Shown here in pieces: positions 1-64,000 of a stretch of DNA of 64,000 nucleotides. A model generated the notes under the pieces. That model had not been told where the DNA came from. It worked only from the letters and a program-made list of their open reading frames with translations, and did no database searches. A program made the position numbers and the translations under genes. The stretch is from NCBI RefSeq assembly GCF_028748145.1, contig NZ_CP118181.1, forward strand, positions 1,054,211 to 1,118,210, in the 5' to 3' direction. How positions within the stretch are numbered: the stretch's first letter is position 1; each line of letters starts with the position of its first letter. The DNA is from Entomospira culicis. Lineage in GTDB: Bacteria; Spirochaetota; Spirochaetia; WRBN01.

Positions 1-1
1 T

Positions 2-1360
2 GGAGCGCGCAAGCAGACCAAAGAACAGCGCACAGAAATGAAGAGGCTCTTCCGTGAGGTTAAGGGCGCAAGTCAATTAGATTATGTCGCCTGCTGGTAT
101 CAGAAAAGTGTAGAGATGATGCAATTGAACGACAAAATTAAAGGTGCATTGGTTAGCACCAATAGCATTACGCAAGGAGCGCAAGTCTTTCCATTGTGGC
201 ATCGATTGATGAGAGAGGAAAATCTACACATTCACTTTGCACACCGCACGTTTAAATGGTTTAACGAGGCTAAAGATAAGGCACAAATCCATTGTGTGGT
301 TATCGGCTTTGCACGTTTTCCGATAGAAAAAAAGCGTCTTTGGGATTATGATATAATCACGAATAAAGAAGGCGAAAGAGTAGAACAAGTCTCCGAGCGG
401 AAGTCTGCGTTAGCGATTAATCCCTATTTGGTCTTTGATGACGAAATGATTATAGTGCAAGAGCTAAAAACACCGCTCGACCCAACATCGCCGAAAATGG
501 CCTTTGGAAGCATGCCTAACGATGGCGGACATCTACTCTTTAGCGCGGAAGAGAAGCAAGCATTTTTAACACTCGAGCCTAAAGCCGAACCATTCTTTAG
601 AAGAGTGATGGGTTCTGATGAATTCCTCAATAGTAAAGAACGCTACTGCCTGTGGCTACTAGATGCCAACCCTTTAGAGCTAGCCAAGATGCCCCACGTT
701 ATGGCGCGAGTAAACGCCGTGCGAGAATATCGATTAAACAGTAAAAGAGAAGCAACCCGTAAATTAGCCGATACCGCTCACCTCTTTGGCGAAATACGCC
801 AACCAAGTGCAAAGTATATTATTATTCCTAGTGTTAGCTCTGAACATCGTGTATACTCACCTATGGGCTATCTGGATAAAAATACTATCATGACAAACTC
901 TGCATTCTCTTTAGAAAATGTTACACCTTACCTCTTTGGCGTACTCTCCTCTCGTATGCACCAAGTGTGGCTTGCTAGCGTGGGTGGACGTATGAAAAGT
1001 GATTACCGCTATAGTGTGGGATTGGTATACAACACGTTTCCCTTTCCCAGCAAGCCCACGCCTGCCCAGCAAGCTAAGGTGGCAGGTCTTGCCCAGCAGA
1101 TGCTAGAGGTGCGCAACAAGTATCTTAGCCAAGGAGCTACGCTGGCTAATTTATACGATAAGAGTAAATTTTATCTTTATCAAGATTTAGTAAAGGTACA
1201 TAGAGAGCTAGACAAGGCCGTGGAGCGTTGTTATCGCAAAGAGCCTTTTGATGCCTCGCTCTCGAACATGGATCGCATCACATTCCTCTTGAGCCAATAC
1301 AAGCTCTACACCGATACGCTCTTTCACCCCGCAGATGATAACGAAAAACCCATTAATTAA
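2..1360 (+). CDS. MmeI-like type IIL restriction-modification enzyme, C-terminal part (5' end outside window)
   Basis: The reading frame is open from the first bases of the window, and an internal ATG at 38 is not the true start. The first residues read GARKQTKEQ, which matches the stretch just after the NPPF catalytic motif of MmeI-type adenine methyltransferases (NPPFxGAR), so the nuclease, helical spacer and SAM-binding motif lie upstream of the window. What remains is the end of the methyltransferase core (about the first 150 residues), a target-recognition region with the RVYSPMGYL and RMKSDYRYSVGLVYNTFPFP stretches typical of the family, and a helical C-terminal tail. Such enzymes cut and methylate DNA in one polypeptide. 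The next gene follows after 12 bases with its own AGGAG site, so the enzyme is probably co-transcribed with the GNAT-ASCH gene. Family assignment is firm; specificity cannot be read. Confidence 0.85.
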   Translation, partial: GARKQTKEQRTEMKRLFREVKGASQLDYVACWYQKSVEMMQLNDKIKGALVSTNSITQGAQVFPLWHRLMREENLHIHFAHRTFKWFNEAKDKAQIHCVVIGFARFPIEKKRLWDYDIITNKEGERVEQVSERKSALAINPYLVFDDEMIIVQELKTPLDPTSPKMAFGSMPNDGGHLLFSAEEKQAFLTLEPKAEPFFRRVMGSDEFLNSKERYCLWLLDANPLELAKMPHVMARVNAVREYRLNSKREATRKLADTAHLFGEIRQPSAKYIIIPSVSSEHRVYSPMGYLDKNTIMTNSAFSLENVTPYLFGVLSSRMHQVWLASVGGRMKSDYRYSVGLVYNTFPFPSKPTPAQQAKVAGLAQQMLEVRNKYLSQGATLANLYDKSKFYLYQDLVKVHRELDKAVERCYRKEPFDASLSNMDRITFLLSQYKLYTDTLFHPADDNEKPIN

Positions 1361-1372
1361 CAGGAGAAAACT

Positions 1373-2422
1373 ATGATTGAACCAAAAATATATTTCATAC
1401 CATTTAGTGAAATTGACTTAAATGATCCTTTTTTTGACTCCTTACGAAAAGACTATCTAGACTTTGAACAATGGTTTACCAAGAAAAGTAAAGCCCCTCA
1501 AGAAAAAGCTTTTGTAACCTATAATCAAGAAAAAAGAATTGAAGGCTTCATGTATTTAAAGCGCGAAGAAATGCCTGTTGGTGATGTTGAACCACCTATC
1601 AACTTTTCAGGAAAACTCTTAAAAATAGGCACGTTTAAAGTCAATGGACATGGTACAAAATTTGCCGAACAATTTATTTTTATTATGTTCTCTCAAGCAA
1701 TAAAGAACAATTATGACAAGATATATGTAACTGTCTATGCTAATAAACAAGAAGGCTTAACCAAGCGTCTTCAGCTGTTTGGCTTTACAACCTACGGCGA
1801 AAAAAATGGGGAAACCGTACTCATTAAAAATTTACAGTACGATAATAGCCAGTCTCATTACTTCAATTATCCCCTTATCCAAGCAAACCGATTCTTTTTA
1901 CTTGCAATTTATCCTCAATGGCATACGTCATTGTTTCCTCAATCAAAGTTAAAAACAGAAAAAAATCATAAACATCTAGACTTAACCTCCAGCAATAGTA
2001 TCACTAAAATTTATATAGCGTTTTATCCATACGAGTTAAAAACAGGTGATGCAGCAATCATTTATCGTACATCAGAAGACAATAAGTCTGCCCGCTATTG
2101 CTCTGTCGTAACATCTTTATGCATCGTGGAGGAGGTTAAGTATAAATATGATTTTAAGGATGTAGAAGCGTTACTTGAATACTGTAAAGGTCGCTCGGTA
2201 TTTTCAGATAGTGATATTCATGGGTTTTGGAAGAAAAATACGCTAATAATCATCAAACTCCTTTATATTACCAATTTCCCTAAAAAACCTACCAGACAAA
2301 ATTTATTAGAAAACAATATTATTAATAAAGAGCCAATTCGTTGTTATCCCATAAGTAAACAGCATGCAATGTGGATTTTAGAGCAAGCCGAACTTCCAAC
2401 GACTCATTATATTCAAAATTAG
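1373..2422 (+). CDS. GNAT acetyltransferase-like protein with C-terminal ASCH/PUA-like domain
   Basis: This 349-residue protein starts at ATG 1373 behind AGGAG (about 7 bases). Residues 1-160 look like a GNAT fold: a strand ending in GTFKVNGHGTKFAEQ (acetyl-CoA loop of the xxGxGxxxxE kind), a following helix, then YVTVYANKQEGLTKRLQLFGF, the usual GNAT motif B layout. Residues about 205-345 (KIYIAFYPYELKTGDAAIIYR, then an acidic helix region and FW) look like an ASCH or EVE-type PUA fold that could bind RNA or a modified base. GNAT enzymes transfer acetyl groups; the target here is unknown. The gene lies between a type IIL restriction enzyme and a second ASCH gene, and its base composition is richer in A+T than the restriction gene. 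A role tied to nucleic-acid modification is inference. Confidence 0.7.
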   Translation: MIEPKIYFIPFSEIDLNDPFFDSLRKDYLDFEQWFTKKSKAPQEKAFVTYNQEKRIEGFMYLKREEMPVGDVEPPINFSGKLLKIGTFKVNGHGTKFAEQFIFIMFSQAIKNNYDKIYVTVYANKQEGLTKRLQLFGFTTYGEKNGETVLIKNLQYDNSQSHYFNYPLIQANRFFLLAIYPQWHTSLFPQSKLKTEKNHKHLDLTSSNSITKIYIAFYPYELKTGDAAIIYRTSEDNKSARYCSVVTSLCIVEEVKYKYDFKDVEALLEYCKGRSVFSDSDIHGFWKKNTLIIIKLLYITNFPKKPTRQNLLENNIINKEPIRCYPISKQHAMWILEQAELPTTHYIQN

Positions 2423-2426
2423 CTTG

Positions 2427-2822
2427 ATGAAACATGGAGAAAGTAATTTGAAAGAATGTCAAGAAACAGCTAACATTGTTTTATCGATAAAACCACAATA
2501 TGCATCTTTAATTTTATCAGGAGAAAAACGTTACGAATATCGTAAGAGTATTCCAAAAAAGAAAATCGCCCGAGTCTACATTTATGTAACATCACCAATA
2601 AAAAAAATTGTCGGATACTTTACTGTAGAAGAAATTATCTATAAACATGTTGATGATCTCTGGCAAGAAACTTCTGCTACAGCCGGTATCTCTCAACACG
2701 ATTTTTATATCTATTTTAAAAATAGAAATCATGGCTATGCATTTAAAATAAAGAAAGTTTTTCACCTAACTAAACCCAGAAAATTAAAAAGTGTCGCTCC
2801 TCAATCTTTTCATTATATATAG
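2427..2822 (+). CDS. ASCH domain protein
   Basis: This small protein has the hallmark ASCH opening (IKPQYASLILSGEKRYEYRK) and the closing PQSFHYI of a common stand-alone ASCH group. ASCH domains are PUA-like; some members hydrolyse N4-acetylcytidine (the YqfB group) and others are predicted RNA or modified-base binders. ATG 2427 lies 4 bases after the preceding stop but has no ribosome binding site. A TTG at 2448 in the same frame has GGAG 8 bases upstream and would give 124 residues, so the true start may be there; the domain is intact either way. It is the third gene of a probable operon with a restriction-modification enzyme and a GNAT-ASCH fusion. Confidence 0.72.
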   Translation: MKHGESNLKECQETANIVLSIKPQYASLILSGEKRYEYRKSIPKKKIARVYIYVTSPIKKIVGYFTVEEIIYKHVDDLWQETSATAGISQHDFYIYFKNRNHGYAFKIKKVFHLTKPRKLKSVAPQSFHYI

Positions 2823-3003
2823 GACTCAACTATAATGAAAATTTCGTACGATAAGTATATTATCCATTTCTTAATGAAAAAGTAAATGTGAAAAAACATG
2901 CCTAGGGGATGCTACAAACATGTCTAGCGCTCGTAACATTCTTGCATACCGCGTGTAACATCCATGTATCGCTCATGTTCATCATAAGCGCACTTACCAC
3001 ACG

Positions 3004-3048
3004 AAAAAGCGAACCACAACCAAGGATCTCCCCTCATAGTGGTTCGCT
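3004..3048 (-). terminator. Rho-independent terminator after the D-2-hydroxyacid dehydrogenase gene
   Basis: On the minus strand the arms AGCGAACCAC and GTGGTTCGCT pair perfectly over 10 bp around a 20-base loop and are followed by TTTTT. It lies 22 bases beyond the stop of the dehydrogenase gene. The 180 bases between the ASCH gene and this hairpin (2823-3003) contain no gene I can recognise. Confidence 0.75.
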
Positions 3049-3069
3049 CTCATCGCCGGTGTAAAGGGG

Positions 3070-4080
3070 CTAGAGGCTATTTTTGCTCTCGCCCGTAGTT
3101 AAGAATTCGTGCAAATTCTCAAAGCTCTGCTCTATCATATTACGGCAAGCCTCCTCGGTATTACTGCCCACGTGTGGCGTAATCAGTGCGCGCGGGTAGA
3201 GCTCCACCAGCGCCCGAAAGGCGGGGTTGCTAATTGCATCGGGGCTAAATGCTTTATTAAAGAGCGTCGCCTCATCTTCTAACACGTCGGTGGCAAAGCC
3301 TGACAAATGCCCACGTTGCAAGGCGTCTACAACCGCTTGCGTGTCGACAATCTCCCCACGCGCGGCGTTCACCAAGAGCGCGCCCTTGGGTAGCTTAGCC
3401 AGAAAATCAGCATTCACCAGATGGTGGTTCTGCTCTTTGATGTACGGCATGTGCAAAAAGAGAAGTTCGGCCTTTGCTAGCACCGCCTCGTTGTTTGCCA
3501 AAAGTTCGACACGGCTTTGGGCTTGCGCGCTGGGGTAGGGATCCCATCCGTAAAGTTGACTCACGCCAAAGCCTCGCAAAATAGAGGCGGTGGTAAGACC
3601 AATCTTGCCTAGCCCCAAGATGCCCACCTGCATGTGGCGAATCTCTTTGCTAAAGTAGCTGGGGTTTACCCGAAAATCTCCCGTACTGGTAGCCGATACC
3701 GTGCTTGCCACATTACGCACCAGCATCATCGCGAGGGTTACGGCCAACTCGGCAATGGCATTGGGGGAGTAGCCCGGTACGCGCGCGAGGGTAAAGCCCA
3801 GCGCCTTCGCCGCCGGAATATCGATGTGGTCGATGCCCACCGTACGCGTCAGCAGATACTTTACCCCTAGCGCTTGCATTTTTGTGAGGTTATCGCCCTT
3901 GGCAGGACAATTGCCTCGCAACAAGACGGCCTGATGCCCTGCGACCAGCTCAACATTATCGGCAGTGAGCAACTCTTTTACTAGGGTAAGCTGAAATCCA
4001 TAACGGTTAAGTTGATGAAAGAAGGGCTGTTCGTTCTCTCTTGCCCCGTAACAAATCATTTTTATCTCTGTATGTTGCAT
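3070..4080 (-). CDS. D-isomer-specific 2-hydroxyacid dehydrogenase (D-lactate dehydrogenase-like)
   Basis: An NAD-dependent dehydrogenase of 336 residues that would interconvert a 2-keto acid and its D-2-hydroxy acid, probably pyruvate and D-lactate or a close analogue, in the cytoplasm. The NAD-binding loop VGILGLGKIG is in the middle, and the catalytic triad of the family is visible: Arg in NAARGEIVDT, Glu in DVLEDEATLF and His in LITPHVGSN. I chose the ATG at 4080 rather than the in-frame ATG at 4095, because GAGGAG lies 7 bases before the former. The AEC permease gene ends 33 bases upstream on the same strand, so the two are likely one operon for export or uptake of a hydroxy or dicarboxylic acid. 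Exact substrate is not determined by sequence. Confidence 0.88.
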   Translation of the reverse strand: MQHTEIKMICYGARENEQPFFHQLNRYGFQLTLVKELLTADNVELVAGHQAVLLRGNCPAKGDNLTKMQALGVKYLLTRTVGIDHIDIPAAKALGFTLARVPGYSPNAIAELAVTLAMMLVRNVASTVSATSTGDFRVNPSYFSKEIRHMQVGILGLGKIGLTTASILRGFGVSQLYGWDPYPSAQAQSRVELLANNEAVLAKAELLFLHMPYIKEQNHHLVNADFLAKLPKGALLVNAARGEIVDTQAVVDALQRGHLSGFATDVLEDEATLFNKAFSPDAISNPAFRALVELYPRALITPHVGSNTEEACRNMIEQSFENLHEFLTTGESKNSL

Positions 4081-4113
4081 ATCTATGCTCCTCATCTCTA
4101 ATGTTTCGTAAAA

Positions 4114-5157
4114 CTATGCCTGAAATAATCCCATCTGGTTGATAACCTCGAGGAGAAAGATGGTGAACGGCACCCAAATCACCGCAAAGACCGTGGCAAT
4201 CAAGCTGGCGTTGGAGGCGAGCAAGGCTTCACGGTCAAACTTAATTGAATAGGCCACAGCGACGGTTGCAGGAGGCGTTGCCATCATCAAGGTGGAGACA
4301 GCCACGGTGGTAAAGCTCACTGGAATAGCGATATTGATAAGGAGCAGTACCACGATGCCGGCCAATGGCACAAGCACAATCTTGGTGATGCTATAGACCC
4401 AAGAGGTACGGTCGCGACTGGCTTCGGCGAGGCTGATTTGTGCCAAGGTACAACCAATGGATAACCATGCCAAGGGCGAGGAAAGCCCAGCTAAAAAGCC
4501 CATCGGCTTAAAGAGCCAAACCGCCGTCTTGTCGATACGGGCAAAGGCCACGCGTGATCCGTCTGCGAGGGTAACTTGTGGTAAGTATCCTTGAAAAATC
4601 CAAATAAATAATCCTAAAAGCGTAGCAATAATAATTGGATTCATAAACATATTCTTGAGATTCTCACGGCTCATGCGCATCCCACTAAAGCTAATGTATC
4701 CCCAGCTATAGAGATAGATGCGGTAAGAGATGTTAAAAATCGACGCAAAGAGCACGCCCTGCGCGCCGTAAATCGCGCCAATAATCGGAATCGCAAAAAA
4801 CGTCGTACTGCCCAGCGCCGTAAGCACCGTCAGCGCCTGCTGTTGGTCTTTATTGTAGCGAACGTAGTAAAATTTCATCAAAAAGATAAGCGCGCCTTGA
4901 AAAATAAACCCCCAGATCAAAATCATCATCCCTTGGCGTAAGGTCTCGGGGTTGATGTCCGACATAAACGCATTAAAGCTCAACGCCGGTAGACCCACGG
5001 TCAAGACAACCGTGCTCAAATCTTTGCCCAACGACGCCTTAAATGTGCCACGTTTGGTGAGAAAAAATCCCAACAAAATAATAAAGAGAGCACTTGTTAC
5101 CGCGCTCAATATCGCCTGATTCGACAACACCGCCTTGAAAATAGTCAACAGATCCAT
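4114..5157 (-). CDS. AEC-family permease (auxin efflux carrier/malate permease type)
   Basis: A 347-residue integral membrane protein with about ten hydrophobic segments, including AILSAVTSALFIILLGFFLTK at the N-terminus and the late glycine/proline-rich stretch MMATPPATVAVAYSIKF that is typical of AEC carriers. Bacterial members move malate, lactate-like or other organic acids. The ATG at 5157 is preferred over the upstream GTG at 5178, because AAGGAG lies 8 bases before it. It is the first gene of a pair with a D-2-hydroxyacid dehydrogenase, which points to an organic-acid substrate, and it has a recognisable promoter at 5203-5231. The substrate is inferred, not shown. Confidence 0.87.
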   Translation of the reverse strand: MDLLTIFKAVLSNQAILSAVTSALFIILLGFFLTKRGTFKASLGKDLSTVVLTVGLPALSFNAFMSDINPETLRQGMMILIWGFIFQGALIFLMKFYYVRYNKDQQQALTVLTALGSTTFFAIPIIGAIYGAQGVLFASIFNISYRIYLYSWGYISFSGMRMSRENLKNMFMNPIIIATLLGLFIWIFQGYLPQVTLADGSRVAFARIDKTAVWLFKPMGFLAGLSSPLAWLSIGCTLAQISLAEASRDRTSWVYSITKIVLVPLAGIVVLLLINIAIPVSFTTVAVSTLMMATPPATVAVAYSIKFDREALLASNASLIATVFAVIWVPFTIFLLEVINQMGLFQA

Positions 5158-5202
5158 CCTACACACTCCTTGCCTCACACAAATTTAATATTTTCCTAAA
5201 TG

Positions 5203-5231
5203 TGTATAAAATATAGTCGGAGCAACGACAA
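5203..5231 (-). promoter_or_regulatory. Putative sigma-70 promoter of the AEC permease/dehydrogenase operon
   Basis: On the minus strand TTGTCG is followed after 17 bases by TATACA, about 46 bases before the ATG at 5157. A few bases further upstream (5237-5269) an imperfect palindrome (TATAGACAC and GTGTTTATA around a 15-base centre) could be an operator. The remaining part of this A+T-rich gap, up to 5419, shows nothing else I can name. Confidence 0.5.
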
Positions 5232-5419
5232 TTTTCTATAGACACTTAATCAATTCTATGGTGTTTATAACCTACGCAACATTGCGCTCCGATAAGGTCT
5301 CTTATGCATTAAAGATAACAATCATGAGACGTTAGGCTTCTTATTCTAAATTCATATTAATTGTAACGCATTTTTATTTTTTTGTCAACCTTTATGATCG
5401 AATTCGTGAGCATATAGCC

Positions 5420-5448
5420 TAGACTTTTTCCCCTTTTTTCTCTATGAT
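5420..5448 (+). promoter_or_regulatory. Sigma-70 promoter giving a leaderless mRNA
   Basis: TAGACT, a 17-base spacer and TATGAT lie directly before the lipoprotein gene. The -10 box ends 6 bases before the ATG at 5455, so transcription should begin at or within a base or two of that ATG. There is no ribosome binding site. The same layout recurs at 19930, 29823 and 49385. Confidence 0.65.
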
Positions 5449-5454
5449 AAAATG

Positions 5455-5982
5455 ATGAAGATGCACCGTTTTCTGTTAATAACACTCCTCCTTGGTTTCG
5501 CAATTGCGTGTCAGAGTAGCAACTCTGCTATCTCTAGCACACAAGAGGATGATATTCCGCTCTTGCCCTCGATCAATGGGCATATGTTAGATCAACGCCA
5601 CCCCATCACTGAAGTGTGGTATCGGCGCGTCATTACCCATCGTACGCCAGATGGCGATCCTGTTGCGGTGATTGTTCCGCAGTTTGATGCGCCCTTCGCG
5701 CATCTCCTTCCTGACAACCTCTTGCTTGCCAGCGATGCCAGACAAAAACGATACCTCAATCGGCAACTTAAAGAGGCGATAGAAAAAGATGCGCGGTTGC
5801 GACGCAAGTTTAATCGCAAGCAACAGCAGATGATCCGTGATAATAAAATCCCCATCGGCTATGTTTGGCACCACGATGCGCCCATCGGGAAGATGCAGTT
5901 GGTCGATAAAGTCATCCACGACGGAACGGCACACACCGGCGGACGGTGGATTTGGGGTGGTGGGAGTAATCAACGGCGCTAA
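5455..5982 (+). CDS. Exported lipoprotein with WHH-type HNH nuclease domain
   Basis: The protein (175 residues) begins with a lipoprotein signal peptide whose lipobox ends FAIAC, lipidated at about Cys19. Residues 45-170 match the WHH branch of the HNH/Endo VII nucleases seen in polymorphic toxins: HPITEVWY, then VPQF, then GYVWHH (His139, His140), MQLVDKVIH (His155) and HTGG (His160) followed by WGGG. All the expected metal and catalytic histidines are present. Family members are usually the C-terminal toxin tip of much larger proteins, whereas here the nuclease is almost the whole mature protein and is membrane-tethered. No immunity gene follows on the same strand. ATG 5455 is chosen over 5452 because the promoter places the transcript start there. 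Whether it is a toxin, a DNA scavenger or something else is open. Confidence 0.8.
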   Translation: MKMHRFLLITLLLGFAIACQSSNSAISSTQEDDIPLLPSINGHMLDQRHPITEVWYRRVITHRTPDGDPVAVIVPQFDAPFAHLLPDNLLLASDARQKRYLNRQLKEAIEKDARLRRKFNRKQQQMIRDNKIPIGYVWHHDAPIGKMQLVDKVIHDGTAHTGGRWIWGGGSNQRR

Positions 5983-6006
5983 TACATTACCCACTACCCC
6001 CGATAT

Positions 6007-6957
6007 CTATGAATCTACCAAAGCAGGAGTCACCAACTTAATTTTATCTAAAATGAGTTTACTGCGTGCCACTAAAAATTCATGATAATTTTCCATCTTC
6101 CATAGCTCTGGGTTCGACGGAATGAGATGGCGCTTTAAGTATGCATCTCGATCTGCTTCGGTTTTATACGCCTGCATCACCCACTTACCGAACGCCTTTC
6201 CACCTTTCGATCGATTCTCTTTACGCAAAAGTAACTGCCGATTAGCAAAGTAGTGAGGCTTAAATCCCGCCTTCTTCAACGCAGCACAAGAGTGAATATG
6301 GTCATCCTCATAGCGAATCGTTTTGGTATATCCTTTGTAGCCCAACTCACCATCATAGATTAAATAGAGGAGAAATTTTTTATTAAGCGTGGTTTTATTA
6401 AAGACCTTTAGTATATTTTTTTCGGTAACCTTAGCTTGAAATTCAGGCAACTGTTGCTCGTATAGTGCCAATAACGCATTAATGGGAAAAGCCTCACCCT
6501 GATGCGCCTTCATGATTGCGAAAGATTTTTGCACCGCAACCGTTGCCTTCCATGATGCTCTTTTACTAAAGAGGCTGTTGAATTCTGCCAGTTGCACAAA
6601 ATGCGCCATAGCAGAAAAATTCTCTTCGCTTTCTTGATTCTCCTGATGAAAAAGGTGATAAGCCACAAAATAAAGTGGGTATTTCTTGATGTAATAAAAC
6701 CAACGATCCAAGTTATACTGCGCCAAAAACTTCGTTAGCGATGCAAACGTTCCTTTAAGTTTTGCTTCATGTTGTTGATAACACGCCTCTAGCGCCTCTC
6801 GATTTTGTTCATACTGCTTATCAAATTCCGTGGGATTCGAACTCACCTTCTTCCCTTCATTCATTAATAAAAAGAGCAAATTTAATAAGACATTGTAATT
6901 TACCGAATCAGCCTCATACTCCTTCACCATCGCCTCAAAGCGCTCATTTCTCTCCAT
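6007..6957 (-). CDS. HNH nuclease-like protein related to DUF262/DUF1524 C-terminal domains
   Basis: Residues 1-180 are helical with no recognised domain. Residues 195-315 carry an HNH signature of the DUF262-associated type: EDDHIH (Asp219, His220, His222), NRQLLLRKENRSKGG (Asn239, Asn248, Lys251), and then YLKRHLIP and FLVARSKLI, which close this domain in GmrSD-like and DUF262 proteins. The usual N-terminal ParB-like DUF262 half with its DGQQR motif is absent, so this is a nuclease half with a different N-terminus. A GGAGG site lies 8 bases before the ATG, behind a consensus promoter. It converges on the nuclease lipoprotein gene with a 24-base gap. DNA cleavage is inferred from the motif; a restriction or defence role is likely but unproven. 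Confidence 0.72.
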   Translation of the reverse strand: MERNERFEAMVKEYEADSVNYNVLLNLLFLLMNEGKKVSSNPTEFDKQYEQNREALEACYQQHEAKLKGTFASLTKFLAQYNLDRWFYYIKKYPLYFVAYHLFHQENQESEENFSAMAHFVQLAEFNSLFSKRASWKATVAVQKSFAIMKAHQGEAFPINALLALYEQQLPEFQAKVTEKNILKVFNKTTLNKKFLLYLIYDGELGYKGYTKTIRYEDDHIHSCAALKKAGFKPHYFANRQLLLRKENRSKGGKAFGKWVMQAYKTEADRDAYLKRHLIPSNPELWKMENYHEFLVARSKLILDKIKLVTPALVDS

Positions 6958-6983
6958 TCACCATCCTCCTAATACTGATTAAA

Positions 6984-7012
6984 ATTATATCTATAAATAT
7001 ATATCATGTCAA
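6984..7012 (-). promoter_or_regulatory. Consensus sigma-70 promoter of the HNH gene
   Basis: On the minus strand TTGACA, a 17-base spacer and TATAAT form a perfect consensus, with the -10 box ending 26 bases before the ATG of the HNH gene and GGAGG in the leader. Confidence 0.8.
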
Positions 7013-7033
7013 CAGCTTTCCGTAATAAATATA

Positions 7034-8350
7034 CTAAATATTCATCATGACACCAAACAGAATCGTCGAAACAATCACCATGCTTAGCCCCACCATAAAT
7101 TCGTAAGGCACAAGTTTAAGGCGCTCGGCAAAGGTGAGCTTTGTCGCATCGGCAGTGATGTAAAAAAAGCTTCCATGAGGCATGCTGTCTAACACCACCG
7201 CCCCCGTGTGGATCATCGCCACGCTGGAGAGCGCGCCTACCCCCCCAGCCAGCAAGATTTCCGCAAAGATATCGCCGGCAAGCGTTACGCCCACCACCGT
7301 AGAAGAGGCAGCGAACGCCATTAAAATTCCCGATATCGGGGCTAAGAGAAAGAGCGGAAGTCCGGCATGCGATAAGCCATCTTTCAACAGGCTACTCAAC
7401 TCCGATGCGCCCAAAATTCCGGCTAATGTCCCCGTAGACAAGAGCAATAGTGCGATGCCACTCATGCGCTCTAAGCCAAGGGCTAAATATTGTTGAATAT
7501 TAGCCATTTTTTTCATAAAGAAGAGCCCCACCAAGCCACCAATCGGTAATGCAATCATCGGATCGATGGAGATACCAACAATCGGGCGCAACACCAACAA
7601 GATAATCGCCGTAATAGGGCCACTAATTGCCGATCCAAATGAAGGGTACGCACCATGATGCGTTGCGTTATCACTCTTCTCTTCCAATATCACCATCTTG
7701 CCTCGCTTTTTAAGCAGATGGGCGAAGAGGAGCGTCAACCCCATTCCCAATAGTGCCGGAATTAGCCCTACCATCATTAACTGCGAGAGGGAAACGCCGA
7801 ATCGATCCATCAGTGCAATGGAATTAGGGCTCACCGAGATGACGTTACCCGCCTTGCCGCCACCAACCAGTGCCATGCTCACCGAGAGCAGGGAGAGTTT
7901 TGTTCTCGCCGCCACGGCTAAAGCGATGGGCGCAAGTGTTACGATCGCCACCCCGATAAAAACGCCAGACATCGTCAATAATGCCGTCGTTACAACAATC
8001 GCCAACAAGGCTTTTTTCTCACCAAAAATAGTAATAATTTTATTAGCAATCACATCAGTCGCACGCGTACCAATCAAGATGCCAGCCAAGATGCCCGCGC
8101 CAAAAATGCGTAAAATCACCGAAGTTACCGACTTTCCCCCATCGATCATCAAGCCGACCACCTCATTAAGCAGATCAAAAAAGGTTATCGCCTCGCCATC
8201 AAGATTGCTCTGACCTACATAGGGCATCAACCCAATCACACCAGCAAAAAAAGATCCAAACATCATCGCATACACCGGCGGAATCTTTTTAAGAATAAGC
8301 CAAACAATCAACCCCAAGCCTAACAACACGCCCCAAATATTTACAATCAA
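7034..8350 (-). CDS. GntP-family permease (gluconate/organic acid:H+ symporter type)
   Basis: A 438-residue membrane protein with about twelve hydrophobic segments. The GntP hallmark is visible in the middle: MALVGGGKAGNVISVSPNSIAL followed by LSQLMMVGLIPALLGM, and the C-terminal region STVVGVTLAGDIFAEIL and TGAVVLDSMPHGSFF also fits the family. Members import gluconate, glycerate and related acids with protons. The start is a TTG at 8350 with GGAG 8 bases upstream; no closer ATG makes sense. It stands alone: no gluconate kinase or glycerate kinase is adjacent, so the substrate cannot be inferred from neighbours. A likely promoter lies at 8387-8413. Confidence 0.85.
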   Translation of the reverse strand: MIVNIWGVLLGLGLIVWLILKKIPPVYAMMFGSFFAGVIGLMPYVGQSNLDGEAITFFDLLNEVVGLMIDGGKSVTSVILRIFGAGILAGILIGTRATDVIANKIITIFGEKKALLAIVVTTALLTMSGVFIGVAIVTLAPIALAVAARTKLSLLSVSMALVGGGKAGNVISVSPNSIALMDRFGVSLSQLMMVGLIPALLGMGLTLLFAHLLKKRGKMVILEEKSDNATHHGAYPSFGSAISGPITAIILLVLRPIVGISIDPMIALPIGGLVGLFFMKKMANIQQYLALGLERMSGIALLLLSTGTLAGILGASELSSLLKDGLSHAGLPLFLLAPISGILMAFAASSTVVGVTLAGDIFAEILLAGGVGALSSVAMIHTGAVVLDSMPHGSFFYITADATKLTFAERLKLVPYEFMVGLSMVIVSTILFGVMMNI

Positions 8351-8386
8351 AATAAGCTCCTCACTTTATAACCTTTTACTCGTTAT

Positions 8387-8413
8387 ATTATAGTAAAAAA
8401 GCAAAATAAACAA
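8387..8413 (-). promoter_or_regulatory. Possible promoter of the GntP-family permease
   Basis: On the minus strand TATAAT lies 36 bases before the TTG start, with TTGTTT 15 bases further up. The spacer is short, so the -35 call is weak. The rest of 8414-8512 has no recognisable feature. Confidence 0.4.
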
Positions 8414-8512
8414 GAGAATATGCTTTTATATATGTATATTAAAATTAGTCTTAGGTTATGCATAATTTATCTTCTGTCTAATTTTATAGCGCACAATAGA
8501 AATAAGATACAT

Positions 8513-8535
8513 AAAAAAAGAAGCTCATGGCTTCT
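8513..8535 (-). terminator. Terminator of the 23S-5S rRNA unit
   Basis: On the minus strand AGAAGC and GCTTCT pair around a 5-base loop and are followed by an unbroken run of T. It lies about 50 bases downstream of the 5S rRNA end and closes the rRNA transcript. Confidence 0.8.
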
Positions 8536-8583
8536 ATTCTTCGTGGTATGTCTTGATTTATTTGTCCTTGAGAAATAAAAAAA

Positions 8584-8694
8584 CCTAGCGATAACCTACT
8601 CTCCCACATTACTGCAGTACCATCGGCAAAAGAGGACTTCACTTCCGTGTTCGGGATGGGAACGGGTATTTCCCCTCTTTTCATCATCGCTAGG
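8584..8694 (-). rRNA. rrf: 5S ribosomal RNA
   Basis: Read on the minus strand the 111 bases start and end with the complementary CCTAGCGA and TCGCTAGG. They contain the conserved CCCGTTCCCATCCCGAACACGG block and the GTGGGAGAGTAGGT block of 5S rRNA. The gene follows the 23S gene by 66 bases on the same strand, so both come from one precursor. Confidence 0.95.
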
Positions 8695-8745
8695 ATATTT
8701 ATTACTATTCTTTATATAGTTCTAAATTATCTCCTATCACCAAGA

Positions 8746-8760
8746 GATAAAGAGTAATAT

Positions 8761-8767
<7 letters not shown>
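8746..8767. repeat. 3' half of the 23S rRNA processing stem
   Basis: This 22-base stretch is the inverted partner of 11729-11750 with one mismatch. In the precursor RNA the two would form the long stem that encloses 23S rRNA and is normally cut by RNase III. Confidence 0.8.
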
Positions 8768-11728
<2,961 letters not shown>

Positions 11729-11735
<7 letters not shown>

Positions 11736-11750
11736 ATATTAATCTTTATC
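11729..11750. repeat. 5' half of the 23S rRNA processing stem
   Basis: This 22-base inverted partner of 8746-8767 brackets the 23S gene at its 5' end and overlaps the first bases of the mature RNA. Confidence 0.8.
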
Positions 11751-11914
11751 CCTTCGCTCTATATAAAACTATCAAGCCTCTTCTAGTGCCTTACGCTACG
11801 CCTTAGCCACCACTTAATAATCTCGTCTGTAACTTAAAACCATTAGCCGATTTAAAACTCAATCTCCTTTCAACTTACCGTCTCAATCAATCTCGTTTCG
11901 CTTCAACCTCCTAT
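11736..11914 (-). other. Leader of the 23S-5S precursor, no gene seen
   Basis: About 170 bases lie between the expected transcript start near 11908 and the 23S 5' end. Apart from the processing stem half at its end I see no tRNA, ORF or 16S remnant. The part beyond the promoter, 11944-12054, is also empty. Confidence 0.6.
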
Positions 11915-11943
11915 ACTATAACTCATTGCCCAACTTTTGTCAA
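11915..11943 (-). promoter_or_regulatory. Strong promoter of the independent 23S-5S rRNA unit
   Basis: On the minus strand TTGACA, a 17-base spacer and TATAGT form a near-consensus promoter. The pyrimidine/A-rich bases upstream (TTTTTTTGTAATTTG) could serve as an UP element. It shows that the unit is transcribed without a linked 16S gene. Confidence 0.85.
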
Positions 11944-12054
11944 CACCTTTTTCCCACAAATTACAAAAAAAGTTGTAAACCTGCCCAACAACACAAGCTA
12001 TATCCATACTAAACAACAACTTATCTATCCAAAAAAATTATCAAAACATATCGT

Positions 12055-13098
12055 TTATCCAAAAAATTCTTTTGCAATACTATCCAATTGTACTACAATA
12101 TCAGACCATTCTTTATCTAAATTCAATACTTTAACCCCAATCATGTTGCCATTCATGTTGTACATCTGGCTTGGCGTCTCCATATCCGACAAATGCGCAT
12201 ATAATAATACGCCACTCACATTGTCCACAGTAACTTTATAGTAATTTTTGACATACGCATAAATTTGATACAAATGAAATGAAAGATAGGTAAATTTTTC
12301 GCCATGCGGAGACTTACTCATATTTTTTTGATAAAATTTAGTATCAATAATAAGTGTATGATGTTGATTGCTTAGCATTATATCGGTTTTCATTTGTGGT
12401 AAAAGATGCCCCAGTTCACCTTCTTCTATACACCACCTAATGATATCACTTCTTGGGTTCAAGCATGAATGATGCACATGGTAATACGCTAGAACAAATT
12501 TCTCAAAAATGGCGTGTAACTTATCTTCTGAAATGGGAGCATTTATCTTACGTGTACCACGCTCTTCAGCGAGTAATTGAGTCTCTATGATAAGACGACA
12601 AAAATCCATCAACATCTGATAGCTACTATTATTGCGGTGATAATGCAATGCGTCCCAGCGGATCTGCTTAGGTTCAATATTACTGATATGGTTAAAGTAT
12701 AAGAGAAGTTTTCTTAACTTCTTCTTATACTTCGTATCAGCATCGCTACGTAAGAGAAGAAGCATCGTTGATTTTAGAATTTGATTAAATGGGATATCTT
12801 CAGTGAATTCGTCGTAAGCGCATACCAACCTACCCATAATAAAGGTTTGTTGTTTAATCGACTGCTCCACCCGTATCTGTCCACGTAAACCAGCCAAAGG
12901 CTCAACTTGTGTGACGTAATGCTGTTGTAGCCCACGCTTTACTAACTTTCCTACCATTTTTTCTAAAACCACAGCAAAAAGATCGTCCAAGTGTTCAAAA
13001 TTCTCGCTCGCTAACCATTGAGGATCTTTTATCAGCAATTTATCATAGACATAGGCAAGCATATAATAAATATTTTTTATACGATGATGACTAGCCAT
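12055..13098 (-). CDS. mcrC: McrC subunit of the EVE-McrBC type IV restriction system
   Basis: A 347-residue McrC-family protein. The N-terminal part contains the family-typical block around PFNQILKSTMLLLLRS. The C-terminal part (about residues 240-260) has a PD-(D/E)xK nuclease signature, KTDIMLSN and then LIIDTKFY. In McrBC systems this subunit stimulates and is driven by the McrB GTPase and cleaves DNA carrying modified cytosine or another modified base. The ATG at 13098 lies 5 bases after the mcrB stop, which fits coupled translation; a longer in-frame start at 13137 would overlap mcrB and is less likely. It is the second gene of a two-gene operon. Confidence 0.87.
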   Translation of the reverse strand: MASHHRIKNIYYMLAYVYDKLLIKDPQWLASENFEHLDDLFAVVLEKMVGKLVKRGLQQHYVTQVEPLAGLRGQIRVEQSIKQQTFIMGRLVCAYDEFTEDIPFNQILKSTMLLLLRSDADTKYKKKLRKLLLYFNHISNIEPKQIRWDALHYHRNNSSYQMLMDFCRLIIETQLLAEERGTRKINAPISEDKLHAIFEKFVLAYYHVHHSCLNPRSDIIRWCIEEGELGHLLPQMKTDIMLSNQHHTLIIDTKFYQKNMSKSPHGEKFTYLSFHLYQIYAYVKNYYKVTVDNVSGVLLYAHLSDMETPSQMYNMNGNMIGVKVLNLDKEWSDIVVQLDSIAKEFFG

Positions 13099-13103
13099 TG
13101 CAA

Positions 13104-14513
13104 CTACCCTATCGCCGATTGCAACTCGAGACTCCACTTTTCAACCTTTGTGCTATCGTCAAACCAGTACTCTTTTAATAAAGGAATCAACTCATGCGTA
13201 ACAATGCCTTTAATATCCGGATGAATAGTAGACTTAGGCTTTCCATCTTCATCTAGTAATGTACAAAAATAACTATGTCCAATCTCAAAGCCAGAACCCA
13301 AGGAGTCATCACCACGAATTACTTCGTTAAGAGCTTTTACCACCGCTATCAACTGGTTAAATTTACTATTGCCAACCTCCTGCTGATATGTAATAAAACC
13401 AGCTTTCTCAAAGGCAGGCGTCATATCAAAAAATGCAAACCGTCGACGTAACGCATAATCGATCATCGCTAAACTGCGATCGGCAGTGTTCATCATACCG
13501 ATAATATAAAGATTTTTTGGAATATAAAAATCTTCTTCCTCATCATTATTAGAGTACATCAAAGGCATCGCGTACTCCCTGCCACGCTTATCATCTTCCA
13601 CTAGCATCAACAGCTCGCCAAAGATTTTACTCATGTTACCACGATTAATTTCGTCGATAATAAAAAAGTAATCACTCTCTTTATCTTCTCGCGCTTTTTG
13701 GCAAAATTGATAAAAAGGACCTTCTTTAAGCGAAAAGCCATCACCATCGGGACGATACCCCATCACAAAATCTTCATAACTATAGCTTTGATGAAACTGA
13801 ACCATCTTGATTTGATCATCAGCCTTTTCCCCCATTATCGCATAAGCAAGGCGCTTGGCAGCAAAAGTCTTGCCCACTCCCGGAGCACCTTGCAGAATCA
13901 CGTTCTTTTTACGCTCTAAAAGACTCGTTAGCTCTTTATACTCTGGCTCACTGATAAAAACTTCCTTTAAAAAATCTTTTTTGGTATAGCTCCCCGCCAC
14001 CTCTGGCTCATCCATCAAGAGTTCATCCACCTCAGGTAAAGTATCCTCTATCCCATAAAGTGCCTCTAACTCACGAATACGCTTAGGGTCATCGTATTTT
14101 GTTAGCGTTTTTTGTGGTAAATTTTTAGCATTAGACCCTAAAGTTTTCCCCTCTTGATGCGTCCAACGTACACTACGAGTATGCGCATAATCACGCTCGG
14201 GATCATACACATAATCAGAATCCACAATGCCTCTAGCTAAAACCGTTCGCGTTGCCCCTTTCCCTCCTTTAATATAAACAATATCCCCAATCGCCATCTC
14301 ATGGCTAAATTGCCACAAGGCTAAAGTAGTATTGCCACCACCCGAACCCTCTTTTTCTGCCAATCTATTTACCCTTGCGCGACTCTTCACGTTGCTTAAA
14401 TCACCAACCTCACTCCATCCAATACCTATAAGGTTTTGATTAAAATGATCCTCTCTCATCTCATGCTTTTGCTTCTCACTACCATGCCCCAGAGCCATCA
14501 ACCAATAGTTCAT
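13104..14513 (-). CDS. mcrB: McrB-type AAA+ GTPase with N-terminal EVE-like modified-base reader
   Basis: Residues 1-130 look like an EVE/PUA-type domain (WLMALGHG at the start, then ALWQFSHEMAIGDIVYIKGG and GIVDSDYVYD), a fold used to read modified bases. Residues 190-460 are the McrB AAA+ motor: Walker A GAPGVGKT at 209-216, the Walker B segment FFIIDEINRGNMSKIFGEL, and the MNTADRS signature of McrB GTPases near residue 340. Together with mcrC downstream it forms a type IV restriction system that attacks modified foreign DNA. AGAGGT lies 7 bases before the ATG. Which modification is recognised cannot be read from sequence. Confidence 0.9.
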   Translation of the reverse strand: MNYWLMALGHGSEKQKHEMREDHFNQNLIGIGWSEVGDLSNVKSRARVNRLAEKEGSGGGNTTLALWQFSHEMAIGDIVYIKGGKGATRTVLARGIVDSDYVYDPERDYAHTRSVRWTHQEGKTLGSNAKNLPQKTLTKYDDPKRIRELEALYGIEDTLPEVDELLMDEPEVAGSYTKKDFLKEVFISEPEYKELTSLLERKKNVILQGAPGVGKTFAAKRLAYAIMGEKADDQIKMVQFHQSYSYEDFVMGYRPDGDGFSLKEGPFYQFCQKAREDKESDYFFIIDEINRGNMSKIFGELLMLVEDDKRGREYAMPLMYSNNDEEEDFYIPKNLYIIGMMNTADRSLAMIDYALRRRFAFFDMTPAFEKAGFITYQQEVGNSKFNQLIAVVKALNEVIRGDDSLGSGFEIGHSYFCTLLDEDGKPKSTIHPDIKGIVTHELIPLLKEYWFDDSTKVEKWSLELQSAIG

Positions 14514-14545
14514 TTTCTACCTCTTTATCTTTTTATTCTTATCTT

Positions 14546-14574
14546 ATTTTATCACGACAATTTATTCACGTCAA
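14546..14574 (-). promoter_or_regulatory. Promoter of the mcrBC operon
   Basis: On the minus strand TTGACG, a 17-base spacer and TAAAAT lie about 32 bases before the mcrB start. The oppositely directed promoter of the HNH/AAA+ operon is only 58 bases away, so the two defence-like operons share one control region. Confidence 0.65.
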
Positions 14575-14631
14575 CAAAAAATGAGGGGAGATATCCCACC
14601 GACACAGAGCAGATTTTTTACTTGATGCGAC

Positions 14632-14659
14632 TTGACAAATTGCTAATTAATAGTATAAA
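14632..14659 (+). promoter_or_regulatory. Promoter of the HNH / coiled-coil / AAA+ operon
   Basis: TTGACA, a 16-base spacer and TATAAA lie 24 bases before the first gene of the three-gene operon, with AAGGAAG in the leader. Confidence 0.65.
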
Positions 14660-14683
14660 ATAATCAAAAGGAAGTTACTAAAA

Positions 14684-16453
14684 ATGGCAAATGATAACGA
14701 GAAACTCCCAATGAAGATGAATTTTGAAGAGTCATCAGACGCTGAATTCGATCTCAACACATTTGAAGCAGATTTGGAAGATAAGCTAAAAGCAGACCTC
14801 GCGGGGATGGTCTCTCCAGAAGAGGACTTAAAGAAGATTGGCGACCCATCAAGTTTGGGTGATCCTATTTTAAAACTTATCTTGGAACAGATCAATAATC
14901 AGATTGCCGTAACTGCTGGTGAGGATTTTATTAAAGAGAACGGTGGTCTTAATCTTGATTTACGTAACTCTGCCCACATCCAAACAGCAGAAAATCATAA
15001 CATAGGAGAAGTTCCCAGCCATAATCCAAGCGACTATAAAGAGCGACACGATACATGGGTGGATAAGACTTTTCAAAAAGATAATAAAGGTAATATCATA
15101 CTAAATGCAGACGGTACAAGAAAGTTAAAAGAAGGTTATCGTAGTGGAATTGACGACCCCACAAGACCAAGAGGATCTAAAGCCGATGGTACGGACATGG
15201 ATCATACGATTTCAATAGCAGAGTACCAGAGTAGGGCTGATGTTGATTTATATATGACAAAAACTGCTGAACTAGAAAATACAACTAAGGAAGCTATATC
15301 AAAAGACTTTGTGAACAGCAAAGATAATTTACGTCTTATGGATGCTTCAGCTAATCGCTCTAAAGGCGATAGTACTACTCCTGAATGGATAGCTAGTGGC
15401 GATGCCGATCCCTATATTGAAAGTGGCAAGATTAACGAAGAACAGGCATTAAAGGATCATGAACATGCAGAAAAAACTTTAAAAAAAAGGTACAAAAAGG
15501 GTAAAGATGCTTTTAAAAAAGAGGGTAGAAAATCTCAACGCGAAGAAGCTCTTCGTATGGGAAAAAATACGGCAAGAGCAGTTTTGATGCAACTCCTGCT
15601 CAAACTTCTTAAGAAAATCGTAGGTAAACTAGTTGTATGGCTAAAAACAGCTCAAAAAACTATTCAAACCCTTATCAACTCCATTAAAGAAGCGATTAGT
15701 TCTTTTCTCCATGACTGGAAGCAACACCTATCTAGTAGTGCTGATATAGCGGGTACCACCGTGGCAACTGCAATTTTTGGACCTATCATTCGTGCAATCA
15801 AAAGTGCCTGGAGTATGCTCAAACAAGGATTTCGCTCCTTAAAAGAGGCTATCAATTGGCTTAAAGATCCTGCGAACAAGGGAAAACCTTTTGCAGAGCG
15901 AATGCTCCATGTAGGAAAAATCATCGTGGTAGGACTAACTGGATTTGGCGCCATCAGTTTGGGGCAAACGATTGAAAAGGGCTTGATGGCATTCCCACTC
16001 TTTGCAATCGAAATCCCACTACTAGGGAGTATCGCTAGTATCATTGGTATATTTTTAGGCGCAGTCGTTGCGGGAATCATCGGCGCTATTGCCATGAGCT
16101 TCATTGATAGCCTCCTAGCCAAGAGGCAACAACGTGAATTGACCTCTCAACTCATTGAGCAAGGAAATACGGTATTAAATAGGCAAGAAACCATGCTTAT
16201 GCTTAAAGAGGTAAAACTCGAGCAAAGCAAAGCTACCATCATGCAAGATATCCAAGCACGGCATGAAGAAGCCTCTGAGGCAATGAAAGAATCATTAAAC
16301 ACTCTTTTTACAAATAAAGATCGCATGCAATCCATAAAAGAGGAGATTGAGGCAGAGTATCACACCATCACGTCACCATCCACCAAGAGCGCAGAGGAAG
16401 AGACGCTGGATGTATTATCAGATAAACTCCATAAATTTTCCCAAAGAAGGTAG
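14684..16453 (+). CDS. Membrane-associated protein with variant HNH nuclease motif (first gene of a three-gene operon)
   Basis: I do not recognise a named family for this 589-residue protein. Residues 150-235 carry an HNH-like signature without zinc cysteines: MDHTISIAEY (Asp173, His174), then DNLRLMDASANRSKGD (Asn215, Asn224, Lys227), the spacing seen in DH-N-N nucleases. Residues 260-290 are very basic. Residues 300-350 are amphipathic helices, and about 408-475 contain two or three hydrophobic segments rich in glycine and alanine. The remainder to the C-terminus is a charged coiled coil with a run resembling cytoplasmic linker helices. A nuclease tied to the membrane is the simplest reading. 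The next gene starts 3 bases after the stop, and the third overlaps the second, so the three are one unit. There is no N-terminal signal peptide. A defence role is inference from the neighbours. Confidence 0.65.
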   Translation: MANDNEKLPMKMNFEESSDAEFDLNTFEADLEDKLKADLAGMVSPEEDLKKIGDPSSLGDPILKLILEQINNQIAVTAGEDFIKENGGLNLDLRNSAHIQTAENHNIGEVPSHNPSDYKERHDTWVDKTFQKDNKGNIILNADGTRKLKEGYRSGIDDPTRPRGSKADGTDMDHTISIAEYQSRADVDLYMTKTAELENTTKEAISKDFVNSKDNLRLMDASANRSKGDSTTPEWIASGDADPYIESGKINEEQALKDHEHAEKTLKKRYKKGKDAFKKEGRKSQREEALRMGKNTARAVLMQLLLKLLKKIVGKLVVWLKTAQKTIQTLINSIKEAISSFLHDWKQHLSSSADIAGTTVATAIFGPIIRAIKSAWSMLKQGFRSLKEAINWLKDPANKGKPFAERMLHVGKIIVVGLTGFGAISLGQTIEKGLMAFPLFAIEIPLLGSIASIIGIFLGAVVAGIIGAIAMSFIDSLLAKRQQRELTSQLIEQGNTVLNRQETMLMLKEVKLEQSKATIMQDIQARHEEASEAMKESLNTLFTNKDRMQSIKEEIEAEYHTITSPSTKSAEEETLDVLSDKLHKFSQRR

Positions 16454-16456
16454 GCA

Positions 16457-17596
16457 ATGAATAAATTCGAAATTCAACCCAAAGATTTTAATGATAAAAT
16501 GCAGCAACTCAAAGCATGTGCTGAAAATGTCCCATCAAACATATCTTTTAGAAAAGTTGATACGAGTGCTGGACCTTTAGGTTTGTTTAAGCATAAAGTT
16601 ACTGGAGAAGAACTAAATAGTCTTACACGAGATGTTCAAGATGCTTTTATAGAGGTTAATAAGCGTCAAATTGAATCAGTCAAAAACTTGGAACTTGTTT
16701 ATGACACCATAAATACATTGGACAAAGAATATATTACTGGGATCGTTGGAGCACTTAACGCTGCAGAAGAGGCAAGTAATCAAGCTATAGAGAGTGCAAA
16801 AATTGCCTTGGAAACGAGTAAAAGAGCTCAGGAAAATGGTGAAAAAATTGAAGGAAATAGCCAAAAAATCGCAAAAACGGTGGCCGTTCAAGAACAAACC
16901 ATCGAGGTTTTAATTTCTGGGTTAGATAAACTTGAAGATCGCATCGATAACACCATTACTATGCAAGAAACGACAATTCGGCAACTACATGATGGCATTC
17001 AGGAATATCAACGTAATATTGCCTCAGCTATTAGCCAGCAAGAGGCATTGTCGGCGCAAATACAAGAGAATGTTACTCAATTTATGAACTCTACCACCGC
17101 TATAATTGCTGAGCATCAAGCCGTGATCGATGCGGTTACAAAAGAGAAGAGCGATCTCAAAAATCAAGTAAGTGATATAGCATCATTTCAAAAACAAAGC
17201 CTTGACTTTCTACACGATGGAGTTAAATCTCTTAGAAATGGTCTTGAACAAGAGATTTTACGTATTGGGCGCTTAGGCGAACAATTAAGCAAACAAGAAG
17301 AGCTCACCAAAGAACAATTTTGTGATTTTATGCGACTCTTATCCCAGCAGGAGAGTACCGTGGCTCAGTTAATCGAACAAAAAGCTCAAGAGTTTACCCA
17401 AGAGATGCATCAATATAAAGTTAATTCAGAAAAAGATACAAAACTTATATTAGATAACATGCAACAGAACATTGATACGATCACGCAAAAAAATAGTACA
17501 CTATCGCAATCTATAACACGTGCTTATCAAGTAGCGATAGGCGCTGGGTTGTTAGGGGCTGGATCTATTGTACTTTCAATTTTTGGCATTATTTAA
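16457..17596 (+). CDS. Long coiled-coil protein with C-terminal membrane anchor
   Basis: This 379-residue protein is almost entirely heptad-rich helix from about residue 60 to 345, with many Gln, Glu and Ile residues and recurring segments of the form QEQTIEVLISGLDKLEDRI and QETTIRQLHDGIQEY that may be internal repeats. The last 25 residues (VAIGAGLLGAGSIVLSIFGII) form a single hydrophobic anchor that ends at the C-terminus. No enzymatic motif is visible. It sits between the HNH-like membrane protein and the AAA+ ATPase, and its stop overlaps the ATPase start. It could be a membrane-tethered sensor or scaffold, as long coiled-coil partners are in other multi-gene defence systems; that is inference. 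Confidence 0.65.
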   Translation: MNKFEIQPKDFNDKMQQLKACAENVPSNISFRKVDTSAGPLGLFKHKVTGEELNSLTRDVQDAFIEVNKRQIESVKNLELVYDTINTLDKEYITGIVGALNAAEEASNQAIESAKIALETSKRAQENGEKIEGNSQKIAKTVAVQEQTIEVLISGLDKLEDRIDNTITMQETTIRQLHDGIQEYQRNIASAISQQEALSAQIQENVTQFMNSTTAIIAEHQAVIDAVTKEKSDLKNQVSDIASFQKQSLDFLHDGVKSLRNGLEQEILRIGRLGEQLSKQEELTKEQFCDFMRLLSQQESTVAQLIEQKAQEFTQEMHQYKVNSEKDTKLILDNMQQNIDTITQKNSTLSQSITRAYQVAIGAGLLGAGSIVLSIFGII

Positions 17597-18690
17597 TGGT
17601 GAGTAAGTACACAAAAGATCTTTTAGATTATGCTTCTAAGTTAGATGCTTTAATAGGTGGATATGGAAATGTTACGCAGAAGGCACTTGACATAACGGAA
17701 AATCTTAATCATGATACAACTAATTTATTGCTTAAACAGATCCAAGTCATCGTAAATACTAATAAAACTTCTCCAAAGGAAGTCCTTCTTCTCTGTCAAG
17801 CACTCAAAGAAAGCTTATTTACCTACTATGGCTATACCGAAATCACCCTACGATACTTAAGTATTCAGGAAAATGAAGCCCACCCTTCATTCGAAGAGAT
17901 TATGGAAAAACTCGATAATCTCGTTGGGCTAGATGAGGTGAAGCGAGTCATCCACAACCTTATATCTTATCAAAAAGTACAACAATTACGCCAAGAACAT
18001 GGTTTACCGGCATCAAAAGGAACTCTTCATTTAGCATTTATAGGAAATTCTGGAACTGGAAAAACAAGCGTCGCTCGGATTGTGGGTCATATCTACAAGC
18101 ACCTTGGTTTATTATCAAGAGGACACTTCTTAGAAGTATCGAGAACCGACTTAATTGCAGGATATCAAGGACAGACTGCTCTAAAGGTAAATAAAATCAT
18201 TAAACAAGCATTAGGAGGAGTACTTTTTATTGATGAAGCATACAGCATTACGGAGAATGATCATAGTGATTCTTACGGGCGAGAATGTCTAACAGAACTG
18301 ACAAAGGCACTAGAAGATTATCGTGATGATTTAGTGGTTATCGTAGCGGGATATAAGCAACCTATGGAAAAATTTTTTCAATCTAATCCTGGCTTACGAT
18401 CTCGTTTTAATACCTTTGTGGAATTTATGGATTATACTGCCGATGAGCTAGAAAAAATTTTCATCATGCGGTGTCAAGAGCATCACTACTCCGTAGAAAA
18501 GAAAGCTCTATCCCTTATCAAACAAATACTGATACAAGCCGTGGAGGAGAAAACTGAAGAATTTGCTAATGCAAGGCTAGCCCGTAACCTCTATGATGCA
18601 GTCGTAATGAACCATGCCCATAGAGTATGCAAAGTGGTGCACCCTACTCCTAAAATGTTAACCACTATCACCAAAGATGATTTACCTTAA
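17596..18690 (+). CDS. CbbX/SpoVK-like AAA+ ATPase
   Basis: A 364-residue protein with a helical N-terminus (residues 1-95) and one AAA+ module of the CbbX/CfxQ/SpoVK group: EIMEKLDNLVGLDEVK, Walker A GNSGTGKT at 150-157, the AGYQGQTA loop, Walker B VLFIDEAY ending near 216, and the arginine-finger stretch NPGLRSRFN. Members of this group remodel protein complexes, as CbbX does for Rubisco and EccA in type VII secretion. The start codon overlaps the stop of the coiled-coil gene, which implies fixed stoichiometry. The likely job is to energise or reset the two membrane proteins encoded upstream. The 3' end overlaps the convergent gene by 4 bases. Confidence 0.87.
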   Translation: MVSKYTKDLLDYASKLDALIGGYGNVTQKALDITENLNHDTTNLLLKQIQVIVNTNKTSPKEVLLLCQALKESLFTYYGYTEITLRYLSIQENEAHPSFEEIMEKLDNLVGLDEVKRVIHNLISYQKVQQLRQEHGLPASKGTLHLAFIGNSGTGKTSVARIVGHIYKHLGLLSRGHFLEVSRTDLIAGYQGQTALKVNKIIKQALGGVLFIDEAYSITENDHSDSYGRECLTELTKALEDYRDDLVVIVAGYKQPMEKFFQSNPGLRSRFNTFVEFMDYTADELEKIFIMRCQEHHYSVEKKALSLIKQILIQAVEEKTEEFANARLARNLYDAVVMNHAHRVCKVVHPTPKMLTTITKDDLP

Positions 18691-19766
18691 CGCTTAGGCT
18701 CGCGCTCCACTACCTCTGCTTTAACTTTTTTATAGATTGCATTTACCGCCAAAAGCTCCTGTTGGCTTCTCCCTTTGGAGTTATTATCTTCCAGCCAATT
18801 TAATGCAAGTGCAACTGTTTTATCTAATTTTTTGAAGTTATTCATATCATTGTTTTCTGTAGCAACTTTATACATATCCTGATATCCTAAAACATATTTC
18901 GCAATAACGCTCATTAAGGGTGGATAAAATATCGTCAAAGTAAGCTCGTCAGCAATAATGAATATAATACGCTCTAGTAGTAGATTACATAAAGTAAAAT
19001 CATCATCGCCTATATACATCCTCATGACAAGTACATCAGCTATTAAATGTCTATTGATTGATTTATCGTCTGACGGGCTATTTAAAATAAGTTTACTTTC
19101 TATATCGTTTGTCAGTTTAGTTAATCTTTCAACTATATCACCATCCCCATATCCGTATCGAAAAAGTTTTTCAAACTCTATACGTGCTTCTCTCCAGTCC
19201 TCTTGTATAGTATCATCAGATGCTGATACAAAACCCTCACGCACAAGGGCTGGTTTCATGTTTTCTAGTACATAATAATAGAACATCGTATCTTTTTCTT
19301 GGTTAATCTCATTCAAGCGATTATTTGCTGATACCACAATATCATCTATTTGAATCTGTGCCTCTTGCTCTATTTTAGTTTTGTACTCTTTTAGTTGCTG
19401 GTCAATGCCTCGCTCTTTTAGCGAGAGGCTGATGCCCATACCAATAGCAACCACCGAGCCAAAGATGCCAAAGAGCGCCATCATGATAGAGACAACCGTT
19501 AAATAGTGATTGTGGCGATCCGTCTCGCTGGCAATAAACTCTCTAAGAGCATCCTCATTTAGCTTCAGTTCCGCCTGCTTATCCACCTCTACGCCATCTA
19601 CCATGTAAGGCACCATTATCGGCTTCTCAAATGTAAGCTTAGTAACATCAACTGGCTTTGGCATAAAGTTAGCAAATACTGGAATGATCCCCATAATAAT
19701 GGCAACGAGAATTATAACAATACCTAACCAATAACCATCATCCCCTTTTTTCTCTTGCGATTCCAT
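18687..19766 (-). CDS. Two-TM membrane protein of unknown function
   Basis: The 359-residue product has two hydrophobic segments, at about residues 12-32 (GIVIILVAIIMGIIPVFA) and 90-112 (VVSIMMALFGIFGSVVAIGMGI), separated by a charged loop of about 60 residues. A short coiled coil and a mostly helical, acidic domain of about 230 residues follow. The ATG at 19766 is chosen because GGAGG lies 4 bases before it; a longer open start at 19799 lacks this. I recognise no family. It converges on the AAA+ ATPase gene with a 4-base overlap and may belong to the same island or be an unrelated neighbour. A perfect 7-bp palindrome overlaps its promoter. Confidence 0.7.
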   Translation of the reverse strand: MESQEKKGDDGYWLGIVIILVAIIMGIIPVFANFMPKPVDVTKLTFEKPIMVPYMVDGVEVDKQAELKLNEDALREFIASETDRHNHYLTVVSIMMALFGIFGSVVAIGMGISLSLKERGIDQQLKEYKTKIEQEAQIQIDDIVVSANNRLNEINQEKDTMFYYYVLENMKPALVREGFVSASDDTIQEDWREARIEFEKLFRYGYGDGDIVERLTKLTNDIESKLILNSPSDDKSINRHLIADVLVMRMYIGDDDFTLCNLLLERIIFIIADELTLTIFYPPLMSVIAKYVLGYQDMYKVATENNDMNNFKKLDKTVALALNWLEDNNSKGRSQQELLAVNAIYKKVKAEVVEREPKR

Positions 19767-19797
19767 AAATCCTCCCACACAATCAACTGCTTTATAC

Positions 19798-19828
19798 ATT
19801 GTATCACGCAGATAGACATGTTGTCTAT
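19798..19828 (-). promoter_or_regulatory. Promoter of the two-TM gene with an overlapping palindrome
   Basis: On the minus strand TAGACA, an 18-base spacer and TACAAT lie about 31 bases before the start at 19766. The -35 box is half of a perfect palindrome, ATAGACA-TGT-TGTCTAT at 19812-19828 on the plus strand, which could be an operator or a chance inverted repeat. Confidence 0.45.
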
Positions 19829-19893
19829 ACTTAGTTAGCCCAGTTGCTGAACTCTTTTTTTCTCACTATCCCACCTCAATGCAGGGCAAGCCC

Positions 19894-19922
19894 TTGACCT
19901 CTTAGCGCCTTTCATGTACACT
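19894..19922 (+). promoter_or_regulatory. Sigma-70 promoter giving a leaderless mRNA
   Basis: TTGACC, a 17-base spacer and TACACT end 7 bases before the ATG at 19930, so transcription should begin at or next to that ATG. No ribosome binding site is present. Confidence 0.7.
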
Positions 19923-19929
19923 TTATAGT

Positions 19930-20322
19930 ATGAAAATGCTTTGCTATCTTTTACTGGGGTTTGCTCTTATGGGAGCAAATGAGATGCAGGTTTCGGCGCA
20001 ACCGCTTGACGATTCTGCGCGCCCACTTACCTTAAACTTCGATCCAATGACCCCCGAAATGCGTGCGCTCAATCAAGCCAAGCAAGCGCAAGTGGGGGTG
20101 CATCCCTTGGTGCGCTTTTTTATTATAGGTATTGGGACATTCCCCTTGGTCTACCTGATTAGCTACCCGATTGTGCTCTTTAGCACGCAGAATTCCTGGA
20201 CAATGAACCAACAGATCACCACCTCGCTTGCCATTGCCGGCGGAGTGAGCTTTACCGTCTCGCTTATCGATCTCTTTCTTGGCTTTCGCAAAAAGGGGCA
20301 GTATGAATATCCAGCAATATAA
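19930..20322 (+). CDS. Small exported or membrane protein of unknown function
   Basis: The 130-residue product starts with a hydrophobic signal-like segment (MLCYLLLGFALMGANEM) followed by SAQ, a plausible signal peptidase site. Two further membrane segments lie at about residues 60-85 and 97-120. No family recognised. It has its own promoter and appears leaderless. The pseudouridine synthase gene starts 20 bases before its stop in another frame, so it heads an operon that may run to the terminator at 26534. Small membrane proteins with this layout are common in spirochaete genomes, but I cannot assign a role. Confidence 0.65.
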   Translation: MKMLCYLLLGFALMGANEMQVSAQPLDDSARPLTLNFDPMTPEMRALNQAKQAQVGVHPLVRFFIIGIGTFPLVYLISYPIVLFSTQNSWTMNQQITTSLAIAGGVSFTVSLIDLFLGFRKKGQYEYPAI

Positions 20323-21241
20323 CGACTACATCGCCTGCGACTATGCCCGTCTCGATCGTTACATCAGCGAGCATCTACAGTTGCTTAGCCGTAGCCAAAT
20401 CAAGAGCGTAACCATCGATGCCCTCACCGTCAATGGCAAGAAAGCTAAGTGGAGCCAAAAGGTGCGCGTGGGCGATCATTTGATGCTCACCTGGCAAGCG
20501 CCCGAGAGCTTCTCGCTCTTACCTCAAGATATCCCCCTAGATATATTATATGAAGATGAACACGTCTGGGTGATTAACAAAGCGCAAGGGATGGTGGTGC
20601 ATCCGGGGGCGGGGCGCAAGCGCGACACCCTCGCCAATGCGCTGGCTTATCGCCTACAGCAGAGCCAAGGCGAGATCTATGACGAACAGCGTCTCGGCAT
20701 TGTCCATCGGTTAGATATGGAGACATCGGGGGTGATTATCTGCGCCAAGGATGCCAAGACGCACGCCTTTTTAGCCCAACAATTCAAAGATCGTACGGTG
20801 AAAAAGCGCTATATGGCGATCCTCGCCACACCCCATCTCACCCCAGCGCGTGGGCTTATTCAGAACTACCTCGATCGCTCCAGACGGGTGCGCACGCACT
20901 TTGTCTGTGGGGATAACCCCGAACGTGGGCGTTTTGCAGCTACGGGCTATCGCCTCTTAGCCAATTTTAACGCGCTCTCGCTGGTGCTCTTTAAGCCCTA
21001 TACCGGACGCACCCATCAACTGCGCGTGCATGCAAAGAGCGAACTCTTTCCCATTGTTGGCGACCCGATCTACTACCGAGAAGATCCACGCGAAACGTCC
21101 TTAATGCTCCACGCCTGGAAACTGCAGATTCGTCTACCCCATGAGGATGCGCCTCGCACCTTTATGGCACCCGTACCAGATCGCTTTTATCGCTGTTTAG
21201 CGCTTCATAAGCGCGAAAAATTCGCCGATACTAAAGAGTAG
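20303..21241 (+). CDS. RluA/RluD-family 23S rRNA pseudouridine synthase
   Basis: This enzyme of 312 residues isomerises specific uridines in structured RNA, most likely 23S rRNA. It has an N-terminal S4 RNA-binding domain (RLDRYISEHL, then VNGKKAKWSQKVRVGDHL). The catalytic domain shows NKAQGMVVHPG, the active-site HRLDMETSG with its catalytic Asp, KKRYMAIL, and GRTHQLRVH. AAGGGG lies 4-5 bases before the ATG at 20303, so the longer frame beginning at 20279 is rejected. The start overlaps the preceding small gene by 20 bases. A second, more divergent member is at 43571, so the genome has at least two; which sites each modifies cannot be told from sequence. Confidence 0.9.
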   Translation: MNIQQYNDYIACDYARLDRYISEHLQLLSRSQIKSVTIDALTVNGKKAKWSQKVRVGDHLMLTWQAPESFSLLPQDIPLDILYEDEHVWVINKAQGMVVHPGAGRKRDTLANALAYRLQQSQGEIYDEQRLGIVHRLDMETSGVIICAKDAKTHAFLAQQFKDRTVKKRYMAILATPHLTPARGLIQNYLDRSRRVRTHFVCGDNPERGRFAATGYRLLANFNALSLVLFKPYTGRTHQLRVHAKSELFPIVGDPIYYREDPRETSLMLHAWKLQIRLPHEDAPRTFMAPVPDRFYRCLALHKREKFADTKE

Positions 21242-21254
21242 GAGTATATCATCC

Positions 21255-22067
21255 ATGCAACCGCGCACCAGATCACATATTATAGCCTCGCTCTTTTGGG
21301 GATTTTTATTGACAACACTACTCATCCACCCTCGCGCATTAGAGGCGCAAGAGAAGAGCTCTGCATCGATGTCCACGCTCTCGGAGGAGAAGCGCGCGCA
21401 ACTCTATGAGCATTGGATGGCTTTGGCGAAAATTTACGAAGAACTTGGTGATCACGCCATGGCAGAGACCGCCCGCAACAATGCCCAACGCTTTGCCCCC
21501 GCCCCCAGCCAAGAGAGCACCTCACCAGAGGAGGAGGTAGCCTCTTCCCAACAACAGCAAGAAGATACAACGCTACCCAAAGAGGAGAATACTGAAAACG
21601 AATCGGAGAAGCTACCATTAGCCCCGCCCACTCTTCCTTCCGTCGATCTCTTACTTACCCAGCACTTTCAAGAGTATCTGGCGCATTGGTTTCGTGGTAA
21701 CAGCCAAGATATTATCAACTTAACCGCACCTATCCTACTGCTACCCCTCTACAGCGACGGATTAATTAAAGAAGAACAAGTTGCCTTCTTTATGGAATTT
21801 TTCACCACCTATCCCCAATTTCGCCAGCTCGTACTTGAGGATATCTATCAGCTAGAGAGCTTGCAAATTACCCAATTTGATAACTCCAAAGCGATGCTTA
21901 GTATCCAATCGCAACCCTATCCGCCCGAAGTGCTTAACGAGTGGCAATACTGGAGTAACTTCTGGAATAACACGCATCACTACTTCTTTCAAAAAATGGC
22001 AGACGGTAAGTGGTATCTCTTGGCCTTCGATATGGAAGCCCACGCACCTCATCCCTTTGGATTTTAG
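21255..22067 (+). CDS. Exported protein of unknown function
   Basis: The 270-residue product has an N-terminal hydrophobic segment (ASLFWGFLLTTLLIHPRALEAQ) that fits a signal peptide. A short TPR-like helix pair follows (HWMALAKIYEELGDHAMAETARNNAQRF), then a linker of about 45 residues rich in Glu, Gln, Ser and Pro, and a C-terminal domain of about 140 residues with many aromatic residues (FTTYPQFRQL, WQYWSNFWNNTHHYF) that ends in a strand-rich region resembling DUF4440/SnoaL-like folds. It lies 13 bases after the pseudouridine synthase and 15 before ptsI. I do not recognise the family. A periplasmic or surface location is inferred. Confidence 0.7.
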   Translation: MQPRTRSHIIASLFWGFLLTTLLIHPRALEAQEKSSASMSTLSEEKRAQLYEHWMALAKIYEELGDHAMAETARNNAQRFAPAPSQESTSPEEEVASSQQQQEDTTLPKEENTENESEKLPLAPPTLPSVDLLLTQHFQEYLAHWFRGNSQDIINLTAPILLLPLYSDGLIKEEQVAFFMEFFTTYPQFRQLVLEDIYQLESLQITQFDNSKAMLSIQSQPYPPEVLNEWQYWSNFWNNTHHYFFQKMADGKWYLLAFDMEAHAPHPFGF

Positions 22068-22082
22068 GGGGAGCAAGCGCGC

Positions 22083-23837
22083 ATGAAACGTCTAACCGGA
22101 ACGGCTATCGCTACAGGTATTGCCAGCAGTTTTGTCTTTCTTTGTAATGAAGAAGAGTTGCTCGTGCCGACATACACCTTACAACAAGAGGAGTTAAGCG
22201 ATGAACTTACGCGCTTTGTCCATGCGTGTGAAGTAGCGATTAAAGAGCTTAAGAGAATTAAAAGGGAGTCTGATTTGGCTACCGATGGGCAAATTGGTGC
22301 GATTCTCGATGTACAGATTTTGATGCTTCAAGATGTAGAATTCCACCAAGCTGTCGAACGATCGGTGAAGGAGAAACACCAAAATGTCGAGAGCGCTCTG
22401 GACAACTACTTTCAATCGATCATCCAAAAGCTCACCACGACAAATAATCCACGCATGCAAGAGCGCGTGGTCGATCTCCACGATCTACGCCATCGCCTTT
22501 TGCGCACGCTCTCTGAAGTAAAAGGTGGACAACAGCGCCTCGCCGATCTGATTGAGCCTGCCATTCTCGTTGCCTATGATATGTCGCCCTCCTTGGCAAT
22601 GCATCTGGATAAATCCTTGGTTAAGGGTGTCATTTTAGAGCATGGCGGACGTACCAGCCACACCGCGATCCTCATTCGCGCACTCGGCATTCCGGCGGTC
22701 TTCAATGTTACAGGCATCCATCAACTCATCGACGAAGGAACTCCCCTCATTGTTGATGGCAACGAAGGCATCGTCGTCATCCGCCCAAACCAAGGCACCC
22801 AGCGTGCATACCAACAAGCTATCGATTTTGAGACAGGCAACCACGCCTACTATCGTGCGCTCATTGCGCAACCGAGTATCACGGTAGATGGTGTCGAAAT
22901 TCGCCTACGCGCCAATGCCCAATCCTTGAGCGATGCCCAAAACGCGCGCGATCTTGGCGCCAAGGGCATTGGTCTCTTTCGTAGTGAATTTATCTTTCTC
23001 GCGCAAGAGCGTAAAGCTCCCTTAAGCGAAGAGGCTCAATATGCCATCTATAAAAAACTTCTACAGCTTTTCCCCCACGATTTGGTAACCATTCGCACAC
23101 TAGATTTAGGTGCAGATAAAAGTATTCCTCAATTTGCCCACTACGAAGAAGCGAATCCTCTGCTTGGTTGGCGCGCCAGTCGTCTCTGTTTGGAGGAGAA
23201 AGAGCTCTTTACGAGCCAGCTACGCGCCCTCTATCGTGCGTCGGTGCATGGCAATTTGCGCATCATGATTCCTTTCATCTCCACCGAATCTGAATTGCGG
23301 GAAATTCTGGAGATTCTTGCTCAAACGCGCACCGAACTATCCGAAAAAAAGATCGCTTTTAAGGCGAATGTACCAATTGGCATTATGATCGAGACACCTT
23401 CTGCTGTCCTCATTAGCGAGCAGTTGGCGCAATTTGTCGACTTCTTCTCCATTGGTACCAACGACTTAACCCAATACACCTTAGCCGTCGATCGCGATAA
23501 TCCTAAGGTTGCCAAATACTACAAACCGATCCACAAATCGGTGCTTAAACTCATCAGAATCACCATCCAAGAGGCGCAAAAGAGCCAAACCGATCTTAGC
23601 CTCTGTGGCGAGCTGGCCACCGATCTCTTGGCCGTTCCCTTGCTTTTAGGCATGGGACTTCGCGAACTTAGCGTCGGTTCCGCATCGCTCACCCACATAA
23701 AAGAGGTGATTCGCTTAACAACCATCAAAGAAGCGGAGGTTTTGGCCGATAATGTATTTAGCACCACCAAAACTTCCGAAATCGTGGAGCTACTCAAAGA
23801 GTACAGGGAGAGAATTTTTGCAAGAAAAAGTTATTAA
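22083..23837 (+). CDS. ptsI: Phosphoenolpyruvate-protein phosphotransferase (PTS enzyme I)
   Basis: Enzyme I of the phosphotransferase system moves phosphate from PEP to HPr. All landmarks are present in 584 residues: the helical HPr-binding N-terminus, the swivelling His domain with GGRTSHTAI (active His193), the linker, and a PEP-binding barrel with GIGLFRSEFIFL, TIRTLDLGADK and the dimer/catalytic stretch IGTNDLTQYTLAVDR and LCGEL (catalytic Cys). No HPr, EII permease or HPr kinase gene is adjacent. In spirochaetes with few sugar PTS permeases, enzyme I often serves regulation; whether that holds here is unknown. It overlaps der by 20 bases. Confidence 0.95.
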   Translation: MKRLTGTAIATGIASSFVFLCNEEELLVPTYTLQQEELSDELTRFVHACEVAIKELKRIKRESDLATDGQIGAILDVQILMLQDVEFHQAVERSVKEKHQNVESALDNYFQSIIQKLTTTNNPRMQERVVDLHDLRHRLLRTLSEVKGGQQRLADLIEPAILVAYDMSPSLAMHLDKSLVKGVILEHGGRTSHTAILIRALGIPAVFNVTGIHQLIDEGTPLIVDGNEGIVVIRPNQGTQRAYQQAIDFETGNHAYYRALIAQPSITVDGVEIRLRANAQSLSDAQNARDLGAKGIGLFRSEFIFLAQERKAPLSEEAQYAIYKKLLQLFPHDLVTIRTLDLGADKSIPQFAHYEEANPLLGWRASRLCLEEKELFTSQLRALYRASVHGNLRIMIPFISTESELREILEILAQTRTELSEKKIAFKANVPIGIMIETPSAVLISEQLAQFVDFFSIGTNDLTQYTLAVDRDNPKVAKYYKPIHKSVLKLIRITIQEAQKSQTDLSLCGELATDLLAVPLLLGMGLRELSVGSASLTHIKEVIRLTTIKEAEVLADNVFSTTKTSEIVELLKEYRERIFARKSY

Positions 23838-25167
23838 CACCATCCCCTTTGTCGCCATTATTGGTCGGCCTAACGTGGGAAAATCGACACTATTTAATCG
23901 CCTTGTGGGTAAGAAATTAGCCATCACCGACTCCATCCCTGGCTCTACGCGCGACATCGTCGAGCAAGAGATCTTCCTAGGCGATCGCGCCATCCTTCTT
24001 GCCGATACCGGTGGTAGGCGTGAGCGCACCGACAGTCATTTAGAGACGTTGGCAATCGAGCGTAGTTACTCTATCGATCAAAAGGCAGACCTCCTGCTCT
24101 TTGTCGTCGAGGCCATGGAGCTCTTGGCTGAAGATGAACAACTCATCGACTACCTGCGTCGCTACCAAGACAAAGTCATCCTCATCGTCAACAAGTGCGA
24201 CTCCCACGAGCGCGATTTTATCGCCAACAACTACTATCAATATGGCTTTAAAGAGCTTATCATGATCTCCGCCGAACATGGTAGAAACATCGATCTCTTA
24301 CGCGAAGCTCTCTACCAACACCTGCCCCCAGCACTGCCTGCTCCTGAAGAGCAAACAGACGAAACTGCGCCCATTCGTATTACGATTTTAGGCAAACCCA
24401 ATGCTGGAAAATCCACATTAGCCAACCAATTGAGCCAAAGCGATCGATCGCTGGTCAGTGAGGTGGCAGGCACGACGCGCGACAGTGTCAAGAGTCATTT
24501 TCTCTTTGATGGGCAACCCTTTGAGATCATCGATACCGCCGGTCTACGCCGAAAAGCCAAGGTCAACGATCCTATCGAATTCTACTCTACGCGTCGTGCC
24601 GAGGCCTCGATTCGTGAAGCGGATGTGGTACTCCTGCTTATCGATGCGCAGGAAGGGCTTACCGATCAAGACAAAAAAATTGCCGATAAAATTATTTTGG
24701 AGAAGAAGCCTTTTCTCTTTGTCCTCAATAAGTGCGATCTGCTTGCCGAGCACCATCTCTATGAGCGCCATCGTGGTGATAGAACCAAACTTGCCGTGCA
24801 AAATCTCAAAGACGCCTTCCCCATCCTCAACTATCTCGCGGTAGTTCCCATCGAGGCTTCGCACAATCTTGGCTTAGATAAATTAATGAAGATGGTCAAT
24901 ACGGTCCATCGTCAGAGTTTACGTAAAATTGACGATACCGAATTCCAGCGTGCCTTACTCCAGTGGCGTGGCGATCTACTCCACGGCTCACCTTATCACA
25001 AAAGCCACATTCGTAGCATCCGTCAAGTGGGCGTGCAGCCGCCACGCTTCGTCGTACGCGTGCAAGGCAAGGCGCAACCAAATTATGTACGCTATCTCAC
25101 AAACCGTATTCAAAAAGAATTTAGATTTAATTTAGTCCCTATTACCGTGGAGGTTGAACATGTATAA
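23818..25167 (+). CDS. der: Ribosome biogenesis GTPase Der (EngA)
   Basis: Der is a double-GTPase that helps assemble the 50S subunit. Two complete G domains are visible, the first with GRPNVGKST, DTGG and NKCD, the second with GKPNAGKST, DTAG and NKCD, followed by the KH-like C-terminal domain with PPRFVVRVQG. The start is a TTG at 23818 with GGGAG 7 bases upstream, inside the end of ptsI; the first G1 loop then begins about 15 residues in, as in other Der proteins. The length of 449 residues is normal. The next gene starts 8 bases before its stop. Confidence 0.95.
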   Translation: MQEKVINTIPFVAIIGRPNVGKSTLFNRLVGKKLAITDSIPGSTRDIVEQEIFLGDRAILLADTGGRRERTDSHLETLAIERSYSIDQKADLLLFVVEAMELLAEDEQLIDYLRRYQDKVILIVNKCDSHERDFIANNYYQYGFKELIMISAEHGRNIDLLREALYQHLPPALPAPEEQTDETAPIRITILGKPNAGKSTLANQLSQSDRSLVSEVAGTTRDSVKSHFLFDGQPFEIIDTAGLRRKAKVNDPIEFYSTRRAEASIREADVVLLLIDAQEGLTDQDKKIADKIILEKKPFLFVLNKCDLLAEHHLYERHRGDRTKLAVQNLKDAFPILNYLAVVPIEASHNLGLDKLMKMVNTVHRQSLRKIDDTEFQRALLQWRGDLLHGSPYHKSHIRSIRQVGVQPPRFVVRVQGKAQPNYVRYLTNRIQKEFRFNLVPITVEVEHV

Positions 25168-26515
25168 ACGTTTAGTATCATTGGCAATCGCGAGCTTACT
25201 CTTGCTTTCTACTGCATTTGCGCAAAACGATATGAATTTCACCCAAGAACGACTCTTACTAGAGCAGTCTAATTTTGCCGAGAACTATGAAATACGCCAA
25301 AATTCGCGTAACATCATTAGTAGCACGCAATTTAACACCATCGATATTAGTGCGCGTATTTACACCCAAGAATCGTCTACCCATCGCGTACGTGTCTCCA
25401 TTGTCCGCATGGACGACTTCTTCTATGTCATCTTTGCCAATGAGATCTTACCGATCATGCAAAATCCACGGCAAGCCAACCAATTTAACCCAAACCAAGA
25501 GAACACGAGCTACGATCTTCTCCTCTCTGATCGCTTTAAAATGGACGGACGTGGTACTTATATTATCAAAAAGCGTGTGCAAGATGGCACCATCGAACAC
25601 ATTAAGATCTATCTACAATCCGAATCCGAGAGCTATATCCTCATTACCCCCCAAGGTAGCAGTGAGATCAATCTCGATGTCTTTCTTTTTGAGACCCCTA
25701 TTTATCGTAATGTACGTCTACCTATCAACTTGAACTCAGCCACCACCTTACCCTTCTCGCGCATCATGGCAAGCTCCAGCCACGTTATCGACTGGAATCT
25801 CCTCTTTCTTCCCCTTGCTAATCAAAACGCACGCCGAAGTTATCTCCAAAATGTTATTCGTCAAGTAGAGCTTCGCCTACCCGAACTCTCTTATGTTGCC
25901 GATGGCATGCAAAATAGTAACGGCACCCTCGTGCATGGACAGACCAGAGAGCCTCAACAAAATCAAACTGGGTTGGGTAATCTTGGCTTTGTTAAATGGA
26001 TTATGGATGGCTTTTATTCCCCGCTTAATCAAGGTAAACTTAGCGATATTTCTTTATTACAGAACGACAATGAGCCACAACTCTCTAGCCTAACATGGAA
26101 TCGCAACCTCTCCTACTTCATAAACAAATCGATCTTCTCTCGCCGTCGCATTCATATTGGTGAAGATGATGTGCGCGATACCCCCTTTCTCACCTACACC
26201 CCAGAGATCGGCTACCCGCTCTCTACCTTGCCGGCGGTTATCTACCTCGAAGCCATCCGTAGACCCGAAGCTATCTACCTAGGCTCCATCAATGAGGTGA
26301 GTGCTACCACCCAAAATCGCCGTGCCCACCTTGCTAGCATCGTGATTATTCCCTTCTTTAACGAGATGGGAAACCTTGAAACCACCGTCTTTTACAATAA
26401 CCAAAAGATGACGTTAGAAGATCTTCATCGTAAGCATCGTGGAGCATTTATTCATCTACAGCGCATCACCACCAACAATACCACCTTCCAGCTTCCCCAA
26501 ATCAAGAGTAATTAA
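25160..26515 (+). CDS. Exported protein of unknown function
   Basis: The 451-residue product has a clean signal peptide (YKRLVSLAIASLLLLSTAFAQ, cut after AFA) and no further membrane segment, so it is periplasmic or surface-located. The body is strand-rich with many Asn and Thr residues; a stretch near residue 180 (FLFETPIYRNVRLPINLNSATTLPFSRIM) and the later NKSIFSRRRIHIGEDDVRDTPFLTYTP have no match I can name. GGAGG lies 6 bases before the ATG at 25160; the TTG at 25154 is not preferred. It closes the ptsI-der operon, and a strong hairpin terminator follows. Confidence 0.72.
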   Translation: MYKRLVSLAIASLLLLSTAFAQNDMNFTQERLLLEQSNFAENYEIRQNSRNIISSTQFNTIDISARIYTQESSTHRVRVSIVRMDDFFYVIFANEILPIMQNPRQANQFNPNQENTSYDLLLSDRFKMDGRGTYIIKKRVQDGTIEHIKIYLQSESESYILITPQGSSEINLDVFLFETPIYRNVRLPINLNSATTLPFSRIMASSSHVIDWNLLFLPLANQNARRSYLQNVIRQVELRLPELSYVADGMQNSNGTLVHGQTREPQQNQTGLGNLGFVKWIMDGFYSPLNQGKLSDISLLQNDNEPQLSSLTWNRNLSYFINKSIFSRRRIHIGEDDVRDTPFLTYTPEIGYPLSTLPAVIYLEAIRRPEAIYLGSINEVSATTQNRRAHLASIVIIPFFNEMGNLETTVFYNNQKMTLEDLHRKHRGAFIHLQRITTNNTTFQLPQIKSN

Positions 26516-26531
26516 TTCCTTAACCTAAAAA

Positions 26532-26560
26532 GAAGAGAGGTCAATCGCGACCTCTCTTTG
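26532..26560. terminator. Bidirectional Rho-independent terminator
   Basis: AGAGAGGTC and GACCTCTCT pair perfectly around a 6-base loop. T-rich tails follow on the plus strand (TTTGCTCTT) and, better, on the minus strand (TCTTTTT). It separates the convergent operons ending at 26515 and 26581. Confidence 0.8.
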
Positions 26561-26580
26561 CTCTTGCAGTCCGCCATGGC

Positions 26581-27240
26581 TTAACAATGACCAAATTTCT
26601 CCATCAACAAATTTTCTCCCACCAAAATCGGATCAAAAAGAAAGCGTTCCTTCTTCTCCATCGTAGTTAGATAGAGCAAAGAACACTCGCTGGCATCGCT
26701 ATTGGTAAGTTTGAGCGTAGGATTGAGCAATGTTCCATCCCGAAAGGTCAGCCAAGCCGAGAGGCGTTGCCCACGCTCCTCTACAGGGGTGTCGGCAAAT
26801 TGACGTAATAAGTAATTATTCCAAGCCGGTGCATAAGGCTCCCCATTCTCGCGCAGCACATTGCCAATGGTAATAAGCACCGGCGACTCTTTTCCTTGCT
26901 CCTGAAAGAGATAGTAGAGCATCATGGCGACAGTAAGTGGATAGTTTTGCATTGCTTGAAAAATCTCAGGAAGCGAAATGGCGCGAGCATCTTGTCGCAA
27001 CTCTTCATAATCACATGCCTCGAGGATCTTGCCACGCTGTTGGGCTACCATATTAATGGAAAAAAATTCAATCAAGCGTCGCTCCAGCACATTAATCGAT
27101 TCGGTAAGCGGAGCCAAAAAGACATTATCCTGCTTTTGCAAAAAATCAGTATAGAGATGCACCTTATCCCCGCCAAAAATCCCCCACTGTAAACTGCGCG
27201 CTATCGCCCGTTGAAATCGCACATAATAGTCGTAATCCAT
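26581..27240 (-). CDS. Protein of unknown function, last gene of the ispG-acpS operon
   Basis: A soluble 219-residue protein without signal peptide or membrane segment and without motifs I recognise. It is mostly helical in the first half (ESINVLERRLIEFFSI, LPEIFQAMQNYPLTVAMMLYYLF) and strand-rich in the second. AGAGGA lies before the ATG, and acpS ends 26 bases upstream. Its place behind mtnN, ispG and acpS says only that it is co-transcribed with housekeeping genes. Confidence 0.65.
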   Translation of the reverse strand: MDYDYYVRFQRAIARSLQWGIFGGDKVHLYTDFLQKQDNVFLAPLTESINVLERRLIEFFSINMVAQQRGKILEACDYEELRQDARAISLPEIFQAMQNYPLTVAMMLYYLFQEQGKESPVLITIGNVLRENGEPYAPAWNNYLLRQFADTPVEERGQRLSAWLTFRDGTLLNPTLKLTNSDASECSLLYLTTMEKKERFLFDPILVGENLLMEKFGHC

Positions 27241-27266
27241 CTATCCATCCTCTTTCAAAATATTCG

Positions 27267-27647
27267 TCATATCTGTTGCTTTACATAGACAAGGGTTACT
27301 GCGCTGGCTAAATCACCTTCATAACTCAAGGCGCTCTCCACCTGATATAATCGCACTTGCTCGCCCATCGTTCCAGAAAAGTGCCAGATTGGCTTTTTTT
27401 GCCTAGCGGTTAAAGGGGATAGGAGCTCTGCTTCATAGAGATTCCACGAAAAAAGCCCCAATCCTAGCGCCTTACTCAACGACTCCTTAGCCGCCCAGCG
27501 TCCCGCCAAATACCGCGAGGCATGCACTCCGCGCGCCTCGGCTTGTAGCAACTCATGTTTACCAAAGATACGTCGTAAAAAAGCCTCTCTTTGCAGAAGA
27601 GGCTCAAAACGACTAATCGCACAGAGATCATGCCCGAGGTGTAGCAT
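27267..27647 (-). CDS. acpS: Holo-[acyl-carrier-protein] synthase
   Basis: AcpS transfers the phosphopantetheine arm from CoA to acyl carrier protein, switching on fatty acid synthesis. The 126 residues include the N-terminal GHDLCAISRFE with the metal-binding Asp7 and the RWAAKESLSKALG motif with the second metal-binding Glu. Length is normal for the AcpS class. The ATG overlaps the 3' end of ispG by 20 bases, so translation is probably coupled. Confidence 0.92.
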   Translation of the reverse strand: MLHLGHDLCAISRFEPLLQREAFLRRIFGKHELLQAEARGVHASRYLAGRWAAKESLSKALGLGLFSWNLYEAELLSPLTARQKKPIWHFSGTMGEQVRLYQVESALSYEGDLASAVTLVYVKQQI

Positions 27648-28716
27648 GCATGCTCGCCTCTTCGAGTAAGGTCAATTGCTCCAGAAAAAAGCGCTCGGCC
27701 TCTTGGGCATCACCACTAAAGATACGCTCCTCTTTGCGGTAGACAAAGACCTTATTCCCCGCACCCGTAATTGCCAAATCAGCATGTCCGGCCTCCCCTG
27801 GTCCATTGACCACACAGCCCATCACTGCCACGGTAAAATCGCCCTGCATGCCATAAAGACGCTCTTCAATCTTCTGGGCAAAGTAGTGGGTATCAAACGA
27901 ATTACGCGCACACAACGGACAAGAGACCAACTTAGGCATGCGTCGCTCATCAATTTTTAAAAGAGAGAGTAATTGCCGCGCGGCCATCACTTCATACTCA
28001 ATGCGATCGCTAATACTGATGCGGATCGTATCGCCAATACCATCTTTAAGTAAACCACCCAAGTAAAAGGCACTCTGGGTAATTGCAGGAATCAACGTTC
28101 CTGCCTCAGTGATGCCCAAGTGAATCGGGTAGTCGCAAGATTTAGCCAAGAGACGCACCGCCTCATCGACATACTCAGGGTTGCTATCCTTCACCGAGAT
28201 CACAATATTCTCAAAACCGATACGCTCAAGCACTTCCACCTCATCCAGCGCACTCTGTACCAGTGCCTTCGCGCGATTAGGCTCATCCTTCAGTGAGCTC
28301 AATAGAGAGCCACCATTTACCCCGATACGAATCGGCACCCCCTTATCCTTAGCCTTAGTGGCCACCTCAAAGACCTTGCGCTCCATGCCGATATTACCCG
28401 GGTTGATGCGTAGTTTCGCGATCGGAAAGTCCAACGCGCGCAATGCAATGCGATAGTCAAAGTGAATATCGACAATCAGTGGCATCTTGAGCTGTGGTGC
28501 CAACGCTCCCAACAGCTCCACATCGCTTAAACGAGGCGCGCCAAAACGAATGGCATCGCAACCCAACTCTTTCAAGTTATTAATGCGCGTAACCAACGCA
28601 TCATCTATTGTATTAATAGGGCGATCCCACATCGTCTGTATCGCCACGGGATTGCTCCCGCCGATGGCAATATCTCCAATCTGAACAACCCTAGAGATTC
28701 TTCTCTTTTGTACCAT
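27628..28716 (-). CDS. ispG: 4-hydroxy-3-methylbut-2-en-1-yl diphosphate synthase (flavodoxin/ferredoxin)
   Basis: IspG makes HMBPP from methylerythritol cyclodiphosphate, the next-to-last step of the non-mevalonate isoprenoid route; dxr for an early step is at 39855. The 362 residues are the short bacterial form. The N-terminal barrel begins with RVVQIGDIAIGGSNPVAIQTM. The C-terminal [4Fe-4S] domain has Cys residues in VSCPLCARN and MGCVVNGPGEA; a CPLCAR in place of the common CPTCGR is a small deviation. It overlaps mtnN by 26 bases and acpS by 20, in a tightly packed operon. Confidence 0.95.
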   Translation of the reverse strand: MVQKRRISRVVQIGDIAIGGSNPVAIQTMWDRPINTIDDALVTRINNLKELGCDAIRFGAPRLSDVELLGALAPQLKMPLIVDIHFDYRIALRALDFPIAKLRINPGNIGMERKVFEVATKAKDKGVPIRIGVNGGSLLSSLKDEPNRAKALVQSALDEVEVLERIGFENIVISVKDSNPEYVDEAVRLLAKSCDYPIHLGITEAGTLIPAITQSAFYLGGLLKDGIGDTIRISISDRIEYEVMAARQLLSLLKIDERRMPKLVSCPLCARNSFDTHYFAQKIEERLYGMQGDFTVAVMGCVVNGPGEAGHADLAITGAGNKVFVYRKEERIFSGDAQEAERFFLEQLTLLEEASMHATPRA

Positions 28717-29407
28717 TGAGTAACTCCCTCACAATTTGAGCAGAACGACGCGAAGCTAACTCAAGAAATTCTTCATAACTCATCTGTGCTTGACCATTAG
28801 CCTTATCGCTTAGCGCACGAATGACAATAAAAGGAGTTGAACAAAGGCTCGCCACATGAGCAACCGCCGCCCCCTCCATCTCTACGGCAAGCGCATCGGG
28901 AAAGTGATGCAATAACTTCACCACATCCGCCTCTTGTGCGATAAATTGATCGCCAGAGAGGATAATACCTCGCTGTAGCGAGAAGTCGCGTACTCCCGAT
29001 TCGCTCAATAAGGCCTCAAGTTGACGTGAATCCTTCGAGACAAAAGAGCTCGACATCCCCGGAACTTGCCCCAGAGCATACCCAAAGGTACGTGCATCCA
29101 CATCATGGTAGATCAACTCATCACTGATGACGACATCCCCTACCGATAAGCCATCAACTAGACCACCAGCCACGCCCGTGTTCACCACAAGATCATAGGA
29201 TTGGGAGACCAATAGCAACGCAGTAGCGACACCGGCATTGACCTTGCCAATGCCCATCTGCACTAATGTAATAGCGACCCCATCAAGCTCACCATCCACC
29301 GCCTCAAGCCAAGGAGCAACCAAGCGCGTACTGGGGTTTCTCATCTTCTCCAAAAGGAGGCGACGCTCTATCTCCATCGCCGCTAAGATCAATATGCGGT
29401 GCTTCAC
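28691..29407 (-). CDS. mtnN: 5'-methylthioadenosine/S-adenosylhomocysteine nucleosidase
   Basis: MtnN removes adenine from methylthioadenosine and S-adenosylhomocysteine, clearing by-products of methylation and polyamine synthesis. The 238 residues show the family layout: an N-terminal ILAAMEIERRLLL with the catalytic-acid Glu, NTGVAGGL, VEMEGAAVAHV and RALSDKANG with the catalytic Asp. The start is a GTG at 29407 behind AAAGAG. A TrpR-like regulator gene ends 12 bases upstream and ispG overlaps downstream. Confidence 0.93.
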   Translation of the reverse strand: MKHRILILAAMEIERRLLLEKMRNPSTRLVAPWLEAVDGELDGVAITLVQMGIGKVNAGVATALLLVSQSYDLVVNTGVAGGLVDGLSVGDVVISDELIYHDVDARTFGYALGQVPGMSSSFVSKDSRQLEALLSESGVRDFSLQRGIILSGDQFIAQEADVVKLLHHFPDALAVEMEGAAVAHVASLCSTPFIVIRALSDKANGQAQMSYEEFLELASRRSAQIVRELLNGTKEKNL

Positions 29408-29419
29408 GCTCTTTCTATC

Positions 29420-29728
29420 CTACTCTTTTGTAGCAGAGATCGTGCTTTGGATCTCTACGGCATTACGAATGGCGCTGTGTGGGCGCTTCAACTCACGGCT
29501 AACGCGGGTAATTTTACAGAGACTCACCCCTAAATCGGTAGCGATTTGCCTCTGGGTCGTGCCCTTGTACAGCATTTTGGCGATATCCCAACGCTTGGAT
29601 ATATCGACAAATTCCTTATCGGTAATGACTTGACGGATTAAATAATACATCTCCATCGGTGGGAATTGTTGTAGAATACCCACAAATTCTCTTAAATTAG
29701 CCTCGATCTGCTCTTGTTCCTCTTCCAT
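29420..29728 (-). CDS. TrpR/YerC-family DNA-binding regulator
   Basis: This 102-residue protein has the Trp-repressor fold signature: helices around LREFVGILQQFPPMEMYYLIRQVITDKEFVDISKRWDIAKML followed by the helix-turn-helix TQRQIATDLGVSLCKITRVSREL. Family members either bind tryptophan (TrpR) or, in the YerC group, have no known ligand. The promoter at 29739-29767 leaves only 10 bases before the ATG, so the mRNA is nearly leaderless, and the longer frame upstream is rejected. It heads the operon with mtnN, ispG and acpS; no tryptophan genes are nearby, so the target and effector are unknown. Autoregulation is possible because no other regulator is close. Confidence 0.85.
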   Translation of the reverse strand: MEEEQEQIEANLREFVGILQQFPPMEMYYLIRQVITDKEFVDISKRWDIAKMLYKGTTQRQIATDLGVSLCKITRVSRELKRPHSAIRNAVEIQSTISATKE

Positions 29729-29738
29729 ACTGAAAACT

Positions 29739-29767
29739 ATTATACACAAAAAGCAAATTAAAGTCAA
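29739..29767 (-). promoter_or_regulatory. Promoter of the TrpR-like operon, near-leaderless
   Basis: On the minus strand TTGACT, a 17-base spacer and TATAAT end 10 bases before the ATG at 29728, so the 5' untranslated region would be only about 3 bases. It stands back to back with the divergent promoter at 29787-29815, with 19 bases between the two -35 boxes. Confidence 0.8.
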
Positions 29768-29786
29768 ATAAGAAAAGGGCAAACTC

Positions 29787-29815
29787 TTGTCTATTTGCAA
29801 AAAAAAAACTATAAT
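29787..29815 (+). promoter_or_regulatory. Sigma-70 promoter giving a leaderless mRNA
   Basis: TTGTCT, a 17-base spacer that includes ten A residues in a row, and TATAAT end 7 bases before the ATG at 29823. Transcription should start at or beside this ATG, and there is no ribosome binding site. Confidence 0.8.
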
Positions 29816-29822
29816 AGACGGT

Positions 29823-30455
29823 ATGAATATTCTAAAACGGACGTGGGAGAAGATTACCACGAAATCGCGTAATTACTCGGACAATATTCTCAAGACAGCA
29901 GTGAAGGAGATGCTCTTTCGCGGGCGCATGGAGAGCATGCTGGTGCTGGATGCGATGCAACGTGAGTCGCGCTTGATTATGCTATTGAATGCGATTTTAT
30001 TGGCTTTTGCCATCTATTTTAATGATTATACAAAATTAAGCAAGTCACTGGCCTTTACCATTTATGCGCTCTTGCTCCTACGGCTCATCATCAATATGAC
30101 AAAAATGTCCCTTTTTCTCTATAAAACGCGCCATACCGGTGTGATTTACCATCTGCAACAGTATCGCAAATTTGGGGGAATTTTTCATCATAAAAAAGCA
30201 TTTAAAGAGACGCTCCTCAATCTCTTTATCCTAGAGTATGAGAGTCGGCTCCATAAATCTATCGCCATGCTCCACAGTGGCTTAACCAAGCTCCAACTCA
30301 CCCACTCGCAAGAGGAGATTTTTGAGTATTTCTACAAGGAGAGCCTCATCACCTTTAAAAAGTTTTTCTTCTCCACCTTCCTCCTGCTCCTCGTGGAACT
30401 CTTTGCCTACATCTTCCTAACCTTCTTAATTCGCCAATGGATCTTTACCCTATAA
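29823..30455 (+). CDS. Membrane protein of unknown function
   Basis: The 210-residue product has two hydrophobic segments in the first half (about residues 50-95: LIMLLNAILLAFAIYF and LAFTIYALLLLRLIINM) and one at the C-terminus (FFFSTFLLLLVELFAYIFLTFLI), with a basic central region. No family recognised. The ATG at 29823 is chosen because the promoter leaves no room for the longer TTG-initiated frame at 29787. It is transcribed alone and away from the TrpR-like regulator; control by that regulator is possible but not shown. Confidence 0.7.
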   Translation: MNILKRTWEKITTKSRNYSDNILKTAVKEMLFRGRMESMLVLDAMQRESRLIMLLNAILLAFAIYFNDYTKLSKSLAFTIYALLLLRLIINMTKMSLFLYKTRHTGVIYHLQQYRKFGGIFHHKKAFKETLLNLFILEYESRLHKSIAMLHSGLTKLQLTHSQEEIFEYFYKESLITFKKFFFSTFLLLLVELFAYIFLTFLIRQWIFTL

Positions 30456-30459
30456 ACCA

Positions 30460-30495
30460 ATAGATAACCCCATAAGGTGGGGCTATCTATCGCCA
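30460..30495. terminator. Hairpin between convergent genes, possible terminator
   Basis: ATAGATAACCCCA and TGGGGCTATCTAT pair over 12 of 13 positions around a 5-base loop, midway between the membrane protein gene and topA. Neither side has a good T run, so it may act only as a weak or factor-assisted terminator. Confidence 0.45.
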
Positions 30496-30522
30496 TAACA
30501 TAAAGGCTAGAAAGAAATTATC

Positions 30523-32892
30523 TTAGCTCTCTTCGGTAGGCATAGGCTTGGTGCTACGGCACTTGGGGTATTTAGAGCAGGCCAAAAACCAGCCACGCGG
30601 GCCACGCTTTACCACCATCGGTGCGTTACACTTATCGCAGTTGACAGGCTCTTTGAGTTCAGGAGCAAGCTCTATCGTGCCATCTTTGTTGAGTGCCATC
30701 GTATTTTGACAATCAGGATAACCAGAGCAGGCCAAAAAGATACCTTGACGACTCATTTTTGCCACCATCGGCTTACCACATTTATCGCAAGTTTTGTCTA
30801 CCTTAGGGAGAATAATGGGCTTGCCCTCCTTGTCCACCGAGACCGTGCCCTTACAGATCGGATAATCGCTACAGGCATAGAAGTACTGCCCAAAGCGACT
30901 CTTTTTCAACTCCATCTGCTTTTGACAAATCGGACAGAAAACTTCCTCTTGCTTCACCCCATTAGCATCTTCTACCGCATCGCCCTGTTGCCCTGGCATC
31001 GTGAGCACACCTTTACAGACCGGATAATTCTTACACCCTAAAAAAGCACCCGCCTTGCTGTAGCGCACCACCAAGCCCTCACCACAGAGCGGACAACGCT
31101 CCTCCCCCTCCCAAGGACGCCCTTTAAGCGGAGCAACATTAGCACTAGCCTCTTCGATCTGCTTAATGAAAGGAAAGTAAAATTCACTTAACAGTGCCAC
31201 CCAATCTTCTTTACCCTGCTCTACAAGGTCAAGCTTCTCTTCCATGCTGGCGGTAAAGTGGAGGTCGACAATATTACTAAAGCTCGAGGAGATGAGTTGA
31301 TTTACCGCGATGCCTAGCTCGGTAGCGTAGAAGGAACGCTCTTTTTGGATGACATAGCCACGCTCCAAAATGGTCTGAATGATTGGCGCGTAGGTGCTAG
31401 GACGGCCAATGCCCTCCTTCTCTAACGACTTAACTAAACTGGCCTCATTAAAGCGTGCAGGGGGCTTCGTAAAGTGTTGATTAGGAGTGAGTTCCTTCGT
31501 GGTGAGCACCTCTTTAACCTCTACCGCAGGCAGACGATCGTTCTCTTCGTTGCTATTGGCATCGGCATCTTCGTCGTAGCGCTTATCTTTCGCCAGAGCC
31601 AAAAAGCCTTCGAACAAAAGCTGACGCCCTTTCGCCTCAAAGAGACCACGTCCTAATTGAATCTTTAAAGAGGTATTGGCATAACGCGCAGGCGACATCT
31701 GACTCTGGGCAAAGCGATGCCAAATCATCTCGTACAAGCGATACTCATCATTACTCAAGTGAGGTTTCACTCGCTCAGGGGTAAGGCTAATATCGGTGGG
31801 GCGAATGGCCTCGTGCGCCTCTTGGGCGTTCTTGTTGCTAGAGCTATACTTAGGCGCTTGCGTCGGGATATACTCTTGCCCAAAACGCTCCTGCAGATAG
31901 GTGCGCGCCTCGGTTACCGCTTGCGGATCGACACTGACCGAATCAGTACGCATGTAGGTGATAAGACCCGTTGGCGTCCCCTCGACCTCAACCCCTTCAT
32001 AGAGCTTTTGTGCGATGCGCATGGTACGTGTGGCACTATATCGCAAGTAGATATTGGCCGATTGCTGGAGCGTACTGGTGGTGAAAGGTGCATTGGGCTT
32101 GCTCTGGCTCTCCTTTTTCTCGACGCTCTCGATAATGGGCTGTTGCCCCTGAAAGCTAGTAAGTACCTCATCTACGCCAGCCTTACTGGTGGCTAGGGGA
32201 TGCTCTAGGCCAAACTTTTTTTTATCAAAATAAGTGAGTACCGACTGAATGCTCTTAGACTCTTTTTGGGTGAGTAAGTGTGCCTTAATTGACCAATACT
32301 CCTGCGAGACAAACGCGTCAATCTCTTTATCACGCTCGACAATAATACGCACCGCAGGCGATTGCACCCGTCCTGCCGAGAGGTTGCGCGCCACCTTTTG
32401 CCACAAGAAAGGCGAGAGCGAGAAACCTACCAAACGATCGAGCGCCCGCCTTGCCTGTTGGGCATTCACCAAATCCATATTAATGGCGCGCGCATGCTCG
32501 ATAGCCTCGGTAACGGCCTTTTTGGTTACCGAGGTATAAGTGATACGTTTAACCCGATCAGCGGGCAGGGCGAGAGCTTCACTCAAGTGCCAAGCGATGG
32601 CTTCCCCTTCGCGGTCGGGGTCGGGGGCTAAGTAGATATCCGAGGCGTTGGCAACGGCATTTTTCAGCTCTTGAATGCGCTTTTCCTTACCCTTGATGAT
32701 CTCATACTTCATGGCAAACTGGTTATCCACATCGATGCCCAAGGCCTTCTTGCCCCGTCCACCCTTGGGCAGATCGCGGATATGCCCGACACTTGCCATT
32801 GCTTTAAATTCTTTACCCAAAAATTTCTGGATAATCGTTGCCTTATGTGGACTCTCCACGATAATCAGTTTTTTCGACCCGCTCTTACTCAC
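30523..32892 (-). CDS. topA: DNA topoisomerase I
   Basis: TopA relaxes negative supercoils by a type IA single-strand passage. The 789 residues contain the Toprim domain (KLIIVESPHKATIIQKFLG and APDPDREGEAIAWHL) and the catalytic GLITYMRTDSVS with its active-site Tyr. At the C-terminus four zinc-ribbon modules follow, each starting CPxC or CxKC and ending in a GCKNYPxC-like motif (CPLC, CPIC, CDKC, CDKC). Four intact ribbons is a full complement. The start is GTG at 32892 with GAGG close upstream. It is transcribed alone toward the convergent membrane protein gene. Confidence 0.95.
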   Translation of the reverse strand: MSKSGSKKLIIVESPHKATIIQKFLGKEFKAMASVGHIRDLPKGGRGKKALGIDVDNQFAMKYEIIKGKEKRIQELKNAVANASDIYLAPDPDREGEAIAWHLSEALALPADRVKRITYTSVTKKAVTEAIEHARAINMDLVNAQQARRALDRLVGFSLSPFLWQKVARNLSAGRVQSPAVRIIVERDKEIDAFVSQEYWSIKAHLLTQKESKSIQSVLTYFDKKKFGLEHPLATSKAGVDEVLTSFQGQQPIIESVEKKESQSKPNAPFTTSTLQQSANIYLRYSATRTMRIAQKLYEGVEVEGTPTGLITYMRTDSVSVDPQAVTEARTYLQERFGQEYIPTQAPKYSSSNKNAQEAHEAIRPTDISLTPERVKPHLSNDEYRLYEMIWHRFAQSQMSPARYANTSLKIQLGRGLFEAKGRQLLFEGFLALAKDKRYDEDADANSNEENDRLPAVEVKEVLTTKELTPNQHFTKPPARFNEASLVKSLEKEGIGRPSTYAPIIQTILERGYVIQKERSFYATELGIAVNQLISSSFSNIVDLHFTASMEEKLDLVEQGKEDWVALLSEFYFPFIKQIEEASANVAPLKGRPWEGEERCPLCGEGLVVRYSKAGAFLGCKNYPVCKGVLTMPGQQGDAVEDANGVKQEEVFCPICQKQMELKKSRFGQYFYACSDYPICKGTVSVDKEGKPIILPKVDKTCDKCGKPMVAKMSRQGIFLACSGYPDCQNTMALNKDGTIELAPELKEPVNCDKCNAPMVVKRGPRGWFLACSKYPKCRSTKPMPTEES

Positions 32893-33100
32893 TTACCTCT
32901 ACCCGCTTCTTCACAAAGATTTCATTTAATAATAGTATCATCGATAAATCGCCCCTGATGCATTACCTAAAATAGATAAAAATATCTTTTTTCTCAAAAC
33001 CAAGCAAGCTCTCGCCCAAAAAGGCAGAACATCAAGACTTATTAAACTATAAGCAGTATTGATTACTTTTGTCAATGGTAAAAAAAGAGTTTTTTCACTA

Positions 33101-33129
33101 TTGACACTTTTTTTCTTTTTTGCTATGAT
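33101..33129 (+). promoter_or_regulatory. Consensus promoter of tRNA-Gly
   Basis: TTGACA, a 17-base T-rich spacer and TATGAT lie 19 bases before the tRNA. The region between the topA start and this promoter (32893-33100) is A+T-rich and shows no gene. Confidence 0.85.
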
Positions 33130-33148
33130 GTGGTTGTTAGTATTAAAC

Positions 33149-33219
33149 GCGTCTGTCGTATAGTGGTAATACCTCAGTCTTCCAAACTGATGCGAGGGGT
33201 TCGATTCCCCTCAGACGCT
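33149..33219 (+). tRNA. tRNA-Gly (anticodon TCC)
   Basis: Seventy-one bases fold as a tRNA: acceptor GCGTCTG pairs with CAGACGC, the D-arm includes AGTGGTAAT, the anticodon loop CTTCCAA carries TCC, and the T-arm is GGGGTTCGATTCCCC. CCA is not encoded. A promoter and a terminator flank it, so it is a single-gene unit. Confidence 0.95.
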
Positions 33220-33224
33220 CTCAT

Positions 33225-33260
33225 TGTCCGCTCTACTCTATTTAGTAGCGGACTTTTTAT
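33225..33260 (+). terminator. Terminator after tRNA-Gly
   Basis: GTCCG and CGGAC plus CTACT and AGTAG form a bulged hairpin with a 6-base loop, followed by TTTTTATTT, six bases after the tRNA. Confidence 0.75.
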
Positions 33261-33313
33261 TTATCATCCACCAAATTATATATTCATTAATTATAATATT
33301 TTTATTTTTCAGT

Positions 33314-33342
33314 TTGACAACGGCTTCACCTCGTGGTACACT
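33314..33342 (+). promoter_or_regulatory. Promoter of the pullulanase gene
   Basis: TTGACA, a 17-base spacer and TACACT lie 35 bases before the ATG at 33378, and AGGAG stands in the leader. No obvious catabolite operator is visible. Confidence 0.75.
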
Positions 33343-33377
33343 AAAAGTGTTAGATCTATTTTTTTAGGAGAAATGCT

Positions 33378-35669
33378 ATGACACGTACTGCACTGTTGCT
33401 AGTTGGCTTCTTCTCTTGGATGAGTTTGCTAAGTTGTGGTCGGCAAGCATCATCCCAGAGTACCCAGAGGGAGAATACTATGCAATTCTATTATGCAAGT
33501 TTAATCAACAATCAGACCATCGAAGTTAAGAGCCAAGTTGCCCTTGATAAGCCACCCACGCTGGAGCTTATCAACCACACCACCAATCAGCGCGCGACAC
33601 TGACCCATAAAGCGCACCCAGCCAAACTTCTGCATCACTTCACCCTAGAGCAACCTATCAGCGAGCTCTCTCATCACCTCACGGTAGCCATCAACAACGG
33701 CACTACCACCCACGAGATGCCCCTTCGCCTCTTTAAATTCTACGACCATCCCGACTTTACCAATCACTACCTCCCACCAAATACCATTCAATGGGGCGTT
33801 ATGCCTACCACCGAGAGCACCACCTTTAACATCTGGAGCCCCACCGCTTCCGATATCACCCTCAACCTCTACGAAGATGGCGTCAATTCTCCCCTCTATG
33901 AAAGCTATCCGCTTACCCGAGGGGCGAGAGGACATTGGCAACTCACGCTACAAGAGAATTTAATTGGGCGCTACTATAACTATAGCGTAACCAATGCTGG
34001 ACAAACGCACACCCTCACCGACCCTTACGCCATTACGACCGGTACTAATGGACGCCGAGCGCTCATTACCACGCCCGAAATTGCCTTTAGAGGTAGACGC
34101 TTTGACAGCAACGAATTTATCAAAGTTGCCCCCAAAGATGCAATTCTCTACGAATTACACGTGCGCGATCTCTCTATGTCTGCCACCACCAACCATAGCG
34201 AGGATCTACGCGGGAAATTCCTCGGCGTGGTGCAGACAGGCACAACCAATCAATACGGGCAGAGCACCGGTCTTGATCACATCAAAGATCTCGGCGTAAC
34301 CCATATTCACTTTTTACCCATCTACGACTATAACTCTGTGGATGAAGGCAACCTCCAAGATAACGTCTTCAACTGGGGATACGATCCGCTCAATTATAGC
34401 GTACCCGAGGGATCTTATAGTAGTAATCCTGCCGATGGCTATGTGCGCATGCGCGAACTCAAAGCGATGGTTGATAACCTCCATGAGCATGGTATCGGTG
34501 TAGTGATGGATGTGGTCTATAACCATACCGGGCCTGTAACCGATCACTACTTTCAGCACCTCGTACCCGACTATTACTTTAGAATGGATGAATTTGGCAA
34601 CTTCTCTAACGGATCTGGTACTGGCAATGAGACCGCATCTGAACGCGAAATGTTCCGACGCTACATGGTTGACTCCCTCAAGCACTGGGCGACGACCTAC
34701 CAAATCGACGGCTTCCGCTTCGACCTCATGGCAGTGCACGATATCGAAACCATGAACCTCATCGCACAAGAACTTAAAGCGATCAATCCTTACGTCGTGC
34801 TCTACGGCGAGGGCTGGACAGGCGGTGGATCTCCGCTCCCGGCGCACCTCTCTGCGACAAAGACCAACACCTATCAAATGCCCGATATTGCCGTCTTTAA
34901 CGACGATATTCGTGATGGACTGAAGGGCTGGGTCTTTGATGCAAAAGAGTCTGGCTTTGTCAACGGCAACCCCGAAGTGCATGCTCGCGCGCTCTTTGGC
35001 TACCTCGGTGCGCTCCAGAATATCGATGGTCATGGCGACGGCGCTTATGCCAAGCTCCCTACCGACACCATTGCCTACGTAAGCGCGCACGACAATCACA
35101 CTCTCTACGACCGCTGGCTCGAGAGCGTACCCGGTGAGAGCTTTGAAGAGTACATGCGCCTGCAAATTATGGCCAATGCGATGGTGCTTACCTCTCCCGG
35201 TATCCCCTTCTTGCACGCAGGGGTCGAGATGATGCGTACAAAAAATGGCGACGAGAACAGCTACAAATCTCCCGATAGTACCAATCAATTGGATTATGAC
35301 CTCAAAAACCGCACCCAGCCACTCTTCAACTACTACAAAAATCTTATCCAAATCCGTAAGAACCACCCGCTCTTCAAGCAGGGTCTCCTCCCCAACGGCA
35401 ACCACGCCTTCGAGATTGTAAAGGGTAGTCAAGAGGATCCGCTCTTTATGGCCTTTAGAGTGATCGACCACACCAATAGCGACGCGTGGCAAGGTGTCTA
35501 CCTGATTTTTAACGCCGGCGAGAATACCCACACCGTCAACCTAAGTGGTGGCGAGTGGCGTCTCTTTGCTGACACGTGGCAGGTAACCCCCGATCTCACC
35601 GAGAGCACCTTTAGAGGTAGCATTACGGTGGAGCCTAAATCTATCGCGATGCTTTACCAACCCAAGTAA
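33378..35669 (+). CDS. pulA: Lipoprotein type I pullulanase (GH13)
   Basis: This enzyme hydrolyses alpha-1,6 bonds in pullulan, glycogen or starch. The 763 residues start with a lipoprotein signal ending LLSC, so it is anchored outside the cytoplasmic membrane. A CBM48-like N-terminal region (FNIWSPTASDITLNLYEDG) precedes the type I pullulanase signature NWGYDPLNYSVPEG. The GH13 catalytic residues are all in place: GFRFDLM (nucleophile Asp449), YGEGW (acid/base Glu478) and SAHDNHT (Asp572). AGGAG lies 7 bases before the ATG. It stands alone with its own promoter and terminator, and no maltodextrin transporter is adjacent. A lipid anchor suits growth on external glycogen or host-derived glucans. 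Confidence 0.95.
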   Translation: MTRTALLLVGFFSWMSLLSCGRQASSQSTQRENTMQFYYASLINNQTIEVKSQVALDKPPTLELINHTTNQRATLTHKAHPAKLLHHFTLEQPISELSHHLTVAINNGTTTHEMPLRLFKFYDHPDFTNHYLPPNTIQWGVMPTTESTTFNIWSPTASDITLNLYEDGVNSPLYESYPLTRGARGHWQLTLQENLIGRYYNYSVTNAGQTHTLTDPYAITTGTNGRRALITTPEIAFRGRRFDSNEFIKVAPKDAILYELHVRDLSMSATTNHSEDLRGKFLGVVQTGTTNQYGQSTGLDHIKDLGVTHIHFLPIYDYNSVDEGNLQDNVFNWGYDPLNYSVPEGSYSSNPADGYVRMRELKAMVDNLHEHGIGVVMDVVYNHTGPVTDHYFQHLVPDYYFRMDEFGNFSNGSGTGNETASEREMFRRYMVDSLKHWATTYQIDGFRFDLMAVHDIETMNLIAQELKAINPYVVLYGEGWTGGGSPLPAHLSATKTNTYQMPDIAVFNDDIRDGLKGWVFDAKESGFVNGNPEVHARALFGYLGALQNIDGHGDGAYAKLPTDTIAYVSAHDNHTLYDRWLESVPGESFEEYMRLQIMANAMVLTSPGIPFLHAGVEMMRTKNGDENSYKSPDSTNQLDYDLKNRTQPLFNYYKNLIQIRKNHPLFKQGLLPNGNHAFEIVKGSQEDPLFMAFRVIDHTNSDAWQGVYLIFNAGENTHTVNLSGGEWRLFADTWQVTPDLTESTFRGSITVEPKSIAMLYQPK

Positions 35670-35684
35670 TTAACCGATACTTAT

Positions 35685-35720
35685 CCTATAACTCCTCTTT
35701 GGGGGTTATAGGAGGTTTTT
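35685..35720 (+). terminator. Pullulanase terminator whose 3' arm holds the next gene's ribosome binding site
   Basis: CCTATAACTCC pairs with GGGGTTATAGG (one wobble) around a short loop, with AGG and six T residues after the stem, ending immediately before the ATG at 35722. The AGGAGG of that gene begins inside the 3' arm, so the folded hairpin would hide it. Confidence 0.8.
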
Positions 35721-35721
35721 T

Positions 35722-36012
35722 ATGAAAAAATGGCAACTAAATCATAATCATCTGTGGGTAGTGCTAGTTAGCCTACCTAGAGCGGTTTTTTTACCTTTTT
35801 TCTATCTTTTATTTGCTCCATATTGTCGAGATATCAGTTGGCTCTATGCCTTAGATATTCTCTTTTTTCTCCTCATGCTGTGGATTGTCGGACTACCCAA
35901 ATTTATTCGACCAAAACGAGATATCCGTTTAGAAATTGTAATTTACGCTTTTTTTCACTTTCTGTTTACTTATACTATAGTTTTTCATTTTACTATTGGC
36001 TGTTGGGCATAA
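35722..36012 (+). CDS. Small membrane protein behind the pullulanase terminator
   Basis: Ninety-six residues with three hydrophobic segments (VVLVSLPRAVFLPFFYLLF, LYALDILFFLLMLWIVGL and IVIYAFFHFLFTYTIVF). I recognise no family, and size and layout resemble many short integral membrane proteins. AGGAGG lies 7 bases before the ATG but is partly inside the pullulanase terminator hairpin. Expression therefore depends either on readthrough from pulA or on an unseen start. That it is real is supported by the ribosome binding site and the clean membrane topology; no function can be given. Confidence 0.6.
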   Translation: MKKWQLNHNHLWVVLVSLPRAVFLPFFYLLFAPYCRDISWLYALDILFFLLMLWIVGLPKFIRPKRDIRLEIVIYAFFHFLFTYTIVFHFTIGCWA

Positions 36013-36037
36013 AAAAGAGAGGCTTAGCGCCCCTCTT
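36010..36037 (-). terminator. Terminator of the NADH oxidase gene
   Basis: On the minus strand AAGAGGGGC and GCCTCTCTT pair with one mismatch around a 5-base loop and are followed by TTTTT. It lies 21 bases after the nox stop. Confidence 0.7.
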
Positions 36038-36058
36038 ATACAAAAAACAAAATGGATC

Positions 36059-37393
36059 TTACTTGGCAGTGATGGCGGCCATGGTGATGTAGTTGTAAGG
36101 CTGATTGAAGTGCGGAAGGAAGAAGATGTCGACTAGTTTTAGGTGATCGATGGTGATTTTCTGTTCGATAGCGAGGGAGAACATGTGGATGCCCATCGAG
36201 ATATCTTCGTACGAGGCCATCTGTGCGCCCAAGATACGGCGGGTGTCGCCATCGTAGACAATGCGAATCTTGACAGGGTGATTCTCTTTCATAAAGGCTG
36301 GGCGTTGCAAATCTTCAAACTCGGTAACCATCGCTTGGAAACCAGCTTCTTTAGCGGCGCGAAGGGTGAGACCGGTAGAGACCATGTTGTAGCCAAAGAT
36401 GCTAATACCGTTAGAACCCTGCACGCCGTTGGAAGCAATTTTTGTGCCTGCAAGGTTATGGGCTGCAACGATTCCACTACGCACCGCATTGGTAGCCAGC
36501 GCGATGTAAGCGGTGTCTTGTAAGGCGTTGGAGAAGACCGTTGCGCAGTCGCCGATCGCAAAGACATCAGGATCGCTTGTTTGCTGATGAAGATCGACAA
36601 GATAGGCCTGATTCTTGCCAAAAATCTTGAGGTGGTCGCGACCAAGAGCGGTGTTGGGGTTAAAGCCAATGGCAAGCACAACCATGTCAACTTGATAGTT
36701 GCCTTTATTGGTTGTAATGCCAGTAACTTTGGTATCACCATCGATAGAGACAACACTCTCGTTAAGATGAAGGTTTACACCATTTTTTTGCAAGACTGCA
36801 TCCATATCGTGCGTCAGCTCGGCATCGTAGTAGCCACACAGCGAGGTGTCTCGCACGTCGAAAAGGTAAGCTTTTTTGCCACGACGATGCACCGCCTCGG
36901 CGATCTCCACACCGATATACCCTGCGCCCACCACAGCCACACTCTTGATATTGGGGTCAGACATGCGCTTGTCGGCAGCCACAGCATCTTGAAAGAGCTT
37001 TACCGATTGCACGCCCTCTAGGTTGATACCCGGAAGCTTGGGTTGGATAGGCAACGATCCCGTAGCAAGCACGAGCTTGTCGTAGCTCTCAACGATCTCT
37101 TTACCCTCTTTATTTTTTGCGGTGATTTTTTTGGCTTTAAAATCGATGTGGGTTACTTCCGTCTCGATGTAGACCGTAGCATTCTTGGATTCAAAGACAT
37201 CCTTAGAGCAGTAGAACAATCCATCAGGACTCTCAATCTGACGACCCACCCAAAGCGCCGTACCACAACCCAAATAACTAATATTATTGTTGCGATCAAA
37301 AATTACCAACTCATGTTCAGGATAATTATCCAACAAGGTGTTCGCACACGCCGTACCCGCATGATTAGCGCCAACCAAGACAACTTTACTCAT
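36059..37393 (-). CDS. nox: FAD-dependent NADH oxidase (water-forming type)
   Basis: The 444-residue flavoenzyme oxidises NADH with oxygen. The pattern fits the Nox/coenzyme A disulfide reductase group: an N-terminal FAD site (VVLVGANHAGTACANTLLD), the redox-active Cys43 in SYLGCGTALWVG, an NAD site (VAVVGAGYIGVEIAEAVHR) and VFAIGDCATV for the FAD tail. A single redox Cys at this position is typical of Nox enzymes that form water. The ATG at 37393 is preferred over the longer in-frame start because GGGAG lies 7 bases before it. Such enzymes let fermentative spirochaetes tolerate oxygen and reset NAD+. Its own promoter is at 37452. Confidence 0.9.
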   Translation of the reverse strand: MSKVVLVGANHAGTACANTLLDNYPEHELVIFDRNNNISYLGCGTALWVGRQIESPDGLFYCSKDVFESKNATVYIETEVTHIDFKAKKITAKNKEGKEIVESYDKLVLATGSLPIQPKLPGINLEGVQSVKLFQDAVAADKRMSDPNIKSVAVVGAGYIGVEIAEAVHRRGKKAYLFDVRDTSLCGYYDAELTHDMDAVLQKNGVNLHLNESVVSIDGDTKVTGITTNKGNYQVDMVVLAIGFNPNTALGRDHLKIFGKNQAYLVDLHQQTSDPDVFAIGDCATVFSNALQDTAYIALATNAVRSGIVAAHNLAGTKIASNGVQGSNGISIFGYNMVSTGLTLRAAKEAGFQAMVTEFEDLQRPAFMKENHPVKIRIVYDGDTRRILGAQMASYEDISMGIHMFSLAIEQKITIDHLKLVDIFFLPHFNQPYNYITMAAITAK

Positions 37394-37451
37394 ACCATCT
37401 CTCCCATTGTTTTCTCTCATAAATAGATTGATAGCCCAAGGCTATATCTCC

Positions 37452-37480
37452 ATTATATCCAATAACGCTATCTTTTTCAA
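37452..37480 (-). promoter_or_regulatory. Promoter of the NADH oxidase gene
   Basis: On the minus strand TTGAAA, a 17-base spacer and TATAAT lie 58 bases before the ATG at 37393. The gap from here to frr (37481-37650) is otherwise empty apart from a possible TATGAT box at about 37618, which may serve frr. Confidence 0.75.
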
Positions 37481-37650
37481 GTTTATCAAAATAAAAATTG
37501 TTCCTTTTTTGTAACAATTATCGAAAAAATGCGCCTCTGAGCGAAAATACCTAGCGACCCCTTGCTTTTTTCTCAAAAATCGGGTAGATTTTAAGTATCT
37601 TTTTGAAAATTTCATTCTATGATCTTTCCCACCTTAAGAGGAGTTTTTTT

Positions 37651-38196
37651 ATGAGCAATGCTATCCTAGATGACATGGAACAAAAAATCCAAAAGGCCAT
37701 CGACAATCTAATCTCCACCTTCAGCCTCATCCGCAGTGGCAAAGCCTCCGCCTCCATCTTCGACCGTGTCATGGTCGACTCCTACGGCACCCCCACACCA
37801 CTCAACCAAGTTGCGTCCATCAGCACCCCAGAAGTGCGCCTCATCCTCATCCAACCTTGGGACAAAGGTCAACTTAGCGCTATCGAAAAGGCCATTCTCG
37901 CCTCCGACCTCTCCCTTAATCCCAACAATGACGGCAAAGTTATTCGCATTAATCTTCCCCCCCTCACCGAAGAGCGCCGAAAAGCCCTCGTTAAGCAAGC
38001 AAAAAATGAGGCAGAAGAGCACCGTGTCTCTATTCGTAACGCTCGCCGTGATACCCTAGAACAGCTGAAAAAAGCCGGTCTTAGCGAAGACGACGAAAAA
38101 AAAGACAAAGAAAATATTCAAAAAGCTACCGACAATGCCATCAAAAAAGTTGACACTCTCTTTGCAGAAAAAGAGAAAGAGATCATGGAGATCTAA
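37651..38196 (+). CDS. frr: Ribosome recycling factor
   Basis: RRF releases ribosomes from mRNA after termination, together with EF-G. The 181 residues follow the family pattern, including IRSGKASASIFDRVMVDSYGTPTPLNQVASIS, LTEERRKALVKQAKNEAEEHRVSIRNARRD and the long coiled C-terminus. The ATG at 37651 has AGAGGAG before it; the longer frame at 37603 is rejected. It begins the cluster frr-uppS-cdsA-dxr-rseP that is conserved in many bacteria. Its stop overlaps the start of a 33-codon small ORF. Confidence 0.95.
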   Translation: MSNAILDDMEQKIQKAIDNLISTFSLIRSGKASASIFDRVMVDSYGTPTPLNQVASISTPEVRLILIQPWDKGQLSAIEKAILASDLSLNPNNDGKVIRINLPPLTEERRKALVKQAKNEAEEHRVSIRNARRDTLEQLKKAGLSEDDEKKDKENIQKATDNAIKKVDTLFAEKEKEIMEI

Positions 38197-38297
38197 TGTC
38201 GGCTAAAGAGTCTCATCACTATCCAAGTCCTCCAACCTCTATCGATACAAAAAAGAGAAGAAAAGGATATCAATCCATTAGAAAAAGAGGGAGTTGA
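38196..38297 (+). CDS. Candidate 33-residue small protein between frr and uppS
   Basis: The ATG at 38196 overlaps the frr stop (TAATG), and its TGA overlaps the uppS ATG (TGATG), so the frame exactly fills the gap with one-base junctions on both sides. The product begins MSAKESHHYPSPPTSIDTK and ends in a strongly basic tail of Lys and Arg. It has no membrane segment and no family I know. The exact double overlap suggests translational coupling that carries ribosomes from frr to uppS. It may encode a working peptide or just be a coupling device; chance cannot be excluded at this length. Confidence 0.45.
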   Translation: MSAKESHHYPSPPTSIDTKKRRKGYQSIRKRGS

Positions 38298-38983
38298 TGG
38301 CAGTAAAAGAGTTCCCCCATCATGTGGGTATTATTATGGACGGCAATGGGCGCTGGGCAAAAGCAAAATCGCTTCCCCGCTCTAAAGGACATGTGCAAGG
38401 GCTACAGGCTACCAAAAACATTGTAGCCCATGTCGCGAAATCCCCCATCCCCTATCTATCGCTCTATACCTTCTCCACCGAAAACTGGACGCGTGCCCAA
38501 GAAGAAGTCGGCGCTCTGATGAATCTTATCGCCACGCATCTCAAAGCACAGCTCCCTTTTTATCATGAATATGGTATCCGCATCCTTCACTCTGGCGATA
38601 AACATCGCCTTAGCAAGCAAATCATCAAAGACCTAGACGAGGTAGAGGCAAAAACGGCACATCATACGCAACTAACCCTCAACCTCCTTATCGACTACGG
38701 CGGAAGAGATGAAATTATTCGCGCCGCGCAAAGAGTTCTTGCACAAGAATTAGCGCTTAATCAAGAGAGCCTTCGTCAACACCTCGATCAACCCTCCTTA
38801 CCCGATCTTGACTGTGTGATTCGCACCGCAGGAGAGGAGCGTCTCTCAAACTTTATGCTTTGGCAATCTGCTTATGCAGAAATGATTTATATAAAAACAC
38901 TTTGGCCTGATTTCACTCCTAAAGAGTTTGATCTCGCCATGACATCTTACCAAAATCGTCATCGAACCTTCGGAGGAGAGTAG
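38297..38983 (+). CDS. uppS: Isoprenyl transferase (undecaprenyl diphosphate synthase)
   Basis: This cis-prenyltransferase of 228 residues makes the C55 lipid carrier for cell-wall precursors. The signature VGIIMDGNGRWA (Asp15) starts the protein, followed by SLYTFSTENWTR, the RDEIIRAAQRV helix and the C-terminal DCVIRTAGEERLSNFMLWQSAYAEM with the IPP-binding stretch. GGGAG precedes the ATG closely. The start overlaps the small ORF by one base and cdsA starts inside its stop. Confidence 0.95.
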   Translation: MAVKEFPHHVGIIMDGNGRWAKAKSLPRSKGHVQGLQATKNIVAHVAKSPIPYLSLYTFSTENWTRAQEEVGALMNLIATHLKAQLPFYHEYGIRILHSGDKHRLSKQIIKDLDEVEAKTAHHTQLTLNLLIDYGGRDEIIRAAQRVLAQELALNQESLRQHLDQPSLPDLDCVIRTAGEERLSNFMLWQSAYAEMIYIKTLWPDFTPKEFDLAMTSYQNRHRTFGGE

Positions 38984-39855
38984 TGAAAGCCTTATCTAAT
39001 TTTGCCATCAGAAATATCGCCGCTGTCGGCTGGACGATATTTCTTTTGCTCATCGTTTTTGTCTTTAAATCACACAACCATCTAGTCGGTAGCATCACGC
39101 TGATCACCCTAAGTGCCATTGGCACCTATGAGCTAGGCAAAATCTTTAAACATAAATTCGATGATGTTGATACGCTCATCTACCCCCTACTTGGTGCCTA
39201 CTTTCCGGTAATGAGCACCCTAGAGGGCTATTTCGCCTCGCTAGAAGCACTCAAAATGCCCATGCTTGCCGTTATCCTTAGCCTCATCTTTGCCAAGCAG
39301 ACGCTGGTGGCCAACAAAAACAAAATGGACTCCACGATTACACGCATTACCGCGATGGTTTTCGCCCTCTTTTACCCGGGGTTCTTTGTCGGTTATTTCG
39401 TTAAACTCAATACATTTCATCACTCAAGCACGATTCTTGCCGTCTACTTGCTACTCATCACGCTTAATGACGGAATGGCTTATTATGTAGGGCGCGCCTT
39501 TGGTAAAAAGACGCACTCGCAAGGGATCTTTATGGTGAGTCCTAATAAATCTTTAGTTGGCTTTATTGGCGGGCTAACGGCATCGATGCTCGTCGCCCTT
39601 ATTGCTTATCTCTATCTAGCACCTAAGTTTGCGCCACAAATGTTTGGGGAACGGGGAGTCATCTACGCCTTAGCCATGGGGCTCACCTGCGGGATTGCCT
39701 CCATTATTGGTGATCTTTTTGAGTCGACCCTTAAGCGAAGCTCTGACGTTAAAGATTCAGGCGACATCATTCCTGGACGAGGTGGCGTACTCGACACCAT
39801 CGACTCATTGGCATTTGTTGCACCCATCTACTATCTCTTTATCTACTTTGCCTAA
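38983..39855 (+). CDS. cdsA: Phosphatidate cytidylyltransferase
   Basis: CdsA makes CDP-diacylglycerol for phospholipid synthesis in the membrane. The 290 residues have about eight hydrophobic segments and the family signature SDVKDSGDIIPGRGGVLDTIDSL near the C-terminus, with GVLDTIDSL metal-binding Asp residues intact. GTG at 38983 overlaps the uppS stop (TAGTG), and the stop overlaps the dxr start (TAATG). Confidence 0.94.
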   Translation: MKALSNFAIRNIAAVGWTIFLLLIVFVFKSHNHLVGSITLITLSAIGTYELGKIFKHKFDDVDTLIYPLLGAYFPVMSTLEGYFASLEALKMPMLAVILSLIFAKQTLVANKNKMDSTITRITAMVFALFYPGFFVGYFVKLNTFHHSSTILAVYLLLITLNDGMAYYVGRAFGKKTHSQGIFMVSPNKSLVGFIGGLTASMLVALIAYLYLAPKFAPQMFGERGVIYALAMGLTCGIASIIGDLFESTLKRSSDVKDSGDIIPGRGGVLDTIDSLAFVAPIYYLFIYFA

Positions 39856-40985
39856 TGAAAAAGATTATTATCCTCGGTGCAACCGGAAGCATTGGCAAGA
39901 TTGCTCTCGATATCGCGAGAAAGTTTCCCCAAAAATTACACGTCATTGGGCTCCAAGCGCATACCCAAGCCGACACCTTACTAACGCTACAAAAAGAATT
40001 CCCTCATGCAACGCTTGCGCTTACGGGAGCTTCACACCCCAATCAACACCTACTACAAGGGCAAGATGCCTTATGCCGTCTTATCCAAAACACCCATGCC
40101 GATCTGGTGCTCAATGCGATTGCTGGGGCAAGTGGCTTGCATGCCTCTCTCTACACCCTAGAAAAAGGTATCGATTTAGCCCTTGCTAATAAGGAGAGCA
40201 TCGTGATGGCGGGGGAGTATCTCAAAAAAATCGCAGAAAAAAATGGTGCGAAAATTTTACCTGTGGACTCAGAACACTCGGCGCTATTTTACCTCATGAA
40301 GAGTCCGCTTGCTGTCGATGAGTATATCATTACCGCTAGTGGTGGTGCTTTTCGTGGAAAAAAAGTGACTGATTTGCATCAGGTTACTGCCCAAGAAGCA
40401 ATGAAGCATCCTACGTGGCGAATGGGCGCAAAAATTTCTATCGACTCGGCAACGCTCGCTAATAAAGGTCTTGAGGTAATTGAGGCTTGGAAATTGTTTG
40501 ACATTCCCATTGATAAGATCAACGTGTTGCAACACCCCCAGAGTTTGGTGCATGCCCTTATTCGCACGCAAGATGGCGCGCTTCATGCATATATCAGTGA
40601 GACATACATGGAACTTCCGATTCAAAATGCGCTCCTTGACCCCGAGCTTGCCCTTGCCTCGTGCTCTTTTCTTGATCTTGTTGATAAAACATTGTCATTC
40701 ACCGCCATTGATCACGAAACGTTTCCGATGGTCAATCTCGCTTACCAAGCCTGTCGACAAGGAGATCCCTATCCCATTATCTACAACGCTAGCAATGAGG
40801 AGGCAGTGGCACTCTTTCAGGCTGGAAAAATCCCCTTCTTAGCCATCAGTCGTATTGTGGAGAGCGCCCTATCGCAATTATATCCGCATCCCTTTAACCC
40901 GCTAATATTAGCAGATATTTGGCAAGCAGATAGGTGGAGTCGTGAATTTTCATCCAATTACTATAAGGAAAACCATACATGTTAG
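39855..40985 (+). CDS. dxr: 1-deoxy-D-xylulose 5-phosphate reductoisomerase
   Basis: Dxr catalyses the committed step of the methylerythritol-phosphate isoprenoid pathway using NADPH. The 376 residues show the N-terminal nucleotide loop LGATGSIGKIALD, NKESIVMAGE, DSEHSALFY, the flexible loop SGGAFRGKK, and HPQSLVHALI. Its start overlaps the cdsA stop by one base and its end overlaps the rseP start by seven. Together with ispG at 27628 it shows that this organism uses the non-mevalonate route. Confidence 0.96.
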   Translation: MKKIIILGATGSIGKIALDIARKFPQKLHVIGLQAHTQADTLLTLQKEFPHATLALTGASHPNQHLLQGQDALCRLIQNTHADLVLNAIAGASGLHASLYTLEKGIDLALANKESIVMAGEYLKKIAEKNGAKILPVDSEHSALFYLMKSPLAVDEYIITASGGAFRGKKVTDLHQVTAQEAMKHPTWRMGAKISIDSATLANKGLEVIEAWKLFDIPIDKINVLQHPQSLVHALIRTQDGALHAYISETYMELPIQNALLDPELALASCSFLDLVDKTLSFTAIDHETFPMVNLAYQACRQGDPYPIIYNASNEEAVALFQAGKIPFLAISRIVESALSQLYPHPFNPLILADIWQADRWSREFSSNYYKENHTC

Positions 40986-42298
40986 GGAATTATTCTATTT
41001 GGATCTTAGGTCTCTTAGGGCTTAATATCATTGTCTTTATCCATGAGCTGGGACACTTTCTAGTAGCGCGCGCAACGGGCATCACGGTGGAAGTCTTCTC
41101 GATTGGCATGGGGCCAAAGCTTTGGAAGAAGCAATTTAAAACCTTTGAGTTTGCTATCTCGGCGCTTCCATTGGGTGGATACTGTAAAATGCAGGGCGAA
41201 ACCATGCAGAATAGAAACAGCGAGCCGGCAAAAAAAGGCGATCTTTATTACGGGCATCCTTGGCGACGGCTCCTCACCGTAATGGCGGGGGCGGGATTTA
41301 ACTTTATCTTTACCTACCTGATCTTTGTGGGCATGAGCATGATGGATCGACATGAAATTCGCATGGAAAATAGAATTTTCGTGCCTCAAGAACAGAGTGA
41401 GACGGCTCTTCCCTTTTTAAGCGGAGATAAAATCATCCGTATTAATGGAAAATCTATCGATTATTTTCATCAAATAGAACAACATATCATCGTCTCCGGA
41501 GGCGATACCCTTAGTTTCGATATTCTGCGCGATGAAACCGCCATCACCCTCACCAAAGAGATTCGCTTAGACAGCAAAACGGGGATAGGTATCATGCCGT
41601 TTACTCCTTATCTAAGTAATACACTTCAATATATTTATCCCGACTCACCTGCAGAAAAGCACGGTCTCCTCGCCGGAGATACGCTTATGGCGATAAATGG
41701 CGAACGCGTCAATGATTTTCATGATATTTCACGGATCTTGCGCCCCTACCAAGCGGACGAGGTGATTGAATTAACCGTGCTTAAAGCAAACCATAGTGAA
41801 CCCACCACGCTATCCATTCCCCTATCTAATGGCAAGCTAGGTATCTCGGTGGTACAAGAAGTCGCCGTGTCAGGAGATTCCCTCTTTCTCGCCTTAGGTA
41901 GTGGGGCAAAGCTCTTTGTAACCACGCTTCGCGACTATATTCGTGGGTTACACCGGCTCATTACCGGTCAATTAGAGTTCAAAAGCTCGCTTTCTGGCCC
42001 CATTCAAACCACAGAAATTATTGGCGAAGTTGCTCGCTCCTCCATAAAAGAGGGCTCGGTAAGCATCTTTTACCTCCTTGCCATCCTCTCTATTATTATT
42101 GGCTTTATGAATTTACTCCCGATTCCCCTTCTGGATGGCGGACTCATCGTGCTCTTTCTTTTAGAAATGATCTTAGGGAACAAACCGCTACCTAATGGCG
42201 TACTCAAGGCGTATCAAATTATCGGCTTTACCATTATCTTTGGATTATTAGCACTTAGTATAAATAGTGATATTTTACATATTTTTAATAAAAAATAA
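40979..42298 (+). CDS. rseP: RIP metalloprotease RseP (site-2 protease)
   Basis: RseP cuts transmembrane segments of anti-sigma factors and signal peptide remnants inside the membrane. The 439 residues have the HELGH zinc motif in the first helix (His22, Glu23, His26), two central PDZ-like domains (around LRDETAITLTKEIRL and SPAEKHGLLAGDTLMAINGERV) and the LLPIPLLDGG motif in the third helix. No sigma-E or RseA gene is in the window. The 7-base overlap with dxr and 26-base gap to purA place it in the same run. Confidence 0.94.
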   Translation: MLGNYSIWILGLLGLNIIVFIHELGHFLVARATGITVEVFSIGMGPKLWKKQFKTFEFAISALPLGGYCKMQGETMQNRNSEPAKKGDLYYGHPWRRLLTVMAGAGFNFIFTYLIFVGMSMMDRHEIRMENRIFVPQEQSETALPFLSGDKIIRINGKSIDYFHQIEQHIIVSGGDTLSFDILRDETAITLTKEIRLDSKTGIGIMPFTPYLSNTLQYIYPDSPAEKHGLLAGDTLMAINGERVNDFHDISRILRPYQADEVIELTVLKANHSEPTTLSIPLSNGKLGISVVQEVAVSGDSLFLALGSGAKLFVTTLRDYIRGLHRLITGQLEFKSSLSGPIQTTEIIGEVARSSIKEGSVSIFYLLAILSIIIGFMNLLPIPLLDGGLIVLFLLEMILGNKPLPNGVLKAYQIIGFTIIFGLLALSINSDILHIFNKK

Positions 42299-42324
42299 GC
42301 ACTCTTACTCATAAGGAGGAGAAT

Positions 42325-43590
42325 ATGGGCGGAACGGTCGTATGTGGAATGCAGTGGGGGGATGAAGGCAAAGGAAAAGTTATCGACTTCTTAGCGCCAA
42401 ATGCCGAGGTTGTCGTACGTTATCAGGGAGGCAATAATGCTGGGCACACCGTTGTGGTAAACGGGCAAAAGTATGTCTTGCACCTACTACCCAGTGGCGT
42501 GCTCAATGAGAAGGCAATTTGTATTTTAGCCCCTGGTGTCGTTGTCGATCCGCGTGTCTTATTGGAGGAGATCGCCGCGCTGGAAGAGCGAGGACTCTCG
42601 TCGTCCCACATTCTCCTTAGCCAACGATGCCATATTATTCTTCCCTATCACATTGAAATCGACATATTAAAAGAAGCTAACTTAGGTAACGATAAAATTG
42701 GCACAACGAAACGTGGTATTGGCCCTGCCTATATGGATAAATTCGAACGTACGGGTATTCGTGCCGTCGATCTCCTCAACCCAGTAGAGCTTGAGGCGAA
42801 AATCCGCAAAAACACCGCCCACAAAAATCAAATCATTACGCAAATTTACCATGGGCAAGCCCTCGATGTTGAGAAGATTGTCCAAGATTATCTCTTATAT
42901 GCTAAGCAATTAGCTCACCGTATTGTGGATACTACAGAGATTCTCCATAATAAACTCCAGCAAGAAGCCAACGTTCTCTTTGAAGGAGCACAAGCCATGA
43001 TGCTTGACATCGATCATGGGAATTATCCTTTTGTAACCTCCTCAAGCCCCACCACAGGATCGGCGAGTGTTGGCGCAGGCGTGGGGCCACACTGGTTGAC
43101 GCGTCGCATTGGTGTCTTCAAAGCGTATGCAACGCGCGTTGGAGCAGGGCCTTTTCCCACGGAACTTCATGACAGCATCGGGGAGCAAATCCGCGAAATT
43201 GGACATGAATTTGGCTCTACGACGGGGCGACCTCGCCGATGCGGTTGGCTTGATCTTAATGTTTTGCGCTATGCTGTGCAGATCAATGGCTTCACCGAAT
43301 TAGCTATCATGAAGGCCGACGTGCTCGATCAATTCGACGAAATTCTCCTCTGCACTGCCTATGAAGCCAACGGTCAACACTATACAAGTATTCCCGCCGA
43401 TAGCGCACTCCCCTTAAAACCTATTTATCAATCCTTTCGTGGCTGGAAGTGTGAAACCCAATCAATCAGCACATATGAGGAGCTTCCTAAAGAGCTTATC
43501 GCTTACATTGAATTTATCGAGCAATTCTTAGGTGTTCCCATTAAAACCATCTCGTTAGGCCCAAATCGACATGAAACTATCCTCCGATAG
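42325..43590 (+). CDS. purA: Adenylosuccinate synthetase
   Basis: PurA joins IMP and aspartate with GTP to make adenylosuccinate, the first dedicated step to AMP. The 421 residues show the P-loop-like MQWGDEGKGKVIDFLA, NAGHTVVVNG, the IMP-binding IGTTKRGIGPAYMDKF, FEGAQAMMLDIDHGNYPFVTSS and the C-terminal ISLGPNRHETI. GGAGGAG lies just before the ATG. It overlaps the following pseudouridine synthase by 20 bases. A lone purA in a genome often reflects salvage rather than full de novo purine synthesis, which cannot be judged here. Confidence 0.96.
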   Translation: MGGTVVCGMQWGDEGKGKVIDFLAPNAEVVVRYQGGNNAGHTVVVNGQKYVLHLLPSGVLNEKAICILAPGVVVDPRVLLEEIAALEERGLSSSHILLSQRCHIILPYHIEIDILKEANLGNDKIGTTKRGIGPAYMDKFERTGIRAVDLLNPVELEAKIRKNTAHKNQIITQIYHGQALDVEKIVQDYLLYAKQLAHRIVDTTEILHNKLQQEANVLFEGAQAMMLDIDHGNYPFVTSSSPTTGSASVGAGVGPHWLTRRIGVFKAYATRVGAGPFPTELHDSIGEQIREIGHEFGSTTGRPRRCGWLDLNVLRYAVQINGFTELAIMKADVLDQFDEILLCTAYEANGQHYTSIPADSALPLKPIYQSFRGWKCETQSISTYEELPKELIAYIEFIEQFLGVPIKTISLGPNRHETILR

Positions 43591-44590
43591 TCATGAGCAG
43601 ATAAGCCACTATATCAAAGAAAATGATGCAAGCAAACGCTTAGATGTAGTGGCTAGACGGGCATTTCCTTTTTTACATTTAGCCGAAATTTTTCAAGCAA
43701 TCCGTAAAGGAACTATCAAGGTTAATGGCAAAAAGTCAAGCCAAAAGTATCGCCTTGTAGAGGGAGATATCCTCACTTTTGTGGCAAAAAATATGCAAGA
43801 ACGTATGGGAGAGTCGCAAACCATGCACACAACGACCGCCCGTTCTGTCTTTACACAAGAAGAAATTGCATGCTATCAGTTGTTAGAAATTCTTTGGGAG
43901 TCGCAAGATTTTGTCGCCATAAACAAGCCTGTGGGTTGGATTAGTCATGGGAATTTTCCCTCTTTAACCGATTGGCTCATTTGGAAATATGGCGTAGAAG
44001 AGAGTCTTAGCTTTAACCGAGCGCCCGTTCATCGTTTAGATGTGGGAACAACTGGCGTGATCATCTTAGCAAAAACGAGCCATGGTGCGCGACAATTTTT
44101 TCAGCTACAAGAAGAAAAGAGATTGATAAAAATCTATCTTGCTATCGTAGATGGAAAGGTAAGCGAACCCATCACCAGTCAGCTTTATCTTTATCGACAG
44201 GAGAATAAAAGTTTTTGTCTCGACGCGCCACGTTCAGATGCAAAATTAGCCATCACCCACATCTATCCCCTAAAAAGTCGCGCAAAAAAGAGCCTCATTG
44301 CCTGCGTGATAGAGACCGGGCGCACCCACCAAATTCGTGCAGTATGCGCCCATTACCACCATCCACTTAGCGGCGATGCTCTCTATAATCCCCACAGCAA
44401 GAGTGGCTATAACCTCCATCATTACCTCTTTTATGATCCAAGTAAGAGCGTCAAAAGTCCACTTATCGCACCACCTCCGCCGCTCTTTATAGAGAATCTA
44501 GCTCAATACAATCTCACCATGCCAGAAACTACCCTTGGCGATAACATCCAAAAGATTCTACAAAAGCACGCCTCCACTAATCCACACTAA
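43571..44590 (+). CDS. RluA-family pseudouridine synthase (RluC/RluD-like)
   Basis: The 339-residue enzyme has an N-terminal S4-like domain (RLDVVARRAFPFLHLAEIFQAIRKGTIKVNGKKSSQKYRL) and the RluA catalytic core with NKPVGWISHG, VHRLDVGTTGVIILAK (active-site Asp) and GRTHQIRAVCAHYHHPLSGDALY. It differs clearly from the RluD-like protein at 20303, including an added loop between domains and a longer C-terminus. Its substrate, probably another 23S rRNA site, is unknown. The start overlaps purA and shows no clear ribosome binding site, so translational coupling to purA is likely. The last 14 bases overlap the convergent FecR-domain gene. Confidence 0.88.
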   Translation: MKLSSDSHEQISHYIKENDASKRLDVVARRAFPFLHLAEIFQAIRKGTIKVNGKKSSQKYRLVEGDILTFVAKNMQERMGESQTMHTTTARSVFTQEEIACYQLLEILWESQDFVAINKPVGWISHGNFPSLTDWLIWKYGVEESLSFNRAPVHRLDVGTTGVIILAKTSHGARQFFQLQEEKRLIKIYLAIVDGKVSEPITSQLYLYRQENKSFCLDAPRSDAKLAITHIYPLKSRAKKSLIACVIETGRTHQIRAVCAHYHHPLSGDALYNPHSKSGYNLHHYLFYDPSKSVKSPLIAPPPPLFIENLAQYNLTMPETTLGDNIQKILQKHASTNPH

Positions 44591-45431
44591 TCTCTTGTGC
44601 TTCAAGCAGTTCTTTATACTTCTCCACCCAGCGTCGCTCAGTGTTATAGAGATCTTCAAAACGTTCTGCGCGATGCGAAAGCACTTGCATCTCTTGCACC
44701 AACTTGGCGATCTCCTGATTTTTCTGCAGTAATTGCTCACGCAATGACTCCAATTCGATACCCTGCACGGCAATACGTGCGCGAAGATCCAATAATTCGC
44801 TTTCGTCTTCTTCCTCTTCTGTAACCTTCGCAGGCACACGTTTTAGCGCATAAATTTCAGCAAAACGCTCCACGGTTTCGGGATAGAGTGCAGTAATCGC
44901 AGAGATTGCGCCATCTTCGTGAGTAATCAACAGCTCCTCTCCTGCATGTAGAGCTATCTTTTTGTCTGCAACATCCAGCATAATCTCCCCATTTAGAAGC
45001 GCGACTTGTGTCTCATCGGCTTTGGCATGCACCATAAATTGTGTGCCAACCACCTCGATTTTGGCATTATGTGTCTGTACAACAAAGCTACGCGCTTGTT
45101 GACGTTCAACATGATAAAAACTCTCCCCTTGCACTAAGCGAACAATGCCCTCATCAGGAATTCCCAACGTAGAGCCACCACTGCCTCGCACCACCGCACC
45201 ATCACGAAAAAGTAGCTGCACGTATCCATCTTCAGGCACCTCAATCATATCTCCGAGTTCGAGGTGCATCGACAATTTAATAGGATAACGCTCCTCTCCT
45301 CGATGCACCACAACCTCACCAGCATAGGCGCTCACCACCACATTAAAGCGATCCTTAGTTGAGGACGAACCCACCGTACAGTTAACCAAAAGCGGAATCA
45401 ACAAAAAGAAGAACAGACTTCTTTGTCTCAT
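44577..45431 (-). CDS. Lipoprotein with FecR domain and C-terminal coiled coil
   Basis: The 284 residues begin with a lipoprotein signal (FFFLLIPLLVNC). Residues 30-190 are a FecR-type domain: GEVVVHRGEERYPIKLSMHLELGDMIEVPEDGYVQLLF, then TVHNAKIEVVGTQFMVHAKADETQVALLNGEI and the AGEEL turn. Residues 200-284 form an acidic coiled coil. In FecIR systems the FecR protein is a membrane regulator of a sigma factor; here there is no FecI-like sigma factor, the protein is lipid-anchored and lacks the N-terminal cytoplasmic tail, so a structural or sensory role outside the membrane is more likely. It follows an XRE regulator by 23 bases. Confidence 0.82.
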   Translation of the reverse strand: MRQRSLFFFLLIPLLVNCTVGSSSTKDRFNVVVSAYAGEVVVHRGEERYPIKLSMHLELGDMIEVPEDGYVQLLFRDGAVVRGSGGSTLGIPDEGIVRLVQGESFYHVERQQARSFVVQTHNAKIEVVGTQFMVHAKADETQVALLNGEIMLDVADKKIALHAGEELLITHEDGAISAITALYPETVERFAEIYALKRVPAKVTEEEEDESELLDLRARIAVQGIELESLREQLLQKNQEIAKLVQEMQVLSHRAERFEDLYNTERRWVEKYKELLEAQEISVD

Positions 45432-45454
45432 TAAATTCTCCCATAAAGTAAAAA

Positions 45455-45895
45455 CTACGATTTTTTTGGAGGATTCTGCGTATCACGTAGACGCATTGAA
45501 CGCGTTAATTCTTGACGCTCAGCACCCTCCCCAAGGGGAGTATCTTCGCTCTCATAAAAACGCAACGCTTCCTCCACGTAAGAGACCAAATCACTCTTTA
45601 CTCGATCATAACGATCTTTAAGCATCTCATCTAAACCCGAAAAATCCTCCTCGCTAAAGAAGAGCTGATAGGGTTTAAGATTAAGCGCAAAAATGATCTT
45701 ATCCATCGTGTCAGCCGAAGGGAACTTACGACCCATCTCAATTTCACCGATATAGTTAGGCGAAACCGAACAGAGTTGAGCAAGCTTCATTTGAGAGTAA
45801 CCACGCTTTTTTCGGTACGTTTTGAGATTTTTAATCAACAACTGGTGAAACTGCGTGGATGCTCTGGGGTTTCCAATCACTTTCCTTGTTTCCAT
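45455..45895 (-). CDS. XRE-family DNA-binding regulator
   Basis: A 146-residue protein with a cro/C1 helix-turn-helix at about residues 22-75: LIKNLKTYRKKRGYSQMKLAQ, CSVSPNYIGEIEMGRKFPS, and MDKIIFALNLKPYQLFF. An acidic helix and a basic tail follow, with no ligand-binding domain. It lies 9 bases after rdgB and 23 before the FecR-domain lipoprotein and so belongs to the uvrB-headed run. Targets are unknown; local control of the lipoprotein is a reasonable guess only. Confidence 0.9.
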   Translation of the reverse strand: METRKVIGNPRASTQFHQLLIKNLKTYRKKRGYSQMKLAQLCSVSPNYIGEIEMGRKFPSADTMDKIIFALNLKPYQLFFSEEDFSGLDEMLKDRYDRVKSDLVSYVEEALRFYESEDTPLGEGAERQELTRSMRLRDTQNPPKKS

Positions 45896-45904
45896 AAATT
45901 CAAA

Positions 45905-46492
45905 TTATCCTCCATCTTCATTAGAATGAAACCAGTGATTAAGTTTGTTTAAAGCCTTCGCACGATGGGAACATTGCGCCTTCTCTTCTGCGGACAACTG
46001 CGCAACATGCCGACCATCTTCTAGCTTAAAAATTGCATCATAACCAAAGCCATTGTTTCCTTTTACCTCATGCGCGATGCTACCTATCCACGTTGACTGA
46101 ACACTTATAAAGCTCTCTTGTTGATGATACAAGACCATCGCGCAGACAAAATAAGCTTGGCGATTTACCACCCCTCGCATAAGATCGATAACATGCTCAT
46201 TCTTCTCCTCTTGAGACATCTGCGGTGCAAAACGGGCGCTATGTACCCCCAATATATGGGGCAAAGCCTCGATGACTAAGCCTGAATCGTCAGCTAATGT
46301 GGCTTTGCCGGTTAATTGATAGAGCGCCTGTGCTTTGAGTAAGGCATTACCAACGAAGGTTGTTGCGCTCTCCTCTATTTCAAATGTAACACCTAAATCT
46401 TCGGGAATCAAGACTTTTTGAGAAAAAAAGTGCGAAATCTCACGCTGTTTATGGCGATTATTCGTAGCTAGAACAATATCTTGCTTAAGCAT
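45905..46492 (-). CDS. rdgB: XTP/dITP diphosphatase (RdgB/HAM1 family)
   Basis: RdgB removes deaminated purine nucleotides such as dITP and XTP from the pool. The 195 residues have the N-terminal VLATNNRHKQREI, LADDSGLVIEAL, GVHSARFA, GFGYDAIFKLEDG and AQLSAEEKAQCSHRAKAL, all family landmarks. The neighbouring mazG at 60364 has an overlapping house-cleaning role. It sits 45 bases after an exported-protein gene and 9 before the XRE gene. Confidence 0.94.
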   Translation of the reverse strand: MLKQDIVLATNNRHKQREISHFFSQKVLIPEDLGVTFEIEESATTFVGNALLKAQALYQLTGKATLADDSGLVIEALPHILGVHSARFAPQMSQEEKNEHVIDLMRGVVNRQAYFVCAMVLYHQQESFISVQSTWIGSIAHEVKGNNGFGYDAIFKLEDGRHVAQLSAEEKAQCSHRAKALNKLNHWFHSNEDGG

Positions 46493-46537
46493 AGTTGATG
46501 ATTCCTCATTTTTTTACTCCAAAGTATTTATAAATAA

Positions 46538-47269
46538 TTAACTAACTCTCTTCACGGCACTGTAGCCGTCAGAAACCAATATCACCGACGCCTGCCCCTT
46601 GAACTGAGTTATAAAATTGCCTCTTGTTATAAATTTTCCAAAATTTAAATTGAATTGCGCTTCATCCTCCCCTATCGTGTAGCGCACATATACTAATGCA
46701 TCCTCTTCGTCTATCACCATGCCAGACATATCCATGAGCCGAGCTAGCTGGCCATCATTATTGAAATCTAGCCAAAGCTGATGATGCTCGCTCTCCATCT
46801 GGCGCATTTCTGGTGATTGAACGGCAACGTCCACGTTGTTCTTATCGACACCTTCAATCGAAATCATTACCAGCCAGCGGTTAAATTCCTCTTGATCTTG
46901 CTGAAATTCGAGGGTAAATGCTCGCTTTTCTCCCACAGCATCGATAATCTGCCCTACATAGCTCACTTTGTACGCGGCACTTAAAGGAAGTTTTGGCAAA
47001 TTTCCACCTACGACATTCACCTGCGTGGTTGGTTTGAACTTGGGAATAATCATCCGCTCGCGCCTTCTTGCGGTGGGATTTTCGGTTGTATCACTTGGCT
47101 CTTCGCTCTCCATTGTAAAAGAGACTCCGTCCTCTTCTCGCGTATCACTTGCCTGCCCCTCAACATCAAAAGGGAGACTCTCCTCTTCACTCAGCGACTC
47201 TTGGGCGACAAGCCCGTTCATCAGCATACCCAAAAACAGTAACCACAACCATCGACTCTTTTTATCCAT
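46538..47269 (-). CDS. Exported protein of unknown function
   Basis: The 243-residue product has a signal peptide (RWLWLLFLGMLMNGLVAQ), then an acidic, low-complexity segment of about 40 residues and a strand-rich domain of about 170 residues (VNVVGGNLPKLPLSAAYKVSYVGQIIDAVGEKRAF at its start). It may be a small periplasmic or outer-membrane-associated beta-domain; I recognise no family. ATG 47269 is chosen over 47272 because of spacing from GGGGAG. Its start lies inside the 3' end of uvrB, so it is translated from the uvrB message. Confidence 0.7.
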   Translation of the reverse strand: MDKKSRWLWLLFLGMLMNGLVAQESLSEEESLPFDVEGQASDTREEDGVSFTMESEEPSDTTENPTARRRERMIIPKFKPTTQVNVVGGNLPKLPLSAAYKVSYVGQIIDAVGEKRAFTLEFQQDQEEFNRWLVMISIEGVDKNNVDVAVQSPEMRQMESEHHQLWLDFNNDGQLARLMDMSGMVIDEEDALVYVRYTIGEDEAQFNLNFGKFITRGNFITQFKGQASVILVSDGYSAVKRVS

Positions 47270-49307
47270 CATACTCCCCTCGTTTAATCCGATCTATCTC
47301 ATCGCGAACCAGTGCAGCTTCTTCGTACTCCCAATTTTTGGCATACTCAAGCATCCGCTTTTCTAGCTCTTTAAGATACTTTTTACGCGACTTCTCTTCT
47401 AAAAAATTGGTCTGCGCGCGCACTGCCGAGAGATCCATCTCTACCGCCGAGGCTAAATGCTCCTGTTCTCGAGACAAAATCTCCGTGAGAGACTTCTTCA
47501 CCGAGTGCGGAGTAATGCCATGCTTGGTGTTATACTCCTCCTGCAACGCGCGACGGGCACGATTCTCGGCAATAGCTTCTTGCATTGCACTACTCATTTT
47601 ATCGGCATACATCACCGCCATGCCACTCTCATGACGCGCCGCGCGCCCAATAATTTGCGTAAGCGAGGTCGCAGATCGCAAAAATCCAATCTTATCCGCG
47701 TCCATAATGGCGATAAAGCTCACCTCCGGTAAGTCAATCCCCTCACGCAAGAGATTCACGCCAATCACCACATCGATCTTACCCAAGCGTAAATTATGTA
47801 AGATCTCCACCCGTTCGATCGTCTCGATCTCGCTGTGCAAGTAGCTCACCTTGAGACCCAACTCACTAAAGTAGCTCGTCATATCTTCAGCCATCTTCTT
47901 GGTGAGGGTTAAGACGATAGCACGTTCATCTTGCGCGATACGTCGGCGAATTTCAGCATAGAGATCTTCAATTTGTCCATGCGTAGGGCGCACCTCGACC
48001 ATCGGATCGAGCAAGCCTGTTGGACGAATCACCAAGCGCGACACACTCGACGAACGCTCCAGCTCGATGCTCCCAGGTGTAGCCGAGACATAGACCATCT
48101 GCGGAATAAGGGTCTCAAATTCCTCTATCTTGAGCGGACGGTTATCCATCGCACCGGGGAGCCTAAAGCCGAAGTTGACCAAGTTCAACTTACGACTCTT
48201 ATCGCCCTCGTACATCGCGCCTACTTGCGAACGCGTAACGTGGCTCTCGTCCATAAAGGTGATAAAATTCTCAGGGAAGTAATCAATCAGCGTAGAAGGG
48301 CGCATGCCAGGCTCTCGGCCATCAATATAACGACTATAATTCTCGATACCCGAACAACTTCCCATCTCGCGCAACATCTCTAAATCATAACGCGTGCGCT
48401 GACCAATACGCAACGCCTCCACGCTCTTGCCAAGGCTCTCAAAATGCGCAATCTGCTTGGCTAAATCAGCCTCAATACGGGCAATGGCCTCGCTCATTTG
48501 CGGAGGCTCTACCACGAAATTCTTCGCAGGATAAATCACACATTCACTACGCGACTCGATCACCGCACCCGTCATGGTATGGCACTTATAAATCGCCACA
48601 ATCTTATCCCACTCCCACTCAATGCGAAACATGCTATCCCAACCACGATTCGCCCGCTCGTCCTCATCAAAGCGCGGAGTAGGTTCGGCATACGCCAAGA
48701 AGATCTCCAAGACATCCCCACGTCGACGAAATTCTCCCGCCTTAGGCGCATCATCATTACGCTGATACTGCGCCTGAATCAATGACCTAATCACCGACTC
48801 CACACTCAACGTCTGCCCCACTTCCAAAATGATACGCATTGCCTTAAAGTTCTCCGGATTACCCGCACCATAAATACAGCTCACCGTCGCCACCACCAGC
48901 ACATCTTCGCGCTCCAGCAGACTCGCTGCCGCGCTCAAGCGCATGCGCTCAATCTCATCATTAATCGAGGAGTCCTTCTCAATATAGAGATCACGCGCCA
49001 CCACATAGGCTTCAGGTTGATAGTAATCATAGTAACTGACAAAATACTCTACCGCATTGTTCGGAAAAAATTCCTTAAACTCGCGATACAACTGCGCAGC
49101 CAACGTCTTATTATGACTAATCACCAAGGTAGGACGCTGTACTTGCTCGACAATCTTTGCCATGGTATACGTCTTGCCTGAGCCCGTAACGCCCTGCAAC
49201 GTATGATAGCGATCGCCTGCTTCTATCGCCTGTACCACCGAAGCTATCGCCTGTGGCTGATCGCCTGCTGGCTGATAATTTGCCACCACCTCAAAGCGTC
49301 TCTGCAT
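47262..49307 (-). CDS. uvrB: Excinuclease ABC subunit B
   Basis: UvrB is the damage-verifying helicase-like core of nucleotide excision repair. The 681 residues include Walker A GVTGSGKT, the beta-hairpin region with YYDYYQPEAYV, the DESHVT motif, LLREGIDLPEVSF, QIIGRAARH and the C-terminal UvrC-binding coiled coil (LEKRMLEYAKNWEYEEAALVRDEI). The ATG at 49307 follows AAGGAGG; a longer frame to 49322 is rejected. uvrC is at 61312 and uvrA is not in the window. It heads a five-gene run ending at 44577. Confidence 0.96.
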   Translation of the reverse strand: MQRRFEVVANYQPAGDQPQAIASVVQAIEAGDRYHTLQGVTGSGKTYTMAKIVEQVQRPTLVISHNKTLAAQLYREFKEFFPNNAVEYFVSYYDYYQPEAYVVARDLYIEKDSSINDEIERMRLSAAASLLEREDVLVVATVSCIYGAGNPENFKAMRIILEVGQTLSVESVIRSLIQAQYQRNDDAPKAGEFRRRGDVLEIFLAYAEPTPRFDEDERANRGWDSMFRIEWEWDKIVAIYKCHTMTGAVIESRSECVIYPAKNFVVEPPQMSEAIARIEADLAKQIAHFESLGKSVEALRIGQRTRYDLEMLREMGSCSGIENYSRYIDGREPGMRPSTLIDYFPENFITFMDESHVTRSQVGAMYEGDKSRKLNLVNFGFRLPGAMDNRPLKIEEFETLIPQMVYVSATPGSIELERSSSVSRLVIRPTGLLDPMVEVRPTHGQIEDLYAEIRRRIAQDERAIVLTLTKKMAEDMTSYFSELGLKVSYLHSEIETIERVEILHNLRLGKIDVVIGVNLLREGIDLPEVSFIAIMDADKIGFLRSATSLTQIIGRAARHESGMAVMYADKMSSAMQEAIAENRARRALQEEYNTKHGITPHSVKKSLTEILSREQEHLASAVEMDLSAVRAQTNFLEEKSRKKYLKELEKRMLEYAKNWEYEEAALVRDEIDRIKRGEYDG

Positions 49308-49349
49308 AAAGCCTCCTTGCATTCATCCTATCTTGTTGCCACTTTCCTC

Positions 49350-49378
49350 TTGATAATATCATGAAAAAGGTATATCAT
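49350..49378 (+). promoter_or_regulatory. Sigma-70 promoter giving a leaderless mRNA
   Basis: TTGATA, a 17-base spacer and TATCAT end 6 bases before the second in-frame ATG at 49385, which therefore is the likely start. The first ATG, 49361, lies inside the spacer and would not be transcribed from this promoter. Confidence 0.65.
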
Positions 49379-49384
49379 CAATAT

Positions 49385-50278
49385 ATGAAGAAAGTATTAT
49401 CGCTATTTCTTGTGTTATTGCTGGTCGTAGGCACGCTCTACTGGCTAGGAATTCCTAATTTATCGGTTAATGCTGACCAAATCGGCGTTATTCACACCAA
49501 AACCTCCGGCTACGAACTCATCAGTGAAGAGAACCGTCATCGTTGGGATGCCCGTAAGTTATTGCCTCACAACTACCAAGTGCTTACCTTCTCCCATCAC
49601 TTTCAAACCTTCCCGATAGAGATCCAGAGCGAACTTCCGCAGTCTGCCCTCCTTGCCGAGATTCTCAAGATCGACGCACTCAAGACAGTCAACCCTTTCG
49701 CTTTTCACCTAAAAGGCGAACTCTCGATGCGCGTAAAGCCAGAGCATATTATTCCCTTACTCCAAAGTGGCGCGATTATCAGCAACGATCTAAATAGCTT
49801 TTATCAAGAAGAACTACAAAAGATTCAATCGCTCTTTACCGAAAAATTTGCCACTGCCTCCCTAGAGACACTTCAATACAGTAGCCAAAATCGCCTCCTA
49901 ACGCTACTACGGGAGGAATTTCCTCATCTGGAATTTAGCCATATCTCCATTCAAAAACTGCAAATGCCCAACCTCGATATCTATCAACTTGCCACCGACA
50001 CCCTACGCTCACAAAACCAAGAGAGTCGCCAACAGCAAGCAGAAGTCGAACTCCTTCATCATCAGCTCCTCCTAGAACAAGAGCGCTCTCTAGGCGAATT
50101 CAAACTAGAACTCGAGAAGCTAGAAGCCATGGGCGAACTGCTCTCACGTTATCCCATTCTTATCGCCTACCTCGCCCTTGAGCGCGATCACCCTATCGAC
50201 AGTCCGCTGGTTATGCCCTTCTTACAACAAGGGTTAGCCTCCAATTCTGAAGCAAGCCAAACGGATAGCGAAGAATAA
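49385..50278 (+). CDS. Band-7/SPFH-like membrane-anchored protein
   Basis: The 297-residue product starts with one membrane segment (VLSLFLVLLLVVGTLYWL). About 150 residues with the feel of a band-7 (SPFH) domain follow (VNADQIGVIHTKTSGYELISEENRHRWDARKLLP, and an EILKI...NPFAFHLKGELSMRV strand region), then a coiled coil at 215-265. Proteins of this type form membrane scaffolds and often serve proteases; no FtsH or NfeD partner is adjacent. The match is recognised by layout, not by a strict motif, and could be wrong. The start at 49385 is chosen because the promoter puts the transcript 5' end there and no ribosome binding site exists. Confidence 0.62.
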   Translation: MKKVLSLFLVLLLVVGTLYWLGIPNLSVNADQIGVIHTKTSGYELISEENRHRWDARKLLPHNYQVLTFSHHFQTFPIEIQSELPQSALLAEILKIDALKTVNPFAFHLKGELSMRVKPEHIIPLLQSGAIISNDLNSFYQEELQKIQSLFTEKFATASLETLQYSSQNRLLTLLREEFPHLEFSHISIQKLQMPNLDIYQLATDTLRSQNQESRQQQAEVELLHHQLLLEQERSLGEFKLELEKLEAMGELLSRYPILIAYLALERDHPIDSPLVMPFLQQGLASNSEASQTDSEE

Positions 50279-50316
50279 GATTAAGAAAAACGTTAATGAA
50301 TCGTGGTAAAACCTAA

Positions 50317-50345
50317 AAAAGCCTAGAAACATTCTCTAGGCTTTT
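50317..50345. terminator. Bidirectional terminator between convergent genes
   Basis: AAAAGCCTAGA and TCTAGGCTTTT pair perfectly over 11 bp around a 7-base loop. The A and T runs at the stem ends serve both the gene ending at 50278 and the one ending at 50365. Confidence 0.85.
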
Positions 50346-50364
50346 CACTTTATCTCTTAGGAGT

Positions 50365-52263
50365 TTATTTGCCTTCACTCTCCGTGCGTGAGACCAATCC
50401 ATCAATCGAGATGCCATCTTTTTCATAACGAATCACCTCGCGGATAATACTCACAAAGAGGAAGAGATCCTCACTACGCGAGCGCAACACCTCTTGTAAC
50501 GATTGACTACGACTAATACCACCATAGACACTGGCAATAATTGGTTTTAACGAATCACTAGGACCGTCGATAATTTTGTTTTTGAGAAAGTTCGCCAAAC
50601 TCTCCAACAAATGCAAGGATCCTTCAATAAAGGAGAGCACCTCAGCATCTTGATTAACCATAAAGTTGGTTATCTCCTTGGCGCGCTTAAGGCTATTGCT
50701 ATTCATCGAGTCTTTAAATCCTAACAACAGCTTACCAGCCTCTTGCTCAAAGCTTAAAGACTTATCAAATTTCTTCAACTTATCTTCCGCCAAATCTAAA
50801 GAGATCTTAAACTCTTCCATCTGTTGTTGCAAGCTAGGTGTTTTCGTCAAAATATTAGCAATCATGATGGCTAAGATATTGTGCATTTTGGCAGGCATCC
50901 ATTGACGAAGGAAGTTGTAGACCACCTGAAAACTTTGCGTATGGCGAAACTCTGGAAGCCCCAACGCCTGCCACTGATTATTAAAGTTATTAATATAAAA
51001 TTCCGTGGTAAGATAACCAGTTTTGGCAAAAAAGTGTGTAAGCATCTGCTTAAAGTAGGCAATGCGCATCTGCACTAAAACTTTATCCAACTCACTGATA
51101 GCAATGCTCTTAAAGGTATCGCTATAAAATTGACGTACATCAAGCTTAGGCGAGAGCTGACCCACCGTGTAGATCGGATTTTGGGTGAAAATCTGGATCA
51201 TCTTAGCAATAGGTAAGCGAGAATGGCTACGATTAATGCGCGCCAAAATAGCTTCAAATTCACGTGAAGCCTCATTGACTTGTAAAGTAATATCATCAGA
51301 ACTAGGAGAGCTGTCAATACTTTTTTGCGCTTCTTGTATATAAAATTCGCGATAAAAATAACGTATCACCCCATCAGAAACCGTTAAATGCGCTGCCCAC
51401 GTTAAAGTAACATCCAGCTTCATGAGGTAATCCAAGAGAATGCTTATCGGTACATTATTCTTAAAATTGGGCGTGCCTTGATCCGAATCTAACAGTTGCG
51501 TAGGCGAAACCCCAAAGAGCTTAAAGACCTCTAAAAACGGATAACTCGCCAGCTTATGTAGGTAAAAGAGCGGTAGAAGATCGCTACGAATCTCTTTCAT
51601 GCGGATATTAGACAACGAGTCTGTGTAACTCTTGACGCTCTTGAGAATATGACGACGTACCGCCTCATCACTATTATTGTTCTCGATAAAGATTGCCAAA
51701 AGCTGATCAACAGGAACAAAATCCTCCAAATTACGCTTGATCGTTGTACTTCCCTGCGCAAGCAGATCGGTAATGACGGTATGCAGAGACTTTTTGTTCT
51801 GCCATAAGAGATCCAACGGTGCTTTCACGGTGGAGACAGCCTTATATAACTCGAATAACTCATTGGCAAAACGCGCCGTTAGGGTTTTCGTCTCAAAATT
51901 TGCGAAGTTGCCTGAGGCTAAAACCTCTTGTTCAAGCTCCTTAAGGTAATATGTGCGAAAGAGTTCCGCTTGATTTTTACGTAGAAAGATGATCTGTAAC
52001 TGAAAGACTATCTTTTCTAAGAACGTAAAGTTAGCCATGCCCTTACGCATCAATGCCTTAAATGCATGACTCTCTAACACACTATTATCGGTAACAATTC
52101 TTACACTCTCTTTATCGCGAGAAGAAGGTAGATCGTCAATCAATTCATTATCACGTAAATCAGGCAAGTCCATCTCTTCCACGCGAGAAATAATTTTTTG
52201 GCGATCTTCATCTGTTACATCACGTACGATGCCTTCAAAACGCTCATTGTTATCACTGCCCAT
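50365..52263 (-). CDS. Large helical protein of unknown function (resembles a spirochaete-restricted family)
   Basis: The 632-residue product has no signal peptide, no membrane segment and no catalytic motif I can see; it is predicted mostly helical throughout. The N-terminus is acidic (RVEEMDLPDLRDNELIDDLP). The middle contains a stretch around FLEVFKLFGVSPTQL and FKNNVPISILLDYLMKLDVTL, and the last 130 residues a repeated pattern of about 30 residues. Its length and composition recall a large conserved protein family found in treponemes (I believe DUF5312), but I cannot verify this. It is transcribed alone, facing away from the phosphodiesterase gene. Confidence 0.65.
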   Translation of the reverse strand: MGSDNNERFEGIVRDVTDEDRQKIISRVEEMDLPDLRDNELIDDLPSSRDKESVRIVTDNSVLESHAFKALMRKGMANFTFLEKIVFQLQIIFLRKNQAELFRTYYLKELEQEVLASGNFANFETKTLTARFANELFELYKAVSTVKAPLDLLWQNKKSLHTVITDLLAQGSTTIKRNLEDFVPVDQLLAIFIENNNSDEAVRRHILKSVKSYTDSLSNIRMKEIRSDLLPLFYLHKLASYPFLEVFKLFGVSPTQLLDSDQGTPNFKNNVPISILLDYLMKLDVTLTWAAHLTVSDGVIRYFYREFYIQEAQKSIDSSPSSDDITLQVNEASREFEAILARINRSHSRLPIAKMIQIFTQNPIYTVGQLSPKLDVRQFYSDTFKSIAISELDKVLVQMRIAYFKQMLTHFFAKTGYLTTEFYINNFNNQWQALGLPEFRHTQSFQVVYNFLRQWMPAKMHNILAIMIANILTKTPSLQQQMEEFKISLDLAEDKLKKFDKSLSFEQEAGKLLLGFKDSMNSNSLKRAKEITNFMVNQDAEVLSFIEGSLHLLESLANFLKNKIIDGPSDSLKPIIASVYGGISRSQSLQEVLRSRSEDLFLFVSIIREVIRYEKDGISIDGLVSRTESEGK

Positions 52264-52427
52264 ATTAACATCATCCCTTTTCTCATGAATTATCGTAGAA
52301 AACCTCCGCTTAACCCATCATATTGACATTAAGAAGATCGCTCAATCCTCCGATGTTAGGGGCAAGAGAAGCACTACAACTACAATCATAATCGAAAAAA
52401 GCAATAAAGTAAAGAGAGGGTATGCGC

Positions 52428-52979
52428 ATGAGCATCATATTTTTTTCCGATCTTCATGGAGAAGTAGCAAATTTGGAACTTTTTCTCCAACAACCCGACG
52501 TAGCAAACGCCCAATGGCTCATTCATTGTGGTGATTTTTTTCAAGACTATCATCCGTTATCGCCTCAAGAGGCCCTGCATTTAGCCAACCTCCTCAACGA
52601 CCATCCCGCCCAAAAATTGAGCGTGCGAGGCAACAACGACACCCTTAAGCAACTCGACCTCTTCACCTTTCCCACCGCACAAAAGAGCATCACGGAAGTG
52701 ATTGATAGCTATAGCATTACCCTCACCCACGGGCATTGGGGTAGCGCCCAAAGCTTTGCGCCCCAATCCAAAAGTCGTAATCTTTGGCAAATTTTTGTAG
52801 AAGGACACACCCACGTAGCAAGGCTCTACCGCGACAACAAAGAAATTCATCTCAACCCAGGCTCGCTTAGCTATCCGCGATCGCAATTACCACCCACCTA
52901 CGCAACTCTCAAAAATAAGACCCTCACCATCAAAGCCTTACACGATGGGAGAGTCTACTTCTCTGAAATCTTATCTTAA
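52428..52979 (+). CDS. YfcE-type metallophosphoesterase
   Basis: The 183-residue protein is a compact calcineurin-like phosphodiesterase with all metal ligands: FSDLHGE, CGDFFQD, RGNNDT, THGHWG and EGHTHVA. E. coli YfcE cleaves artificial phosphodiesters and its true substrate is unknown; the same applies here. The ATG at 52428 is chosen, because GAGAGGG lies 7 bases before it, over an ATG two codons upstream. It converges on the rhodanese gene. Confidence 0.9.
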   Translation: MSIIFFSDLHGEVANLELFLQQPDVANAQWLIHCGDFFQDYHPLSPQEALHLANLLNDHPAQKLSVRGNNDTLKQLDLFTFPTAQKSITEVIDSYSITLTHGHWGSAQSFAPQSKSRNLWQIFVEGHTHVARLYRDNKEIHLNPGSLSYPRSQLPPTYATLKNKTLTIKALHDGRVYFSEILS

Positions 52980-52997
52980 GGCAGGTGCTTCCTGCCT
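52979..52997. terminator. Short hairpin between convergent genes
   Basis: AGGCAGG and CCTGCCT pair over 7 bp around a 5-base loop, overlapping the phosphodiesterase stop. No T run follows on either strand, so termination by this hairpin alone is uncertain. Confidence 0.4.
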
Positions 52998-53002
52998 AAC
53001 GC

Positions 53003-53296
53003 TTAGCCTTTGTGCGCGTGATATCCGCGATATCCACCTGCTAAGTTGCTCGTCTTGTAGCCCTTGCTCTCTAAAAAGAGACAAGCGTTCTGGCTACGCA
53101 TCCCACTCTCGCAGTAGACATAAATCATCTGATCCTTAGGTAACTCCTCCATGCGAGAAGGCAGTTCTCCCAATGGGATGTTCTTCGTATCTTCAATCGC
53201 GCGCCCACCCATACGCTCCTCTGGTTCACGCACATCAATAATCAATGCGCCGTTTGCTTTTAGCCTGCTTACGTCTTCTGGTTTCCAGATATCCAT
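53003..53296 (-). CDS. Single-domain rhodanese-like sulfurtransferase
   Basis: Ninety-seven residues form a single rhodanese domain: IIDVREPEER, then IPLGELPSRMEEL, the active-site loop YCESGMRSQ with the catalytic Cys, and LAGGYRGY. Such proteins carry sulfane sulfur to unknown acceptors. The ATG at 53296 has AAGGAG upstream; the longer frame at 53368 lacks support. Cytoplasmic, with no signal peptide. Confidence 0.9.
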   Translation of the reverse strand: MDIWKPEDVSRLKANGALIIDVREPEERMGGRAIEDTKNIPLGELPSRMEELPKDQMIYVYCESGMRSQNACLFLESKGYKTSNLAGGYRGYHAHKG

Positions 53297-53526
53297 AGCC
53301 AATCTCCTTAAAAAAATAGAAATTATCGTATACCTACCGATTATACGCGAAAAAGCAACTTTTGACAAGATCCCTTAGAAAATTATCCAAATCGCACAAA
53401 GAAACATCTATTTTGATAATATCTCAAAAAAAATAGCTATATCTCTATTCTAAATATCGTTTAATGATTACAATGATACATATCATATTCTATGTATTAT
53501 CGAAAAAGGATTTATAGGCTATATCT

Positions 53527-55995
53527 ATGCAGACCCCAAAAAAGCTTACCCCCAGTGCCAAAGAGACCCTGTTATTCCTCGCCAAACAAGAGGCCAAGCA
53601 CTTTCATGCCGAAGAAATTCAATCCGAGCATCTAGCTCTGGCTATCCTCAAAAAGAATCCTCCCATCATCCATAAAATTTTTGCGCAACACCGCATCAAA
53701 TTGCCATCCATCCTCACCCTCTTTGAAGAGCTCATCGATCGTCCTTCTCCAATATTTTCGCATATTCCCATCGTGCAAGAACCCACCTTCTCCAAAGAGG
53801 TTCACCAGATGATCCAACAAGCTACCAACGAGGCGCAATATTTCCAGAGCCCCACCATCAACGAAGAGCACCTCTTTCTTGCCATCCTCTCCGATAAGCA
53901 GAGTTCCCTGCACCAATGCGTCTCCAAATTTGGGATCACTTGCGATGAATTTCGTATTGCTTTACACCAATTAAGTCCGCAAAAAAGCCCAAAAGCGCCT
54001 ATCTTTGCCAACACCACGCTCCCCAAAAGCGATGCAGACTTCTTTGCCGTCTGTATCAACCTCAACGATCGCATTAAAACCAAGCATTTCCACCCCATCG
54101 CCGAACGCGAGCAAGAGCTTCTTCAAATGATTCAGATCCTCAAACGCACCACGAAAAATAATCCGTTGCTCATTGGCCCAGCTGGCGTGGGAAAAACCGC
54201 TCTTGTGGAGGCTCTCGCCCACCAAATCAACCAAGAGGAGACCCCCGACTTCCTGCATAATACCCAAATCTTTGAACTCCAAGTCCCCTCCCTGCTCGCA
54301 GGCACGCGCTATCGGGGCGACTTTGAAGAGCGTATCAACAATATCATCTCCACCGTCGAGGCTAACCCCGATATCCTCCTCTTCATCGACGAAATTCACC
54401 TCATCGCCGGTGCAGGCTCCTCTTCCGAGAGCGCCCTAGACATCGCCAATATCCTCAAACCTGCTCTAGCAAGAGGCACCCTGCGTTGCATTGGCGCCAC
54501 CACTCACACCGAGTATCAACAATATCTCCAAGCCGATGCCGCCCTCGAACGTCGCTTCCAGCGCATCAACGTTACCGAGCCTAGTGACGAACAGATGCTC
54601 CATATCCTCCAACAAGTCAAGCAATCCTATGAAAAAAATCATCAGGTTACCTACCCCTTTTCTATTCTTCCCCACATCATCAACTTGAGTAAAATCCACC
54701 TCCCCAACCGCTTTATGCCCGACAAAGCACTCGATCTTATGGACGAAGTAGGTGCTACCAAGAGCCTCATCCAGTTTCGTATTAAGACCCAACTTCAGAG
54801 CACCGAGCGCAATCTCCACTCCCTTTATGATAGCCTAAAAAACAAACCACAGTCGCCTGTGCCCTCGCAAGAGAATGATGATCTGCTCTTTCACTACAAC
54901 CAACTACGTCAAGAGTATGAACATTTATATATTCAATGGCAAGCTCAAAGTACGGAATTTGAGGCCATGACCATCACCATTAATGATCTCTTTATCACCC
55001 TAAGTGATAAGCTTAAGATCCATCCCCACTTTTTTCACGCCAGTAAAAATCTATTCAGTGATTTCATCCTTTATCGTCTCAAACAGCAGATCGTTGGGCA
55101 TCAAACCATCATCCCCAAACTCGTCGATCTCTACACGCAAGCCTTTCGTAAACAGTATCAACAAGACAAACCCCTACTCTCTCTTCTGCTCTTAGGCCCG
55201 CAAGACGTTGGTCGCCACAGCATCATGCAAAAGATCACCGCCCTCTCCCACGCCGACGCGCAAGCCTTCCTCTATATCGATATGGCGCTCTGCACCACCG
55301 CCCATAACGTGAAGGAGCTCTTTAACGAACACAATGACTCCTTTCACCGCCTCTCTAACCACATCAATATTATTCAATCGCTTAAAGATCAACCCCAGCT
55401 GACCCTCTACCTCGACAATATAGAGCAAGCGCACCCCGAATTCTTTCCCTATCTTAAGGGTATGCTCACCCAAGCGCGCATCACCAGCTCCATCGGGAAG
55501 AGTTACGCCCTCTTCAATACCGTCATCGTCTTAGCCAGCTCCCTCACCTGCCAAAAATCACACACCTCTTTCCACCTTCACCAAGAAGAGTCCAGCTCCC
55601 TCTTCACCATCGATACCCGCTTATCCGACCAACTAGGCGCAAATCTCTCGCAAATCGTCGACCAGCGCTTCCACTTTGAAGCCCTCACGCATGATGATAT
55701 TACCAAGCTCTTTGACCTTCAGTGGCAACACCTCCAACATCTTATCCTCAAACACGCCCAAGTCCAACTCGAGTATGATCCAGCCCTTCCCAACCAAATT
55801 ATTGCCCTCTGTGAGGGACAGCCCAGCTACCTCTTACGCATTTTTGAGCAAAAAATCCAAAATCCCTTGCTTAAAGCCTTCGTTCAGATTAATGAGACTT
55901 GCCAAAAACGGCTAATCATTGTACACTATCAACAACAGGAGCAGAGCATCACATGGCAAGAAAAGGAGTCCGATATCTCATACCAAAAGGCCTAA
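53527..55995 (+). CDS. Clp-family ATPase with a degenerate second AAA+ module
   Basis: The 822-residue protein has a Clp N-domain of two repeats (about residues 5-150, with EIQSEHLALAIL and INEEHLFLAIL) and a complete first AAA+ module: Walker A GPAGVGKT at 217-224, LAGTRYRGDFEERI, Walker B LFIDEIH at 285-291 and IGATTHTEYQQYLQADAALERRF. A coiled middle segment follows at about 415-460. In the second module the P-loop reads GPQDVGRHS (about 557-565) without the lysine, and the Walker B reads LTLYLDNIEQAH, so it probably neither binds nor hydrolyses ATP. No ClpP-binding IGF/LGF loop is evident. The gene after it starts inside its stop codon, linking it to an exported repeat protein. Start by first ATG; the ribosome binding site is weak. 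Confidence 0.85.
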   Translation: MQTPKKLTPSAKETLLFLAKQEAKHFHAEEIQSEHLALAILKKNPPIIHKIFAQHRIKLPSILTLFEELIDRPSPIFSHIPIVQEPTFSKEVHQMIQQATNEAQYFQSPTINEEHLFLAILSDKQSSLHQCVSKFGITCDEFRIALHQLSPQKSPKAPIFANTTLPKSDADFFAVCINLNDRIKTKHFHPIAEREQELLQMIQILKRTTKNNPLLIGPAGVGKTALVEALAHQINQEETPDFLHNTQIFELQVPSLLAGTRYRGDFEERINNIISTVEANPDILLFIDEIHLIAGAGSSSESALDIANILKPALARGTLRCIGATTHTEYQQYLQADAALERRFQRINVTEPSDEQMLHILQQVKQSYEKNHQVTYPFSILPHIINLSKIHLPNRFMPDKALDLMDEVGATKSLIQFRIKTQLQSTERNLHSLYDSLKNKPQSPVPSQENDDLLFHYNQLRQEYEHLYIQWQAQSTEFEAMTITINDLFITLSDKLKIHPHFFHASKNLFSDFILYRLKQQIVGHQTIIPKLVDLYTQAFRKQYQQDKPLLSLLLLGPQDVGRHSIMQKITALSHADAQAFLYIDMALCTTAHNVKELFNEHNDSFHRLSNHINIIQSLKDQPQLTLYLDNIEQAHPEFFPYLKGMLTQARITSSIGKSYALFNTVIVLASSLTCQKSHTSFHLHQEESSSLFTIDTRLSDQLGANLSQIVDQRFHFEALTHDDITKLFDLQWQHLQHLILKHAQVQLEYDPALPNQIIALCEGQPSYLLRIFEQKIQNPLLKAFVQINETCQKRLIIVHYQQQEQSITWQEKESDISYQKA

Positions 55996-58478
55996 TGCGT
56001 ACATTACACACGCTATGCATCGCTATTATCATCTTATTATGGTCGGGTTCTCTTTACGCTCAGAGCAACCCAAGTGAGATCCTCAAGCAGTATGACACCT
56101 TTTTGCCCAGAATCTCTCAAAAAACGCCACTCACCCGCACCTTTTCTCCCGATGAACAGTGGATTCTCGCCCAAGCCTTCTACCTGTTAGGCGATTTCGA
56201 GCAAGTAAAACCTCTACTTCCTCCGCTCTTACGCCACGCCACCATCAAGCATCAGGCGCAACTGCTCCAACTCACCATCGCCAGCCAAGAGCAAGATCGC
56301 AATCTACGTTCCCTCCTTACCAACGCTCAAAGAGGCAATCTCCTACCAGCTACCCTCACCACCGAGACGCTCCCAGCATGGCTGGCGCAACAATCCCCCA
56401 ATCAACAACATTTTACCAAAGAATTTGATAAGATAAAACGTAATCCCTCGGCGCTGGAGCAAGCGCGAGAACAATTCCCTGCATTCCACCCCCATCGTGT
56501 CGCCATTGAACGCCAACTTGCCAGCCTCTACACCCAGCAAGGCAACAAAAATGCCCTCTTTAACCTTGGGCAGAGTGCCTCGCTAAGGGAAGATCGCCTC
56601 ACCTTTCGCTATAATTTGGCTAGCCTCTATGCCGACGACGCTCAACAACAAACCATTATGCTTCAAGAAATAGCCCAAGATCGTAGCGAAGCTTTACGCA
56701 TTCGTGCCAACTTTTCCCTCTATCTCCAAGCTCTCGCGCAGAACCACAGCGCCAATCAAGTACGTTATCGAGATGCGCTCCTTAACGACCTCCCGAACAA
56801 TACCATCTACCATCTTTTCATCCAACTGCAAGAGAGCTTTCAGCAAGCAAATTACCCCAAAAGTATCTCCGACGCAAATCGCCTCATCAACCACCGCGCC
56901 TTTGCTGATTTACCCAAATCAGCACAACTCTATGCCTATGAGATCCGCGCATTCAGTCGTACGCGTCAAGCCGATACGCGCGCAGCGTTGACCGACTACA
57001 CCCTCTTAACCGAACAATCTCCGCAACGATTTCGCTGGCAATATGCCCAACGCATCCTCCAACCATCTCTTAAAATGATCGCCCCAGCCGAGCTTGATCT
57101 TCTGCAAGATCTCGCCTACCGCGCCGACGAACAGAAGCGCATCCTCTTTCTCTTTATCTACCACGCCTATCTCCAAGGCGATATTCCCAAAATGGAGCTA
57201 CTACTCGCACAAACTCAAACTATTTGGAAAAAAGATCCGCTCTATCTCCTCTTACAAGCCACGCACCAGCGGTATCTTCACCATTACCAAGAAGCCGCCG
57301 AATTTTTCCATCTCGCCGGCAAAGCCCTCGATGCTCACCCCAGCCAACAAGCTCTAGCGCTCATGCACAGTGCCACCAACTACGCCCAAGCAGAAAAAAT
57401 GCTCGAAGCCAACTTTCAACTTAGCGCCCTCCTCAAACTCGATAGTAAACATTTAGAGGCGATCGACGTTAAATTTCTCCTCGCCCAGACGCTCCTTAGC
57501 CAAAACCAAACCATTAAAGCCCTCGATCTCTTTGAAGAGAGTTATCAATTGAGCCTCAAACCAACCCGACAGATTCCCTTTCTTTTGGAAATTCCCCCGC
57601 AAAAAGAGATCTTTCTCCAATATTACTTTGCGCTCCAAGCCATCTCTGAAGAGCGTGCTAGTCAATTTTTTGCCGATATCACCACCAAAGCACCCAAAAT
57701 TGCCCAAGAGATCAGCGACCATTACGCACAAGATCTCTTCAATCAAGGTAAATATAGAGAGTTCGCGCTCCTGCTTAACGCCACCCGACCACTTGCCCCA
57801 GCCTCGCGCCAAGCCGATCTCCTCTATCAACATGCCCTTGCCTACGAACTCTCCCAGCAAATGGCTAAAGCAAAAGCTCTCTACATCGAGCATTTATCCT
57901 TATACCCCAACGATCCACGTACCCTAGCCATCGCTAGACGCCTCGCCTCTCTCTCCACCTACCAAGAGCTTCAACGCATGCTCTTCCCACCCACCACTAA
58001 CAACCAACCAACCCTGCCCCTCACCGAGACGACTACGCCAATCTTTGTCATCGCGTGGGTAGAGAAGAGTCCGACCAACGTCCAAGCCAAAAACTATCAA
58101 TGGCTTGCTGATGCCTATTTTGATCTTGCCCCACCCCTCGAGCGCACCCAACGCCTACGCCTTTTAGCCCGCTTCTATCAACGTCAGAACGATCTCCCTC
58201 GCGCCCTTACCCACTGGCAAGAGCTTCTCAACCAGACCAAACAACCAGAAGATCATCAAGAAGCACGCGTTGCTCGCTCGCGTATTTACGAATCTCAAGG
58301 GCAACTCGCCCCTGCCGTACAAGAGCTTATCATCCTTGCCAACACCCTCAAGCCCTGGCCACAAGAGGCATTCAATGCCCTGCAACTGGCGTATGATTTC
58401 TGCATCACCCACCAGCTTACCCCTCAAGCGGAACTCATTATGCAACGCATGCGCACCGATTATCCTCAATTTTTATAA
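55995..58478 (+). CDS. Exported TPR-like repeat protein
   Basis: The 827-residue product has a signal peptide (TLHTLCIAIIILLWSGSLYAQ) and is otherwise a long series of helix pairs resembling tetratricopeptide repeats, for example ALALMHSATNYAQAEKMLEANFQLSALLKLD and LYQHALAYELSQQMAKAKALYIEHL. No other domain is visible. It probably acts as a scaffold in the periplasm. The ATG at 55995 overlaps the stop of the Clp ATPase (TAATG), so both are made together; longer in-frame starts inside the clp gene are rejected. Coupling of an exported repeat protein to a cytoplasmic ATPase is unusual, and the link may be only one of expression. Confidence 0.78.
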   Translation: MRTLHTLCIAIIILLWSGSLYAQSNPSEILKQYDTFLPRISQKTPLTRTFSPDEQWILAQAFYLLGDFEQVKPLLPPLLRHATIKHQAQLLQLTIASQEQDRNLRSLLTNAQRGNLLPATLTTETLPAWLAQQSPNQQHFTKEFDKIKRNPSALEQAREQFPAFHPHRVAIERQLASLYTQQGNKNALFNLGQSASLREDRLTFRYNLASLYADDAQQQTIMLQEIAQDRSEALRIRANFSLYLQALAQNHSANQVRYRDALLNDLPNNTIYHLFIQLQESFQQANYPKSISDANRLINHRAFADLPKSAQLYAYEIRAFSRTRQADTRAALTDYTLLTEQSPQRFRWQYAQRILQPSLKMIAPAELDLLQDLAYRADEQKRILFLFIYHAYLQGDIPKMELLLAQTQTIWKKDPLYLLLQATHQRYLHHYQEAAEFFHLAGKALDAHPSQQALALMHSATNYAQAEKMLEANFQLSALLKLDSKHLEAIDVKFLLAQTLLSQNQTIKALDLFEESYQLSLKPTRQIPFLLEIPPQKEIFLQYYFALQAISEERASQFFADITTKAPKIAQEISDHYAQDLFNQGKYREFALLLNATRPLAPASRQADLLYQHALAYELSQQMAKAKALYIEHLSLYPNDPRTLAIARRLASLSTYQELQRMLFPPTTNNQPTLPLTETTTPIFVIAWVEKSPTNVQAKNYQWLADAYFDLAPPLERTQRLRLLARFYQRQNDLPRALTHWQELLNQTKQPEDHQEARVARSRIYESQGQLAPAVQELIILANTLKPWPQEAFNALQLAYDFCITHQLTPQAELIMQRMRTDYPQFL

Positions 58479-58534
58479 AAAAGATAACATGATTTCAATA
58501 TTTTAAAAAAATCATACAAAAAAGGAGCTAATTT

Positions 58535-58951
58535 ATGTCAAACCCAACAACCCGTATCCATATCACCCCGATGCAGGTACGCACCTATGAGTGCGACTAT
58601 GCCCAAGTGGTGAATAACGCCAACTACCTCAAATATTTTGAGCAGGCGCGCCATCTCTTTAGCTTAGAAGACAATATCGATACGGTCGCGCTTGCCCAAC
58701 GAGGTATCGTTAGCGTGGTGGCAAAGATTGAGATTAAATTTATCCGTAGCCTCAAGGTCAACGACAACTTTGAGATTCACACCCGCATCAAAGAGCATAC
58801 GCCCGTACGCGTGCTTTTTGAGCAGACCATCTACAAAAAAGATGAACCCCAGCAAGCCATCACCCATGCGCTTACCACGGTGGCGTGCATTGTCGATGGC
58901 AAGCCTGCGCCCTTTCCTTTAGATATTTTTGCCTCGCTCTTTGCAGAATAG
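58535..58951 (+). CDS. YbgC-like acyl-CoA thioesterase (hotdog fold)
   Basis: The 138 residues fit the 4-hydroxybenzoyl-CoA thioesterase group: the loop TYECDYAQVVNNANYLKYFEQAR with the catalytic Asp, a long hydrophobic helix, and IEIKFIRSLKVNDNFEIHTRIKEHT. It would hydrolyse short- or medium-chain acyl-CoA. AAGGAG lies 7 bases before the ATG. The family is clear; substrate unknown. It is followed after 42 bases by an unknown gene on the same strand. Confidence 0.88.
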   Translation: MSNPTTRIHITPMQVRTYECDYAQVVNNANYLKYFEQARHLFSLEDNIDTVALAQRGIVSVVAKIEIKFIRSLKVNDNFEIHTRIKEHTPVRVLFEQTIYKKDEPQQAITHALTTVACIVDGKPAPFPLDIFASLFAE

Positions 58952-58993
58952 TCATCAATCTTGATAATATTATCCATTGAAAAGGAATACCTC

Positions 58994-59575
58994 ATGATAA
59001 AAAGTGCTTATGAGCGCGCCATGGAGCGCGCCAATCAAATCGCTATCGACCCACAATTATCTAGCCTCAAAGCAGGGCAGGAGCTGGCAGGCTTGCTCTA
59101 TAAAGAAGGCTTAGCTCACTTTGTGAAACAGTGGCACACAATTGATCAACAGGATCGAGCTACCTATCTCGCTGGATTGCTCAAAAGTCTCTTGAGCAAT
59201 ATCGTTTTACCCCAACGTCCCGAACAACAATCACGCATTACGCTCACGCTCGATGCCTTACAAGCCGTAGACCCCACCCTCGAGCCGACACTTCATGCGC
59301 TAAGTCAATTACTCACCAGCTATACGCCTCAATACCAAGAATTTAGCCAACAGCTTAGCCAGCAATTGCAACAACATCTCGACCAAAAAGAGCGCGCCCA
59401 CTACGCCCGCACTGGCGAGCGACGCGCCTTTACTCTGCAAAGCGATCCCGAAGTGGCGACCCTTTATGCCGATGAGATGAAGAAATTTCAGCTACACTTC
59501 AGCGAGCATCTCACGCAACACAAATGGCGCATCCTTCAACAACTGGATCTAGATCCCGAGCAATTCTCCTTCTAA
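58994..59575 (+). CDS. Protein of unknown function, helical
   Basis: A soluble 193-residue protein, predicted almost entirely helical with many Gln and Leu residues (SQLLTSYTPQYQEFSQQLSQQLQQHL). It opens with MIKSAYERAMERANQIA. It has no signal peptide, membrane segment or known motif. AAGGAA lies 6 bases before the ATG at 58994. It may belong to a small conserved family of spirochaetes, which I cannot verify. It ends 4 bases into the convergent coiled-coil gene. Confidence 0.68.
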   Translation: MIKSAYERAMERANQIAIDPQLSSLKAGQELAGLLYKEGLAHFVKQWHTIDQQDRATYLAGLLKSLLSNIVLPQRPEQQSRITLTLDALQAVDPTLEPTLHALSQLLTSYTPQYQEFSQQLSQQLQQHLDQKERAHYARTGERRAFTLQSDPEVATLYADEMKKFQLHFSEHLTQHKWRILQQLDLDPEQFSF

Positions 59576-60309
59576 ATGACTTGGCGTTTAATGCTACTCA
59601 AACGAAAGTCGCGGATCATCGTATCAATTGCTTGATAAGCGGGCAGTTCTTTGTCGTAATGAAGCGCATCGAGGAGTGACTTGAGACCATTAAGAAAGAA
59701 GCCCACCTCCTTGGTTGCCTCCAAGACCGCTCGCTCGATATCGGATAATTGATGACGATAGCTCTGCGTGAAGGCTAAGAGCGCATGGGGTTCACTTTGA
59801 TCGCGTTGAGAGACTAACATCCGCATCTCTTGCTCTAACGGCGTCAACCCCGAATTTCCCGTAAGCGCGTGATCTTTACGCAATTGCATGCAGAGGCTAT
59901 GCCAATGTTGTGCCTCAAATTGTTGGATTGCTCCATATAAATGCGACAGCTCGGGAAATTCTTGGTACGGCACAAAAGAACATTTAGGATAATGTTGATA
60001 GGCTAGCGCCATACGCGCAATCTCCTGATTTAAGGTCGCGTGCGCGCGCTCTTTACGCACGAGCGCTTCTCTTGCCTCTTCTTGTTGTTTTTGATAATGC
60101 TTATGAAGATCTTGCACATGCGCAAGCTCATTAGTTAAAAAAACTTGAATATCTAACCCCTTGCGTTCGGCAAGTTTGTAACGATCATGAAACCCATCGC
60201 TAAGCTCTTGGGCGTTGGGAAGCATCGCTTTTAACTCTTCATACTCTTGATAAATGATCCGCATCTGTTCACTAATCCAGCGCTCATCTTTACGTTTAAA
60301 TAGTGCCAT
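59572..60309 (-). CDS. Coiled-coil protein of unknown function
   Basis: The 245-residue product is helical and coiled-coil-rich in its first 120 residues (HKHYQKQQEEAREALVRKERAHATLNQEIARMALAYQHY), with two Cys residues about 50 positions apart that do not form a zinc motif. No family or catalytic signature. ATG 60309 (GGAG 7 bases before it) is preferred over 60312. It lies 55 bases after mazG on the same strand, so it may share that transcript. Confidence 0.68.
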   Translation of the reverse strand: MALFKRKDERWISEQMRIIYQEYEELKAMLPNAQELSDGFHDRYKLAERKGLDIQVFLTNELAHVQDLHKHYQKQQEEAREALVRKERAHATLNQEIARMALAYQHYPKCSFVPYQEFPELSHLYGAIQQFEAQHWHSLCMQLRKDHALTGNSGLTPLEQEMRMLVSQRDQSEPHALLAFTQSYRHQLSDIERAVLEATKEVGFFLNGLKSLLDALHYDKELPAYQAIDTMIRDFRLSSIKRQVI

Positions 60310-60363
60310 CATTAAGCTCCTTTTATTGCTTTTTTATCTTCATGCTACAGCCCTGACCAGTCC

Positions 60364-61227
60364 TTACGTTGACGATGATACCGTGCCATTATTAAGCTCT
60401 TTCTCTTGACGTTCTCGTTGTTTGGCAACCTGCCAAGCTTCTTCCATCTCTGGACGAAGATCGGCGCAAGGGTTCAATCCTTTTGCTTCTAAGATCTCTT
60501 GCACGACGCCAAATCGACGCAAAAATTTATTATTCGCCTCATGAAGCGCCTCACTCACATCGATCTTTAACGATCCTGCTAGGATCGCCGCGACAAAGAG
60601 CAGATCGCCAAGCTCCTCCTTGATATGTTCTTGGGGGTGGTGCTCTTCAATCGCCTCTTCCAATTCGGCAAGCTCTTCTTTCAGTTTGAGCAAAACCTCT
60701 TGTGGGGAGTCCCAATGAAAACCGACTTTGGCTGAGGCCTTCTGCAATTGAAAGGCCTTCTCCAGCGGGGGCGCACCCCGTCCAACCCGAGCGAAGAGCC
60801 CACCTACTTCGGCACGTTTACCGCCGGCAATCTCACGCTCTTTCATCTGCTTCCAGTGCGCTAATCCCTCACTAGCCGTAGAAGCTTCCTGATCGCCAAA
60901 GACGTGCGGATGGCGACGGATCAACTTCTCGTTGAGTTGGGTAAGTGCGTCGACCAAGAAATGCTCCTGCTTCTCGCGCAGAATCGAAGCGATCATCGTG
61001 ATGACTAAATAAACATCGCCAGTCTCTTCAATCACGCCCACCTCATCTTGACGATCGATAGCATCAATCAACTCATAGACCTCTTCAATTAAATTCTTCT
61101 TGAGGCTCTCGGGGGTTTGCTCTTTATCCCACGGACAGCCGTGCTCGGATCGTAACTCTTGTAAAATGGCATTGAGTCTAGCAAACTGTGCGACCTCGGC
61201 TTGGGAAATAGTGTTATCATCTTGCAT
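60364..61227 (-). CDS. mazG: Nucleoside triphosphate pyrophosphohydrolase MazG
   Basis: MazG hydrolyses nucleoside triphosphates to monophosphates and pyrophosphate, keeping aberrant nucleotides and possibly ppGpp levels in check. The 287 residues contain two MazG domains: the first with CPWDKEQTPESLKKNLIEEVYELIDAI and EETGDVYLVI, the second with EELAELEEAIEEHHPQEHIKEELGDLLF, both with EExxE and ExxD metal-binding sets intact. Length is normal for the two-domain form. GGAGCAATCA precedes the ATG. Confidence 0.93.
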   Translation of the reverse strand: MQDDNTISQAEVAQFARLNAILQELRSEHGCPWDKEQTPESLKKNLIEEVYELIDAIDRQDEVGVIEETGDVYLVITMIASILREKQEHFLVDALTQLNEKLIRRHPHVFGDQEASTASEGLAHWKQMKEREIAGGKRAEVGGLFARVGRGAPPLEKAFQLQKASAKVGFHWDSPQEVLLKLKEELAELEEAIEEHHPQEHIKEELGDLLFVAAILAGSLKIDVSEALHEANNKFLRRFGVVQEILEAKGLNPCADLRPEMEEAWQVAKQRERQEKELNNGTVSSST

Positions 61228-61311
61228 TGATTGCTCCTTCTCTCTGATGTAAGATAAAAATTCTTTTCTTGATAATAAAGATACAAATAGATAAATTATT
61301 TAGATATAATA

Positions 61312-63147
61312 TCACAAATGATTCTCCTCATTTTGCACGATGCGTTTTAATTCGTCTATCAAAAGACGGGCTTTTTCGTGGTTTATTTTGGCAACACGTG
61401 CAACGTTAGCGATGCTCTGTCTACTGATTGCACTAAGGCTACCGTACTGCACCAAGAGTGCTTGCGCCCGTTTGGGGCCAATGCCATCGATAGATTGCAG
61501 GCGCTCTAAGTGGAGGCTCTTATGGCGTAATTTTTGGTTGTAACTCGTGGCGACGCGGTGGGTCTCGTCGCGAATGGCTTGAAGCACCCGCAAGGCAGGG
61601 GAGCCTTTTTCTAGTATGATGGGATCGGATTGATTGGGCTTGAAGAGTTCTTCCTCGCGCTTGGCGATGCCCACCAATGCGACTCTCTCTTCTAGGCCTA
61701 ACGCCTCTAAAACGCCAAACACCGCCGAGACTTGTCCCTTTCCCCCGTCGACCAATAAGAGATCGGGCAAGGGGAGATCCTCGTTAATGAGGCGGGTAAA
61801 ACGGCGTGCGACGGCTTCGGAGAGGCTCTTAAAGTCGTTAATTTCACCCTCTTTGATGCTCTTCATACGAAAGCGTCGATAACCCGTACGATAAGGGAGT
61901 CCGTTGCGAAAGGTGATGAGGCTTGCCACGGTAAAGTGTCCGCTTAATTGAGCAACGTCGAACCCCTCAATGGCGCGGGGGAGTTTGTCCATCCCCAGCG
62001 CATGTTTGAGATCGATTAAGGCACTCTCCTGCGAGGTTTCGCGGGTGAGATCTAACATGGCGTTGTCGTAGGCCATGCGGATAAGACGAAGATCTTGCTC
62101 CTCGATAGGGGCGCTCACCTTGAGGCGTATGGCGCTCTCCTCTTGGAAGTAACGGCTCAAATCGAGGGCATTGGGCGGACTGTCCAAGTAGACAATGTCT
62201 GTTTCGCGATTCTCTTCACTCTCATAAAATTGAATTAAAAATTGCTCGAGCACTTCATGATCCTCTCCGATCTCCTCGAGGCGGAAGGTCGCCTTGTCGA
62301 GCATTTTTCCCTCACGCATGCGTAACACGACAAAGTGATAAAGACCATCATTACCAGCCATACCCACATAATCACGGCGCACATCGTTACGATCTTCTAC
62401 CCCTTGTTGCTGGCTCATCGCTTGCACAGCTTTGAGCGCATCACGTAAGGTGGCGGCACGCTCGTACTCCATGGCGTTTGAGGCCTGTGCCATCTGTTGC
62501 ATCAGGTACTTAGAGAATTGGACGATCTTGCCCGAGAGAAGCTCTTCCACACGGGCGATCTGCTCTTGATAGGCTGATTCGGTCGTTAAGCCCTCGACGC
62601 AAGGACCAAGACATTGCTTCATGTGGTAGTAGAGGCAGGGGGTTTTGCGCATCTTGAGTGGGACAGGCTTACAGGGGCGAAGCGCAAAAGTTTTGTTGAT
62701 GATCTCTAGGTAAGTATCAAGCTTTTGGATACCCGGATAAGGGCCATAATAGCGACTACCATCCTTCACAATGGTGCGCGTACGCATCACACGCGGAAAA
62801 GGTTCGTTGGTAATGCGGATCATCGGGTAGGTTTTTTGGTCACGTAGGGCGATATTATAAGGCGGTTGATAGCGCTTAATAAGGTTGTTCTCCAAGACAA
62901 GCGCTTCGTACTCGGTGGAGACAACCGTGAATTCAACGTTATGCGCCTTAGAAAGCAGGTGTTGGGTCTTCATCGATTTGTCGTTGAAATAACTTTTAAG
63001 ACGATTCTTTAAGTGTTTGGCTTTGCCCACGTAGAGCACTTCGTGTTGCGCGCCACGCCAAAGATAGACCCCCGGATCTAAAGGAGCGGAGCTCACTAAA
63101 AAGCGTAAGTGAGCTAAGCGCGCTTGTTTTGGCGAATCCTGATGCAT
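61312..63147 (-). CDS. uvrC: Excinuclease ABC subunit C
   Basis: UvrC makes both incisions in nucleotide excision repair. The 611 residues show the N-terminal GIY-YIG nuclease (PGVYLW, VLYVGKAKHLKNRLKSYF), a Cys cluster CKPVPLKMRKTPCLYYHMKQCLGPC, the UvrB-binding UVR helix pair, the RNase H-like 3' endonuclease domain (GFDVAQLSGH, LLVDGGKGQ) and a C-terminal (HhH)2 with IDGIGPKRAQALL. AAGGGAG precedes the ATG at 63147; a longer frame to 63180 is rejected. Here the first Cys cluster is intact, as in iron-sulfur-bearing UvrC proteins. Confidence 0.95.
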   Translation of the reverse strand: MHQDSPKQARLAHLRFLVSSAPLDPGVYLWRGAQHEVLYVGKAKHLKNRLKSYFNDKSMKTQHLLSKAHNVEFTVVSTEYEALVLENNLIKRYQPPYNIALRDQKTYPMIRITNEPFPRVMRTRTIVKDGSRYYGPYPGIQKLDTYLEIINKTFALRPCKPVPLKMRKTPCLYYHMKQCLGPCVEGLTTESAYQEQIARVEELLSGKIVQFSKYLMQQMAQASNAMEYERAATLRDALKAVQAMSQQQGVEDRNDVRRDYVGMAGNDGLYHFVVLRMREGKMLDKATFRLEEIGEDHEVLEQFLIQFYESEENRETDIVYLDSPPNALDLSRYFQEESAIRLKVSAPIEEQDLRLIRMAYDNAMLDLTRETSQESALIDLKHALGMDKLPRAIEGFDVAQLSGHFTVASLITFRNGLPYRTGYRRFRMKSIKEGEINDFKSLSEAVARRFTRLINEDLPLPDLLLVDGGKGQVSAVFGVLEALGLEERVALVGIAKREEELFKPNQSDPIILEKGSPALRVLQAIRDETHRVATSYNQKLRHKSLHLERLQSIDGIGPKRAQALLVQYGSLSAISRQSIANVARVAKINHEKARLLIDELKRIVQNEENHL

Positions 63148-63236
63148 AAACTCTCCCTTAACAAATCTCTGATGCCACACTAAGTATAGCCGATTTTACG
63201 AAAAAAAGTAAGAGTCTAGATTTTCGGCAAAAAACC

Positions 63237-63265
63237 TTGACGAAATCGATCTTTTTTGAGATATT
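63237..63265 (+). promoter_or_regulatory. Possible promoter of htpG
   Basis: TTGACG is followed after 17 bases by GATATT, or after 19 by TATTAT, about 53 bases before the htpG ATG. No CIRCE or other heat-shock operator was seen in 63181-63317. Confidence 0.4.
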
Positions 63266-63317
63266 ATAAAGGAAATCAAAACATATCTACATTCCAAAGA
63301 AGAAAGAAGGATACAAC

Positions 63318-64000
63318 ATGGCAAAAAAAGAGTTTAAAGCCGAAGTTGATAAGCTATTAAAGCTAATCATTCACTCCCTTTATTCACACAACGAGATCTT
63401 TTTGCGAGAGCTCATCTCCAATGCAGGCGATGCCCTCGATAAGATGAAGTTTCTCAACCTTACTGATGAAGCGTTTAAACATGAACAATTTGAAGGACGC
63501 ATCGACATCTATCTTAACGAAAAAGAGAAGAGCCTCATCATCAGCGACAACGGTATCGGTATGGATGAGAACGATCTCAATGAAAATTTAGGCAAGATCG
63601 CCCACTCTGGTACCAAGCTCTTTGCCGAGAAGCTCACCGGTGATGCGCAGAAAGATTCCAACCTGATTGGTCAATTTGGTGTGGGCTTTTATAGCGTCTT
63701 TATGGTGGCACACAACGTAGAGGTTATCAGCCGAAAAGCCGGAAGCGACAAGGCCTTCAAATGGACAAGCGATGGTCAGAGTGGCTACACCGTAGAAGAT
63801 GCCCAGCGTGATGCACACGGAACGACAATCATTTGTCATCTCAATGATGAACATGTCGAGTATGCCCAGCAATATCGGGTTACCTCTCTTATCGAGAAAT
63901 ACTCCAACTTTATCGCCTTCCCCATCTTCCTCCACTACGAAGAGCAAGAGTATACGCCCGAAGGCGAAGAGCCCAAACCTGCTACCATGGTAGAAAAACA
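63318..64000 (+). CDS. htpG: Chaperone HtpG (Hsp90), 5' part; gene runs off the window
   Basis: The first 227 residues of a bacterial Hsp90 are present, without a stop, up to the window end. The GHKL ATPase domain is clear: FKAEVDKLLKLIIHSLYS, then FLRELISNAGDALDKMKF with the catalytic Glu and nucleotide-binding Asn, LIISDNGIGMDENDL, the lid region KIAHSGTKLF and LIGQFGVGFYSVFMV. AAGGA lies about 7 bases before the ATG at 63318. It diverges from uvrC. Confidence 0.95.
   Translation, partial: MAKKEFKAEVDKLLKLIIHSLYSHNEIFLRELISNAGDALDKMKFLNLTDEAFKHEQFEGRIDIYLNEKEKSLIISDNGIGMDENDLNENLGKIAHSGTKLFAEKLTGDAQKDSNLIGQFGVGFYSVFMVAHNVEVISRKAGSDKAFKWTSDGQSGYTVEDAQRDAHGTTIICHLNDEHVEYAQQYRVTSLIEKYSNFIAFPIFLHYEEQEYTPEGEEPKPATMVEK

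Follow-up and report, generated by a model that had tools for sequence, protein, structure and literature searches.

A conserved three-gene cassette next to mcrBC in Entomospira culicis combines a predicted membrane HNH nuclease with a CbbX/SpoVK-clade ATPase

Organization of the operon and its flanks

The window, a 64,000-nucleotide stretch of the Entomospira culicis genome (contig NZ_CP118181.1), contains three closely packed genes on the forward strand, divergent from a type IV restriction pair. Gene 1 (14684–16453), an ORF call of 589 aa, encodes a predicted HNH-type nuclease with a membrane segment and a coiled C-terminal part; gene 2 (16457–17596), likewise an ORF call, encodes a tail-anchored coiled-coil protein of 379 aa; and gene 3 (17596–18690) encodes an AAA+ ATPase, 364 aa long, that belongs to the SpoVK/CbbX/EccA clade. 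The 3-base gap between genes 1 and 2 and the 1-base overlap between genes 2 and 3 bear out the tight packing described in the initial annotation of this locus. The 170-base control region that it assigned jointly to the operon and the divergent McrBC genes corresponds to positions 14514–14683, between gene 1 and the start of mcrB at 14513 (13104–14513, reverse strand; NCBIfam McrB, 3.1e-99). Inside this divergent region, a forward-strand promoter-like site, TTGACA-18-TAAAAT (14632–14661), matches the consensus at 11 of 12 positions and, as a consensus match only, agrees with the promoter proposed upstream of the operon, while a second promoter-like site (10/12) faces McrB. The window contains a single TTGACA-N16-TATAAA motif, where 0.06 would be expected. 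The neighbouring pair is completed by mcrC (12055–13137, reverse strand; NCBIfam McrC, 2.3e-95). It had been labelled EVE-McrBC; the McrBC part of this label stood, but the EVE part was not confirmed, as Pfam EVE gave no match at the McrB N-terminus at E ≤ 1. This N-terminus matches PADLOC PDC-S02 models.

On its far side, mcrC adjoins a 23S and 5S rRNA pair (8583–11735, reverse strand). No 16S rRNA was found between 11735 and 19900, which places the island on the 5' side of the 23S gene. A reverse-strand gene at 18687–19799 is convergent with gene 3 and shares 4 bases with it. It encodes a protein of 370 aa, with two strongly hydrophobic segments, for which Pfam, PADLOC, NCBIfam-type and PHROG searches returned weak family matches only and which may belong to the same island. 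Synteny with the sole same-family genome, which is highly diverged, stops at around 19906 in an empty-site comparison.

Features of the three gene products

The HNH-like core of gene 1 spans residues 157–228 (15152–15367, forward strand) and is defined by D157, D173-H174, S177, E180, N215-L216, N224 and K227. In an alignment of 54 homologues, the most distant of which share 17–20% identity with the window protein, D157, D173, H174, S177, E180, N215, L216 and N224 are invariant, K227 is kept in 51 and residues flanking the core also vary; the residues of the putative HNH metal site (D173, H174, N215 and N224) are thus found in 54/54. The HNH-like D-H...N-L...N-R-S-K signature noted at the outset is therefore upheld by conservation, with HNH family matches that all lie below their curated cut-offs. 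With the single protein as query, Pfam gave weak HNH matches, including GH-E (E=0.033), whose cut-off of 25 bits was reached neither by full-length gene 1 (15.3 bits) nor by the excised domain (20.6 bits). When the HNH region was excised from 49 family members, the Pfam families matched most often were HNH_4 (11 members), GH-E (10) and GmrSD_C (3), with a best value of 5.5e-4. A PHROG family of phage endonuclease VII matches full-length gene 1. Together, these sequence comparisons make gene 1 a probable HNH nuclease.

A beta-beta-alpha metal fold had been predicted for residues 150–235. In the AlphaFold2 model, a strand at 170–174 ends in D173-H174, and a strand at 216–220 followed by a helix at 221–227 surrounds N215-L216 and N224-K227, with pLDDT of around 80–87 around the HNH residues and a mean of 68 for the whole model. 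The strand-strand-helix order is as expected and the model is compatible with a beta-beta-alpha core plus an insert, but this falls short of proof, because the model is weak overall and Foldseek retrieved no solved HNH structure from the PDB, only chance helical matches. Profiles of the HNH region and of the whole protein likewise found no solved relative; matches of these profiles to VP4 (E ≥ 0.12) were discarded as noise.

Downstream of the core, gene 1 has a glycine-rich hydrophobic segment at residues 433–480 (15980–16123, forward strand) that is predicted, from hydropathy of up to 2.61 and from conservation, to form a membrane hairpin; the hydrophobic stretch is conserved across the family. 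The C-terminal tail of gene 1 carries the motif RHEEASEAMKESLNTLF (16259–16309, forward strand), which is common to an extra small gene present between genes 1 and 2 in about 14 loci (among them L008, L014, L021, L022, L027, L031, L032, L037, L040, L042, L047 and L060). This small gene encodes a single membrane segment and, after it, a copy of the tail motif of gene 1. RHxxA is found in 24/37 gene 1 tails and in 13/13 of the small proteins, and never in residues 1–430 of gene 1. In L031, L032 and L047 it has been lost from the gene 1 tail and is kept in the small protein, and it is also missing from some gene 1 tails at loci that lack the small gene (for example, L045, L046 and L049).

Gene 2 is almost all helix, with a single hydrophobic segment at its C-terminus (residues 357–379), in accordance with its first description as mostly coiled coil with a C-terminal anchor. 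Its conserved head comprises around residues 1–110. With two exceptions, its readable relatives have such a head of some 110 residues, a coiled coil of variable length and, mostly, a C-terminal hydrophobic segment. Their lengths range from 178 to 1579 aa, the longest, around four times the usual size, being encoded in a Prevotellaceae locus (L025, 11709–16448). Matches of gene 2 to Mediator 21, SMC and ZorA were rejected as coiled-coil artefacts. Two spirochaete loci (L019, 11678–12562; L045, 11668–12972) keep genes 1 and 3 but have, in the place of gene 2, a gene for an unrelated membrane protein whose long tail is rich in Ser, Thr and Glu. This suggests that the functional core consists of genes 1 and 3 and that the middle protein is exchangeable.

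Gene 3 had been described as a complete CbbX/SpoVK ATPase. It aligns with solved CbbX over the AAA+ and lid regions, and Tyr190 (codon at 18163–18165, forward strand) is aligned with the CbbX pore-loop tyrosine 114 in structure 3syk. Across 21 homologues, the Walker A and Walker B motifs, Y190 and R270 do not vary, apart from one Walker A glycine in one row. The Walker motifs, the pore tyrosine and the lid thus stand, but the protein is neither SpoVK nor CbbX proper, because both scores are below the curated equivalog cut-offs (SpoVK, 2.8e-77, 259.3 bits against 422.95; CbbX, 6.8e-67, 225.7 bits against 459.25), and we regard it as a member of the clade only. It also matches EccA (1.9e-63, and structure 9lur), again below the curated cut-off. 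What sets gene 3 apart from CbbX, SpoVK and EccA, with which it has the whole AAA+ and lid region, Walker motifs and pore tyrosine in common, is its own N-terminal domain of around 95 aa (residues 1–95), which is specific to the cassette. In 18 cassette genomes, the cassette copies of gene 3 match over nearly the full length at 47–59% identity, whereas gene 3-like copies outside the cassette match only from around residue 80–100, at 35–44% identity. In the SpoVK/CbbX clade, the N-terminal domain is described as variable and as a possible recruiter of the substrate (PMC10659427). Gene 3 has a single AAA+ domain, and Pfam gave no VWA match in the operon. No Rubisco genes were noted beside gene 3, nor were sporulation or type VII genes.

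Spread and genomic context of the cassette

Relatives of gene 1 were collected from a survey of the same phylum, from Lactococcus plasmids and from a pattern scan that covered 84,980 genomes, one per species. The scan returned 57 gene 1 loci, and strong matches were present in 4 of 296 same-phylum genomes, the genome studied here included. Co-occurrence was assessed in 35 non-redundant loci of the main branch with at least 2.5 kb of downstream sequence, by inspecting the next five genes: gene 3 lies downstream of gene 1 in all 35, and gene 2 in 33. The co-occurrence of the three families that had been predicted is thus borne out, and the three genes are a conserved cassette, not a coincidence. 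Its hosts belong to the Bacillota, Bacteroidota and Spirochaetota, which are interleaved in the gene 1 tree; with the caveats of the tree tool, Spirochaetota need at least three changes on the starred branches. Horizontal mobility of the cassette is the best reading of its distribution.

A housekeeping function in the membrane or envelope, served by a SpoVK-like chaperone, is difficult to reconcile with such patchy occurrence and such mixing of phyla. SpoVK is a sporulation chaperone and some neighbours of the cassette are ordinary metabolic genes, as this explanation would have it; however, several host Bacilli have a separate SpoVK-like gene besides the cassette, and we consider the explanation, already disfavoured, to be most improbable.

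Two copies of the cassette are on Lactococcus plasmids, where one adjoins type I restriction genes, and many other copies are on long contigs of chromosomal appearance. Complete copies include one with the extra small gene, on the Lactococcus lactis plasmid NZ_CP065734, and one in Calidifontibacillus. The plasmid copies, together with the integrase neighbours described below and a sister family carried on many Klebsiella and other plasmids, would fit a toxin–antitoxin or plasmid-stabilizing unit, in which gene 1 is a self-directed nuclease toxin restrained by genes 2 and 3 and the whole maintains the mobile element. The many chromosome-like copies speak against such a unit, as do three large conserved proteins, which would be unusual for one, and a context rich in defence genes, although toxin–antitoxin and defence roles overlap; we judge it quite unlikely.

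One Lactococcus copy is found near bacteriocin genes which, with the match of gene 3 to EccA, raises the alternative of an exported antibacterial toxin cassette where gene 3 acts like EccA of type VII secretion. We hold this to be very unlikely: secretion or LXG/WXG genes were neither annotated in the two annotated plasmid neighbourhoods nor seen among the top neighbour families, there is no dedicated immunity gene, and the nuclease core is N-terminal and conserved and not a variable C-terminal toxin tip.

The 126 genes sampled around cassettes matched 187 PADLOC families at a threshold of 1e-10. A matched control, 124 genes taken at hand-chosen positions in 20 regions of these genomes far from the cassette, matched 32. 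Such counts overstate the number of independent genes, since a single Gabija gene hits many models. The 32 control families are mostly general enzymes, and neither Gabija nor WYL is among the 25 of them that were listed. Among the neighbours, PADLOC identified WYL regulators (up to 9 genes), GajA (2) and GajB (2), and Pfam identified 6 integrases, 2 GmrSD and 2 Fic genes. Gabija directly adjoins the cassette upstream in Polaribacter (L030) and downstream in Jeotgalibacillus (L043), and BLAST clustering placed probable further Gabija homologues at genes +8 and +9 of L021. With Gabija, GmrSD, WYL regulators, integrases and plasmids around it, the cassette does not lie in a housekeeping context, and its gene neighbours suggest an anti-phage system.

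Relation to other nuclease families and named systems

Gene 1 is a full-length distant homologue of the corresponding protein of PDC-M40, itself a prediction only, with the HNH residues and the membrane region common to both. It matches PADLOC PDC-M40B (PDLC04630) at 9.2e-12, and its T. bryantii homologue does so at 1.6e-18, matches that are weak and partial relative to those of a sister branch. This sister branch makes up 15 of the 57 loci (L054–L059 and L061–L069), and the three members tested match PDC-M40B at 1e-36 to 1e-47. Neither a CbbX-type ATPase nor gene 2 was seen in the 15 loci; in most of them the partners are a small cysteine protein of the YkgJ type and a membrane protein rich in glycine, the latter matching PDC-M09A in the three cases tested, and these YkgJ-like and PDC-M09A-like partners are absent from the window-type cassette. 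Kinship of gene 2 with the PDC-M09A-like family was rejected (profile probability 0.3%). Sister operons are common on plasmids of Klebsiella (many), Escherichia, Vibrio, Clostridioides and Acetobacter; further examples (L111, L112, L114 and L115) combine the glycine-rich membrane protein, the gene 1 homologue and the YkgJ cysteine protein. WYL genes occur in two of the four sister plasmid regions read, and WYL or TerB is sometimes present. The sister annotations of 'chemotaxis protein' for the glycine-rich membrane protein and of 'cobalamin adenosyltransferase' or 'ATPase' for the gene 1 homologue look wrong, and we found no name for the sister system. As sister loci swap the ATPase and gene 2 for other partners, the gene 1 nuclease family is broader than the window cassette, which is a distinct variant of it, and since the sister family lacks the ATPase, the latter is not needed by every gene 1 relative.

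Phages carry members of this family as well. Foldseek against viral models retrieved one real relative of gene 1, a jumbo-phage protein misnamed cobalamin adenosyltransferase, which was confirmed by sequence with a sister-branch query; a search of the phage collection with gene 1 itself gave no match at E ≤ 1e-3. In the Aeromonas jumbo phage LAh10 (L113, 3949–6545), the gene 1 homologue follows a 'chemotaxis protein' gene, as in the sister plasmid operons, and phages D3, D6 and D9 also carry a homologue. Phages themselves may use, or have captured, the gene 1 module.

The initial annotation could match the cassette to no named system. None of this composition was found in PADLOC or in the literature searched, which excluded preprints, and the PADLOC matches of genes 2 and 3 reflect no more than the general similarity among AAA+ and coiled-coil proteins; the claim needs amending in that PADLOC lists a distant gene 1 relative as the candidate PDC-M40B. 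The same literature yielded nothing on PDC-M40 or on CbbX in an anti-phage role, and a single mention of SpoVK in defence, in a different system (CoCoNuT). Some Zorya types pair long coiled-coil membrane proteins with an HNH protein. Gene 2, however, matches ZorA at chance level only (0.11), the three genes include no MotA/MotB-like motor, and PADLOC gave no significant ZorA or ZorB match in the operon, which supports its separation from Zorya.

The type III-A CoCoNuT extension contains a SpoVK-family ATPase and a glycine-zipper protein (PMC11090510), and it resembles the cassette in being a defence operon that places an ATPase of the SpoVK clade next to a protein whose hydrophobic segment is rich in glycine. 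It differs in its CoCoNuT core genes, its CDC48-like tandem ATPase with LRR and its inactivated PD-(D/E)xK partner, which lies between duplicated VWA genes; none of these was seen in the window operon, although McrBC is adjacent. In its way of working, the cassette may be compared with SNIPE, a membrane-bound nuclease that cuts phage DNA during injection (PMC13190303): both would place a membrane-anchored nuclease in the cytosol, and location could separate self from non-self. SNIPE, in contrast, is one protein with GIY-YIG and DUF4041, neither of which gave a Pfam match in gene 1, whereas the window system would use an HNH nuclease, three proteins and an ATPase; no homology between the two was found.

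Proposed working of the cassette

We propose that this operon serves in defence against phages or other mobile DNA, as a cassette that moves horizontally and in which the ATPase switches a membrane-tethered HNH nuclease, a reading to which we give about even chances of being right. Gene 1 would provide the effector, a membrane-tethered HNH nuclease; gene 2, a tail-anchored coiled coil, probably holds or senses at the membrane; and gene 3 would be a hexameric AAA+ remodeller that docks through its own N-terminal domain. CbbX threads the C-terminus of the Rubisco large subunit into its pore (PMC5437159), and because of this parallel the shared RHxxA tail is a candidate handle for the gene 3 ATPase. 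By analogy with the Rubisco tail, gene 3 would pull the C-terminal tail of gene 1, which we predict to be cytosolic, into its pore and thereby switch the membrane nuclease complex, most likely on, where foreign DNA enters, with phage as the presumed trigger. Gene 1 would then cut foreign DNA, perhaps, like SNIPE (PMC13190303), as it enters. Several observations weigh against the proposal: HNH matches below their cut-offs with no solved HNH structure retrieved, gene 1 tails that lack the motif, the exchange of gene 2 in L019 and L045, and a sister family that does without the ATPase.

The direction of the switch could also be the opposite; the initial annotation suggested that the ATPase keeps the nuclease inactive or releases it. 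In the same defence system, the ATPase might restrain the nuclease, or disassemble or recycle the gene 1/gene 2 complex, so that infection stops the ATPase and host DNA is attacked too, as in abortive infection. AAA+ remodellers can act in either direction, the defence context would be identical and the small gene, where present, could supply a decoy of the tail; set against this, the characterized clade members CbbX (PMC5437159) and SpoVK, which acts on MurG (PMC10659427), are activators of their clients. We find this version unlikely and, as both clade members studied are activators, lean to activation. Restraint by the ATPase and plasmid maintenance are the strongest rivals of the proposed activating switch. 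In its most specific form, this proposal holds that a CbbX-type activase has been recruited to immunity, where it pulls the tail of the HNH nuclease and, in some relatives, that of the small membrane protein that copies it, and so switches the nuclease on at the point of DNA entry; so detailed a version is, as a whole, unlikely.

CbbX and SpoVK are each known for activating one particular enzyme. If the proposal is true, a threading switch similar to that of the Rubisco activase would control a nuclease effector, and precise residues are on offer for testing it (H174, Y190 and the RHxxA tail). As the gene 1 family exists both with and without the ATPase, the role of the latter is open to comparison. 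The cassette would then extend the CbbX/SpoVK clade to immunity and represent a second design of membrane-nuclease defence besides SNIPE.
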